Part shown: positions 1 through 41,599 of the stretch, piece after piece
Position numbering within the stretch: position 1 is the first letter of the stretch
Layout of the letters: each line of letters starts with the position of its first letter
Origin: a virus
Virus record (IMG/VR): IMGVR_UViG_3300008262_003020
Coordinates: 1 to 41,599 of that record
DNA length: 41,599 nucleotides
Reading direction: 5' to 3' (one strand)
Notes under the pieces: generated by a model
Told to the model about the DNA's origin: nothing
Database searches by the model: none
Seen by the model: the letters and a program-made list of their open reading frames with translations, nothing else
Translations under genes and position numbers: made by a program

Positions 1-237
1 TTCGTCACGTTTCTTACGTGCCCAATGTACTACGTCTAGTACATCTTGATCTAGACTTACAGTAGCATAGCTGGTAGGTAGCAGTTGCCAACTGCTACCA
101 TTAAACACTTCCATCTCTGTACCGTTAATACGTAGCATACCCGTCATTGGATTATTCGAATTTGGGCCAACATACGGTAAGGCAGTATTGCCGCCGCCAA
201 CCGTAATACCTGTGACACCTTGTAAGCCTTTAATCAT
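1..237 (-). CDS. Conserved T4-like phage protein, N-terminal part (runs off left edge)
   Basis: The first 79 codons are present; the rest lies beyond the window. The start is the ATG at 235-237, directly after the clamp stop codon at 240, so translation is probably coupled to the clamp gene. The protein opens MIKGLQGVTGITVGGG, then a Pro/Gly/Asn-rich stretch, a GMLRINGTEMEVFNGSSWQ segment, and the beginning of a charged helix (HWARKKRDE). This plan, a Gly-rich start, a short 'yngs-lev-dg-W' beta segment and a C-terminal helix, matches small uncharacterised proteins I recall from marine T4-like phages. The beta segment looks like those in fibre or virion proteins. Function unknown. Confidence 0.7.
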   Translation of the reverse strand, partial: MIKGLQGVTGITVGGGNTALPYVGPNSNNPMTGMLRINGTEMEVFNGSSWQLLPTSYATVSLDQDVLDVVHWARKKRDE

Positions 238-239
238 AT

Positions 240-977
240 TTAGGCAGCTTGTGCTGGAATGATATATTTGTAAGTAGCCAAACCGCTATCGAGAGTGATT
301 TGAATAGCACCTTCGTTTGACAAACTCATCTTTGTAGTGTTGGTATCTGCAATCTTAAGAATGCTCAAGATTGGCAATACAGGCCAAGTCCAGCCGCGAT
401 CTAGTTTACCTGCAACGTTTTGTGCGAATACAAATTCACCACCGTGTGTTGAAGCGTCACCAAATGTAAATTTAAGATTACCACCTTCAGTTTTTGCAAG
501 GAATGTAGGATGCTCTGAATTAGCACCTGCTTGAAAGTTGAAACGAATCACAGAAGTCACTGAAGGTTCAATTTCAACGTCCCACTTGACACCACGGAAC
601 TTCACAGTCTTCATCTTTTCGTTGATGATTTCTTGATTCATGAAACGATAATCGTTCTTGAAGTCGCTGTCTTTGTTTTCGAAATGCAAGCCTACAGGCA
701 TAGTCTCACCATTGCGTTCTGCTGTGGTGATAGAAATCTTTGCGCCTTCTTTGTACTCTGCACCCTCCAATAGATATTTCAACTTGTTCAGTTGTGGCAT
801 ACCAAAAACGCCAATCATATCTGGATATGGATTAGCAGTTTCTGCTTCCATGATAACTGAACGGTCATCTGCCATTGAGTTAATAGTTGTGCCTTTATCT
901 GTGCCTGTGACCTTGACTGTGGTCAAGAAGCCTAGATTCTGTGTGTGACTAACAATGTCTTGTAAAATATCTTTCAT
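240..977 (-). CDS. 45: Sliding clamp, DNA polymerase accessory protein (gp45-like)
   Basis: A 245-residue protein; T4 gp45 is 228. It starts MKDILQDIVSHTQNLGF and has the clamp-like alternation of beta strands and short helices, including NPYPDMIGVFGMPQLNKLKYLL near residue 50 and the C-terminal strand ATYKYIIPAQ. gp45 forms a trimeric ring that tethers the phage polymerase to DNA and, in T4, also mobilises RNA polymerase at late promoters. A clear AGGAG lies 8 bases upstream of the ATG. The DNA polymerase gene is immediately upstream. The 60-base gap holds a sigma70-like promoter overlapping a late-type motif, so the clamp may be made both early and late. In T4 the order is 45-44-62-regA-43; here gene 44 is about 20 kb away. 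Confidence 0.93.
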   Translation of the reverse strand: MKDILQDIVSHTQNLGFLTTVKVTGTDKGTTINSMADDRSVIMEAETANPYPDMIGVFGMPQLNKLKYLLEGAEYKEGAKISITTAERNGETMPVGLHFENKDSDFKNDYRFMNQEIINEKMKTVKFRGVKWDVEIEPSVTSVIRFNFQAGANSEHPTFLAKTEGGNLKFTFGDASTHGGEFVFAQNVAGKLDRGWTWPVLPILSILKIADTNTTKMSLSNEGAIQITLDSGLATYKYIIPAQAA

Positions 978-1000
978 TAAGAATTCTCCTGTATATTAAG

Positions 1001-1029
1001 ATTATATTTAGATCTTGAGTAAAAAGCAA
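1001..1029 (-). promoter_or_regulatory. Sigma70-like promoter of the clamp gene overlapping a late motif
   Basis: On the minus strand TTGCTT (1024-1029) is followed after exactly 17 bases by TATAAT (1001-1006). The late-type motif CTAAATA (1005-1011) overlaps the -10 box. The start codon is 24 bases downstream. Two promoter classes sharing bases would suit a protein needed for both early replication and late transcription. The -35 box is only a partial match. Confidence 0.5.
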
Positions 1030-1037
1030 CCTAGCAA

Positions 1038-3707
1038 TCACTCAAAATCGAATAGTTTTGCGAATGTATTGTCCGACCTTGTTGAACTAATGTCCCATTC
1101 TAGAACACCAATAAGGTTTCCTAACTTCTCATCGATAACTGTGGTCTCCATTTCGCCATCATTGAAAGGCAGATCTTTGAACCATTGAGGCAGTCTAAGT
1201 TCATCCACAGGGTATGCTACACTGGTATACCCCATTGGATTGTCTTTGACTTTACAAACAATAACTTTCGCACCATCTGTAATAGCCATTGAATATTTGT
1301 CATCCATCATACGCTTTAAAGTATTCCAGTTAAGACTTGCACGAACGTGTCCGGGCATGTTAGTCTTACCTGCTTTCTTTTCTTTATCGCGATACTCAGA
1401 AATGTTATTAGCCCGCTTAGGAGATCCTTTCTCCCAACCAGGTCTAGTTTTAAACTCTGTGCGGAAATCAGTGATATATTGCAATATCTCTTCTTTCGAC
1501 ACACCAGTTAGTGTTTTAGTTAGTACTTCGCTTAAGAAGTCTTGTATAACAACCGGGGTATCTGAACGCTTGAGGTCGAGCCCCATGGCCTTGATCTTGC
1601 CTGGTTTGCCTTCTGTGTCTGCTCGCTTGCCCTCTTTGTCGTAGTAGAGCACTGCATATCGTTTTTTGGTAATGAACAGTCCCTTGCTTGCAACAATTTC
1701 GCGACCTGCTTTGATGACCTCGGCTCTGGTTCGAGGGACATGAAATGCTTCCTGCATGAATTTGACAAATGTGCCATTGACTGTTTCTCCTATGGTATCA
1801 TAAAGTTCAACTACACTTTCCCTAGTCCAGGGCAGTGTTCCTTTCTCAATGTCCTTCTTCAACGTAGCATACGCAGAGAAGTAACAAGAGTCTGTGTCAC
1901 CGTATATGACCGCTTTACCTACGTGATCATATTCTCCGGTGATAATTTCATTGACTTTTGATGCCATGTGTTTGGCAATTTGTCGTCCTGTTAGTGTGGT
2001 ACTCTGACCGATTCTGTTATCAAAGAATCTACAGCCTGGATTTAAAATCGCACCATAGAGACTGTTTAACAGAATCTTCTTAACTAACTGACGCTTGTCC
2101 CAGTATTCTTCTTCAATCTTGTTACCTGCTTGGATACATTCTTTGAGTTTGGCCTGCATTTCTTTACGTTCTTTGTACCAACGTGCCAACAGTCCGGATA
2201 TAACACCTTCAGTTTCATAAGTGAATATGGTACCGTTGGCACTGATCATCCAAGGTTGGTTACTGTCAAATATAAGATCGTAGGCCTGTGCTGCACTCAG
2301 TGTATCCGACCCGCCGCCTTCCCAGTCTATGTTGATTTCACGTCCCACTTCTTTGTTCATAACTGCGGAATATTCAAGACTACCGAATATACCTTCCCAG
2401 GCTGCGGCAAATGATTTGCCCTTGGCCATTTCAGCAGCAATATAATCCTTGGTACCATCTTGTCGCAATTGTCCGACAATGGTTTCTGGACCCATGTTCA
2501 AAGCCCGAATAGCACTAGGATAGAGACTATTAATGTCAAGAGAGCCAATCCACTCATGTATACCTTTCTTTGGATATGCAACATAGGCACCTGCTGCTTG
2601 TGTTTCGCCGTGTTCTTCCATCTTTTTGCGATTAGGAACTATCATGCCTCTGCGGTGAGCTTCATTAATGATGGCCTGCTCAGTCACAGCCACAGCACCC
2701 ATGGTAGTTTGAATCAATACAGTGTTCTCATGAGCAATAGTATTGGCTAGATCAATAAATTTAAGTTTCTTATCTAGATCATCTAGAAGTTTACAGTCGT
2801 TGATGTTGTATTCGACAAACGTTTTAAAATCGTTGTTGTATAATTGATCTAGTGTGCCTTCATACTGTGTCTTTCTTTGACCTAGTTCATACTCGGCAAT
2901 GGCATCTAATCGATATGTGTGACGTTCTTCATAAGTGTATTTGCGATACAGTTCGAGACTGTCTATATGCACCCGACCTATAAAGTCATAGGTAGTAGCA
3001 GTTTTACCAAACTTTTCATATTCACGCTTCTTAGGAAAACAATCCCATAGACAAAACCGTCTAGTATCTTCTTTGCTCAATACCTTAGTGACACGATTAA
3101 CTGTATATGGAATATCAAAGCCTTCCGAATTCCAACCACTTAATGCATCTGCATCTTGAATCAAGTCTAAAAATGTATCCAGCATGTCTGCTTCACTGCT
3201 AAACAACATAACATTGGAAAAATCTTCAACTTGCCGTTTGGCTTCTTCCATACTCAATGTCTTTGGAGGTATGGCTAAACAGATCATAGTCTCCATCCAT
3301 TGCAGGTAGACAGCGATAGCAGTGATTGGCATGAACGCATCGTCGGGTGATGCATAGCCACGTTCTGGATCGAAGTCTACCTCAATATCGAAAAACGCTA
3401 CGTTTAGTTTAGGTGCGTCTTGATTGAGATAATGATCTTCTAGGCATCGATAGATGGGATTAATGTCTGACTCATAGAGTCGTTTGTTTGAATGAATGGC
3501 AAGTTCTTTGCGATGTTCTTTGACATTCTTTGAACTGACTCTGCTTAAAGGTTCGCCCTTGATGGATTGGAACTTGCCTTTGGGGTCGTTGTAATAGAAT
3601 ATGTGTCTGGCAGGATAATCTTTGAAATGCCTCTGCCCTTTGTCGTCGCGCTCAACAACACGTATCATGTCATCTTCGCGATCGTAGTATGCGTCTACGA
3701 AACTCAT
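1038..3707 (-). CDS. 43: Replicative family B DNA polymerase with 3'-5' exonuclease (gp43-like)
   Basis: An 889-residue protein, close to T4 gp43 (898). The exonuclease motifs are complete: FFDIEVDFD (Exo I, D107/E109), SGWNSEGFDIPY (Exo II, near 190) and YNINDCKLLDD (Exo III, near 300). The polymerase motifs follow: DINSLYPS (motif A, about 390), KKILLNSLYG (motif B, about 547) and YGDTDSCYF (motif C, about 604), with the catalytic aspartates intact. It copies phage DNA with the gp45 clamp encoded next downstream. An AGGAG lies 8 bases before the ATG. The upstream gap (3708-3782) holds a minus-strand TTAAATAAAG that might act as a late promoter, but this is weak. No intein or intron interrupts the motifs. 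Confidence 0.97.
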   Translation of the reverse strand: MSFVDAYYDREDDMIRVVERDDKGQRHFKDYPARHIFYYNDPKGKFQSIKGEPLSRVSSKNVKEHRKELAIHSNKRLYESDINPIYRCLEDHYLNQDAPKLNVAFFDIEVDFDPERGYASPDDAFMPITAIAVYLQWMETMICLAIPPKTLSMEEAKRQVEDFSNVMLFSSEADMLDTFLDLIQDADALSGWNSEGFDIPYTVNRVTKVLSKEDTRRFCLWDCFPKKREYEKFGKTATTYDFIGRVHIDSLELYRKYTYEERHTYRLDAIAEYELGQRKTQYEGTLDQLYNNDFKTFVEYNINDCKLLDDLDKKLKFIDLANTIAHENTVLIQTTMGAVAVTEQAIINEAHRRGMIVPNRKKMEEHGETQAAGAYVAYPKKGIHEWIGSLDINSLYPSAIRALNMGPETIVGQLRQDGTKDYIAAEMAKGKSFAAAWEGIFGSLEYSAVMNKEVGREINIDWEGGGSDTLSAAQAYDLIFDSNQPWMISANGTIFTYETEGVISGLLARWYKERKEMQAKLKECIQAGNKIEEEYWDKRQLVKKILLNSLYGAILNPGCRFFDNRIGQSTTLTGRQIAKHMASKVNEIITGEYDHVGKAVIYGDTDSCYFSAYATLKKDIEKGTLPWTRESVVELYDTIGETVNGTFVKFMQEAFHVPRTRAEVIKAGREIVASKGLFITKKRYAVLYYDKEGKRADTEGKPGKIKAMGLDLKRSDTPVVIQDFLSEVLTKTLTGVSKEEILQYITDFRTEFKTRPGWEKGSPKRANNISEYRDKEKKAGKTNMPGHVRASLNWNTLKRMMDDKYSMAITDGAKVIVCKVKDNPMGYTSVAYPVDELRLPQWFKDLPFNDGEMETTVIDEKLGNLIGVLEWDISSTRSDNTFAKLFDFE

Positions 3708-3782
3708 TTTTTTCTCCTATGCAATTTTAGGCTTGCAAATACCAATGTGCGGTTTATGGCCACGCCTGCCTTCTTACTTTAT

Positions 3783-4076
3783 TTAATTAATTAGCATTCT
3801 AACTAGGCCGAATGCATCAATCGCGGTCAGCAAGATGTAGTTAGCCAACATGCCAAATGATTTCCTAGTATAAGCAGCCCAAGCATACATAGCACAGCCA
3901 GTGATCCACACAGGATATAACGCGAGTAGTGGCGGATTGGGGACGGTGACGGCCATAGTGATACTGCACCCAATAGACACAGCCCAAGCAAGTAGTTCAA
4001 TAAAAAACCGAAAGGGATGAGTATGGTAGTCATCTCTTATCCAATCTATAGTGGGTTTAAAAACATCAATGATCAT
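3783..4076 (-). CDS. Small integral membrane protein, conserved in T4-like phages
   Basis: A 97-residue protein with three or four hydrophobic segments: about 25-45 (FIELLAWAVSIGCSITMAVTV), about 48-68 (PPLLALYPVWITGCAMYAWAA) and about 76-94 (MLANYILLTAIDAFGLVRML). The N-terminus, MIIDVFKPTIDWIRDDYHTHPFR, is amphipathic and charged and is probably cytoplasmic. Its ATG overlaps the dsbA stop codon by four bases (ATGA), so the two genes are translationally coupled. I recall similar proteins in marine T4-like phages but no proven function. It does not show holin-specific features and lies far from the lysis genes. Confidence 0.75.
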   Translation of the reverse strand: MIIDVFKPTIDWIRDDYHTHPFRFFIELLAWAVSIGCSITMAVTVPNPPLLALYPVWITGCAMYAWAAYTRKSFGMLANYILLTAIDAFGLVRMLIN

Positions 4077-4336
4077 TCAGGAAGACGTTTTGTCACACCA
4101 AGAATCATTTCAATGTCATTCCATTCTTGTTCGTGATCTTTCCAGTTATCTTTGTGTGCAATAGAAATTGCTTTATTGATAACGCTAGGTTTAATTTGGA
4201 GTTCTTCAGCAACTGCTTTAACAGTTTCTTTGAGCCCTTCTTTAAGATCCTCTACTTCACGCAATACATTACCGCCTTCGTTGATAAGACGTTCTAGTTT
4301 TGCTTTTTCTTCGGGCCCGTACATTCTGGTTGACAT
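4073..4336 (-). CDS. dsbA: Double-stranded DNA-binding protein, late-transcription enhancer (DsbA-like)
   Basis: An 87-residue charged, all-helical protein; T4 DsbA is 89 residues. The core from about residue 24 to 70 (EVEDLKEGLKETVKAVAEEL, then IKPSVINKAISIAHKDN) has the helix-turn-helix-like pattern shared by marine phage DsbA proteins. In T4, DsbA binds DNA near late promoters and increases late transcription. The ATG has AGGAG 8 bases upstream. The gene heads its own unit: a sigma70-type promoter (4358-4386) and a terminator for the preceding unit lie just upstream, and the membrane-protein gene follows by ATGA overlap. Early expression fits a factor needed before late transcription begins. 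Confidence 0.8.
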   Translation of the reverse strand: MSTRMYGPEEKAKLERLINEGGNVLREVEDLKEGLKETVKAVAEELQIKPSVINKAISIAHKDNWKDHEQEWNDIEMILGVTKRLPE

Positions 4337-4357
4337 AATAATCTCTCCTATAAGACT

Positions 4358-4386
4358 ATTATATAGTCATAAAAAAAGCCAGTCAA
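4358..4386 (-). promoter_or_regulatory. Sigma70-type promoter of dsbA embedded in a terminator
   Basis: On the minus strand TTGACT (4381-4386), an exact 17-base spacer, and TATAAT (4358-4363). The -35 box lies in the loop and descending arm of the terminator hairpin and the T-run forms much of the spacer. Expected transcription start is near 4351, giving a short leader with AGGAG before the dsbA ATG. The -10 region also sits in a short inverted repeat (GACTAT/ATAGTC). Confidence 0.75.
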
Positions 4387-4404
4387 CCTGTGACTGGCCT
4401 TTTT
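4371..4404. terminator. Bidirectional Rho-independent terminator
   Basis: GCCAGTCA (4378-4385) pairs perfectly with TGACTGGC (4391-4398) around a 5-base loop. A run of seven A lies on one side and CTTTTT on the other, so it can act on either strand. It ends the unit containing the 280-residue charged protein (start 5263), while its bases also carry the dsbA promoter. Confidence 0.85.
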
Positions 4405-4420
4405 ACACTTTTTGGTTAAA

Positions 4421-5263
4421 TTACTTTTGTGCTTCGCTTAGTACATCGTACATTTCAAACACACCACCGTTGCGCTCATATACCAAACCTGCGTATAGGT
4501 CAGCTTTCATGCCTTCGCCTAGTTTGTTCTTGGCCACACGTTCAGCCCAGGTAAACAGAGCTTTGTCAACTGGATCGATCTGTTGTTGGCCACCGCTTTC
4601 TTGTACCAACTGTACCATTTGTTTGAAAGATAGTTTTGTTTCTACACTTTCTTTCACTGGACGCTTTTTGCCTTTTGGCATCATTGCGCTTTCTGTTTTC
4701 TTACCAAAGTATTTGGCCTGCTTGTCGCTCATGCCTTTCTTGCCAGCTGGCTTGTCATCGCCTTTGTCGGCAGCAGCTTTTTTCATTGGCTCTTTCTTGT
4801 CGCCGTCTTTGTCAACGTCTAAGAAGTCTGGCTTGGAACCTTCTGCCATTTTCTCTTTCTTAGCCATTTTCTTTTTCTTATCAGCAGCTTCTTCTTTCTT
4901 GGCTTCGACCATCTTCATGAACTTGCTTTTAAATTTCTTCTTTGGCTTGTCATCTTCGTCATCAGCTTCTTTTTCTTCACTGCCACCATAGGCCTTGCTG
5001 CTTTTGTGAACAATACCTGTTTTTGTTTTTTCAACAGTACCAGTAGCGATGTTTTTCTTATCGCCTACTTTCATATCGTCCGCTTCTTTAACGTCTTCTT
5101 CAGCTTTCTTTTTAGCTTCAGCAACGTAAGTAGTACGGCCGCTTAGAACACGCAATTGTGCATCTTCATTTAATTGCACAGATTTTGGCAGCTCTGGTGC
5201 TTTTGGAGTATCGATTTTACCGTCGATACTTTCTATTTTGCTGATTAACGATTTGAAGTCCAT
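4421..5263 (-). CDS. Lys/Glu-rich modular phage protein with an EF-hand-like DxDxDG motif
   Basis: 280 residues from the ATG at 5263, chosen because TAGGA lies 8 bases upstream; a GTG two codons earlier is too close to that site. Residues 50-210 are low-complexity and highly charged, rich in K, E, D and A. They contain FLDVDKDGDKKEPMKKA, a calcium-loop-like motif that I recall recurring in unrelated marine T4-like phage proteins, and DKQAKYFGKK, another recurrent module. The C-terminus (about 220-280, KLSFKQMVQLVQESGG onward) is more ordered. Function unknown; location among shuffled proteins and a late-type promoter upstream suggest a head-associated or internal protein. It is followed by a strong terminator. 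Confidence 0.75.
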   Translation of the reverse strand: MDFKSLISKIESIDGKIDTPKAPELPKSVQLNEDAQLRVLSGRTTYVAEAKKKAEEDVKEADDMKVGDKKNIATGTVEKTKTGIVHKSSKAYGGSEEKEADDEDDKPKKKFKSKFMKMVEAKKEEAADKKKKMAKKEKMAEGSKPDFLDVDKDGDKKEPMKKAAADKGDDKPAGKKGMSDKQAKYFGKKTESAMMPKGKKRPVKESVETKLSFKQMVQLVQESGGQQQIDPVDKALFTWAERVAKNKLGEGMKADLYAGLVYERNGGVFEMYDVLSEAQK

Positions 5264-5289
5264 GTTCACATTCCTAAAAGTGTATTATG

Positions 5290-5297
5290 TATTTATC
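5290..5297 (-). promoter_or_regulatory. Late-type promoter motif GATAAATA
   Basis: Minus-strand GATAAATA lies 26 bases upstream of the start at 5263 and overlaps the end of the preceding small gene. The same element recurs before several other units in this window, which supports it as the phage late promoter. Confidence 0.6.
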
Positions 5298-5478
5298 TTT
5301 TTACTAAAGAGCCGCCGGTTAACAGATTAGTTCCTTTGAGATCTAATGCGTTTTTTGCGGTTCCGTCCTTGTTTTTTGCTGTTTTTCCGGGTTTATTCTT
5401 GTATACAGCACCTACAGCGACATTACCAGCACTGGTGCTGCCTGCTGTTGCTGTTTCAAATATTTCACGTATTTTCAT
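5293..5478 (-). CDS. Small phage protein with a capsid-targeting-like N-terminus
   Basis: 61 residues from the ATG at 5478, just after the stop codon of the HEXXH protein. An earlier in-frame start would overlap that gene and lose the family-like beginning. It opens MKIREIFETATAGSTSAG and continues as a Gly/Lys/Asn-rich, probably disordered chain ending LLTGGSLVKR. The first eight residues resemble the T4 capsid-targeting sequence MKTYQEFIAE, and IFE fits the (L/I)xE cleavage rule of the T4 prohead protease. Similar short 'TTAGS' proteins occur, as I recall, in other marine T4-like phages. Function unknown; a small internal head protein is possible. Confidence 0.65.
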   Translation of the reverse strand: MKIREIFETATAGSTSAGNVAVGAVYKNKPGKTAKNKDGTAKNALDLKGTNLLTGGSLVKR

Positions 5479-5482
5479 ACTA

Positions 5483-6319
5483 TTATTTATTCTTCTTAGC
5501 ACGGCCTGCTTTCATGTTAGCTAACCAATGTGCCATGCGAGCTTTTTCACCAGATGAGCTTTTAGCAGTTTTGCGTAGGCTACTTACACTGGCTTTGGTA
5601 TTAACTCCGCTGCGTTTGGCAAGTCCTTTGCGACCGGGCTTCTTACCATCGGCAAAGTTTTCTTTTGCTACACCGCTTTTAGGCATGTGATCTTTACCAT
5701 AACTGATACGACTGCCTGTGATAGTTTCTATGGCAACGTGCAGTGCTGACCCAGATAGATGATTACGCAGCCATTTTTCTGCTAGATTGTTAATAATCTT
5801 CTCATTGGCATGAACACGCCCGCTGCCTTTGGTTTTGTCATGTACATAAGCATGATAGGCTTCGTGTACTGCCATTGCAACATCTCGAGCCGCTTTGCTG
5901 TCCAAGTTGGGAATGTTAATACTACCACCGGTACCTGATTCTTCAGTGTCTTTAAACATTGGAGATTCTGAGCTTTGATACACATAGTACATACCGGGCT
6001 CGATATTCTCGTCGTCGTCAGTTACTCGATTCTTACCTAAGATATTTTCAATAGCTTCGTAGGCTGTCCAAAGTGTTGGAGCAGGAGCACCGCCAATCCG
6101 TGTAGTTGGCATCATTGGTTTGTCTTCGGGATCAAACTTGCCGTAGCGTTTCTCTAGTTCATCATCGCTGGCTTCTGCTTCCCCGACACCGCCATCCCCA
6201 CCGCTATCTCCACTGTAGCCAGCATAATATCCGTAACCTCCGTAAGGTCCTGGACCGTAAGCCGCCCAACGAGGACGCCTGCGTTTTTTTCTTTCGACAA
6301 TGAATTCTTTAGCTCTCAT
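5483..6319 (-). CDS. Putative zinc metallopeptidase-like protein with capsid-targeting-like N-terminus
   Basis: 278 residues from the ATG at 6319, chosen because it gives MRAKEFIVE, the N-terminus seen in related phage proteins, and overlaps the preceding stop codon. After a basic patch (RKKRRRPR) and a Gly/Tyr-rich linker (20-45), the core contains VAMAVHEAYHAYVH, an HEXXH zinc-peptidase signature at 152-156. N172-E173 about 17 residues later could supply a third ligand. The last 50 residues form a basic module (GRKGLAKRSGVNTKASVS, then GEKARMAHWLANMK) that I recall in other phage proteins and that may bind DNA. No good Shine-Dalgarno is visible; coupling to the upstream gene is likely. The substrate is unknown, and peptidase activity is inferred from the motif only. 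Confidence 0.7.
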   Translation of the reverse strand: MRAKEFIVERKKRRRPRWAAYGPGPYGGYGYYAGYSGDSGGDGGVGEAEASDDELEKRYGKFDPEDKPMMPTTRIGGAPAPTLWTAYEAIENILGKNRVTDDDENIEPGMYYVYQSSESPMFKDTEESGTGGSINIPNLDSKAARDVAMAVHEAYHAYVHDKTKGSGRVHANEKIINNLAEKWLRNHLSGSALHVAIETITGSRISYGKDHMPKSGVAKENFADGKKPGRKGLAKRSGVNTKASVSSLRKTAKSSSGEKARMAHWLANMKAGRAKKNK

Positions 6320-6485
6320 CTGTGTGTTTTGGCGGGCAACAGAATCTTGGATCGCACCAATCATATTGTGGATCATAGTCTTGTCCTATGTACCCAGCAT
6401 AAGCTAGACTCATGCTGATGCCATACATGGCTAAGCCTGTAATAAATTTATTACACAGGGCTGTAAGGGTTTTTTGGAGTGTCAT
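6309..6485 (-). CDS. Small membrane or exported protein with a Cys-rich tail
   Basis: 58 residues: [20 protein letters not shown], a hydrophobic stretch (ITGLAMYGISMSLAYAGYI, about 15-33) and a polar, Tyr/Asp/Cys-rich tail (DYDPQYDWCDPRFCCPPKH). The hydrophobic part could be a signal peptide, with SLAYA as a possible cleavage site, or a membrane anchor. The ATG overlaps the stop of the 43-codon gene upstream (ATGA), and its own stop overlaps the start of the HEXXH protein. An earlier in-frame start would lie wholly inside the neighbouring gene and is rejected. Function unknown. Confidence 0.6.
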   Translation of the reverse strand: MTLQKTLTALCNKFITGLAMYGISMSLAYAGYIGQDYDPQYDWCDPRFCCPPKHTDES

Positions 6486-6613
6486 AACCGTCGTCCTCTG
6501 GGTATATTGGGGAACATATCTTCTTTCATCTTGTAAAGCGGATCGTTGGGATCTAAGACGCAATCGTCTCCGTCGCCTTTGTCAACTGTATACGTTACAC
6601 GATATTGTTTCAT
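6482..6613 (-). CDS. Very short conserved-type phage protein (43 residues)
   Basis: The sequence starts [20 protein letters not shown], continues with a [14 protein letters not shown] segment and ends PRGRRL. Both ends overlap neighbours by four bases: its ATG shares ATGA with the stop of the Fe-S carrier gene, and its TGA shares ATGA with the next gene. Such back-to-back coupling, together with a protein-like composition (a beta strand, then an acidic turn), makes it likely to be real despite its size. Function unknown. Confidence 0.6.
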
Positions 6614-6936
6614 ACTGAAAAACTACTTCCACAACCGCATGTTGATTGTGCATTGGGATTTTTAATCACAAACTGACTGCCTGTGATATCTTCTTTGTAA
6701 TCAATTTCAGCACCCTGTAGATACTGCATGCTCATGGCATCGATGACTACTTTGTATTGGGTGTCCAGTGGAAATTCAAAATCATCTTCGTTTTGTATTT
6801 CGTCGAATGTAAACCCATAACTGAAACCCGAACATCCGCCGCCTTGTACAAATGTTCTCAGCATGAGATTAGGATTATTCTCTTCCATCAGTAGATCTAC
6901 TACTTTGTGTTTTGCTGACTCTGTTATCTCAACCAT
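6610..6936 (-). CDS. A-type iron-sulfur carrier protein (ErpA/IscA family)
   Basis: 108 residues from the ATG at 6936, which has AAGGA 7 bases upstream; an in-frame start ten codons earlier would overlap the previous gene. The three cluster-ligand cysteines of the family are present: C35 in [11 protein letters not shown] and C100/C102 in the C-terminal [12 protein letters not shown]-type carriers take [2Fe-2S] or [4Fe-4S] clusters from the IscU scaffold and pass them to apo-enzymes in the cytoplasm. The GGGCSGF form and acidic middle are closer to ErpA than to IscA. A second carrier, more like IscA, lies at 39367-39693 beside iscU, so the phage encodes two. This copy is embedded among shuffled head-type genes. 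Confidence 0.9.
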
Positions 6937-6938
6937 AA

Positions 6939-7226
6939 TTAATCCTTGCTGTTGTGTGCTTTCCATGCAGTAGCATAAGCAATGGATCGTTCTTTGTCTG
7001 TGAGTTTACCGTCCTTGGCATATCCTTTCTTGATATGTTTAACCATACGTTCGCCCTTGGCAGTCGGTGGAGCATCTTCCATAGGAATAAGATCTTTCTT
7101 ATGTTTTGAATCACCTTGTTTCTCGGCACGCTTTTTATCTTTGTGTGCGCCAGCACCTGCAGTCTTTTGATTCTTAGCTACGAAGTTTCTTGGCTTGCTG
7201 GCAGGCACAAAATCTTTGGCTCTCAT
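6939..7226 (-). CDS. Basic modular phage protein (KPRNFVAKN module)
   Basis: 95 residues, beginning [20 protein letters not shown]. Two modules can be seen: a Lys/Gly/His-rich segment ([17 protein letters not shown], residues 22-38) and a helical segment [20 protein letters not shown] followed by [11 protein letters not shown] (about 58-91). I recall both modules, separately and together, in other marine T4-like phage proteins. The N-terminus is a variant of the MRAKEF tag on the neighbouring HEXXH protein but lacks the Glu that would mark a gp21-type cleavage. The ATG overlaps the stop of the nucleotidyltransferase gene (ATGA). Function unknown; strong positive charge suggests nucleic-acid binding. 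Confidence 0.7.
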
Positions 7227-8548
7227 ACTGTAATACCTCTTGATCTAATTCCGCCTTTGCTTTTTATTTTACCTAATTCTTCTAAAGCATGACGTATTTG
7301 TTCCATGTTCATTTTCAATTCTTCAAATTGGCGTGCCATTAGTTGCCACTCACCGGGACTGGCATTTTCTGCACGAGCAGCAAGATCTTTTAATTGACCA
7401 GCAGCACGTAGCATACGATATTTTAATTTTGCTGGATTGGCCTTGTCGTGCCCGTAGATCATTGGATCCATTGGATCAGAAGGATCCATTTCTAAAGGAG
7501 CTTCTGAAACACTTTCATTGCGTCTTTTAGCTAATTCTTTTTTAGCATCTTCTTTATCAACCATCGGTCTTGGGTGTTCACCTGCTGCAACTTTTTGCAG
7601 ATACGATGTACTAAAATTACTTAGGTCGGGAGAACTCTTAGCAGGAGTTTTATCTAAATAGTCGTTGTCTTTGGGTTTTACACGTTCCAGATTAAAATCG
7701 TAATATTTTATACCTTTAGATTTTAAAAACTTTTCAAGAGCTTCCGAAGCTTCCCTTGGAGACTTATATGTTGTTCCTAAATTAATATCTTTGGATATTT
7801 CTTTACCGTCAACTTTAAACGTAACGTGTGCAACAATATCTGGAAGAAAGTCTTCACCTGAACTTTGAGCGTAAGCCCCACCGCCACCTAGTGCAGCGGC
7901 ACCTGCTAATGCAGCACCTGCAATTTTACTTTTCCATCCTTCTTCTATATCTTCGTTGATGCCCATACCTTTGCGAACTGCACTAAACAAAGGCTTGGCC
8001 AACTCGCCTGCTCCTGTGGCTTCTTGAAATGCTGCAAAGTCATTGTTAGCAGCAGCCAACCTTGCTCCGCTGGCACTAACTCCTGCTACACCTTCAGCAC
8101 CATCTTCACGGTCTCCGCTGCTGGCAAAATCAATTACGTCAAACTTATAAAAGCCATGTGCCTTGCCTTCAACGCCGTTGTATTGTGTGAGAAGGCTTTT
8201 CATATCTTCTAGGCGATCTGATCCTGCTACAAAGGTAACTGCGTTGTAACCCTGCTCATGTAGGTAGCTGGCAACCTTGCCGATGGTGTTTAATCCTGCA
8301 TTCTCTACTACATCTTTGGCATACTGGGGGAACATTTCCTTAATGAATTTGATCTTAGTTCCGTAGTCTAGGGGATTTTTCTTTTTGTCTTGGCTTTGGC
8401 TAACAAAAATTTTCATTTCGCCGCCCTGGCTTTTCATAGTATCTAATACTTGTTTGTGACCAATGGTAGGAGGATTCATTCTGCCGAAACAGAATGTCAC
8501 GAGGTCGGATATAGACTTTGAACACCTGTGGATTACCTCGGTGTTCAC
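7223..8548 (-). CDS. Nucleotidyltransferase-domain protein with shuffled C-terminal modules, 5' end disrupted
   Basis: 441 residues if read from the GTG at 8548. Residues 16-165 form an HxGH-family nucleotidyltransferase domain: LVTFCFGRMNPPTIGH near 16-31 (PPTIGH active-site motif), FVAGSDR near 106-112 and GVSASGAR near 155-162 (the ISSTxxR-type loop). Later come an Ala/Gly-rich hydrophobic segment ending GGAYAQ (about 215-232), a small beta domain (HVTFKVDGKEIS), an LSNFSTSYLQK module, and a helical C-terminus starting YGHDKANPAKLKYRMLRAAG. The first 15 residues are the out-of-frame reading of the preceding gene and there is no Shine-Dalgarno, so the true N-terminus appears lost at a junction near 8490-8510. 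Substrate unknown; annotated relatives are called cytidylyltransferases. Confidence 0.75.
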   Translation of the reverse strand: MNTEVIHRCSKSISDLVTFCFGRMNPPTIGHKQVLDTMKSQGGEMKIFVSQSQDKKKNPLDYGTKIKFIKEMFPQYAKDVVENAGLNTIGKVASYLHEQGYNAVTFVAGSDRLEDMKSLLTQYNGVEGKAHGFYKFDVIDFASSGDREDGAEGVAGVSASGARLAAANNDFAAFQEATGAGELAKPLFSAVRKGMGINEDIEEGWKSKIAGAALAGAAALGGGGAYAQSSGEDFLPDIVAHVTFKVDGKEISKDINLGTTYKSPREASEALEKFLKSKGIKYYDFNLERVKPKDNDYLDKTPAKSSPDLSNFSTSYLQKVAAGEHPRPMVDKEDAKKELAKRRNESVSEAPLEMDPSDPMDPMIYGHDKANPAKLKYRMLRAAGQLKDLAARAENASPGEWQLMARQFEELKMNMEQIRHALEELGKIKSKGGIRSRGITV

Positions 8549-8693
8549 GATGACGTTTCACAGCAGGAAAGAAATACTGATCTAACATTTTTGAATCGTT
8601 GTCGATGAAAAATTTTAAATCGTCTAAGTAATCAATTTCTTGTTGATCGTCTTTAGGTGCGCCAATAGGCGAAAACATTTCTCTTAACAGCAT
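8400..8693 (-). CDS. Conserved T4-like phage protein, C-terminus replaced by a frameshifted junction
   Basis: 97 residues from the ATG at 8693, which overlaps the TAA of the 414-residue gene (TAATG) and has AGGAG 6 bases upstream. Residues 1-64 (MLLREMFSPIGAPKDDQQ, then DYLDDLKFFIDNDSKMLDQY, ending FKVYIRP) look like a genuine compact helical protein that I recall from other marine T4-like phages, where it continues well past this point. After YIRP the reading turns into an out-of-frame copy of the nucleotidyltransferase start (RDILFRQNES), so the last 33 residues are probably not native. Function unknown. Confidence 0.65.
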   Translation of the reverse strand: MLLREMFSPIGAPKDDQQEIDYLDDLKFFIDNDSKMLDQYFFPAVKRHREHRGNPQVFKVYIRPRDILFRQNESSYHWSQTSIRYYEKPGRRNENFC

Positions 8694-9937
8694 TACCAGC
8701 TCCTGCAAGACCAATATCTGGCTTTCCAACGAGGTCCTGGGTTTTTACAATTATGTCTAGCACGGAATGATTTTCTACGTGCAGGATTGCTTTTCTTAAT
8801 ACGCATCTTCTTGTCGCCAAAGTTTACCTTGACAATATTGCCGTTGGGCTTGCGTACATATACTTTGGATTTTTTAACATCACCGGCCATTTTCTTGCCT
8901 AACGGAACTTCACGACCTTGATACTTGGCTTCATCTACATCATCTTCTGCCACACCTTGCGATCTATAAACTCCGTCTACATTCTGTTTTGGTGTGCCAC
9001 CAGTGGCCTGTACAACAGCAGTTAATAAATCGTTGAATTTTAATTTAGGATTAATTAATGCATTAGGAACAATAGTTTCGTCGCCATGTACTAGATCAAC
9101 ATCATCAAAGTAAAGTGGAGCATTTTTTTCTAATCCCGCTTCTTTACGTAGCCAGTTTGTGAGTTTCTTTTGGTCACCATTTTTTTCGTACCATTTAGCA
9201 ACATTATAACCGTGTGCTGAGCCTTCCGTCACACCTTCTTCGTACTTCTGTGCTTTCATGTAATCACGAGCTGTGTCAATGTAGTCTACAGCTTTGGTGA
9301 TCTTACTCTGTACCCATTCTGGAAGATTGTCATCTGCTTGTAGAATGCTGTACAATTCTTCCGCGGCGCTGTCTATAGTACGTAGATCATCCTTGGCCAT
9401 GTCGCCTTCACGATCATACTCTCCGTAGTTTACAGGCGCATCTGGATTTTCTGGACCGTGGTCCTCCATTTTAACGCAGTTGTCTACGGTCTTGCCGCCT
9501 TTCTGTTTGGTGCCCATGCGCTTGTAACCTTTCCAACAGGCTTTGCCATCGACACCTTTTTGTTTGTCTTCTACTAATTCACCCTCTAAAAACTCTAAAC
9601 CTTCATTGGTCAGCATATCTAGTGCAGTGTCGTCTAATTCGATTACAATACCATCTTCTAGAATGTCTACAATTTCTGTGGCGATTTCGTGATCTTCGCT
9701 AAAGCTAATGCCAAATGCATCGCCTATCTGGAATGATTCTGAAAATCCTTTGGCTTTGGCTTCTTTTTCGAGATCAGCTTTGCGTTGTATAATTGCTTGG
9801 GAAATTTCTGGATCTTCTGAAGCAACAGGATCCATTTGTAAGTTCTGAAGGGCCTTACGTTTGGCCTGAAGATCTTCAGGATTTTTTAATTCTGTTTCGC
9901 TTACAATAGCGTCTAACTTAGATAACAGGTCTCTCAT
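8693..9937 (-). CDS. Modular phage protein with a C-terminal FRARHNC...WSC domain
   Basis: 414 residues. The N-terminus (MRDLLSKLDAIVSETELK) is amphipathic, and IVSE might be a prohead-protease-like site. Residues 66-125 are acidic, beta-rich and may form a small folded domain. Near 130-156 lies ACWKGYKRMGTKQKGG followed by DNCVKM, a paired-Cys module seen in several phage proteins. The last 85 residues (from KYQGREVPLGKKM) form a basic domain with VYVRKPNGNIVKVNFGD, then FRARHNC and ARYWSCRSW, close to what I recall as DUF5872. This domain may bind metal through its Cys and His residues. A late motif and GAGGAA precede the ATG. Function unknown; a virion or head-internal role is inferred from context. 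Confidence 0.75.
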   Translation of the reverse strand: MRDLLSKLDAIVSETELKNPEDLQAKRKALQNLQMDPVASEDPEISQAIIQRKADLEKEAKAKGFSESFQIGDAFGISFSEDHEIATEIVDILEDGIVIELDDTALDMLTNEGLEFLEGELVEDKQKGVDGKACWKGYKRMGTKQKGGKTVDNCVKMEDHGPENPDAPVNYGEYDREGDMAKDDLRTIDSAAEELYSILQADDNLPEWVQSKITKAVDYIDTARDYMKAQKYEEGVTEGSAHGYNVAKWYEKNGDQKKLTNWLRKEAGLEKNAPLYFDDVDLVHGDETIVPNALINPKLKFNDLLTAVVQATGGTPKQNVDGVYRSQGVAEDDVDEAKYQGREVPLGKKMAGDVKKSKVYVRKPNGNIVKVNFGDKKMRIKKSNPARRKSFRARHNCKNPGPRWKARYWSCRSW

Positions 9938-9961
9938 AGTATTCCTCGGGAGGTCATACTA

Positions 9962-9969
9962 TATTTATC
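9962..9969 (-). promoter_or_regulatory. Late-type promoter motif GATAAATA
   Basis: Minus-strand GATAAATA, 24 bases upstream of the 414-residue gene's ATG, with GAGGAA between. This has the ideal geometry of a T4-type late promoter plus ribosome-binding site. Confidence 0.65.
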
Positions 9970-9981
9970 GTCTGAAACAGT

Positions 9982-10347
9982 TTAGTGATTATATCGGATT
10001 TCGGTGATTGTGCCCTGCTCTAGCTGATATGCTATGCGGATGAACACAAATTTGCCGGTGAATGTGCAGGCAGCGTTGGAAGTAACAGGAGTACTGTCTA
10101 TAGCAGTCAACACAGTGTCTGAGCTGTCGAGAACTACGTCAACCCAGTCATTGATACCGGGATTTAGGTCTAGAGTGGCCTGTACTTTGATGCTGCCTTT
10201 GAAATTATTCAGCTCAAAGGTCATGGTATGAACACCATTACCGTTCTTATAGTAGCCTGCACCTATGTGTTTTTCACCGTATTGCCACGTAGAAGGCTGA
10301 CTGTCGTCGGTGATATTTGACAATAATACTGTAGTTTCTCTGCTCAT
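9982..10347 (-). CDS. Putative virion structural protein, beta-rich
   Basis: 121 residues from the ATG at 10347; a TTG one codon earlier is also in frame. The chain is almost wholly predicted beta strand: TTVLLSNITDDSQPSTWQYG, then GVHTMTFELNNFKGSIKVQ, and a C-terminal strand pair FVFIRIAYQLEQGTITEIRY. The layout matches a family I recall of structural proteins in marine T4-like phages, where a jelly-roll-like domain binds the outside of the particle. There is no Shine-Dalgarno, and a TAAATA element ends four bases before the ATG, so the mRNA may be leaderless. It follows the clp gene stop directly. Confidence 0.65.
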   Translation of the reverse strand: MSRETTVLLSNITDDSQPSTWQYGEKHIGAGYYKNGNGVHTMTFELNNFKGSIKVQATLDLNPGINDWVDVVLDSSDTVLTAIDSTPVTSNAACTFTGKFVFIRIAYQLEQGTITEIRYNH

Positions 10348-10350
10348 CAA

Positions 10351-12021
10351 CTATTTATCGCATACTACAAAGTTATACACCCTGCCTACGACCTCTGCAC
10401 TGCGCAATTTCAGCATTAACAGCATGGATTCGTCTTCAACTAATATGTATCTACGATCCCAATTCCAGTCAGTGGTTAAAAACCATTTTTCAATAGCAGC
10501 TGTACACGTAACTTTAGGCTGTTGTAATTTCAACCAGTTTAGATATTTCTGCTTGCCTTCACGATCTTTAGACATTTTATGAGGTAATAGATACACACGA
10601 TACTGATATCTGCCTTTAGGTAACTTATCTACAGTAATGGAGTTCTGCGAATCTTTGAGAATTTCTGCATTCGCTACACTGGGTTGGAATCGATGTACTA
10701 ATTCTAATTGACACCGTACAGATAACGTTTCATAAAAATCTGCGTCATTGGTATAGATGTCTAATCGACTGCGTTCGACTCTAAGAGCATACGTGTCTTT
10801 GTCGTATGCCGCTAAAAAATCACAGAGATTAATGATGGCATCTTTGTTAGCCACAGCTTTGCGGTAACTGACATAATATATAGAGTCGTCTTCCTTGTAA
10901 TTGTTTAAAATTTCCGGAATGTCTTCTACAGCATATGTTCGCAACATCACACAGCCGTCTAATGACAAGCTGACTTTGTACAACCATTTACCGTAGAACT
11001 TACGATTCGTTAGTTTGGTCTTCTGCACAGTGAAGTCCAGTTTATCATCGACGATGTCGACGGTTACTCTGCCGCCATTTACTAGGTCGCCAAACAGAAC
11101 TCTACGACTTAGTGGAGATTTAATTTCGTTGTCTATGATCCTAGCCAACGGTCTCGCTCCCATCTTTTTGTCATAGCCTCGATCGGCTAACCAGCGTGTG
11201 GCCTTGGCATTAACTACAATCTCTATGCCTTTGTCTTTGAGTTGGCTGTTGAGATCAGCCACAAACTTCTTAACGATCTGGATAACAGTATCGCCGCTGA
11301 GTTTCGAGAACTTGATTACAGCATCTAATCTGTTACGGAATTCTGGACTGAAATGCTTCTTAATAGCTTTGTCATCCTCTCCATCTCGTTCTAACTCACC
11401 GAACCCGATAGTGTTAAGTTCGTTGTCTGCGGCTCCGAGGTTGCTGGTCATAATCAAAATAGTATTGCGACCATCTGCTACTTTACCGTTTGAACCAGTG
11501 ACAAAACCATTATCCATAAACGCCAACAAGATATTACTTACATCTGGATGTGCTTTTTCAATTTCGTCTAACAGCAATATGCTGTTGGGATTTTCCTGAA
11601 GCTTGGTAATCAACATACCGGCATTGTCTTCATAGCCTACATAGCCCGGAGGAGCACCGATCAGTCTTGCGACTGAATGCTTTTCCTGATACTCGCCCAT
11701 GTCGAACCGAACCAGCTGCATGCCCATCTTATCTGCTAATTGTTTGGCAGTTTCTGTTTTGCCGCAGCCAGTAGGTCCGAGGAATAGAAATGAGCCGATA
11801 GGCTTATTGGGACTCTTCATGCCTGCTTGCGATACAAATACTTTGTCCAATAGTGTTTCCACTGCTTGGTCTTGACCGTAAACTACACCTTTCATTTGTG
11901 TGTCGAGGTCAGCAAGGTTCTTGGATTCTTTCTGAGCTACTGTTTCCAATGGCATGTTGATCATCTTACTCAGCTCGTATGTGACCTGTTCTATATCGAC
12001 AATCTGTGCTACACCTTCCAT
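10351..12021 (-). CDS. clpA: Clp-type AAA+ unfoldase, second ATPase module fused to a phage-specific domain
   Basis: 556 residues from the ATG at 12021; the frame is open slightly further upstream. Residues 1-335 are a complete ClpA/ClpB-type D2 module: VVYGQDQAVE linker, Walker A GPTGCGKT (82-89), pore loop GYVG (126-129), Walker B LLLDEIE (149-155), sensor-1 TSNLG (192-196) and the C-terminal small domain with GARPL (288-292). Residues 335-556 are unrelated to Clp proteins. I recall this segment (KFYGKWLYKVSLSLDG, then YQYRVYLLPHK and WFLTTDWNWDRRY) as a free-standing protein in related phages, so this looks like an in-frame fusion. The first half of the protein is in another frame (12009-12959), and part of module D1 is missing between them. 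Confidence 0.8.
   Translation of the reverse strand: MEGVAQIVDIEQVTYELSKMINMPLETVAQKESKNLADLDTQMKGVVYGQDQAVETLLDKVFVSQAGMKSPNKPIGSFLFLGPTGCGKTETAKQLADKMGMQLVRFDMGEYQEKHSVARLIGAPPGYVGYEDNAGMLITKLQENPNSILLLDEIEKAHPDVSNILLAFMDNGFVTGSNGKVADGRNTILIMTSNLGAADNELNTIGFGELERDGEDDKAIKKHFSPEFRNRLDAVIKFSKLSGDTVIQIVKKFVADLNSQLKDKGIEIVVNAKATRWLADRGYDKKMGARPLARIIDNEIKSPLSRRVLFGDLVNGGRVTVDIVDDKLDFTVQKTKLTNRKFYGKWLYKVSLSLDGCVMLRTYAVEDIPEILNNYKEDDSIYYVSYRKAVANKDAIINLCDFLAAYDKDTYALRVERSRLDIYTNDADFYETLSVRCQLELVHRFQPSVANAEILKDSQNSITVDKLPKGRYQYRVYLLPHKMSKDREGKQKYLNWLKLQQPKVTCTAAIEKWFLTTDWNWDRRYILVEDESMLLMLKLRSAEVVGRVYNFVVCDK
10352..10359 (-). promoter_or_regulatory. Late-type promoter motif GATAAATA abutting a start codon
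   Basis: Minus-strand GATAAATA overlaps the clp stop codon and ends four bases before the ATG at 10347. If active it would start transcription at or just inside the ATG, so a leaderless message or chance occurrence must be considered. Confidence 0.4.
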
Positions 12022-12959
12022 GCCTTCATCGTCTTTGAGTTTGTATCTTGCACATTAGCCATGTCGTTGGAACTGCCGTTGGCAGCACCTGCACCATTCA
12101 TCATATGTGCTTCATCTATGAATAGAATAATCTTGCCTTTCTTTTCTAACGCAGCCAATACAGCTTTGACTCGTTCTTCAAAGTCACCACGATACTTAGA
12201 TCCTGCAAGTAGAGCACTGATATCTAAGGTGTAGACTTGATGGTCTTTGATAAATTTAGGAACCTTGCCCTCGTGGATCTTACGAGCAATGCCTTCTGCA
12301 ATAGCAGTCTTACCAACACCTGGATCACCTACCATTAATACATTGGCTTTGTTTCTACGTGCTAATACCAGTTGTATTTTTTCTATTTCGTCATCACGCC
12401 CAATCACTGGATCAAGTTTTCTCTGTTTAGCCTTGAGACTGAGATTGGTACAGAATTGATTCAGTATGCGATCTATCTGGGTGGTGTTGACTATGCGTGT
12501 TTCTACTTCTGCGTCTTCGGCGATTTGTACATTTTCTTGGAAATATTTTACAAATTTTTCTTTGGTTACTCCAGCTTTGGTAAGAAAGTAGTAACCGAAA
12601 CTGTTTTTCTCTGACAGCACACTGATAATGATATCTGCGATTTCCATACGCTGTCTACCACTAAACAGCACCTGTGTAAAGCAGCGATTTAACACTCGCT
12701 CAACACTGTTGGTCTTTTTAGGCTTGGCATTAGCATTGGTGGTTTTAATATCATTGAGATTGTTTTTTAAATAGTGTTCGATATTTGTTTTGACAAATTT
12801 AGCATCGGCACCGAAACTTTCTAACAGTTTATAAGAATCTTCGTCCTCCATGATACCATATATGATATGTTCAATGGTTATGTATTCATGGTTGAGAGTC
12901 TTTGCCATCTCAATGGATTTTTCAAAGATTTCTTGTAGACTCTTGCTGGGTTCAATCAT
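12009..12959 (-). CDS. clpA: Clp-type AAA+ unfoldase, N-domain and truncated first ATPase module
   Basis: 316 residues. Residues 1-145 are a Clp N-domain (double helical repeat, HEYITIEHIIYGIME). D1 then begins: VIGRDDEIEKIQLVLARRNK, Walker A GDPGVGKT (211-218), pore-loop region SKYRGDF (254-260) and Walker B ILFIDEAH (278-285). At about residue 302 (DMAN) the frame departs into 14 unrelated residues and stops. The rest of D1, including sensor 1 and the arginine finger, is absent, and the second module resumes in another frame at about 12050. In a functional protein ClpA unfolds substrates for ClpP. The start overlaps the dnaJ stop (TAATG), so a chaperone/unfoldase operon is clear. Broken or misassembled; the fragment itself is unmistakable. 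Confidence 0.8.
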   Translation of the reverse strand: MIEPSKSLQEIFEKSIEMAKTLNHEYITIEHIIYGIMEDEDSYKLLESFGADAKFVKTNIEHYLKNNLNDIKTTNANAKPKKTNSVERVLNRCFTQVLFSGRQRMEIADIIISVLSEKNSFGYYFLTKAGVTKEKFVKYFQENVQIAEDAEVETRIVNTTQIDRILNQFCTNLSLKAKQRKLDPVIGRDDEIEKIQLVLARRNKANVLMVGDPGVGKTAIAEGIARKIHEGKVPKFIKDHQVYTLDISALLAGSKYRGDFEERVKAVLAALEKKGKIILFIDEAHMMNGAGAANGSSNDMANVQDTNSKTMKAWKV

Positions 12960-13798
12960 TAGATATTTCCTTGTTTAATCTGTTGTATTAGGTTGATTTG
13001 TTCAGGCTGTAGGAGCTTTGGTATTGATACTTTTATTCGTATTAACATATTACCTCGCTGCCGTGTACGCATGTTAGGCAGACCTTCGCCTTTGCAACTG
13101 AGCACTGTGTCTGGTTGTGTACCAGGCGGCAATTTTATGGATAGTGTCTTGTTGTCTAAAGTCTGAATATCGATGCTGGCTCCTAGCAGGGCATCCCACA
13201 CACTGACTTCTCGATCTATGATCAGTGATGTGCCTTCACGTCGATATCTAGAGTGTTCTCTAACTACAATGTTCACTAACAAATCCCCTGGCTTAAGACC
13301 GGGGATTGAATCGTCGCCCATACCTTCGTATCTAATCTGTTGTCCGTGTTCTATGCCCGGCGGGATCTGAATGTTGATCATTTTATTTTTGCCGGGTATT
13401 GACACCTCAGCAGTGAAATCTCTGCCGCTGAGCACATCTTCTAAGGTAATTTCTACATTGATGTTCAATGATCTATTTCTTCGCTGAGGCTGTCGACCAA
13501 ACCCACCGAATCCAAAATTACCGAAAATGTCATTCATATTACCTGTGTTGAAATGAAACTCAAACGGGCTTTGTCCAAAGCCTCCTGCACCTGGTTGTGC
13601 GTTCGGGTCTCCACCGAGGTCTATAATTTGTTTTTTCTGCGGATCACTAAGGTACTCGTATGCCTGTGATATTTCTTTGAATTTCTTTTCATCACCACCT
13701 CGATCTGGATGGTACTTCATAGCCATGCTTCGATATGCTTTTTTTATTTCAGCGTCACTGGCGTTTCTTTGTAATCCTAAGGTTGCGTAATAGTCCAT
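12959..13798 (-). CDS. dnaJ: DnaJ/CbpA-type co-chaperone (Hsp40)
   Basis: 279 residues. The J-domain (1-65) starts directly with MDYYATLGL and has the invariant HPD at 30-32. A Gly/Phe-rich linker follows (about 69-110, FNTGNMNDIFGNFGFGGFG), then two beta-sandwich substrate-binding domains (about 115-265) with VNVEITLEDVLSG-type and LPPGTQPDTVL signatures. There is no CxxCxGxG zinc region, so it is the CbpA/type II form. It stimulates the host DnaK ATPase. It is coupled to the clp unfoldase by TAATG overlap. A sigma70-type promoter inside the preceding terminator puts the predicted transcription start on the A of the ATG, and there is no Shine-Dalgarno. Confidence 0.93.
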   Translation of the reverse strand: MDYYATLGLQRNASDAEIKKAYRSMAMKYHPDRGGDEKKFKEISQAYEYLSDPQKKQIIDLGGDPNAQPGAGGFGQSPFEFHFNTGNMNDIFGNFGFGGFGRQPQRRNRSLNINVEITLEDVLSGRDFTAEVSIPGKNKMINIQIPPGIEHGQQIRYEGMGDDSIPGLKPGDLLVNIVVREHSRYRREGTSLIIDREVSVWDALLGASIDIQTLDNKTLSIKLPPGTQPDTVLSCKGEGLPNMRTRQRGNMLIRIKVSIPKLLQPEQINLIQQIKQGNI

Positions 13799-13804
13799 GT
13801 ATGT

Positions 13805-13833
13805 AGTATATGATAAAAAAAGGACTGTGTCAA
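13805..13833 (-). promoter_or_regulatory. Sigma70-type promoter of dnaJ-clp inside a terminator hairpin
   Basis: Minus-strand TTGACA (13828-13833, a perfect consensus -35), a 17-base spacer and TATACT (13805-13810). The -35 box occupies the loop of the terminator hairpin and the T-run fills much of the spacer, the same plan as at dsbA. Seven bases separate the -10 box from the dnaJ ATG, so the expected start point is the ATG itself. Confidence 0.75.
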
Positions 13834-13845
13834 GCAGTCCTTTTA
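13814..13845. terminator. Bidirectional Rho-independent terminator between the lysis-region genes and dnaJ
   Basis: AAAAGGACTG (13818-13827) pairs perfectly with CAGTCCTTTT (13835-13844) over a 7-base loop, flanked by A- and T-runs. On the minus strand it ends the unit coming from the lysis genes and 13869-14093. Confidence 0.85.
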
Positions 13846-13868
13846 TTTAATTAGAAATTTACTGAGCT

Positions 13869-14093
13869 TTATTTTTTCTTTTCAGGAACTGCTGTGCCTT
13901 CGTGTTTTTCACGCACTTTGACTTCTTTGCAGTTTTGTTTCGGTTTCTTAGTCTTTGGATCCATTACAGGCTTACCGTCTTTGCCCTGTTGGTCCACACA
14001 GACTTTTTTAGTTTTTGGTTTAGTGTCTTCGGCTGCATACGAAGGGAATGCCATTCCTAATGCAAGTCCTGCTACAAAAATAATAGTTTTCAT
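13869..14093 (-). CDS. Small secreted Lys-rich protein with signal peptide
   Basis: 74 residues. Residues 1-20 (MKTIIFVAGLALGMAFPSYA) are a classic Sec signal peptide with cleavage after SYA or AA. The mature part is short, highly charged and Lys/Pro-rich (KPKTKKVCVDQQGKDGKPV), with two cysteines that could form one disulphide in the periplasm. It has AAGGA before the ATG. It lies at the downstream end of the lysis cluster and is followed by a strong terminator. Function unknown; a periplasmic role during lysis is only a guess from position. Confidence 0.75.
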   Translation of the reverse strand: MKTIIFVAGLALGMAFPSYAAEDTKPKTKKVCVDQQGKDGKPVMDPKTKKPKQNCKEVKVREKHEGTAVPEKKK

Positions 14094-14102
14094 AATGTTT
14101 CC

Positions 14103-14153
14103 TTATCTTGGATGTGTGTGTCCACACTTACCGCATTGATCTTGTTCGTTCAT
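14103..14153 (-). CDS. Micropeptide with a CxxCxH knuckle (16 residues)
   Basis: The peptide MNEQDQCGKCGHTHPR has a start preceded by AAGGAG at ideal distance, and its stop is followed at once by the ribosome-binding site of the next gene. The Cys-x-x-Cys-x-His-x-His pattern is a plausible metal-binding knuckle. It is too short for a homology argument, so support comes from the ribosome-binding site, tight spacing in the operon and composition. Confidence 0.45.
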   Translation of the reverse strand: MNEQDQCGKCGHTHPR

Positions 14154-14154
14154 A

Positions 14155-14277
14155 TTATGCTCCTTTCTTAGCTAACATAGCCTGAATCTTTTCTTGAATT
14201 GCCTTAGCCCAGAAAGGCTGTGGAAAATTCCATCCTACAAATGCTCCTACTGCTATCCATAATAATGTATCTAACAT
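14155..14277 (-). CDS. Small single-pass membrane protein in the lysis cluster
   Basis: 40 residues starting MLDTLLWIAVGAFVGWNF, then PQPFWAKAIQEKIQ and a basic end (LAKKGA). Residues 3-18 form one hydrophobic segment followed by an amphipathic helix. A strong AAGGAG lies 8 bases before the ATG. It sits directly after the holin gene. It could be a small holin-associated protein or antiholin; nothing in the sequence proves this. Confidence 0.6.
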   Translation of the reverse strand: MLDTLLWIAVGAFVGWNFPQPFWAKAIQEKIQAMLAKKGA

Positions 14278-14289
14278 GTCCCGCTCCTT

Positions 14290-14829
14290 TTAAATTTCTG
14301 GTTGCTCTGGTTGTGCTGGCATTGGCTTTCCGCTGTTCGATAAGCCTACTGCTGGTTTAGCCGTTCCCGCTCCAAAGCCTGAACTGCTACCAACGCTGCT
14401 TGTTGCTGAAGGTACGCTTCCAACGCTGCTTCCGAAACTGCTTGTTGGCGCTGGAGAACCGAATCCCCCCGACGTTGCACCAAATCCTGTTGAAGGTGTG
14501 CTAGGTGCTGTAAAGCTGCTTGTTGGTGTGGGGGTTTGTGCTCCGCCATTGTTTGCTCCGTTTAATTTTTCTTGTGTGCGACCGAATGCCGCAATACCAA
14601 GAACCGCGCCCATTGCAATGTGGAACAATCCTGCACCTTGCAATGTTAATGGATTCCATTGTGTGATAGGAGTATGTGTCAGAGTTTGTAGTAAACTCCA
14701 CAACACCGGAAATACAATCATGTCAAACATACAGACTAACATGTACATCCAACCCATCATTGGACGCCATTTGCTGTTCATCCAATCTTCTTTTTTTGAT
14801 TCGCTTGCACTTTTAACTTCTTCTGACAT
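14290..14829 (-). CDS. Holin, GTA-type three-transmembrane family
   Basis: 179 residues. After a charged N-terminus comes KWRPMMGWMYMLVCMFDMIV, the signature start of the GTA_holin_3TM family, with hydrophobic segments at about 22-48 and 65-84 (LQGAGLFHIAMGAVLGIAAF) and then FGRTQEK. The C-terminal 90 residues are a low-complexity Ser/Gly/Pro/Thr tail (GGFGSPAPTSSFGSSVG), longer than usual for the family. Holins permeabilise the inner membrane at a set time and release the endolysin. The gene lies downstream of endolysin and spanin genes in one unit, giving a full lysis cassette. The family match is from memory of the motif. Confidence 0.78.
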   Translation of the reverse strand: MSEEVKSASESKKEDWMNSKWRPMMGWMYMLVCMFDMIVFPVLWSLLQTLTHTPITQWNPLTLQGAGLFHIAMGAVLGIAAFGRTQEKLNGANNGGAQTPTPTSSFTAPSTPSTGFGATSGGFGSPAPTSSFGSSVGSVPSATSSVGSSSGFGAGTAKPAVGLSNSGKPMPAQPEQPEI

Positions 14830-14849
14830 TTCGCGCTCCTATTGTATTT

Positions 14850-15413
14850 TTAGAACCAAAGCATTATGCCGTTGAGGCTTAATACTATTCCTACTCCTGC
14901 TACTACAAAACTACCCCAGAACATGGCCATGCTAACTGCAAGAATACTTGCTGACAGCACAACAATGGCTAATTGATATGCGGTACTTGCATAACCAATC
15001 CACGGACTGGATTTCTTAGCATCTTCACGTGCAGCTTCCATTTCTCTTGCTTTAACAGCAATTTCTTTCTTGTCAGCATCCATGCGTTCTTTCTCTGCCA
15101 TGAACTCTGCTTTTAGTTTTGGATCAGCAGTTGTCTTAGCCGCAAGTTCATAACTAACACCACGACTTGCTTTAGCTTGATACTGTGCCCATGTATTGTT
15201 GGCACCTAGTGTATTGTTTAATACTGTGCTGGATAGTTTGCCACCGTACCATGCGTTAACTGCTAATAATAAAGCAAACACGGAAATAACCATACCTGCT
15301 TTGTCTTTTAATTTAGCTTCACGCTCTGAACGTGACCCTACCGGAGGCTTAGGTGCGTCTGGATCTTTTGGTTGTTTGTTTACTAAATTTAAAACTGAAT
15401 CTATTAATGCCAT
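14850..15413 (-). CDS. Membrane protein, DUF4337-like
   Basis: 187 residues. A cytoplasmic N-terminus (1-37) leads into TM1 (about 39-56, AGMVISVFALLLAVNAWYGG). A long charged helical region follows (80-130, AEFMAEKERMDADKKEIAVK), then two close hydrophobic segments (about 140-160 and 163-186, ending LSLNGIMLWF). This order, one N-terminal helix, a coiled-coil-like middle containing WAQYQAKA, and a C-terminal helical pair, is that of DUF4337 proteins. It lies between spanin and holin genes, which suggests a role in lysis or envelope remodelling, but the family has no proven function that I know. Confidence 0.7.
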   Translation of the reverse strand: MALIDSVLNLVNKQPKDPDAPKPPVGSRSEREAKLKDKAGMVISVFALLLAVNAWYGGKLSSTVLNNTLGANNTWAQYQAKASRGVSYELAAKTTADPKLKAEFMAEKERMDADKKEIAVKAREMEAAREDAKKSSPWIGYASTAYQLAIVVLSASILAVSMAMFWGSFVVAGVGIVLSLNGIMLWF

Positions 15414-15437
15414 CTATCGCTCCTGCTTAATATACTG

Positions 15438-16058
15438 TTATTTAACGCTTTCGAAGATTTTCTTCTGCTCCTTGTACCATTCCTGCCACATCTTTAATTT
15501 TTCTGCGTTTTCGTGGCAGCTTCCGTAGTTTTCGACGACTCTGTCGAGGAGCCTACTGGCTTCAATGCCGCTGGGGGCTCCATCAGTTGACTCGGGACCT
15601 CTGGCCACTTCATTACGACTGGCGCTGTCGTGCAAGCTGATAGTAGACTTAGGCAAAGTACACTGAGCATCAAGTTGCTTGCCCGCAACTTCTTTAATGA
15701 TTTCTCTGTTAACATAAACATTTTCCTTTACGACTTTAATTTTCGTAACTATTTTTTCTTGTATTACTGTATTAACTTGCTGACTTTTTTCTTCAGCAAC
15801 TTTGACTTTTGCTTCTAGTTCTGCTACACGCTCTCGCCATGCCATTTCTGTTCCATAACTTCCGAATAAAAAACTACCTATTACCAACAGCAGTACGCCT
15901 GACAATTCTGCAGGCAGTTTGTACTGAGCTATTAGAGGAAGCCATGTGACCAATTTGCTGATCACATATAGTCCTACACCTATAGCTATTAGAATATAAG
16001 TGATCCAAAGGAAGAAACTATCTGGAATCAGCGACAAGGCCCATTGAATCTGCCACAT
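15438..16058 (-). CDS. Inner-membrane spanin (Rz-like) with nested outer-membrane spanin gene
   Basis: 206 residues with two N-terminal membrane segments (about 15-36, FFLWITYILIAIGVGLYVIS, and 51-68, LSGVLLLVIGSFLFG). A long coiled coil follows (about 72-128, RVAELEAKVKVAEEKSQQV onward) and then a periplasmic domain with CTLPKSTISLHDSASRNEVA and a C-terminal helix (NAEKLKMWQEWYKEQKK). This is the plan of an i-spanin, with one extra membrane segment compared with lambda Rz. A lipoprotein gene of Rz1 type is nested in another frame within it (15494-15721). Together they would fuse inner and outer membranes after peptidoglycan is cut. The endolysin gene is 2 bases upstream. Confidence 0.8.
   Translation of the reverse strand: MWQIQWALSLIPDSFFLWITYILIAIGVGLYVISKLVTWLPLIAQYKLPAELSGVLLLVIGSFLFGSYGTEMAWRERVAELEAKVKVAEEKSQQVNTVIQEKIVTKIKVVKENVYVNREIIKEVAGKQLDAQCTLPKSTISLHDSASRNEVARGPESTDGAPSGIEASRLLDRVVENYGSCHENAEKLKMWQEWYKEQKKIFESVK
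15494..15721 (-). CDS. Outer-membrane spanin lipoprotein (Rz1-like), nested in the Rz-like gene
   Basis: 75 residues wholly inside the i-spanin gene in another frame. Residues 8-30 are a lipoprotein signal peptide ending in a lipobox, LSLLSAC, with the lipidated Cys at 30. The mature part is short and Pro-rich (VVMKWPEVPSQLMEPPAALK), as in lambda Rz1, and ends in a Ser/Thr/Lys-rich tail. An internal Met at 18 could be the true start. This gene is easily missed because it overlaps the larger frame completely. The nested arrangement is the classic one for two-component spanins and supports both calls. Confidence 0.82.
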   Translation of the reverse strand: MFMLTEKSLKKLRASNLMLSVLCLSLLSACTTAPVVMKWPEVPSQLMEPPAALKPVGSSTESSKTTEAATKTQKN

Positions 16059-16060
16059 CG

Positions 16061-16690
16061 TTAATGTGCTCCGAATATATGCAGAGCATGTTCGTAGTGT
16101 TTGATTCTATCCTCAAGTCCAATGGTGCCGCCGTTAATACGCTTGGTCAGTGTGAGAATGTCACCTTTGTCTGCCCATTGGTTGAGATTATTTTGATCCC
16201 AGAAGAAGCAAGCACTCTGTACAGCACCTTCGAATGTCTGCAGATACTCCGATGCTTCCTCTACTGGCACATCGATACTGGCCGCAAAGAATGTGTAGTT
16301 GTCTTTACCAGTTAACTGAATAAGTCCACGTCCACAGTACTTAAATCCGTCCCCGGATTCTTCGTCTCCGTTGCCCATGCGATTGGCATAGACTCTGTTG
16401 GCAATTTTTTCAGGCTTGTTTGCGTATGCGGCGGCGGTAGCATCATCTGGGAAGTATTTAGGAAACACTTTTCTAAGACTGGCTGCTTTGTAGTTTAAAT
16501 TTTCTTTGAGAAAAACAAATCCACCACTTTCATGAGCGCATTGTGCCAAGAAGGCCGCTACACGCTGTGGAGTATTGATATCATATTCTGGAAGTATGGC
16601 ATCTAGTGCATCGTACCAGTTCTGTAAGTATTGGTTTTTTGGCAGCATCTCTTTCAGCTGCGCTTTGGTAAAATCAAATGTAAAGCTCAT
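16061..16690 (-). CDS. Endolysin, glycoside hydrolase family 19 (chitinase-like)
   Basis: 209 residues, the whole of it a GH19 catalytic domain without a cell-wall-binding module. FLAQCAHESGGFVFLKENLN carries the first catalytic Glu (E54 in AHESGGF). A second acidic cluster follows (GNGDEESGDGF), and then the family signature YCGRGLIQLTGKDNY near 117-131. Phage GH19 enzymes cut peptidoglycan glycan strands from inside after holin opening. No signal peptide is present, so release depends on the holin. It starts the visible lysis cluster; spanin, membrane and holin genes follow on the same strand with gaps of about 2 to 24 bases. Confidence 0.9.
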   Translation of the reverse strand: MSFTFDFTKAQLKEMLPKNQYLQNWYDALDAILPEYDINTPQRVAAFLAQCAHESGGFVFLKENLNYKAASLRKVFPKYFPDDATAAAYANKPEKIANRVYANRMGNGDEESGDGFKYCGRGLIQLTGKDNYTFFAASIDVPVEEASEYLQTFEGAVQSACFFWDQNNLNQWADKGDILTLTKRINGGTIGLEDRIKHYEHALHIFGAH

Positions 16691-16692
16691 TA

Positions 16693-17445
16693 TCAGATCC
16701 TTTTTAATAACATCGAACGTTCGCCGTTGTTAAACACGAATGTGTCACCTACTTTGTTTATAGTGTAGTCTCCTAGTACCTTTGTAAGCCAAAATGCTTC
16801 ACTGGTAGCTGCTTGATCTACGCTGTATCCATCTGTAATTCCTTCTAAGATAGATTCTGTGTTACCGTCTTTGACGATTTCTAATCGCACTTGAGAACCG
16901 AACGGTTTAACTATAGTTATCACATTGCCGTCAAGACTAAGATCATCCATTAGTGTCTTTGAAAAGAATCTTTTTACATCCTCGGTGCGATTTTTATTTA
17001 CAAACTCTTTATATTCATTGACACTGGAAGGAATCTTAGCTTTGAGATTGTCAGTGCTTGCTTCATGCACATGATTTTGTTTGTAGTATTTGAATTTAAA
17101 TTCATCTAAGCCTGTGAGTCTTTTCACCCCATAGGTTAATTCCTGTATGTGTTCTGCCAGTTTAGGTGTTCGACTGATTTCTACAAACACAGAATACTCA
17201 CCGTTATTGTCTTCACCTGAGCTGACATCTGCATCTAGCACAAATTCATAGCCCTTTTCAATAAACTCCATTAGGTCCTTGGCCGGAGATCGATCTTTGA
17301 CTTTGAAGCTGACTACGCAGACATCTTGATCTTCGCCCATTTTAGATCTAAATGAATCAACTTCAAATACATCATGGACCATCTCTTTTAGGTCAGTGGC
17401 TCTTAGCCCTTCGTTAAGCTGCTGGTTGTTCTGCTGGTTGTGCAT
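16693..17445 (-). CDS. Conserved T4-like phage protein, acidic alpha/beta
   Basis: 250 residues from the ATG at 17445. A start 20 codons further upstream is possible but would overlap the next gene by 92 bases and adds a Gln/His-rich stretch. The core reads LRATDLKEMVHDVFEVDSF, SKMGEDQDVCVVSFKV, DLMEFIEKGYEFVLDADVS and, later, RFFSKTLMDDLSLDGNVITI. I recall this family in most marine T4-like phages near the prohead and neck genes, always uncharacterised. It overlaps the end of 17414-17953 by 32 bases. The Asn/Gln-rich first 15 residues share codons with the Pro/Gln-rich tail of that gene. Confidence 0.7.
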   Translation of the reverse strand: MHNQQNNQQLNEGLRATDLKEMVHDVFEVDSFRSKMGEDQDVCVVSFKVKDRSPAKDLMEFIEKGYEFVLDADVSSGEDNNGEYSVFVEISRTPKLAEHIQELTYGVKRLTGLDEFKFKYYKQNHVHEASTDNLKAKIPSSVNEYKEFVNKNRTEDVKRFFSKTLMDDLSLDGNVITIVKPFGSQVRLEIVKDGNTESILEGITDGYSVDQAATSEAFWLTKVLGDYTINKVGDTFVFNNGERSMLLKRI

Positions 17446-17953
17446 TTGCCATGTCCTGTGCTTGTTGTTCTGCTGGATCAATTGACCCATTAATGATGTT
17501 AGCATTAACTATGTCTTCGATCTTGTTCTTATCAAGTTCTGTATATCCTCGATTGATATCGCTCATTAGTTTTTTAGGCATGCTGATCTTGATCATCCAT
17601 ATGTCTTTGTGATCAATCTTACCTTTGCGTGTGCCTGGGCGTATGTCATCGGGAGTTTTAATCTTTCGAACCATGGCAATTTTGCTTTCGGCTACCTGTA
17701 CTCTACACCCGTACTCAAGTAGTCTTTTACCGCCTGCAGGTTCCGGAAGCTGATCTTGTGGCCACATAAATGTGCATTCCACATAGTATCTGCTTTCTTT
17801 TGGACCTTCTACAAGTTCTCCGTCGATCCAGTTATCAAACACATACACATCTAATTCATCTAACACCCGCTCAAAGTCTTTGAGCAGTTGTAGACTGTTA
17901 TTAGACCCGTAGATCTGTTCAATATTGCTGATTATGTCTTTAATATCTGCCAT
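17414..17953 (-). CDS. Conserved T4-like phage protein
   Basis: 179 residues from the ATG at 17953, which has GGGAG 8 bases upstream and a late motif 14 bases upstream; a start nine codons earlier would overlap that promoter. Recognisable segments are MADIKDIISNIEQIYGSNNS, FERVLDELDVYVFDNWIDGE, FMWPQDQLPEPAGGKRLLEY, and a TPDDIRPGTRKGKID segment followed by KISMPKKLMSDINRGY. I recall the DDIRPGTxKGK signature in proteins of other marine T4-like phages, located beside the preceding family. Function unknown, but constant association and a late promoter suggest a virion-assembly role. Confidence 0.72.
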   Translation of the reverse strand: MADIKDIISNIEQIYGSNNSLQLLKDFERVLDELDVYVFDNWIDGELVEGPKESRYYVECTFMWPQDQLPEPAGGKRLLEYGCRVQVAESKIAMVRKIKTPDDIRPGTRKGKIDHKDIWMIKISMPKKLMSDINRGYTELDKNKIEDIVNANIINGSIDPAEQQAQDMANAQPAEQPAA

Positions 17954-17967
17954 AGTATCTCCCGTTG

Positions 17968-17975
17968 TATTTATC
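17968..17975 (-). promoter_or_regulatory. Late-type promoter motif GATAAATA (minus strand)
   Basis: Minus-strand GATAAATA, 14 bases before the ATG at 17953. It stands back to back with a plus-strand TTAAATA at 18017-18023, so the 140-base gap to phoH is a divergent late-promoter region. Confidence 0.65.
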
Positions 17976-18016
17976 GTCAAAATACAAACATAACATATAA
18001 CTTTTTGAGCCAGGGG

Positions 18017-18024
18017 TTAAATAC
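18017..18024 (+). promoter_or_regulatory. Late-type promoter motif TTAAATAC for phoH (plus strand)
   Basis: GTTAAATAC on the plus strand, about 70 bases upstream of the phoH ATG, the first plus-strand gene in the window. A hairpin and a strong ribosome-binding site follow it. Confidence 0.5.
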
Positions 18025-18037
18025 ACATGTGTTCGGT

Positions 18038-18064
18038 CACGGACACTACGGTTTGAGGTCCGTG
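18038..18064 (+). promoter_or_regulatory. 5'-leader hairpin upstream of phoH
   Basis: CACGGAC (18038-18044) pairs perfectly with GTCCGTG (18058-18064) across a 13-base loop, between the putative promoter and the AGGAGG site at 18077-18082. No T-run follows, so it is not a terminator. It may protect the 5' end or modulate translation. Confidence 0.45.
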
Positions 18065-18093
18065 CCTAACACTTACAGGAGGGCTAACCTTAT

Positions 18094-18300
18094 ATGAAGC
18101 GAAAAAGAGCGCAAGTTCAGCAAAAAGAGCAATATGATCCACGATTCCCAACTAACGTAATAAATATTGATCATAGGTTAAATGAAAAACGCAGAAGAGT
18201 ACAGATTTATCCCAAGAGTCTAAGCCAAGAGACTTATCTACTTAAACTAAACGATCCCAACAAAATGATTAGATCAACTCAAATACGGATCTGCAGATAA
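18094..18300 (+). CDS. phoH: PhoH-like protein, N-terminal fragment (gene broken)
   Basis: 68 residues. Residues 1-59 (MKRKRAQVQQKEQYDPRFP, then IYPKSLSQETYLLKLNDPNK) are the normal beginning of phage PhoH proteins. LLKLNDPNKMI should run straight into the P-loop (consensus-like GxxGxGKT). Instead the frame continues with nine unrelated residues and stops. AGGAGG lies 12 bases before the ATG, the strongest ribosome-binding site in the region. PhoH proteins are P-loop ATPases that may act on RNA; phage copies are common in marine viruses. The missing stretch is the nucleotide-binding loop. The gene may be a remnant, or the junction near 18268 may be an assembly error. Confidence 0.8.
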   Translation: MKRKRAQVQQKEQYDPRFPTNVINIDHRLNEKRRRVQIYPKSLSQETYLLKLNDPNKMIRSTQIRICR

Positions 18301-18775
18301 AATCATAATTACTCGACCTGCTGTGAGTGTTGATGAAGAACACGGATTCTTGCCCGGGGACCTAAACGAAAAAATGGCCCCTTGGACCAAGCCAATATTT
18401 GATGTAATCGCAGAAAATTTCAACGCCAGAGAGATAGAAAATTTTATCAAAGAAGGAGTGATAGAAACCAGTCCTTTGGCTTACATGCGAGGTAGAACTT
18501 TTAAAAACGCAGTGGTCGTAGCTGATGAGATGCAGAATGCCACGCCTAGTCAGATGAAGATGCTGCTGACACGACTAGGGCAGAACAGCAAGATGGTAGT
18601 CACAGGAGACCTACAACAGGCTGATCGTCCTAGTAACAATGGCCTACTAGAATTTTTGGGATTGTATAATAACTTCCAAGGCCACAGATATGTGGATCTA
18701 GTAAAATTTGACGTGCAGGATGTTGAACGTCACGAAGCTGTTAAGGAGATATTAGCAATCTACGGCGACGATTAA
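18269..18775 (+). CDS. phoH: PhoH-like protein, C-terminal fragment without P-loop
   Basis: The PhoH frame reopens just after an in-frame TGA at 18266 and reads DQLKYGSADKIIITRPAVSV, DEEHGFLPGDLNEKM and the DEAD-like motif VVVADEMQNATPSQMKMLL (Walker B). Then come the arginine-containing VTGDLQQADRP and the end EAVKEILAIYGDD. The first usable start is a GTG at 18323, 150 codons. Everything from just after the P-loop helix to the end is conserved, so only about 20 codons with the Walker A loop appear to be missing, plus a frame change. Without the P-loop ATP binding is unlikely. Confidence 0.8.
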   Translation, partial: LDQLKYGSADKIIITRPAVSVDEEHGFLPGDLNEKMAPWTKPIFDVIAENFNAREIENFIKEGVIETSPLAYMRGRTFKNAVVVADEMQNATPSQMKMLLTRLGQNSKMVVTGDLQQADRPSNNGLLEFLGLYNNFQGHRYVDLVKFDVQDVERHEAVKEILAIYGDD

Positions 18776-19014
18776 TCTTTAGGGAGGTAGGGGGTCAGTT
18801 GATCCCCTAGTACTCTTTTATAAAATTCTAACATATCATCAAATCCAGCTTCTGGATTAAGTCCATTCTTGACACATTTTTTCTCTTTGAAATCTAAGAT
18901 GACCTTTGCGGTCTGAAGATGTTTCATCCTAACATTATTTCTAAATTCAGTTAGCTCATCCCATTTACCGGTTGGCTTTTGCACATACGTCACAAGCATA
19001 TATCTAGCTGTCAT
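18772..19014 (-). CDS. Conserved small T4-like phage protein
   Basis: 80 residues from the ATG at 19014 (MTARYMLVTYVQKPTGKWDE). A TTG four codons upstream would overlap the previous stop. The protein continues with VRMKHLQTAKVILDFKEKKC and ends in a helix, DDMLEFYKRVLGDQLTPYL. I recall this family ('YMVVTYxQKPxGQxDE... TAxVILDFKxxKV') in many cyanophages and relatives, never characterised. Its stop overlaps the phoH stop by four bases on the opposite strand, so transcripts converge here without a visible terminator. Confidence 0.7.
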   Translation of the reverse strand: MTARYMLVTYVQKPTGKWDELTEFRNNVRMKHLQTAKVILDFKEKKCVKNGLNPEAGFDDMLEFYKRVLGDQLTPYLPKD

Positions 19015-19018
19015 AATT

Positions 19019-19321
19019 TTACTCAATTAAAAATTTATATTCTGGAAATGTTTCTGAAAAATTTAAACCTCTTCGTTTATCGTATTCTGTAACAAATGAT
19101 TTAAATTTATCTCTTTCACTTAATATATCAGTATATGTATCATCAAAAACCACATTCTCGAATCTTTTTACAGTGTTTGTTGAAAAGTTTTTTTTGATGT
19201 ATTCTAAACTTTCTTTTTTATAATCTGTTATTAATGATGCCTTGTGCTTCCCCACTGGTTGCAACTGTGATATTTTTTCTATGGCGTATGACATCGATGA
19301 ATCTATCAATGAAATGATCAT
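19019..19321 (-). CDS. Radical SAM protein, C-terminal fragment in another frame
   Basis: The frame begins with residues (MIISLIDSSMSYAIEKIS) that are the shifted reading of the radical SAM gene. From about residue 29 it becomes a sensible C-terminal domain: SLITDYKKESLEYIKKNFST, then FKSFVTEYDKRRGLNFSETF and FPEYKFLIE. The DxRRGxNFxETFPE ending is that of the phage 'twitch' radical SAM family as I recall it. So this piece is the end of the gene whose first 238 codons lie at 19218-19985. The middle of the protein, roughly the rest of the barrel, is missing between the two. Only 19019 to about 19237 is likely native. Confidence 0.6.
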   Translation of the reverse strand: MIISLIDSSMSYAIEKISQLQPVGKHKASLITDYKKESLEYIKKNFSTNTVKRFENVVFDDTYTDILSERDKFKSFVTEYDKRRGLNFSETFPEYKFLIE

Positions 19322-19985
19322 CGACTGCTAAGTTGGTATTAATGGTCAGCGGAATGTTTTTAGCTTCTTCTATCAGCGCAAATGTATGTTTGCTTAGTAA
19401 AGGCTCTCCACCGGTGATTCTAAGTTGTTTAAGATTAGGTTGAATAATTTTCCAGTATTTCCAAAAAGCTTCTGTATACGGATTATACTCTCTTTCTAAT
19501 ATAGGCTTAATATGTATTTTGTTATAGCTGTTGGGATATTCGCCCTGCACTTCTATCTCCGACTGCCATTTACTGCTGAATGTAGGCCCGCAATAGGAAC
19601 ATGCAAGATTGCAAACTGTAGAAAAACTCACTTCTAATGATCGAGGATCACTTACTGTCGAATTGATATGCGGATTAAACCAATTATAGGTATATCCACT
19701 TTGAATAATTCTATCCTGAACACCTGTTGAAGAATGACAATAAGAGCATTCTTCTGGAATTTTTCCGTCAAGCATTTCTTGCCTAACAGATTGCTTATGC
19801 CTATGATTGAATAGTGCTGACGGATTTTGTAATTCTGCTGGATCGATTTTTACAGGACCGCAATGATGACATCCGTGTTCTTGACCTGTACTGAGATGTA
19901 AAGTACTGGTACCCCATTTTTCTAAACAAAATCCCGGCCCTTTGTGATCGAGTATTTGTTTTATTACCCAATACTTAGGATTCAT
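19218..19985 (-). CDS. Radical SAM protein ('twitch'-type), N-terminal part, truncated
   Basis: 255 residues. The radical SAM cluster motif CxxxCxxC is C125/C129/C132 in SFSTVCNLACSYCGPTFSSK, and GGEP follows at 192-195. Upstream there are extra Cys pairs, GCHHCGP (39-42) and CSYCHSS (80-83), typical of the subfamily and possible ligands of an auxiliary cluster. After the strand ITVATSGEAQG (about 248) the frame is lost and stops. Such enzymes need a [4Fe-4S] cluster and SAM; the product of this phage family is unknown. The start overlaps the end of the DUF2452 gene by 11 bases. Frame loss and absence of the rest of the barrel suggest a deletion or assembly error. Confidence 0.8.
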   Translation of the reverse strand: MNPKYWVIKQILDHKGPGFCLEKWGTSTLHLSTGQEHGCHHCGPVKIDPAELQNPSALFNHRHKQSVRQEMLDGKIPEECSYCHSSTGVQDRIIQSGYTYNWFNPHINSTVSDPRSLEVSFSTVCNLACSYCGPTFSSKWQSEIEVQGEYPNSYNKIHIKPILEREYNPYTEAFWKYWKIIQPNLKQLRITGGEPLLSKHTFALIEEAKNIPLTINTNLAVDDHFIDRFIDVIRHRKNITVATSGEAQGIINNRL

Positions 19986-20454
19986 CGACGATTTCTAACC
20001 AGGTATGATCGCCCATGTATTTTACCTGAGCTTGATATTCGTAGTCTTCCGGGGCACTACTAGACCAATCGTTGGGACCGTTCTGGGTTAACAATGTATG
20101 CTGTTTTCTTTTATCCCATGCCAACCAATAGCAATTGCCCATCACTGGCTGAAACTGATATACCGCGGCATGCACAGCATCTGTGATTTCTAATCTGCGC
20201 TTGATGGCCTGCGCCTGTTTTTCCAATACACTAACCAGTTCCATGATGCGATCATATTCTTGCTGGGCATACATCCTAGCATGATTGATCATTAGATCTT
20301 TTTGTTTGGTAACAGGAACTAGATCAAATTTAACTCCGCCTGCTTCTGTGGGATACTCTGATACATTTCTATTAAAGAACGGTATCAGTGTTCCGCCTAC
20401 TTCAGCATCAAAACTATTTCGGCCTTTGGTAAGATTAGATTTTTTATCCGGCAT
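19975..20454 (-). CDS. DUF2452 family protein
   Basis: 159 residues. The family pattern is clear: GGTLIPFFNRNVSEYPTEAG, VKFDLVPVTKQKDLMINHAR, then a long helix MYAQQEYDRIMELVSVLEKQ and the C-terminal beta part YQFQPVMGNCYWLAWDKRKQ, ending HTWLEIVDES. DUF2452 occurs in marine bacteria and phages; its role is not established. The gene overlaps the clamp-loader gene by 11 bases. In T4 the position after gene 44 is held by gene 62, the clamp-loader small subunit. This protein shows no similarity to gp62 that I can see. Confidence 0.82.
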   Translation of the reverse strand: MPDKKSNLTKGRNSFDAEVGGTLIPFFNRNVSEYPTEAGGVKFDLVPVTKQKDLMINHARMYAQQEYDRIMELVSVLEKQAQAIKRRLEITDAVHAAVYQFQPVMGNCYWLAWDKRKQHTLLTQNGPNDWSSSAPEDYEYQAQVKYMGDHTWLEIVDES

Positions 20455-21367
20455 TAATCTTTGATAATTTTACCAGAGTGGATGCTAAATTAATTTCTGG
20501 ATCAATAATCAGTGTGTGATCTACTAGAGCCTGCTTGATGACATGCAGAGCCTTGTCTTGATTCTCTTCTGCGCCAAAGATGTCCAAATGATTGTAAAGC
20601 CACACGTACACTTCTTGCATCTCTTCTGAACGCAGTTTGCCACACAGCATCTTACGTGCTTCTTGTATTTTACCTGCTCTAAACAGTTCTACCATATCAA
20701 ATTTCCACTCCGCAGATCCTGCATCTTCTTTAGTAGCACTGTGGAGTTTTGCATCGTTGGTATTCTGTTGCAGTAGATTTAGGCATTTACGAAGATCGGG
20801 ATATGTGGTAGACACATACATATCCAGTGTGTCTAAATCAAATTCGATATTTTCTTCAACCAACACAGTAGCAGCTCTGGCAGTAAATTCAGTTTGATCT
20901 AGTTTTGAAAAATGCCATTGCTGACAGCGACTGTGCAGTGCAGGTACAATCATATTAGGATTATTACAGGTTAATATGAAACGTGCATAATTGCTGTATT
21001 CTTCTATGATGCCTTTTAGAGAATCCTGTGCCTGTGGACTCAACCGATCCGCCTCATCTAATAGCACTACCTTGAATGAACCCCAAGCAATACTGCTGAT
21101 AAATGGCACTATCTTGTTACGTATAAAATCAATACCGGTTTCTCGACTGGCGTTGACTTCTAGCACATCGGCATCGAGGATTTCGATTTCGTTGACTAAA
21201 ATTTTAGCCATTGTGGTTTTGCCAATACCCGGAGGCCCGCTCAACAACAAATGAGGAATGCTTTTTTCAGCGATCCAAGTTTCGACCTGTCTCCGCTGTG
21301 CGGCATCACGCCACACATAGCCTTCCATCTTTTTAGGACGATACTTCTCTACCCATAGTTCTTTCAT
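20444..21367 (-). CDS. 44: Clamp loader large subunit (gp44-like AAA+ ATPase)
   Basis: 307 residues; T4 gp44 is 319. KELWVEKYRPKKMEGYVW opens the protein. Walker A GPPGIGKT is at 44-51, Walker B LLDEAD at 102-107, sensor 1 at LTCNNPNM (132-139) and the arginine-finger motif SRC at 145-147. The C-terminal collar helices include LYNHLDIFGAEENQDKALHV. It loads the gp45 clamp onto primer-template junctions using ATP. It lies in the accessory region, about 20 kb from genes 43 and 45, and no gene 62 is visible beside it. The start overlaps the stop of 21364-21555 by four bases. Confidence 0.93.
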   Translation of the reverse strand: MKELWVEKYRPKKMEGYVWRDAAQRRQVETWIAEKSIPHLLLSGPPGIGKTTMAKILVNEIEILDADVLEVNASRETGIDFIRNKIVPFISSIAWGSFKVVLLDEADRLSPQAQDSLKGIIEEYSNYARFILTCNNPNMIVPALHSRCQQWHFSKLDQTEFTARAATVLVEENIEFDLDTLDMYVSTTYPDLRKCLNLLQQNTNDAKLHSATKEDAGSAEWKFDMVELFRAGKIQEARKMLCGKLRSEEMQEVYVWLYNHLDIFGAEENQDKALHVIKQALVDHTLIIDPEINLASTLVKLSKINAG

Positions 21368-21555
21368 TCTTTTGCCTTTGTGATAATGTCTTGTGTTATT
21401 GTACTATTTTTACTGTCGATAAGCGAGAACTCGTGTAACCGATCCGCACATTTACGTATATCGTCGTGCAATTGTCCTTGACCAATCTCTTCTGCAACGG
21501 TACGTGCAATGTCATGTAAAGCTATTACCGCATCAACTATTTTTAGATTTCTCAT
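21364..21555 (-). CDS. Small helical phage protein of unknown function
   Basis: 63 residues, mostly helical and charged: MRNLKIVDAVIALHDIARTV, then GQLHDDIRKCADRLHEFSLI. Its ATG and stop both overlap neighbours by four bases, in a run of tightly coupled genes from 24.2 kb to 18.8 kb. I do not recognise a family. It could be a partner protein of the adjacent clamp loader, but nothing specific shows that. Confidence 0.6.
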   Translation of the reverse strand: MRNLKIVDAVIALHDIARTVAEEIGQGQLHDDIRKCADRLHEFSLIDSKNSTITQDIITKAKE

Positions 21556-21986
21556 TCTTTTAAGCCTTTATTAATTTCTGCTGCAATTACACGCTGTCGT
21601 AATTCACTGGTTGAAAAATTATGTTCTCGTTTATTAAAATAAAACTCAATTCTGCGATCAATACATTCTCGGCGACCCGTAAAATCGTCGTTTTCGTATT
21701 CCTGTCCTAGTATTCTAACATTAATAGGATAAGAAAGCAAGATGTTTATAAGGTCTTCTTCCGTTTCATAGACAAGTATTTCGTCAACATACTTGCAGGC
21801 TTTGAGTTGTTCATAGCGTTCAAACACACTTTGAACTGGTTTGTTTTTAATACCAGGCCGATCGATAGTAGGATCAGTTTGTAACCCCACAATCAAGTGA
21901 TCGCATTGAGTCTTAGCTTCTTTCAGCATCATAATATGACCTGCATGAAACAGATCAAAGGTGCTACAGGTAAATCCTTTTTTCAT
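21552..21986 (-). CDS. Cytidylyltransferase, glycerol-3-phosphate cytidylyltransferase-like
   Basis: 144 residues. KKGFTCSTFDLFHAGHIMML contains the HxGH active-site motif (H14, H17). It continues DHLIVGLQTDPTIDRPGIKN and SVFERYEQLKACKYVDEILV (the RYEQ element). The nucleotide-binding end is FSTSELRQRVIAA, equivalent to the ISTTxIxxRI loop. This is the TagD/TarD fold, which makes CDP-linked alcohols from CTP. In a phage it might serve surface modification or lipid metabolism; the substrate cannot be read from sequence. Coupled by ATGA overlaps on both sides. It is distinct from the larger nucleotidyltransferase protein at 7223-8548. Confidence 0.85.
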   Translation of the reverse strand: MKKGFTCSTFDLFHAGHIMMLKEAKTQCDHLIVGLQTDPTIDRPGIKNKPVQSVFERYEQLKACKYVDEILVYETEEDLINILLSYPINVRILGQEYENDDFTGRRECIDRRIEFYFNKREHNFSTSELRQRVIAAEINKGLKE

Positions 21987-22243
21987 TCTGGTAATATTTC
22001 TTCTATAATTGGTTCTTCGTTGGGAAAGTAGTGTACATCATAATACTTTTCCCCTACATAATATTCTTCACACCAGCTATGTTGATTATTGCTGGTGCGG
22101 GTTGGTTCGGTCATTTTTAATATAAGCCAAACATGTTTATACTCTTCACCTTCTATAACTCGCTTAGGTGGCCCCATAACTCGACGAATAAACTCCTGGG
22201 CTTCTTCGGGAGTCATGTTTAGAGCATTAGTTTTTTTTGACAT
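21983..22243 (-). CDS. Conserved phage protein of unknown function
   Basis: 86 residues from the ATG at 22243 (MSKKTNALNMTPEEAQEFIR). A longer in-frame start lies within the upstream gene and is unlikely. The protein has a helical start, a beta middle (EYKHVWLILKMTEPTRTSNN) and an aromatic, acidic end (YYVGEKYYDVHYFPNEEPII). It overlaps the MazG-like gene by 17 bases. I do not recognise the family. Confidence 0.6.
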   Translation of the reverse strand: MSKKTNALNMTPEEAQEFIRRVMGPPKRVIEGEEYKHVWLILKMTEPTRTSNNQHSWCEEYYVGEKYYDVHYFPNEEPIIEEILPE

Positions 22244-22598
22244 AGGGCAGCAAGTTAGGCGGAGTCCACCCATCAGGCTTGAGTACTTTGCCATCTTCAC
22301 GTTTAATTACTTTGCCGGTCTTCTTATCAATCTTGGCAAAGTTAGTAGCCATTACTTCCTTCCAGGCACCTTCAGCATCAAAGCCAGCTGAATGAATGGC
22401 ACCTATGGTCACAACCAACATGTCAATGAGTGCATCTAGAATTTCTACACGATCCTTGTTGATGATGGCTTGATTAAGTTCTTCGGCTTCTTCTTCGATT
22501 AACCCAAGATACATATTGAATTGATCTGTATCTGCAGAGTCTACTGCTTGATCGCAGGCCCGCATGAATTTTTCTTGATCACGAAACGGATTAGTCAT
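22227..22598 (-). CDS. MazG-like nucleotide pyrophosphohydrolase
   Basis: 123 residues. The family core is YLGLIEEEAEELNQAIINKD, with the ExxEE-type metal site at 35-40, followed by VEILDALIDMLVVTIGAIH, giving D56 and D60 as further ligands. The C-terminal segment, KVIKREDGKVLKPDGWTPPN, is characteristic of phage members related to phosphoribosyl-ATP pyrophosphohydrolases. These all-helical enzymes hydrolyse (d)NTPs to monophosphates; marine phage MazG proteins are thought to adjust nucleotide pools or host stringent signals. It lies in the tightly packed accessory region, 9 bases after 22608-22847. Confidence 0.82.
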   Translation of the reverse strand: MTNPFRDQEKFMRACDQAVDSADTDQFNMYLGLIEEEAEELNQAIINKDRVEILDALIDMLVVTIGAIHSAGFDAEGAWKEVMATNFAKIDKKTGKVIKREDGKVLKPDGWTPPNLLPYVKKN

Positions 22599-22607
22599 AT
22601 ATCTCCT

Positions 22608-22847
22608 TCAAGACTTTAGTATTTTTATTATATGCTTTTTTTCTTGTTCCAGCAACCACTGCTCTTCCAAATCTCCGAAGTTGGGAGATTTAGCCAAGGT
22701 CTCATCTATGATCTGTTTGATCTGATAGAGATCTTGTTTGCAGTTCCATTGTGTGAATCCGTCGTTGTACGGACTAGAGATTTCTCTGGCGAGACTATGT
22801 ACTTGAGAAGTGATATTACTCACTTCCCAATTTTTCTTAAAACCCAT
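22608..22847 (-). CDS. Small helical T4-like phage protein
   Basis: 79 residues: MGFKKNWEVSNITSQVHSLA, DGFTQWNCKQDLYQIKQIID, then EQWLLEQEKKHIIKILK. It is all-helical. I recall proteins with the 'GFTQWxxKQDLYxLK' segment in other T4-like marine phages, without function. The ATG overlaps the end of the GroES-like gene. No catalytic motif is visible. Confidence 0.65.
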   Translation of the reverse strand: MGFKKNWEVSNITSQVHSLAREISSPYNDGFTQWNCKQDLYQIKQIIDETLAKSPNFGDLEEQWLLEQEKKHIIKILKS

Positions 22848-23269
22848 TAGCTGATCTTAGACATGTTACCTGGCATGAAGTCTTCGGGATTGATATTCAT
22901 ACTCGATCCGTTTGAAAATTCTTGCCCAATGTAAGCATCATTGGGACGTGAGTCACTGACAGCTAACACAGCCGATATTTCTATCTTTTGCACTTCTTTA
23001 ATACTTTCGCCATCATCGATTTTGATTTTACGAGTCCATCGACCATGAGCAATCAACAGCCATTGTCCTACATTAACATCTAACTCACAGCTATCACCGA
23101 TCTTGTAAACTCGAGCCCAGCGTGGTTTAACTCCATGTGCTTTACCGTCGTCGCTATTGATTATAATACCACTGGCAGTGACCTGTTCCCCCATTTCCAT
23201 ATCACAGACTAATATGTCTTTACTCAGGGGACGTACCTGCATTTGTCGTGCTTCGAATGCTGTAGCCAT
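22847..23269 (-). CDS. GroES-like co-chaperonin (gp31 analogue)
   Basis: 140 residues. The GroES fold can be followed: QVRPLSKDILVCDMEMGEQV at the N-terminus, a mobile-loop-like segment TASGIIINSDDGKAHG, then WARVYKIGDSCELDVNVGQW and LLIAHGRWTRKIKIDDGES. The C-terminal 30 residues (NGSSMNINPEDFMPGNMSKI) are an extension. Like T4 gp31, it would cap the host GroEL so that large phage proteins such as the capsid protein fold. It is one of three chaperone-type genes in the window with dnaJ and clp. ATG start; no obvious strong ribosome-binding site was needed to choose it. Confidence 0.8.
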   Translation of the reverse strand: MATAFEARQMQVRPLSKDILVCDMEMGEQVTASGIIINSDDGKAHGVKPRWARVYKIGDSCELDVNVGQWLLIAHGRWTRKIKIDDGESIKEVQKIEISAVLAVSDSRPNDAYIGQEFSNGSSMNINPEDFMPGNMSKIS

Positions 23270-23277
23270 GTTGATCC

Positions 23278-23508
23278 TTATTTCTTGTTGCTGCGAGCAG
23301 CTACTTCTTCATGTAAGGCGTTGGGATTTTGTGCGTAATAGTCTGCCAACACTTGTTCACGTGTGCGTATCACTCTGCCACCTTCGCCAATTTCGTCCCC
23401 GCGAGCATTGACTTTCATGTTACCCACAGCTGGAGTTTTTTCAAATCTCAAGCTCATCTTTTCCATATCAATTTCTTTGCCTCGCATAGAGGTATAAGTT
23501 CTTCCCAT
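23278..23508 (-). CDS. Conserved small T4-like phage protein (RGKEIDMEK)
   Basis: 76 residues from the ATG at 23508, which has AAGGAG 7 bases upstream; an earlier in-frame ATG would lie in the preceding gene. It reads RTYTSMRGKEIDMEKMSLRF, TPAVGNMKVNARGDEIGEGG and RVIRTREQVLADYYAQNP. The 'RGKEIDMEK...TPAVGNxxVNARGDxLGxGG' pattern is one I recall as nearly universal in marine T4-like phages. Function unknown; a virion-associated role is possible. Confidence 0.75.
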   Translation of the reverse strand: MGRTYTSMRGKEIDMEKMSLRFEKTPAVGNMKVNARGDEIGEGGRVIRTREQVLADYYAQNPNALHEEVAARSNKK

Positions 23509-23509
23509 T

Positions 23510-23971
23510 TTATTCTCCTTTAAAGAATTCTGTAATCGGTAGTTTGTATTTAACGCTATCGATTTTGTGTACGCCAATTATGAATAACACATAACTGGCC
23601 ACGCTGCTTCCTCTTCCCACCCCCCATACTACCTGGTTGTTTCTTAATGTATCTACCACGTATTTCATTGCTCGCAGCACAGGCAACAGATCATGTTTTC
23701 TATATAGGTCGAGTTCTTGCAGCAATCTATCATAGTTTTGTTCTGGACATTGATCCACTAAAAATGCTTCTATGTCCATGTGTTGATATTCTTTGGGAAT
23801 GAACCATTCAGTGCAGTCTATGTCAGCGGGGGGAATTGGATAGTTCAAGTGCTCTTGATGTAATCTGTTCACGTATTGTGAAAGATCATCTGCAGTGGTA
23901 CAATGGCTCAGTATGTCTGGCCCATGCTGCATTACACCTTGTACGAGTTGTTGAGTTGTATTAGTCCACAT
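23510..23971 (-). CDS. Short protein with a DNA polymerase III alpha-like GRGSS motif
   Basis: 153 residues. It opens MWTNTTQQLVQGVMQHGPDI and continues DCTEWFIPKEYQHMDIEAFL and LYRKHDLLPVLRAMKYVVDT. Near 117-145 lies VVWGVGRGSSVASYVLFIIG then HKIDSVKYKLPITEFF. That segment resembles the GPGRGSAAGSLVAYxLGITxIDPIxYxLLFERF block of bacterial DNA polymerase III alpha. The rest of the polymerase is absent, and I recall stand-alone proteins of this length in other marine T4-like phages, so it is not a truncation. Role unknown; it may bind nucleotide or DNA. The stop overlaps the ribosome-binding site of the next gene. Confidence 0.7.
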   Translation of the reverse strand: MWTNTTQQLVQGVMQHGPDILSHCTTADDLSQYVNRLHQEHLNYPIPPADIDCTEWFIPKEYQHMDIEAFLVDQCPEQNYDRLLQELDLYRKHDLLPVLRAMKYVVDTLRNNQVVWGVGRGSSVASYVLFIIGVHKIDSVKYKLPITEFFKGE

Positions 23972-24191
23972 TGATCAATTGACCTAAATCACCATCTGCT
24001 TGTTTCAATTTCAGAGCATGCCTCTTTGCGAGTTCTTCTCTATATATTGTAACAAAAGTAGATAGCTGTGTCAAGAGATCTGTACTGCCCATTCTGGCAG
24101 CAGCGTAATATTTTTTATTCAATTCGATCAAGCGATTTTCAATTTCTTGATCTTTGAATTCAGAAAGATCGCCACTCAAGGGATGAAACAT
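23961..24191 (-). CDS. Conserved small phage protein (HPLSGDLSEF)
   Basis: 76 residues from the ATG at 24191, whose first base is the last base of the upstream stop (TGATG coupling). A start 18 codons earlier would lie inside the upstream gene. It reads MFHPLSGDLSEFKDQEIENR, LIELNKKYYAAARMGSTDLL and ends with a charged helix and DLGQLINVD. I recall similar proteins ('NPFSGDLSEFSDEEIExKLSELQKKYWxARR') in cyanophages near structural genes. All-helical; function unknown. Confidence 0.75.
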   Translation of the reverse strand: MFHPLSGDLSEFKDQEIENRLIELNKKYYAAARMGSTDLLTQLSTFVTIYREELAKRHALKLKQADGDLGQLINVD

Positions 24192-24772
24192 CAGCTGTAT
24201 AAACCTAGATAATTCATCCAAATTACAGTAGCACTGTGCTGCCATACTTCGATTATCACGGGATTGGTAGCAGAAGTAACTGTAACTGATCCAGGAAATC
24301 CTGGTGATTTTTTAATCACTGTTCCGCCTGTGGTTGTGAATGTTATGGTTCTAGCAGTACCGTCACCGTAGAGCTCCAGGGTAGCTTTGCCAATCTGGCC
24401 AAGTCCTGTGATATCTACTGCTCCGGTAGGAAATTCGGAGAATGACAGACTGGTGTTTGCGCCAACCTTGATTACATGATACATTGCCTGTTTGAAGCTG
24501 ACGTCCTGTGTACCTGCAACAATAGCAGCACCGTAATCCTTTTTGCGCAGATATGCGTCATTGAGTGTAACAGATCCCACGATGTTATATAGAAAATCAT
24601 TGTCTTGATCAGTTCTAGCTGCGTTGTCTTGCAGGTCTGTGATTTCTGTTTTGGCAGTTGAGAAGTTGTTTTTGATAGTATCAAAGTTATCTCTAAACAC
24701 CTGCGTGTCGTTGTCCTGTCCAGCTACAGGAAAGTTTTCATTTATTGCTGCGAAATTAATAAGGCTTGTCAA
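24191..24772 (-). CDS. Virion structural protein with the fibre-type N-terminal module
   Basis: 193 residues from a TTG at 24772, with GGAG upstream; no ATG occurs before residue 92. Residues 1-45 (FAAINENFPVAGQDNDTQVF, then RDNFDTIKNNFSTAKTEI) are a divergent form of the N-terminal module found in the neighbouring fibre proteins. The rest is beta-rich, with TGLGQIGKATLELYGDGTAR and a C-terminal IIEVWQHSATVIWMNYLGL that looks like a capping strand set. A late motif lies 33 bases upstream. Likely a small tail or neck fibre component; exact role unknown. Confidence 0.7.
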   Translation of the reverse strand: MTSLINFAAINENFPVAGQDNDTQVFRDNFDTIKNNFSTAKTEITDLQDNAARTDQDNDFLYNIVGSVTLNDAYLRKKDYGAAIVAGTQDVSFKQAMYHVIKVGANTSLSFSEFPTGAVDITGLGQIGKATLELYGDGTARTITFTTTGGTVIKKSPGFPGSVTVTSATNPVIIEVWQHSATVIWMNYLGLYS

Positions 24773-24805
24773 GGTAATTTTTCTCCACGTTGCGGGAATG
24801 CAAGG

Positions 24806-24813
24806 TATTTATC
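24806..24813 (-). promoter_or_regulatory. Late-type promoter motif GATAAATA
   Basis: Minus-strand GATAAATA, 33 bases before the TTG start of 24191-24772 and overlapping the last codons of the Ig-domain gene. Confidence 0.55.
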
Positions 24814-27073
24814 CTCTACTGCGCATCCATAACGGTAAAAATTCGCGATCGCGATCTCCTACTGCTTGTATCTGCTTGCGCATGTTCTTAATTGAATTAG
24901 GAAATACTCGCTGATGATCTCGATCACTGACAAACGGAATATCGCTGTCTACTTTGATGCTGTCATAACTGATCAATACCTTACTGTTGATATTGTTAGA
25001 TAAATTCACAGTTTGGCTGATGCTTTTGCCGTTTTTTTCTAAATCATCGATGATATCTACATACACAATTTCGTATACTACTTCTTGGGTTACGGGATCT
25101 TTGGCTTGGCTGACTTTGATGTTGCCAAATTTTAAACGCTTGTGGTAATGATTGCGACTCATAGCCTGTACATATTTCACAGCAGCAACACTTTCTATAC
25201 CTGCATATATCAGAACTCGCAGATCCGTTTGCACTCCAAAGTTTGAATCGCCATAGCGATACAGATCCGCGGGTCTAAATATAGTAGCGTCTGTAATGAA
25301 ATTATACCATGCTAATCTTTTGGATTTAGATTGAAAGGCTCTGACATAGAGATTGGCAAAAGTTTGATTGTTCTCAACTCGCACAGCAATATTAAATGTG
25401 CGATCAACTGTGACAAAATTCACACTGTCTCTGGCTTTCACAGTGAATGTAAATTTAAGATCAAATGTAGAGGTACCGCCGTCAAAGACTGCAGAAAAGT
25501 CTCTGCTCAATGTTGAACTGTCTTCTGCAGGAGCAAGGCTGTCTGAGCGTTCAAAGAACCTAGTCAATCCCGGACCAGCATCATCTGCAAACTGTTTGAC
25601 CTTGCCTTGTAATATTCCAGTAGGTAAAAATGTCAATCCTGGAGGCAGTTTGCCTGATACAAATTCATAGGCAATCCTTCCGCCATACAACAGACTTTTT
25701 GCTTGAATATATTTTTCACTGGCAGTGTTGGGTTTTATAGTGCCGAGGTCACTGTCTGTGATCCACTCAACAGCACTGTCGATTTCACCGATCACAGTTA
25801 CAGTAAATGTTTTTTCGGTCTTAGATGTACCTGCTCGCCAATAGGTTTCATCTGTGGGCAGTCTATTGAGATGCACTTGCACACAGATATATGTGATACC
25901 TAAGAATTCTACAGCGTCATTGATTTTATAAGTGGTAAAGTTATTCCATGAACCTTTGTAGATATATGATATATAAGCCAGTGCTGCGGGATAGTTTACT
26001 GCACGGATTGTAAATTTATAGTCTCTGGAAATTCTAGCCTGATACGGTACTGATCCGGCAATATCGCCTGTGGATGTATCTAATGCCATGCCTGGAGGCA
26101 GTGTGCTCTGTGAACCATCTGGATTAGTAGGCAGTAAGAAATAGGTAATAGTACCGCTGAGAGTGGGCGGATCATAGACATCTAAAAATATAGTCACATA
26201 GTTGTTGGCTCGGAATCGACCAAGATCGCTACCAGTGATCCAGATAGGTACACGATCACTGCTGGTATCTGCTTGAAATATGTTAGTGTCGACCTGCACT
26301 ATTGAGTTGTCTGCCTGCAAGAATTCTTCAGTAACTACATATATCTTAAACAATCTAGTTTCTGTATACACACCGTCAGTGACAGCTACTATGAAATTAT
26401 AGATCCTGCTCAGTCGTCTTGGAGTTCTGCTGGGTTCGTTGTAGTCAAATGTAAAACTATCAAATACAAACGTGTCGTAGCCATTGCTGCGAGCTTCCAC
26501 GAAGTCTATGGGAAATACATCTAAGGGAGCGGTGTCATATCCTCCTGAAGTTTCCAGACTATATTCTACAGCAAATATAGGATCAGTGAATCCCGATATC
26601 ACGCCACTCTTGCTGAGGCTGAGACCGGGAGGCAGCAGTCCGCCGTTGGGCATGAGATAAAATTCTAAGACATCACCGGCTATGAGATCTTCGTCACGTG
26701 CTTGTAGTTGAAAGTTTACCTGTGCATTGTCTAACACAAAATATGCTTCGGCTGGTCCGACATTTAAAAATCCTTCCTGCGTGAGCCAGATTGGTCTGTC
26801 GCTGCCATCTACTGCAAGATTAAAAGTGCGATCTTCAATGTCTACACCGTCTGAAGCACGAATCACAAATCTGCTGTCTGTATAGACTTTAACTTCTGTG
26901 GGACTACCTTTGATTGTGCCGTTGATTAGTTTGAGTCCCCGGGGCAATGCACCTGCGATAACACTGTAGGTGATAACAGCAGTAAGGTTAGTTGTAGCCT
27001 GCAGAACGATATCGATAGGTATACGTTCTGTGAGTAACCCTAAACTACCAGCGGGTGTGATCCATGTTATCAT
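24809..27073 (-). CDS. Large virion/fibre protein with putative Ig-like (He_PIG-type) domains
   Basis: 754 residues, almost entirely beta. At least four repeats carry the He_PIG pattern: GALPRGLKLINGTIKGSP (near 42), GGLLPPGLSLSKSGVISGF (near 150), STLPPGMALDTSTGDIAGSV (near 330) and GKLPPGLTFLPTGILQGKV (near 475). Each is followed by strands ending 'F.I.A.D.......F.I.V', as in cadherin-like bacterial surface proteins. The last 190 residues differ, with a helical stretch (MSRNHYHKRLKFGNIKVSQA). Such domains usually mediate weak carbohydrate or surface binding. It starts MITWITPAGSLGLL and sits first in the fibre cluster after the accessory genes. Virion location is inferred. Confidence 0.75.
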   Translation of the reverse strand: MITWITPAGSLGLLTERIPIDIVLQATTNLTAVITYSVIAGALPRGLKLINGTIKGSPTEVKVYTDSRFVIRASDGVDIEDRTFNLAVDGSDRPIWLTQEGFLNVGPAEAYFVLDNAQVNFQLQARDEDLIAGDVLEFYLMPNGGLLPPGLSLSKSGVISGFTDPIFAVEYSLETSGGYDTAPLDVFPIDFVEARSNGYDTFVFDSFTFDYNEPSRTPRRLSRIYNFIVAVTDGVYTETRLFKIYVVTEEFLQADNSIVQVDTNIFQADTSSDRVPIWITGSDLGRFRANNYVTIFLDVYDPPTLSGTITYFLLPTNPDGSQSTLPPGMALDTSTGDIAGSVPYQARISRDYKFTIRAVNYPAALAYISYIYKGSWNNFTTYKINDAVEFLGITYICVQVHLNRLPTDETYWRAGTSKTEKTFTVTVIGEIDSAVEWITDSDLGTIKPNTASEKYIQAKSLLYGGRIAYEFVSGKLPPGLTFLPTGILQGKVKQFADDAGPGLTRFFERSDSLAPAEDSSTLSRDFSAVFDGGTSTFDLKFTFTVKARDSVNFVTVDRTFNIAVRVENNQTFANLYVRAFQSKSKRLAWYNFITDATIFRPADLYRYGDSNFGVQTDLRVLIYAGIESVAAVKYVQAMSRNHYHKRLKFGNIKVSQAKDPVTQEVVYEIVYVDIIDDLEKNGKSISQTVNLSNNINSKVLISYDSIKVDSDIPFVSDRDHQRVFPNSIKNMRKQIQAVGDRDREFLPLWMRSRG

Positions 27074-27084
27074 GCGATCAATCC

Positions 27085-27660
27085 TTAAACAATTGTTCCG
27101 CAGTTCAGATCTATGCGTCCGGGAAGTAGAACAGTGCCAAAATCTATGTTTGCAGATTGCAATGCTACCTGCATGGCATTGGTGTATGATCCGTTGATGG
27201 TTCCAAAATCGTAGGACTCTAGTATATCGGTTACAGGAACAATGGTTTTAAAACTTATAGTGGATCCGAATGCAGTAACTTCAATGTCTTTTCTACTGGT
27301 AGTTGACCCCGGAGCAGCCACACCTGCCATGGTGATCTGTTGATGTGTGCTGGCCAACATAACTCCAGCATCGGTGTCTATTCTAATGAAAGCATCCGGA
27401 GAAGTGTTGTTAACAGTGATAGTGTCTGTGTTTTCATTCAGTAACATTTTTGTGCCGGACACTAATTTTTTAAATCGTAGATCAGCACCTACTTTTTCTT
27501 TGAACACACCTACACCTACTGCGCCTACGTTGGTGGCAGTGATAGTTAGTTGTGCAGATAAATCTGTGAAGTTGGCATTTACCTTTTGAAACGCGGTGCG
27601 TAGATCATCGCCTAGGCCATCATTTACCACATTGCCGATATTAATTGTTTGTATAGTCAT
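27085..27660 (-). CDS. Tail-fibre-type structural protein with the shared N-terminal module
   Basis: 191 residues. The first 37 residues (MTIQTINIGNVVNDGLGDDL, then RTAFQKVNANFTDLSAQL) are the 'INIGxxxNDGxGDxLRxAFxKVNxNFxEL' module shared with two other proteins downstream on the map. The remaining 150 residues are beta-rich, Thr/Ser/Gly-rich and fibre-like (KMLLNENTDTITVNNTSPDA), ending LLPGRIDLNCGTIV. AAGAGAG and a late motif precede the ATG. The module probably anchors the fibre to a common base or promotes trimerisation; this is inferred from its repeated use. Confidence 0.72.
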   Translation of the reverse strand: MTIQTINIGNVVNDGLGDDLRTAFQKVNANFTDLSAQLTITATNVGAVGVGVFKEKVGADLRFKKLVSGTKMLLNENTDTITVNNTSPDAFIRIDTDAGVMLASTHQQITMAGVAAPGSTTSRKDIEVTAFGSTISFKTIVPVTDILESYDFGTINGSYTNAMQVALQSANIDFGTVLLPGRIDLNCGTIV

Positions 27661-27678
27661 ATCACGCTCTCTTTAGTA

Positions 27679-27685
27679 TATTTAC
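27679..27685 (-). promoter_or_regulatory. Late-type promoter motif GTAAATA
   Basis: Minus-strand GGTAAATATAC, 18 bases before the ATG at 27660, with a ribosome-binding site between. Confidence 0.6.
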
Positions 27686-27702
27686 CCATTATTAGTATCC
27701 AA

Positions 27703-28095
27703 TCATGCAGGAGTTTTGCAAACTAAAAAATTGAAATTATTAGTGTTCGAAGTTCCAACATTAGCCCCTGTGAAAAAATTAACCACACGCCCAGACTCTG
27801 AAGTCCAAATATTGTAAGCATGACTCGAAAATACCCACCCGTAAATACTTTGAGCATCAGCATAACTCAGCACTGCTGCAAGACTTTGAATTTCTGCAAC
27901 AGTGGCCGTTCGCCATGTGCCTGGTGGAAAGCCTAGACCTGTAAAGTTTGCGGCGTGGGTTTGTGCTGCTGCATAAGTCCCACCGGTGGTCATGGGTGCC
28001 CAGGTCAATCCAGCCAAAGTAACATAGCCTGCTGGCAGTAGTGAGAGTCGTCGTCGACGACCAAACTTGAATGAACCGGTGAATGAACCCAGCAT
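27703..28095 (-). CDS. Small tip protein with DUF1566/C-type-lectin-like features
   Basis: 130 residues. A short basic N-terminus (KFGRRRRLSLLPAGY) leads into a compact domain: GLTWAPMTTGGTYAAAQTHA, PPGTWRTATVAEIQSLAAV and a C-terminal part with VFSSHAYNIWTSESGRVVN and NFNFLVCKTPA. The 'TWR.ptvaEl.sL...WtSe' order is that of DUF1566/Lcl-type domains, which share the C-type-lectin fold used by several phage receptor-binding proteins. It follows a fibre gene by one base with AGGA in the gap, so it is likely a fibre-tip or adhesin subunit. Assignment to the fold is tentative. Confidence 0.6.
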   Translation of the reverse strand: MLGSFTGSFKFGRRRRLSLLPAGYVTLAGLTWAPMTTGGTYAAAQTHAANFTGLGFPPGTWRTATVAEIQSLAAVLSYADAQSIYGWVFSSHAYNIWTSESGRVVNFFTGANVGTSNTNNFNFLVCKTPA

Positions 28096-28096
28096 G

Positions 28097-28960
28097 TTAG
28101 AATCCTGTTAGTTGTCCCAGCACTGTGTAAGTGCCAGAATTGTTTATGATACTAAATGTCACTACATCAGTTCTGTTGGTGCTGGGTGTTGGTGTAGCAT
28201 TGCCCTGCCAGTTTAAGGTCTGTGCCACACCTGCAATCTGAACTGCTGAAGGATAGTAACCTATAGCACCTTGCGCTATGATTAGGGTCACTGAGGTAGC
28301 TCTATTCCATGTATCAAGTAAATTAGTTAAATTCACAGTCCAGTTGGCATCTGGGCTCGTATGATAAAATATGTGTCCGTTGGCGCAGTTGTGTGTTACT
28401 ACACCGGTAGCATCTGCCAAACTACTGAAGAATTCATAGACTCCATTTGCGACAAATAAATCATCAACTACCACATTAGTGCCATTGGATTTATTACCTA
28501 GTGACACCGCTCCTACACCACTGCTTCGTCCTATATCAATCTGTCCATTAGTTGCAGAATCAATAATTACATAGCTTTCACCTTCAATGGTCAAGTTTCC
28601 AGACATGGTTTTTATAACAGCATCTTCGGGCAATGTCAGTTCGCCATCTTCACCAAACTGCCAACGGCGCAGTGTTGAATCACTCAAGTTGATTTCAATG
28701 TTGATATTGCTGTCACTGCGGATGTCACCCGGTATAGTTAAACTACCATCCGCACTGAATGTCCAATTCTTTGATCCTCCGGGTGCAGCGCCAGACCCGT
28801 TGGCTATTATGTTAAGGTTGTCCTGTGAAGTAAGTGCAAGACTGCCTGACACTGAACTCTTCATCACCATCGTCAGCAAGTCTATCTTGAGTGAGGGGAA
28901 CATTGACCCATTGATAGCCTGCCCAGGCGATAGTATCTCCAGCGTTAGGATTATTGACAT
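28097..28960 (-). CDS. Tail-fibre protein, C-terminal part in a shifted frame
   Basis: 287 residues as read from 28960, but the first 30 or so are the shifted reading of the preceding frame. From about MKSSVSGSLALTSQDNLNII it is typical fibre sequence: SGAAPGGSKNWTFSADGSLT, IPGDIRSDSNINIEINLSDS, WQFGEDGELTLPEDAVIKTM, then a beta-rich tip ending NNSGTYTVLGQLTGF. It most likely continues the protein that starts at 29408 in another frame, the break being near 28860-28900. Fibre genes recombine often, so this could be a real recombinant, a frameshift used for phase variation, or an assembly error. Confidence 0.65.
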   Translation of the reverse strand: MSIILTLEILSPGQAINGSMFPSLKIDLLTMVMKSSVSGSLALTSQDNLNIIANGSGAAPGGSKNWTFSADGSLTIPGDIRSDSNINIEINLSDSTLRRWQFGEDGELTLPEDAVIKTMSGNLTIEGESYVIIDSATNGQIDIGRSSGVGAVSLGNKSNGTNVVVDDLFVANGVYEFFSSLADATGVVTHNCANGHIFYHTSPDANWTVNLTNLLDTWNRATSVTLIIAQGAIGYYPSAVQIAGVAQTLNWQGNATPTPSTNRTDVVTFSIINNSGTYTVLGQLTGF

Positions 28961-29408
28961 TTAAATCACTAAGATTATCCAATGTCATGAACTCGCCGTT
29001 TTCGTGTGCTACTCTATTGTTGTTAAAAGTTAGTTCGCCTTGGTTGTTTATGCTTAATGAATTACCACCGATGTAAATTGTTGAACCACTGACATATAAA
29101 CTACGCCAAGGCAGTGTGCTTGACCCTAGATCGCCGCCATTGGCAGTCTGAGGAACAATATCTCCACCCACTGACAGGTTGCTGGTTATGGTGGTTGACT
29201 GGTCGATCACAATGGCTGAACTGTCTGTGGTACTTATTGTACTGCCAGCGAATTCAAATGCTCCCAGGTTTAAGTTTGCATCAACAACCAATCCCAGTTC
29301 AGTGTATAGTTCTGTGAAGTTAGCATTGACTTTTTGGAACGCAGCTCGTAGGCTATCGCCTTTCTTGTCGTTAGCTGCGGTGCCTACGTTTATTGATTGT
29401 TTTGCCAT
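28812..29408 (-). CDS. Tail-fibre protein, N-terminal part with the shared module
   Basis: 198 residues. Residues 1-39 (MAKQSINVGTAANDKKGDSL, then RAAFQKVNANFTELYTELG) are a clear copy of the N-terminal fibre module. Then come repeats of short beta segments (FAGSTISTTDSSAIVIDQST, GDLGSSTLPWRSLYVSGSTI, NSLSINNQGELTFNNNRVAH), typical of long tail fibres. After WAGYQWVNVPLTQDRLADDG the frame ends with unrelated residues (VRQSCTYFTGQP), while the sensible continuation is in the frame of 28097-28960. The start follows the 29422 gene by 13 bases. Confidence 0.68.
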   Translation of the reverse strand: MAKQSINVGTAANDKKGDSLRAAFQKVNANFTELYTELGLVVDANLNLGAFEFAGSTISTTDSSAIVIDQSTTITSNLSVGGDIVPQTANGGDLGSSTLPWRSLYVSGSTIYIGGNSLSINNQGELTFNNNRVAHENGEFMTLDNLSDLNVNNPNAGDTIAWAGYQWVNVPLTQDRLADDGDEEFSVRQSCTYFTGQP

Positions 29409-29421
29409 TTATTCGCTCCAA

Positions 29422-31287
29422 TTATGCCAATGCTGCTATTCTTGTTTGGAAGTCAGCAAAACTCACACTGGCCGCCACAACTGATTTCAATTCAGTTAAG
29501 TTGATAACTCTACTGCCTTTGACTGTGAGCTGTTCGGCTACAGTAATATCGTTTTGAAATGCAACATCGGTTTGAAATGTTGTTTGCACATCTACAGTTA
29601 ATCCGCTTGAGTCGCTGGTACTGATAGTGCTGCCAATAAATTCCAATACGCTGCTATAAATTAATTCGCTGGTAGCGGCGTCATACATTAGTGCTTTAGC
29701 AGAGCTTGATGAAAATCTTATTGGATTAACAAAGAATCCAGCAGCCGCAGCTTCTACTGCAACACCGCTGGCATTGAGCACAATTGAACTGGCATTTTGA
29801 TTAGTAAAGCCTGCTCGGTATCCTATGGCTATGGCATTCGCACCTTGATTAGTTTGACCAGCACCCCATCCAATGGCTACCGCCCCTGTTCTTTGCGTAA
29901 TCTGACCAGTGGTATAACCGATTGCCACCGCTCCGGATTCTTGTGTGTTGTTACCTGATAGGTATCCGATTGCAACTCCTGCCGACCCCTGAGCAGTAAA
30001 TCCAGCATCATATCCGATAGCCACGGCATTTCCGCCCTGCCCGGTGTATCCTGCTCCAGGCCCAACAGACACAGCATATTGGCCTTGGCTAATTTCGCCA
30101 GCCTCTCTACCGACTGCTACAGCGGCCGTTCCTTGAGTATTATACCCTGCCAACCAGCCAACTGCGGTTGCGTTGTTTCCTTGTGAAATACTGCCAGCAC
30201 TTGCACCAAGAGCTATTTTAGTTTCTTCTGTTCTTAATGTTGTTGCAAAAATTCCGCCGTAGACTTTGTTTTCTACAGCATCAACAATCTTAGTCGAGTC
30301 ATCACCAAATATACTGCCTTTCAAATCAAATACTGGGCTAACGGCAATAGTCAGGGTGTCAGTTCCAACGGTCTTAGATAATGCAATACCCAGTCCGCTG
30401 TTGATATTAAGTACGTCACTGACCGCGTCAGCTTGTAATCTGTTTACTGTGTCCCCGTCAACTTGAATTTGTGTAAACGCATTGACCGCCGGAGCTGAGT
30501 TTGTAATAGTTACGTCACCTGTGGCAGCATCTGCACTCACAGTGATACCCACACCCGATGATATACTGATCACACCTGCGTTGGTAATTCTTAGATTGTC
30601 ACCAACTGATCCTGTGATATTAATACCTGCACCTGTGGCTCTGCCTGAGGGTAATGCAGTGGTACTTTGTAGACTTCGCACACCAGCATTAGTCACTGTG
30701 GCTACTCCGCTTGCAGAAGCAGTAGTAATACCTAAGCCAGCTGACACACTTAGTATGCCTGTGTTTGAAAATGTAATTGAGTCTGCACCCGAACTAACTG
30801 CAAGACCAACACCAGATCCTGATAGGAAATTCACAGTGTCGCCAAATATCGTTGCTACCACTGACAAGTCATTGTTTACCTGTATTTCTTTAAAGAATGT
30901 TTTGTCGGGATCTATGATTAAATCAGCACCAATGCCGGTCAACGGATCTCCACCTACAGTGGAATTAACTGGTAGATTTATGGTATACCCTACTCCTTTG
31001 ATTTGAGCATTGCCGGCCCATACACCATTTAGCGGTTTAGCTGTAGTGTGTTCTGAAGTAAACACAGATTGCCATCGGTGTGTGGTGTCACCGAGACTGC
31101 GTAAATCATCTGTAGTAGGTGTAACATCGGTGTCCAGCGAAGTGAAATCTATTGGAGTAAGTCCACTACCACCTCCGATTGTTGCAACTAGAATGTCAAA
31201 ATTTTCATTTACTTTCGTAAATGCCTCGTTGACTTCACTCCACAATATAGGAGCACGACCTGGGGTTATATTTGTATTAAAAGGCAT
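29422..31287 (-). CDS. Tail fibre/adhesin with YadA-head-like 16-residue repeats
   Basis: 621 residues. The N-terminus (APILWSEVNEAFTKVNENFD) is a variant of the shared fibre module. Residues 80-340 are beta-solenoid-like, with repeated GVGLAVSSGADSITFSNTG and GVGITVSADAATGDVTI phrases. Residues 357-500 are nine tandem 16-residue repeats of the form AVAIGxxAGxxxQGxx, the left-handed beta-roll pattern of trimeric autotransporter heads (YadA_head). A short C-terminal part contains EFIGSTISTSDSSGLTVDV, as in the neighbouring fibre, and ends in a helix. Trimeric, host-surface-binding fibre is the natural inference. The ATG overlaps the stop of the 2576-residue gene. Confidence 0.78.
   Translation of the reverse strand: MPFNTNITPGRAPILWSEVNEAFTKVNENFDILVATIGGGSGLTPIDFTSLDTDVTPTTDDLRSLGDTTHRWQSVFTSEHTTAKPLNGVWAGNAQIKGVGYTINLPVNSTVGGDPLTGIGADLIIDPDKTFFKEIQVNNDLSVVATIFGDTVNFLSGSGVGLAVSSGADSITFSNTGILSVSAGLGITTASASGVATVTNAGVRSLQSTTALPSGRATGAGINITGSVGDNLRITNAGVISISSGVGITVSADAATGDVTITNSAPAVNAFTQIQVDGDTVNRLQADAVSDVLNINSGLGIALSKTVGTDTLTIAVSPVFDLKGSIFGDDSTKIVDAVENKVYGGIFATTLRTEETKIALGASAGSISQGNNATAVGWLAGYNTQGTAAVAVGREAGEISQGQYAVSVGPGAGYTGQGGNAVAIGYDAGFTAQGSAGVAIGYLSGNNTQESGAVAIGYTTGQITQRTGAVAIGWGAGQTNQGANAIAIGYRAGFTNQNASSIVLNASGVAVEAAAAGFFVNPIRFSSSSAKALMYDAATSELIYSSVLEFIGSTISTSDSSGLTVDVQTTFQTDVAFQNDITVAEQLTVKGSRVINLTELKSVVAASVSFADFQTRIAALA
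29788..30219 (-). repeat. Nine tandem 48-base units encoding YadA-like repeats
   Basis: Nine in-register 16-residue units run from KIALGASAGSISQGNN to AIAIGYRAGFTNQNAS, with a partial tenth. Each is 48 bases, and units differ at many codons, so the copies are old or under protein-level selection. Unit-number change by recombination would alter fibre length without breaking the frame. Confidence 0.85.
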
Positions 31288-34200
31288 TATGTTCTCCCTA
31301 CCGCAATTTCAATTGTGCCAATGTGATCATTATCATAATCTACCAATGCTTTACCTACCACAGTTCCGACCTTGATGTCGTTACCACCTGCAACCGCAAC
31401 GCCTGGAATTCTAGAGGTCACCAGCATTTCTCCTTTGCGTATTTTTCCTACTACCTTACATGGCACACGACCTTGCAGGGCTACTAAGTTCTTGAGTCCT
31501 GGGCAACCTTCATACATGGCAAACGCAGCAGTGTTAGAAACCACACCAGCTACACGATTGTCTCCTTGTGTATTAGTTACCGTGACTTCTTTATCACCGC
31601 CGAATATCAACACAGTACCAACTTCGTATTCTTGATCGCCTTCGTAGTATTCTGCAAGGTCAGCGGAGTACGTGGCCTGTAGTCTTGATTCGTTCGGACT
31701 GGTACCACTTAATGTCCATCGACCAGTAATAGTACCTGCTGTGGTATTACCGCCGGTGGTCAAAGTCTGAACCTGTATAGAAGTTGCAGTCACAGTAGAA
31801 CAGGTTATAGGTGCATCTGACACACCGTTCTGTGTTTTAAATTCATGGAAGTTATTCCAATACGCTGTTTTTCTATTAGCTGCAACACTCGAACTGGTCT
31901 GTATTAATATACCACCTGCTGAATCAAAACCGTAATATCTAATATATCCGTCTGTGGCTGTAGTGCTGGCAGTGTCTATGGCCAAGTTAGCATCTATCTT
32001 GATGTTTTGAACATCTATGGTTCTACCACCAAAATCGCCACTGCTGTCTCTAACAACAACTTCGCCGTTGCCAGTGCTGGAACTTGATCCAGCGGATCCT
32101 GCTACCATAACGTAATTGGCATCCGACGCTGTTGATGCACCGGTTCTACGCAAGAAACCTGCACTGCTGTACTGTGATTTCTTGATAGCTAGACCTTCGT
32201 CAACCACTGTGGTGAATGCCACAGCAGCAGCGTTAGCAGTGCTGATGCTGCTGTTACCGATCAGCGTATCTGGAGCCATCTGCTCAAGGTCTCCCAGCTG
32301 TACAGAGTTAGCTTTGAGTGTGACCCATCCGTTTGTAACAACGAAATCCGAACTATTAAAACTGCTGAGACCGTTGGCTGCTTGTATTACGGCAGCGGTA
32401 CCAGTAGGTGCTGCCGCCTGTGTGGCAGCAATGACCATATTCAACTTGCTTTGTGCAATTGCCGCTGCTGCATTAACTTCGGCATTGTTGACCACACCTG
32501 CATTCAACTGTACATCTATGTTGTTTACAGTAGAGTCTACACCTGTGCGCAGATCGAGAGTCAAGTCACCAGTTATAGTGGCATTGATCAGTGTATTGCC
32601 AACCCCAGTGAAGATCATGAACTGACCTCCTTGCGGATTTGATCCTGCCCAGTTTTGGAAATTATCCAAGGTTAAACTTCTGAGATTCACCGCATCTTGT
32701 GGATCAGTGGCATCTGTGACATTGATGATCTTATTATTGTTGAGATTCATGTTGGACTTCATGCCCAACTGACCATCCAAAGCCATGTAGCCACCAGTGA
32801 TAGTAGGTATCAATTGTCCTATGCCAACCACTGCGCCGTCATGCGTCAATCCCAATCGTCGTTCTATATAGATACGAGTGGCGTTTTCAGTAGGCACTGT
32901 ATCAATAGCGTTGTCGATGAAACCACTGTCTGTGGAGAATTCACTAACTGGCACACCTCGTTTAAATCCAATACCATCGAGGTTACTCAGTGCAATTGAA
33001 CTAGAGAACGTGACCTGTCCTGTACCTTGGTCTACCCTAAAGTATGGACCCACGGAGAAATTACCAAATTGGTCAGTGGTCACATAGAACACACGCCCCA
33101 CGTCACGTTCTTCAACTTCATTCGCCGGATTTAATGGATTAACACTGGATCCGTAGATTTCCTTAGGATAGTTAGTGTCAGCATATGATCCTGTACCGAT
33201 TTCTAATAAGTCATGGCCGGTAACACGAGTCAGCGAAATACGTATGGTCAATGTGCCAAGACTTCCGCTGCTGCGTATAGGCACACCGGCTTTGATAGTG
33301 TAGGCACTGTCTAGATTGTTTATACCATTAACTAATGGTCGATTAAGAATAAGTCTACCAAACGGTTGATTGGTCACTGCTTCTGGTTGATAGCTGTTTA
33401 TGATATATTCTTCGCCTAGATACACAAATTTACTGCCTTGTGTTCTTGATATTTCTGATTGCGAAATCGCCACCACAGCAAATACAGAGTCACCAGCACT
33501 GCCTGTGACCTTACCAACTTTTTGTGTCCCACTCTGTGTGCCAGTGGTTTCCACAGCATCGCCGCCTAGCTGCGCTGAAATTCTAAAACTGTTTAGAGCG
33601 AGACCAGCTGACAACACAAAGTATCTATTCAGCATGCTTATGCCTGTGGGCAAAGAACCAGTGGTTGTGAATTTAATTACATCACCGGCTGCAAATCCGT
33701 GGCTGGCCAGTGTTATCACAGCTGGATTCGCTATGCTAATAGTACAGGTTGTACCAGTCGGAGTCGCTGTTATAAATTCACCAGGTTGGATTACAGTTAT
33801 ATCTATGTAATTGTAATTTTCTCTAGTCTGTGTGAGAGTTAGACCAGCGAGGTTGTATCGCTGGACGCCAACACCTGATGTGGTTATGCTGGTAGCTGCT
33901 CCGTTCTTTTGTGTGCTGACACTGAATGCAGTGTCAGTGAGATTGTTAGGCAACACGTAGTATAGCTGACCTGCTGCTAATGGTGCAGGCAGTGCACCTG
34001 TACCAGTCATCGGAATAGCAACGGCTATAGTATGAGAAACACTAATAGTCCATGTTGATCCTGAACCGGATACGATAGTAGTTCCAACAGTGATGCCACT
34101 TCCGCTGAGTACCATACCGGCAGCTATTGTACCAGAGAGCAACGATGACACACTAAGCGTGGTGCCTGAAATAGTACCAGTTATCTCAGCAATAGGAACA

Positions 34201-37200
34201 TTAAAGTTAAGAGTGTAGGCTTCTAACAGTTTGTGTGATTTTGCAGCCTTGATAGTCAAGCTACTACCGTCGGCTAATGTAAACGTGCTTCCGCTAGGAC
34301 TGGTAGATACTGTGAATGTGTTGTAAGTGGGCTGTGTACGAATATAATAAGTAGTTCCGCTTACAAAGTTATTAGCTGTGCTGGTAGGAATGATCCTGTC
34401 ACCGATTCTCAGTTTATGATTACCACTGGTGGTAACCACATTAGAAGCAATAGTCGTGATAGTCAGCAATACTTGGAATATCGTCGGAGTGGCTGTATTG
34501 AATAGTACTTCGTAAGGCCCGTTTGAATCTGGATAAGAGTTGAATTCCAGAACACGATAAACAGTATCCAGTGTCTCACGCAGTTTAAGACCAGTGGATG
34601 GTCTCACAGCAACATTTTCTAATCCGCCTGTGAGTAATATGATATTTGACTGTCTCAGGGTCATTTTTGTGCCATCAGCAACTACAGCAAACAGTCCTTC
34701 TGTGGCAGATCCTGTGCCTGTAGAGAGATTTAATCTTGCGACTCCCGCTGGTAGATCTGTAGTAGTCACTGAAGTTACAGGATAGCGGTATATGCTGTTA
34801 GTCGTAGAATGCAATATCTCTAGTTCTGAACCACCCAATGGGGTGTATTCATAATTGGTTACAAATATCAATAACCCACCGGCTACGTTAGCATATGCTC
34901 CGCTGGGGAAATAACAGTCCACACGCTGACTGAATTCTTCGTATATTGTAGAAGGTGTAGGGACCTCTAGTGGATCCGCACCTTCTGCTACCAAGGCATA
35001 GTTACCGTGTGCGTTAGAACCTGCTACTGCCCGGATCTGTCCGCCTGTTACTGAGTAATAGGCAATATGACAGTAGTAGGTAAACATTGATACGGCTTCT
35101 GTAAGACCGCCGTTGGCCACAACTATTCCGTAGCCTAGGTCATTGATCTGTGTGAAGTCGTTACATAACATACTTCTATTACCAGGCATCAACAGTTCGT
35201 ATCTGTTACCGTTGAAATCCACAAACTGTACCGCAGCAGACTGCAACTCAGCTCGATTGGTTTGAATAATATTTCGCACAGCAATATTATCGGCAGAGTA
35301 TCCTACGAAACTGGGTTCGGTGATAGCTACCACTGCCTGCGCTGCTGTGAAATCAGCTGCACCGATGATCGAACTCATGTTAGTCATCAGAGTGTTGATG
35401 GTAGTTGCTTCTGTAGCTGTGGCAGCTGTGCCTGAAGTTCTACTCACACCAGAATAACTTGTAATAGGATTTAGATCTTGAACAACCTGTCCCAACAGAT
35501 AATTCAAATAAGTATGCCATGCAGCAGTTTTAGCCTTTGAGAGTCCTGAGTCAGTTATCACTGCTCCTGTGAGGTTGTTATAGAATTTCAATGCTCTGGT
35601 GCGTGTAGCTACATTACCACCATAGATAATATCATGTATCACAGCGTCTACAGCTTGTTGTGTCTGGAATTCGATCTCACCTGCTATGAACACATCCAGA
35701 GCAGTAAATGGTGCAGTAGGCGCAGCTATTTGAGCAGCAATATATCCCAGTATCTCAGCTATGGCATATTCTCTATTAGCAGACAGTAAATTATATGCAC
35801 TGGTAACGTTAACTGATGCGCCAGCAGGCACCGTGAAGCTGATAGTTGGAACAGCAGCTACACCACGTGCAAGCACGTCTGCGATTGCGATGTTACTGAG
35901 ATCTACAGTATCTTGAATAGCAGGATATGCAGTGATTAAATCATTTACTGAATCGTGTACAAATTCAATGGCCTCTATGGTAATAGCTCGTTGGTCCTGT
36001 AATACCACCGAGCTCTGGCTAAGTCTGTAAGTAATACCATTCTGACGAGTCCAGTAGTTGGTATTCAGTACAATATCTCGACCTAGTCCGTCTAAGATCA
36101 ACCCAGTGTCTCTGCTACATGCAGCAGAATTATAGGTGAACACTGAGAACGGCCACGGTGTAGTTTCGTCTAAGATAAATGTAGCTGTGCTGCCGTCCTT
36201 GTCGTAGACAAAGTCTCTAACATAGTTGATTCTGTACACAGTATCGAAAACAATAAACGATGCTGGAAGTTCTGGGAATCTATCAAGATCACTAACTTCT
36301 AATCTTGTGGTACTGATCACTGCATCAATATTGAATTCCAGATTACCTGCGAACCCGTCTGTGAACATTCCACCTGCCCATACCTGACGATCTTGACTGC
36401 GGCTGAACGAAGCACATTCTTGGAAATACGGTGATCTAGACAATATCTGACCTGTGGGATCCAATACCCCCATGAAGCCGCCATGACCGATAGCTGATAT
36501 AGCCTGCCACCGCACAGTGTCGTTGGCCAAGAACACATCCATTTCTTCGTTTTCTAAAGGATAGTTCACTGAACCAGATCCGTCTATAACATCCTTGAAT
36601 GCGTTAATCAACAGTACTATGACTGCATCTGATCCCAATTCTGATTGGAAAGCAGGGTCGATGGTCTGGAAGAACAGTGTTTGTTTTAATCCTGTGATCG
36701 CAGTGTTATCTATGACATCCTGCACAAGAGTATTGAACAGATCTATCACGGCCAAATACTGTGACAGCTGTGTGGTTATTACTGTATTACCAAGGTCATT
36801 TTGATAATATTTCAGTGCGTTGGAAATAGTTCTATTATAACCACCTCGGTCGAGGTCAAACGTCATGTCATCGATTAACTGTCCAATGCTGCGTTTATAA
36901 AAATTTCTGTTGTAGGTAAAGCTCGGACTGAACGGAGATACGCTATTGATTTTGTTGAAATCTATTCTCGCTACGATTTCTTCTTGAAGAAACGTTCTAT
37001 TCAATCTTATTAAATCAGCAGCAGATTCATATGCACCTTTGTTTTGTATTTTTGGATAAACAGGCTCAGTGATATCCTGCAGATAATGATAGCCGTACTC
37101 TGCCTGTGCAAGAGTCAATTGATCAGGAATAACATTCTGTGGACCCCAATTACCGGTAGTATCGTTATATACTTGACGTATGGTGTCTTGATTACCGATG

Positions 37201-39017
37201 GTTCTGTCTCTACGGAATTTTTGGAAAGCCCACGGTGAAGCCGAAGTTCCGGGACGAGGTCTAAATATCACTCGACGGAATTCATCTCCTACTATACTGA
37301 CGTTAGGCGGAACTCTTAGAGGATAGTTTTCATAGTACTCGCCGCTTTCTACTAATATCGAAATCTGTATGTTTCTTGCGATGTCACCGTAGGTAATTGA
37401 TTCGCCAATTTGAAAGGTACCGTATATGATATCTACATCAAAAATTTCATTGCCACCGCTGTCTAACGCACCTTGATGATCTAATATCTGTGCCAATGCT
37501 CCGCTGGTTTTACCACGAAGGAAAAGACCCTCACGAATGTCTCGTCCCCTAATAGCTTCAGGAGTTGAAGTTGTGACATCCCCGGTAAAATCTGTGCGTA
37601 GACCATTGGTGAATAACAAGAATCTAGGAAGGTCGACTACGAAGGTAGGCAAGCTGACGAAGCCTGATCCTTTATCTGTGATGGTTACACTGGTTATAAC
37701 TCCTGCGGTAACCACAGCAGTACCAAATGCTCCTGTACCGCCACCACCTGTGATTCTCACGGAAACTAAACTGTATCCTGTGCCTCCGTTGGTTATAGAA
37801 ACTGATCCTACTTTGTAGGTAAGATTAAATGTGGCACCAGCACCGATTGGTCCAATGCCCACTGGCGCAGCACTGGTGCTGATTGTAGTCGACACGGCAG
37901 TTGCACCAGGCAGTGCAGAATACACACCAGTCGATATGACTCTAAAGGTTACGATTGCTCCGGGAGTAGTTAAAGTAGATAATACTTCAATAAAACAAGC
38001 ACTGCCGCCGGCTGCTACAGTACCGCCTGCAACCTGTAATATATCACCGGCATAGTAGTTGGTACCTACACTATTCAACGTCGCGGTGTCCACGCTCATT
38101 CGTACCGAACCTGCAAATCCTGTGCCTGAAATAGGAGAAGTGTCTACTGATGTCAATGCGCATTCTGATACACCGTTGTTGTATGTCAGAGTTTTTTCAT
38201 AAGGTCCGATAATTGGTCTCGAATCATAAACCAATTCTTCTGCACGTTTTAGAGCTGCTTCAAGTGTGCGATAGGCGTAGGCCAATGCTCGACCTTGCAG
38301 AGCAGGTGATACTCCAGGACGATCGTCCTCGCCGCTGAGTGCTACATATAAATTAACACTAGATCCAAATGCTGAACTGTCTACATATTGTTTGGTAGCT
38401 GCAATCAACCCTCCGTACAATTCATCATCGTCTGGTTCTGGACTTCTTGAAAGAATCAAAGGCCCGCTCATACGTCCAAAACTTACGTCTACGGTGCCTG
38501 TTGCAGGATCAATAGCATCTACGCCTGCTCTAGCAATTTTAGAATCGGCGTAGTTTTTGTTGACTAATTCCGTTGAAAATATAGGAGCCAACGGAGTAAT
38601 TGTAGTTCCAGCATCAATAATACGATATTGATTACCGCCAGAACGCAGAGAAAGATCGCCACCTAATTGAGGTGTGGTGTCTGCTACAATTTCAGCAAAG
38701 TCTGCATTGACAGATATTTCGTTGGGGTTAGTAGTGAAATCGATACTGATACCTGATCCGGCAACCAGTTTCTTAAATGCCAATCCCGATTCAGTGTTGT
38801 TCACAGTGACCACTGGAGTATTTCCAGTAGCCGGATCATTTTGCCCTACATAGGTAGCTGGTGCGTCTTCAAGACCAGTAAATTTTAATCTTTCGCCGAG
38901 TCCTAGCGAGCTATACAGTTCTCTAAAGTTGTCATTGACTTTACGGAATGAATCTCTTATACTGTCGCCGGTACCGTCGTTGCCAACTGCGCCGATATCA
39001 ATAGTCTTTCTTGCCAT
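31287..39017 (-). CDS. Giant tail-fibre/virion structural protein
   Basis: 2576 residues, the largest gene. Residues 1-42 (MARKTIDIGAVGNDGTGDSI, then RDSFRKVNDNFRELYSSLGL) are the best copy of the shared fibre N-terminal module. The middle is a mix of beta-helix-like stretches (GTGYSLVSVRITGGGGTGAF, and LYVALSGEDDRPGVSPALQG as in pectate-lyase-like fibres), helical stretches (KRSIGQLIDDMTFDLDRGGY) and Ser/Thr/Gly-rich beta repeats around 1640-1760. The C-terminal 130 residues hold the conserved end YSADLAEYYEGDQEYEVGTV and LIFGGDKEVTVTNTQGDNRV, a compact domain I recall from other marine phage fibres. AGGA and a late motif precede the ATG. Likely a trimeric long fibre or whisker. Confidence 0.8.
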   Translation of the reverse strand: MARKTIDIGAVGNDGTGDSIRDSFRKVNDNFRELYSSLGLGERLKFTGLEDAPATYVGQNDPATGNTPVVTVNNTESGLAFKKLVAGSGISIDFTTNPNEISVNADFAEIVADTTPQLGGDLSLRSGGNQYRIIDAGTTITPLAPIFSTELVNKNYADSKIARAGVDAIDPATGTVDVSFGRMSGPLILSRSPEPDDDELYGGLIAATKQYVDSSAFGSSVNLYVALSGEDDRPGVSPALQGRALAYAYRTLEAALKRAEELVYDSRPIIGPYEKTLTYNNGVSECALTSVDTSPISGTGFAGSVRMSVDTATLNSVGTNYYAGDILQVAGGTVAAGGSACFIEVLSTLTTPGAIVTFRVISTGVYSALPGATAVSTTISTSAAPVGIGPIGAGATFNLTYKVGSVSITNGGTGYSLVSVRITGGGGTGAFGTAVVTAGVITSVTITDKGSGFVSLPTFVVDLPRFLLFTNGLRTDFTGDVTTSTPEAIRGRDIREGLFLRGKTSGALAQILDHQGALDSGGNEIFDVDIIYGTFQIGESITYGDIARNIQISILVESGEYYENYPLRVPPNVSIVGDEFRRVIFRPRPGTSASPWAFQKFRRDRTIGNQDTIRQVYNDTTGNWGPQNVIPDQLTLAQAEYGYHYLQDITEPVYPKIQNKGAYESAADLIRLNRTFLQEEIVARIDFNKINSVSPFSPSFTYNRNFYKRSIGQLIDDMTFDLDRGGYNRTISNALKYYQNDLGNTVITTQLSQYLAVIDLFNTLVQDVIDNTAITGLKQTLFFQTIDPAFQSELGSDAVIVLLINAFKDVIDGSGSVNYPLENEEMDVFLANDTVRWQAISAIGHGGFMGVLDPTGQILSRSPYFQECASFSRSQDRQVWAGGMFTDGFAGNLEFNIDAVISTTRLEVSDLDRFPELPASFIVFDTVYRINYVRDFVYDKDGSTATFILDETTPWPFSVFTYNSAACSRDTGLILDGLGRDIVLNTNYWTRQNGITYRLSQSSVVLQDQRAITIEAIEFVHDSVNDLITAYPAIQDTVDLSNIAIADVLARGVAAVPTISFTVPAGASVNVTSAYNLLSANREYAIAEILGYIAAQIAAPTAPFTALDVFIAGEIEFQTQQAVDAVIHDIIYGGNVATRTRALKFYNNLTGAVITDSGLSKAKTAAWHTYLNYLLGQVVQDLNPITSYSGVSRTSGTAATATEATTINTLMTNMSSIIGAADFTAAQAVVAITEPSFVGYSADNIAVRNIIQTNRAELQSAAVQFVDFNGNRYELLMPGNRSMLCNDFTQINDLGYGIVVANGGLTEAVSMFTYYCHIAYYSVTGGQIRAVAGSNAHGNYALVAEGADPLEVPTPSTIYEEFSQRVDCYFPSGAYANVAGGLLIFVTNYEYTPLGGSELEILHSTTNSIYRYPVTSVTTTDLPAGVARLNLSTGTGSATEGLFAVVADGTKMTLRQSNIILLTGGLENVAVRPSTGLKLRETLDTVYRVLEFNSYPDSNGPYEVLFNTATPTIFQVLLTITTIASNVVTTSGNHKLRIGDRIIPTSTANNFVSGTTYYIRTQPTYNTFTVSTSPSGSTFTLADGSSLTIKAAKSHKLLEAYTLNFNVPIAEITGTISGTTLSVSSLLSGTIAAGMVLSGSGITVGTTIVSGSGSTWTISVSHTIAVAIPMTGTGALPAPLAAGQLYYVLPNNLTDTAFSVSTQKNGAATSITTSGVGVQRYNLAGLTLTQTRENYNYIDITVIQPGEFITATPTGTTCTISIANPAVITLASHGFAAGDVIKFTTTGSLPTGISMLNRYFVLSAGLALNSFRISAQLGGDAVETTGTQSGTQKVGKVTGSAGDSVFAVVAISQSEISRTQGSKFVYLGEEYIINSYQPEAVTNQPFGRLILNRPLVNGINNLDSAYTIKAGVPIRSSGSLGTLTIRISLTRVTGHDLLEIGTGSYADTNYPKEIYGSSVNPLNPANEVEERDVGRVFYVTTDQFGNFSVGPYFRVDQGTGQVTFSSSIALSNLDGIGFKRGVPVSEFSTDSGFIDNAIDTVPTENATRIYIERRLGLTHDGAVVGIGQLIPTITGGYMALDGQLGMKSNMNLNNNKIINVTDATDPQDAVNLRSLTLDNFQNWAGSNPQGGQFMIFTGVGNTLINATITGDLTLDLRTGVDSTVNNIDVQLNAGVVNNAEVNAAAAIAQSKLNMVIAATQAAAPTGTAAVIQAANGLSSFNSSDFVVTNGWVTLKANSVQLGDLEQMAPDTLIGNSSISTANAAAVAFTTVVDEGLAIKKSQYSSAGFLRRTGASTASDANYVMVAGSAGSSSSTGNGEVVVRDSSGDFGGRTIDVQNIKIDANLAIDTASTTATDGYIRYYGFDSAGGILIQTSSSVAANRKTAYWNNFHEFKTQNGVSDAPITCSTVTATSIQVQTLTTGGNTTAGTITGRWTLSGTSPNESRLQATYSADLAEYYEGDQEYEVGTVLIFGGDKEVTVTNTQGDNRVAGVVSNTAAFAMYEGCPGLKNLVALQGRVPCKVVGKIRKGEMLVTSRIPGVAVAGGNDIKVGTVVGKALVDYDNDHIGTIEIAVGRT

Positions 39018-39049
39018 GGTTATAATCCTAGATTGAGCAAATGCTCTAA

Positions 39050-39056
39050 TATTTAG
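39050..39056 (-). promoter_or_regulatory. Late-type promoter motif CTAAATA for the giant fibre gene
   Basis: Minus-strand GGCTAAATATTAG, 32 bases before the ATG at 39017 with AGGA between. It stands 24 bases from a plus-strand TAAATA serving the divergent zinc-finger-like gene. Confidence 0.6.
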
Positions 39057-39079
39057 CCCAAAGTTTTATAAGCCGGATG

Positions 39080-39085
39080 TAAATA
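39080..39085 (+). promoter_or_regulatory. Late-type promoter motif TAAATA abutting a start codon
   Basis: Plus-strand TGTAAATACTAG ends four bases before the ATG at 39090; no Shine-Dalgarno is visible. A leaderless message is possible, or the match is chance. Confidence 0.35.
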
Positions 39086-39089
39086 CTAG

Positions 39090-41599: not shown

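Follow-up and report, generated by a model that had tools for sequence, protein, structure and literature searches.

A stop signal for incoming transcription and the promoter of a gene start, both predicted from the sequence, share about 40 bases before the dnaJ gene of a T4-like aquatic phage. The overlap between putative terminator and putative promoter is confirmed as real and conserved. We consider it probable that the site acts as an insulated gene start, at which read-through would be terminated and the gene's own early start, and probably a late one, would remain open. This reading is supported by the observed motifs, their spacing, their conservation and the compensatory changes in the stem.

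The window, i.e. the whole stretch of DNA analysed, is a virus record of 41,599 bases. A T4-type DNA polymerase, a clamp loader and a DsbA-like protein are its T4-like markers, and a 2,576-aa protein has an N-terminus of the gp9/10 type. The minus strand carries 39 of the 41 genes in the ORF set of the window. No close relative of the dnaJ region was found in the phage collection searched. The upstream neighbours of dnaJ are genes for an endolysin, a holin-like protein and a DUF4337 protein, the last with a late-type box. Most relatives share the order endolysin-DUF4337-holin-small ORF-dnaJ-clp, which is thus largely conserved. In the window, the ClpA/B-like gene (10351-12959, minus strand) is split into two ORFs, with an internal deletion of about 300 nt and a frame change relative to contig L003. 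It is a single ORF of 750-789 codons in the 11 relatives checked, and the split is either an assembly error or a real deletion. The phage also carries genes for an Fe/Mn superoxide dismutase (40026-40583) and a UvdE UV-endonuclease (40819-41574), both on the minus strand.

Anatomy and conservation of the dnaJ composite

On the minus strand, the sequence before dnaJ reads TTAAATA-AAAGGACTG-CTTGACA-CAGTCCTTTTTTTATCA-TATACT-ACATAC-ATG (Table 1). A preceding sequence-only reading had described a perfect TTGACA in the loop, 17 nt from TATACT, with the T-run in the spacer, and our coordinates agree with it. The RNA fold of the hairpin has a free energy of -12.5 kcal/mol (z = -4.4), and none of 200 shuffles was equally stable. 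In a sigma70 promoter scan, the dnaJ promoter scores 11 of 12 and ranks joint first in the first 20 kb. A MotA middle promoter was considered and rejected: TGCTTGA is present in the loop, but it lies 19 nt from the -10, which counts against it on the generally known MotA spacing, and it is lost in relatives with CTACTTGAC.

Table 1. Positions of the predicted elements at the dnaJ and dsbA sites and of boxes close to start codons
Feature	Position	Strand	Remarks
Probable T4-type late promoter box TTAAATA	13844..13850	minus	abuts hairpin; predicted start about 13838, inside 5' arm
Terminator hairpin (predicted), dnaJ	13818..13844	minus	5' arm AAAAGGACTG 13844-13835; loop CTTGACA 13834-13828; 3' arm CAGTCCTTTT 13827-13818
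Seven-T run, dnaJ	13815..13821	minus	putative terminator tail, within promoter spacer; T-run after stem also in aligned relatives
-35 TTGACA, dnaJ	13828..13833	minus	wholly within hairpin loop; TTGAC kept in most relatives
-10 TATACT, dnaJ	13805..13810	minus	spacer exactly 17 nt; TATAAT in most relatives
dnaJ	12959..13798	minus	Pfam DnaJ 1.1e-22 and DnaJ_C
Hairpin of dsbA composite	4375..4401	minus	stem AAGGCCAGTCA/TGACTGGCTTT, loop CAGGT
-35 TTGACT, dsbA	4386-4381	minus	from loop into 3' arm, mostly in 3' arm
-10 TATAAT, dsbA	4358..4363	minus	from promoter scan
Shine-Dalgarno AGGAG, dsbA	4349-4345	minus	ordinary leader
DsbA-like gene	4073..4336	minus	PHROG 639 transcriptional regulator 1.2e-10; Pfam Phage_DsbA below cut-off
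[AG]TAAATA 4-5 nt before ATG, window	gene starts 5502, 10350, 40583	minus	predicted leaderless late mRNAs
[AG]TAAATA 4-5 nt before ATG, HTVC008M (NC_020484)	19456, 31132, 49760, 18916, 16007		predicted leaderless late mRNAs

The DnaJ relatives were collected by protein and not by motif, and most of them have the composite in front of the gene. Most relatives retain TTGAC, the T-run and TATAAT while the letters of the stem vary, G-T pairs included. Across 12 hairpin types, pairs 3-10 are always paired, and both sides have changed in five of the ten pairs. The compensatory nature of these changes supports the view that the composite is kept by selection.

The same variation bears on another reading of the inverted repeat, as an operator bound by a protein over the -35 and not as a terminator. 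A nearly symmetrical repeat centred on the -35 would suit an operator. However, the stem letters vary with compensation that includes G-T pairs, a feature of RNA pairing unlike a sequence-specific operator, and a T-run follows the repeat on the dnaJ side; we regard the operator as very improbable.

Several relatives arrange the parts in other registers. In L040-043 and L052, the -10 TATAAT occupies the loop with TTGACA upstream, and in L044 the -35 lies in the 5' arm; in all of these, too, the predicted start is 3' of the 5' arm. L018 has the stem without a -35, and L034-036 have the hairpin without a recognisable sigma70 promoter. The terminator and the promoter are therefore separable, and the early promoter is not essential, since these relatives have lost it and kept the hairpin. 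Upstream of the hairpin, CTCAGTAA is present in many relatives, and it is not generally enriched upstream of genes.

The dsbA site and the distribution of the plan

The sequence-only reading had also seen the same plan at dsbA, with different stem sequences. The stems do differ, and a hairpin, a T-run and a promoter are combined there as well, but the likeness is only approximate because the register is shifted, with TTGACT mostly in the 3' arm, and the gene has a Shine-Dalgarno leader. The stem of this composite is kept in 80 of 80 relatives as one of two compensated types, GCCAG/CTGGC (22) or GCCGG/CCGGC (58). The DsbA-like gene is the first after the composite and overlaps the next ORF (3783-4076) by 4 nt; that this ORF could be gp33 was an idea from gene order only, and comparison with an approximate T4 gp33 sequence, not used as evidence here, gave no match. 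The gene upstream of the composite (4421-5269) also carries an ATAAATA late box. In L286, L297, L299 and L303, an extra gene lies between the composite and dsbA, with a PGDYG domain in L303, the sole one scanned.

Within genomes, the composite is rare. A scan for a hairpin, a T-run and sigma70 hexamers, each matching at least 5/6, returned two composites in the window and none in 300 first-order Markov shuffles. The simpler letter pattern proposed by the sequence-only reading matches the record exactly twice, at dnaJ and dsbA, and the reversed control not at all. In 23 related records, that pattern recovers the dnaJ and dsbA sites plus scattered further matches, most of which lack the spacing or a clean stem. 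A structure-based scan of the 281-, 195- and 163-kb records gave a clean stem at dsbA in three of three and at dnaJ in two of three, besides scattered imperfect stems near the shuffle level. Two relatives have about 20 strong sigma70-like promoters each within 100 nt of gene starts, almost none of which overlaps a terminator, and in the 281-kb relative only those at dnaJ and dsbA form clean composites.

These counts weigh on the proposal, made in the sequence-only reading, of a portable cassette spread through the genome and inserting early genes between late units. Two copies do occur in the window, the same plan precedes other genes, of early type, in other viruses, and four contigs have an inserted gene separating dsbA from its composite. 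At dnaJ, a lysis block with a late-type box is followed by a host-type promoter for dnaJ-clp, so that an early unit behind a late one is plausible as judged from motifs and gene content. Genome-wide use did not hold up: records of up to 281 kb contain at most the same two clean composites, about 20 other strong promoters near gene starts lack an overlapping clean terminator, the two stems differ, and gene order at dnaJ is largely fixed. Within genomes, the cassette is thus largely refuted, and we give it very little credence.

Across viruses, the plan is more widely distributed. We scanned IMG/VR with TTGACN{0,6}GCCTTTTTTN{2,9}TATAAT, which demands neither a hairpin nor a fixed spacing. Among 56 unique sites, the spacer is 17 nt in 43 (7 expected) and a hairpin is present in 44; these tallies count homologous sequences as separate observations, and a nominal p-value for the spacing would be too small because the sites are partly homologous and not independent. 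The genes that follow include dsbA (9), dnaJ (5), D12 DNA adenine methyltransferase (10), a gp45-like sliding clamp (3) and others. As judged by these motifs, many aquatic phages have the plan at early-type genes, in few copies each, and this group has it in two places only. The strict pattern has no match in T4, KVP40 or Aeh1, a weak comparison since T4 early promoters have a different -35. The plain pattern also matches in Atu_ph07, S-PM2 and HTVC008M; these matches were set aside, several having non-17 spacing and all representing the letters of the pattern only.

A simpler account would be a plain intrinsic terminator beside a plain promoter, their overlap having no effect on regulation and reflecting only how tightly a dense genome is packed. 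The separability seen in L018 and L034-036, where the hairpin stands without a sigma70 promoter, and the other promoters of these phages that have no terminator would fit it. Nevertheless, the overlap is maintained in several registers at dnaJ, and unrelated genes show the plan again with the spacer fixed at 17 nt, which makes compaction unlikely in our judgement, though less so than the operator or the cassette.

The closest known kind is the promoter early stem-loop (PeSL), a composite of early promoter and terminator motifs in T4-like phages (Arbiol et al. 2010; Comeau et al. 2014, Genome Biol Evol; both as cited in PMC4503421), described there as densely clustered where genes are intensely shuffled. 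As in that description, the dnaJ composite joins a host-type promoter, of predicted early timing, to a terminator stem-loop in a T4-like carrier, at a boundary where gene content may change. Relative to the same description, each record here holds at most two clean composites, with no dense set in shuffled regions and with the order at dnaJ largely conserved; the composite is therefore not filed as a PeSL, in spite of its predicted PeSL-like working. Compared with PeSLs as the citing paper presents them, the -35 lies in the loop or 3' arm, the T-run falls in the spacer, the dnaJ copy is predicted to be leaderless and a probable late box is present, so that we describe it as a tighter variant.

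Late boxes and predicted leaderless starts

When 19 upstream regions are aligned, TAAATA directly in front of the hairpin stands out as the one long block without any variation. Among 7-mers ahead of genes in these phages, ATAAATA shows the strongest enrichment (about 21-27-fold), and TATAAATA-like boxes are over-represented there in sense orientation. In the 281-kb relative, ATAAATA occurs 31 times in sense and 10 in antisense orientation (1.4 expected), and TTAAATA 16 and 5 times (2.2 expected). The T4 late promoter consists of a TATA-type box of 8 bp, placed roughly one helical turn ahead of the start (gp55/gp33/gp45; PMC2988020). The enriched 7-mer and the TTAAATA abutting the dnaJ hairpin resemble it, but the dnaJ box differs from it in the first base and many boxes here lie 5 nt before an ATG. 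Whether TTAAATA before dnaJ is active as a T4-type late promoter is, in our estimate, about evenly balanced, the counterpoint being its difference from the commonest late box, ATAAATA. Farther upstream, CTCAGTAAAT (13851-13866, minus strand) precedes the late box in many relatives and is inverted (TTACTGAG) in L020-022.

The late start was placed from the commonest box-to-ATG spacing in the 281-kb relative. In the window, the folding energy is -1.1 kcal/mol for the predicted late RNA and -12.0 kcal/mol for the read-through RNA; in 12 of 17 sequences, the corresponding ranges are -1 to -5 and -11 to -14.6 kcal/mol.

The ATG of dnaJ lies 6 nt past the -10 and has no Shine-Dalgarno sequence. Because of this short gap and the absent Shine-Dalgarno, the dnaJ mRNA should be leaderless or nearly so. 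At all 31 unique dnaJ-stem sites, the distance from -10 to ATG is 5-9 nt (5-7 in 26), again without a Shine-Dalgarno, and in the 281-kb relative it is exactly 6 nt at five sigma70-like promoters, dnaJ included. The inserted genes of L297 and L303 likewise have their ATG 6 nt past the -10 of the dsbA composite. Gene starts in the metagenomic records are ORF-rule predictions.

The spacing between ATAAATA and the ATG has a bimodal distribution in these phages, being either 3-8 nt (mostly 4-5) or at least 18 nt; the close sites nearly always lack a Shine-Dalgarno, and the distant ones mostly have it. In HTVC008M, eight of 17 boxes lie exactly 5 nt before an ATG, and many of these ATGs coincide with deposited gene starts, including those of the tail tube cap, baseplate wedge, DNA end protector and tape measure. 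ATAAATA 3-8 nt before an ATG was found at no site in T4 or KVP40, at 1/25 in S-PM2 and at 3/44 in Atu_ph07, and the exact 5-nt spacing in none of these four. Boxes of the form [AG]TAAATA 4-5 nt before ATG were also seen in the G004 record of L012.

Leaderless mRNAs have been reviewed (PMC9031893), and the present cases resemble them in having the AUG at or near the predicted 5' end without a Shine-Dalgarno; the difference is that here they are predicted from promoter spacing only, for early- and late-type promoters of one phage group. In a partial literature search, no account of leaderless late genes in T4-like phages was found. We tentatively suggest, at slightly less than an even chance, that in this phage group and the pelagiphage HTVC008M a large share of late and several early promoters have their +1 at the A of the start codon, leaderless mRNA being a genome-wide strategy. 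The dnaJ composite would be its extreme, with two promoters, early and late, woven into a single terminator and the RNA from either one beginning past the point at which the full hairpin can form.

Proposed working of the dnaJ site

In the insulated gene start that we favour, termination, start sites, leaderless translation and late-box activity are all inferred from sequence. A polymerase arriving from the upstream lysis-gene block would transcribe both arms of the hairpin and stop at the T-run. A host-type (sigma70) polymerase would use TTGACA in the loop together with TATACT and start at or beside the A of the dnaJ ATG, so that the locally started RNA would be leaderless and free of the hairpin. 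The probable late promoter TTAAATA before the hairpin would start inside the 5' arm, and the late dnaJ RNA would thus lack a complete terminator. A polymerase halted at the T-run would, however, occupy the promoter, and mutual interference instead of simple insulation is also possible.

As proposed, the element would keep late read-through out of dnaJ-clp and give these genes a host-type start. With about 40 bp, a T4-like phage could in this way begin a host-type transcript behind late-type genes and still keep read-through out. The late promoters of SAR11 myophages were not predictable with earlier methods (PMC7029224), and through the predicted leaderless late genes they now become directly testable.
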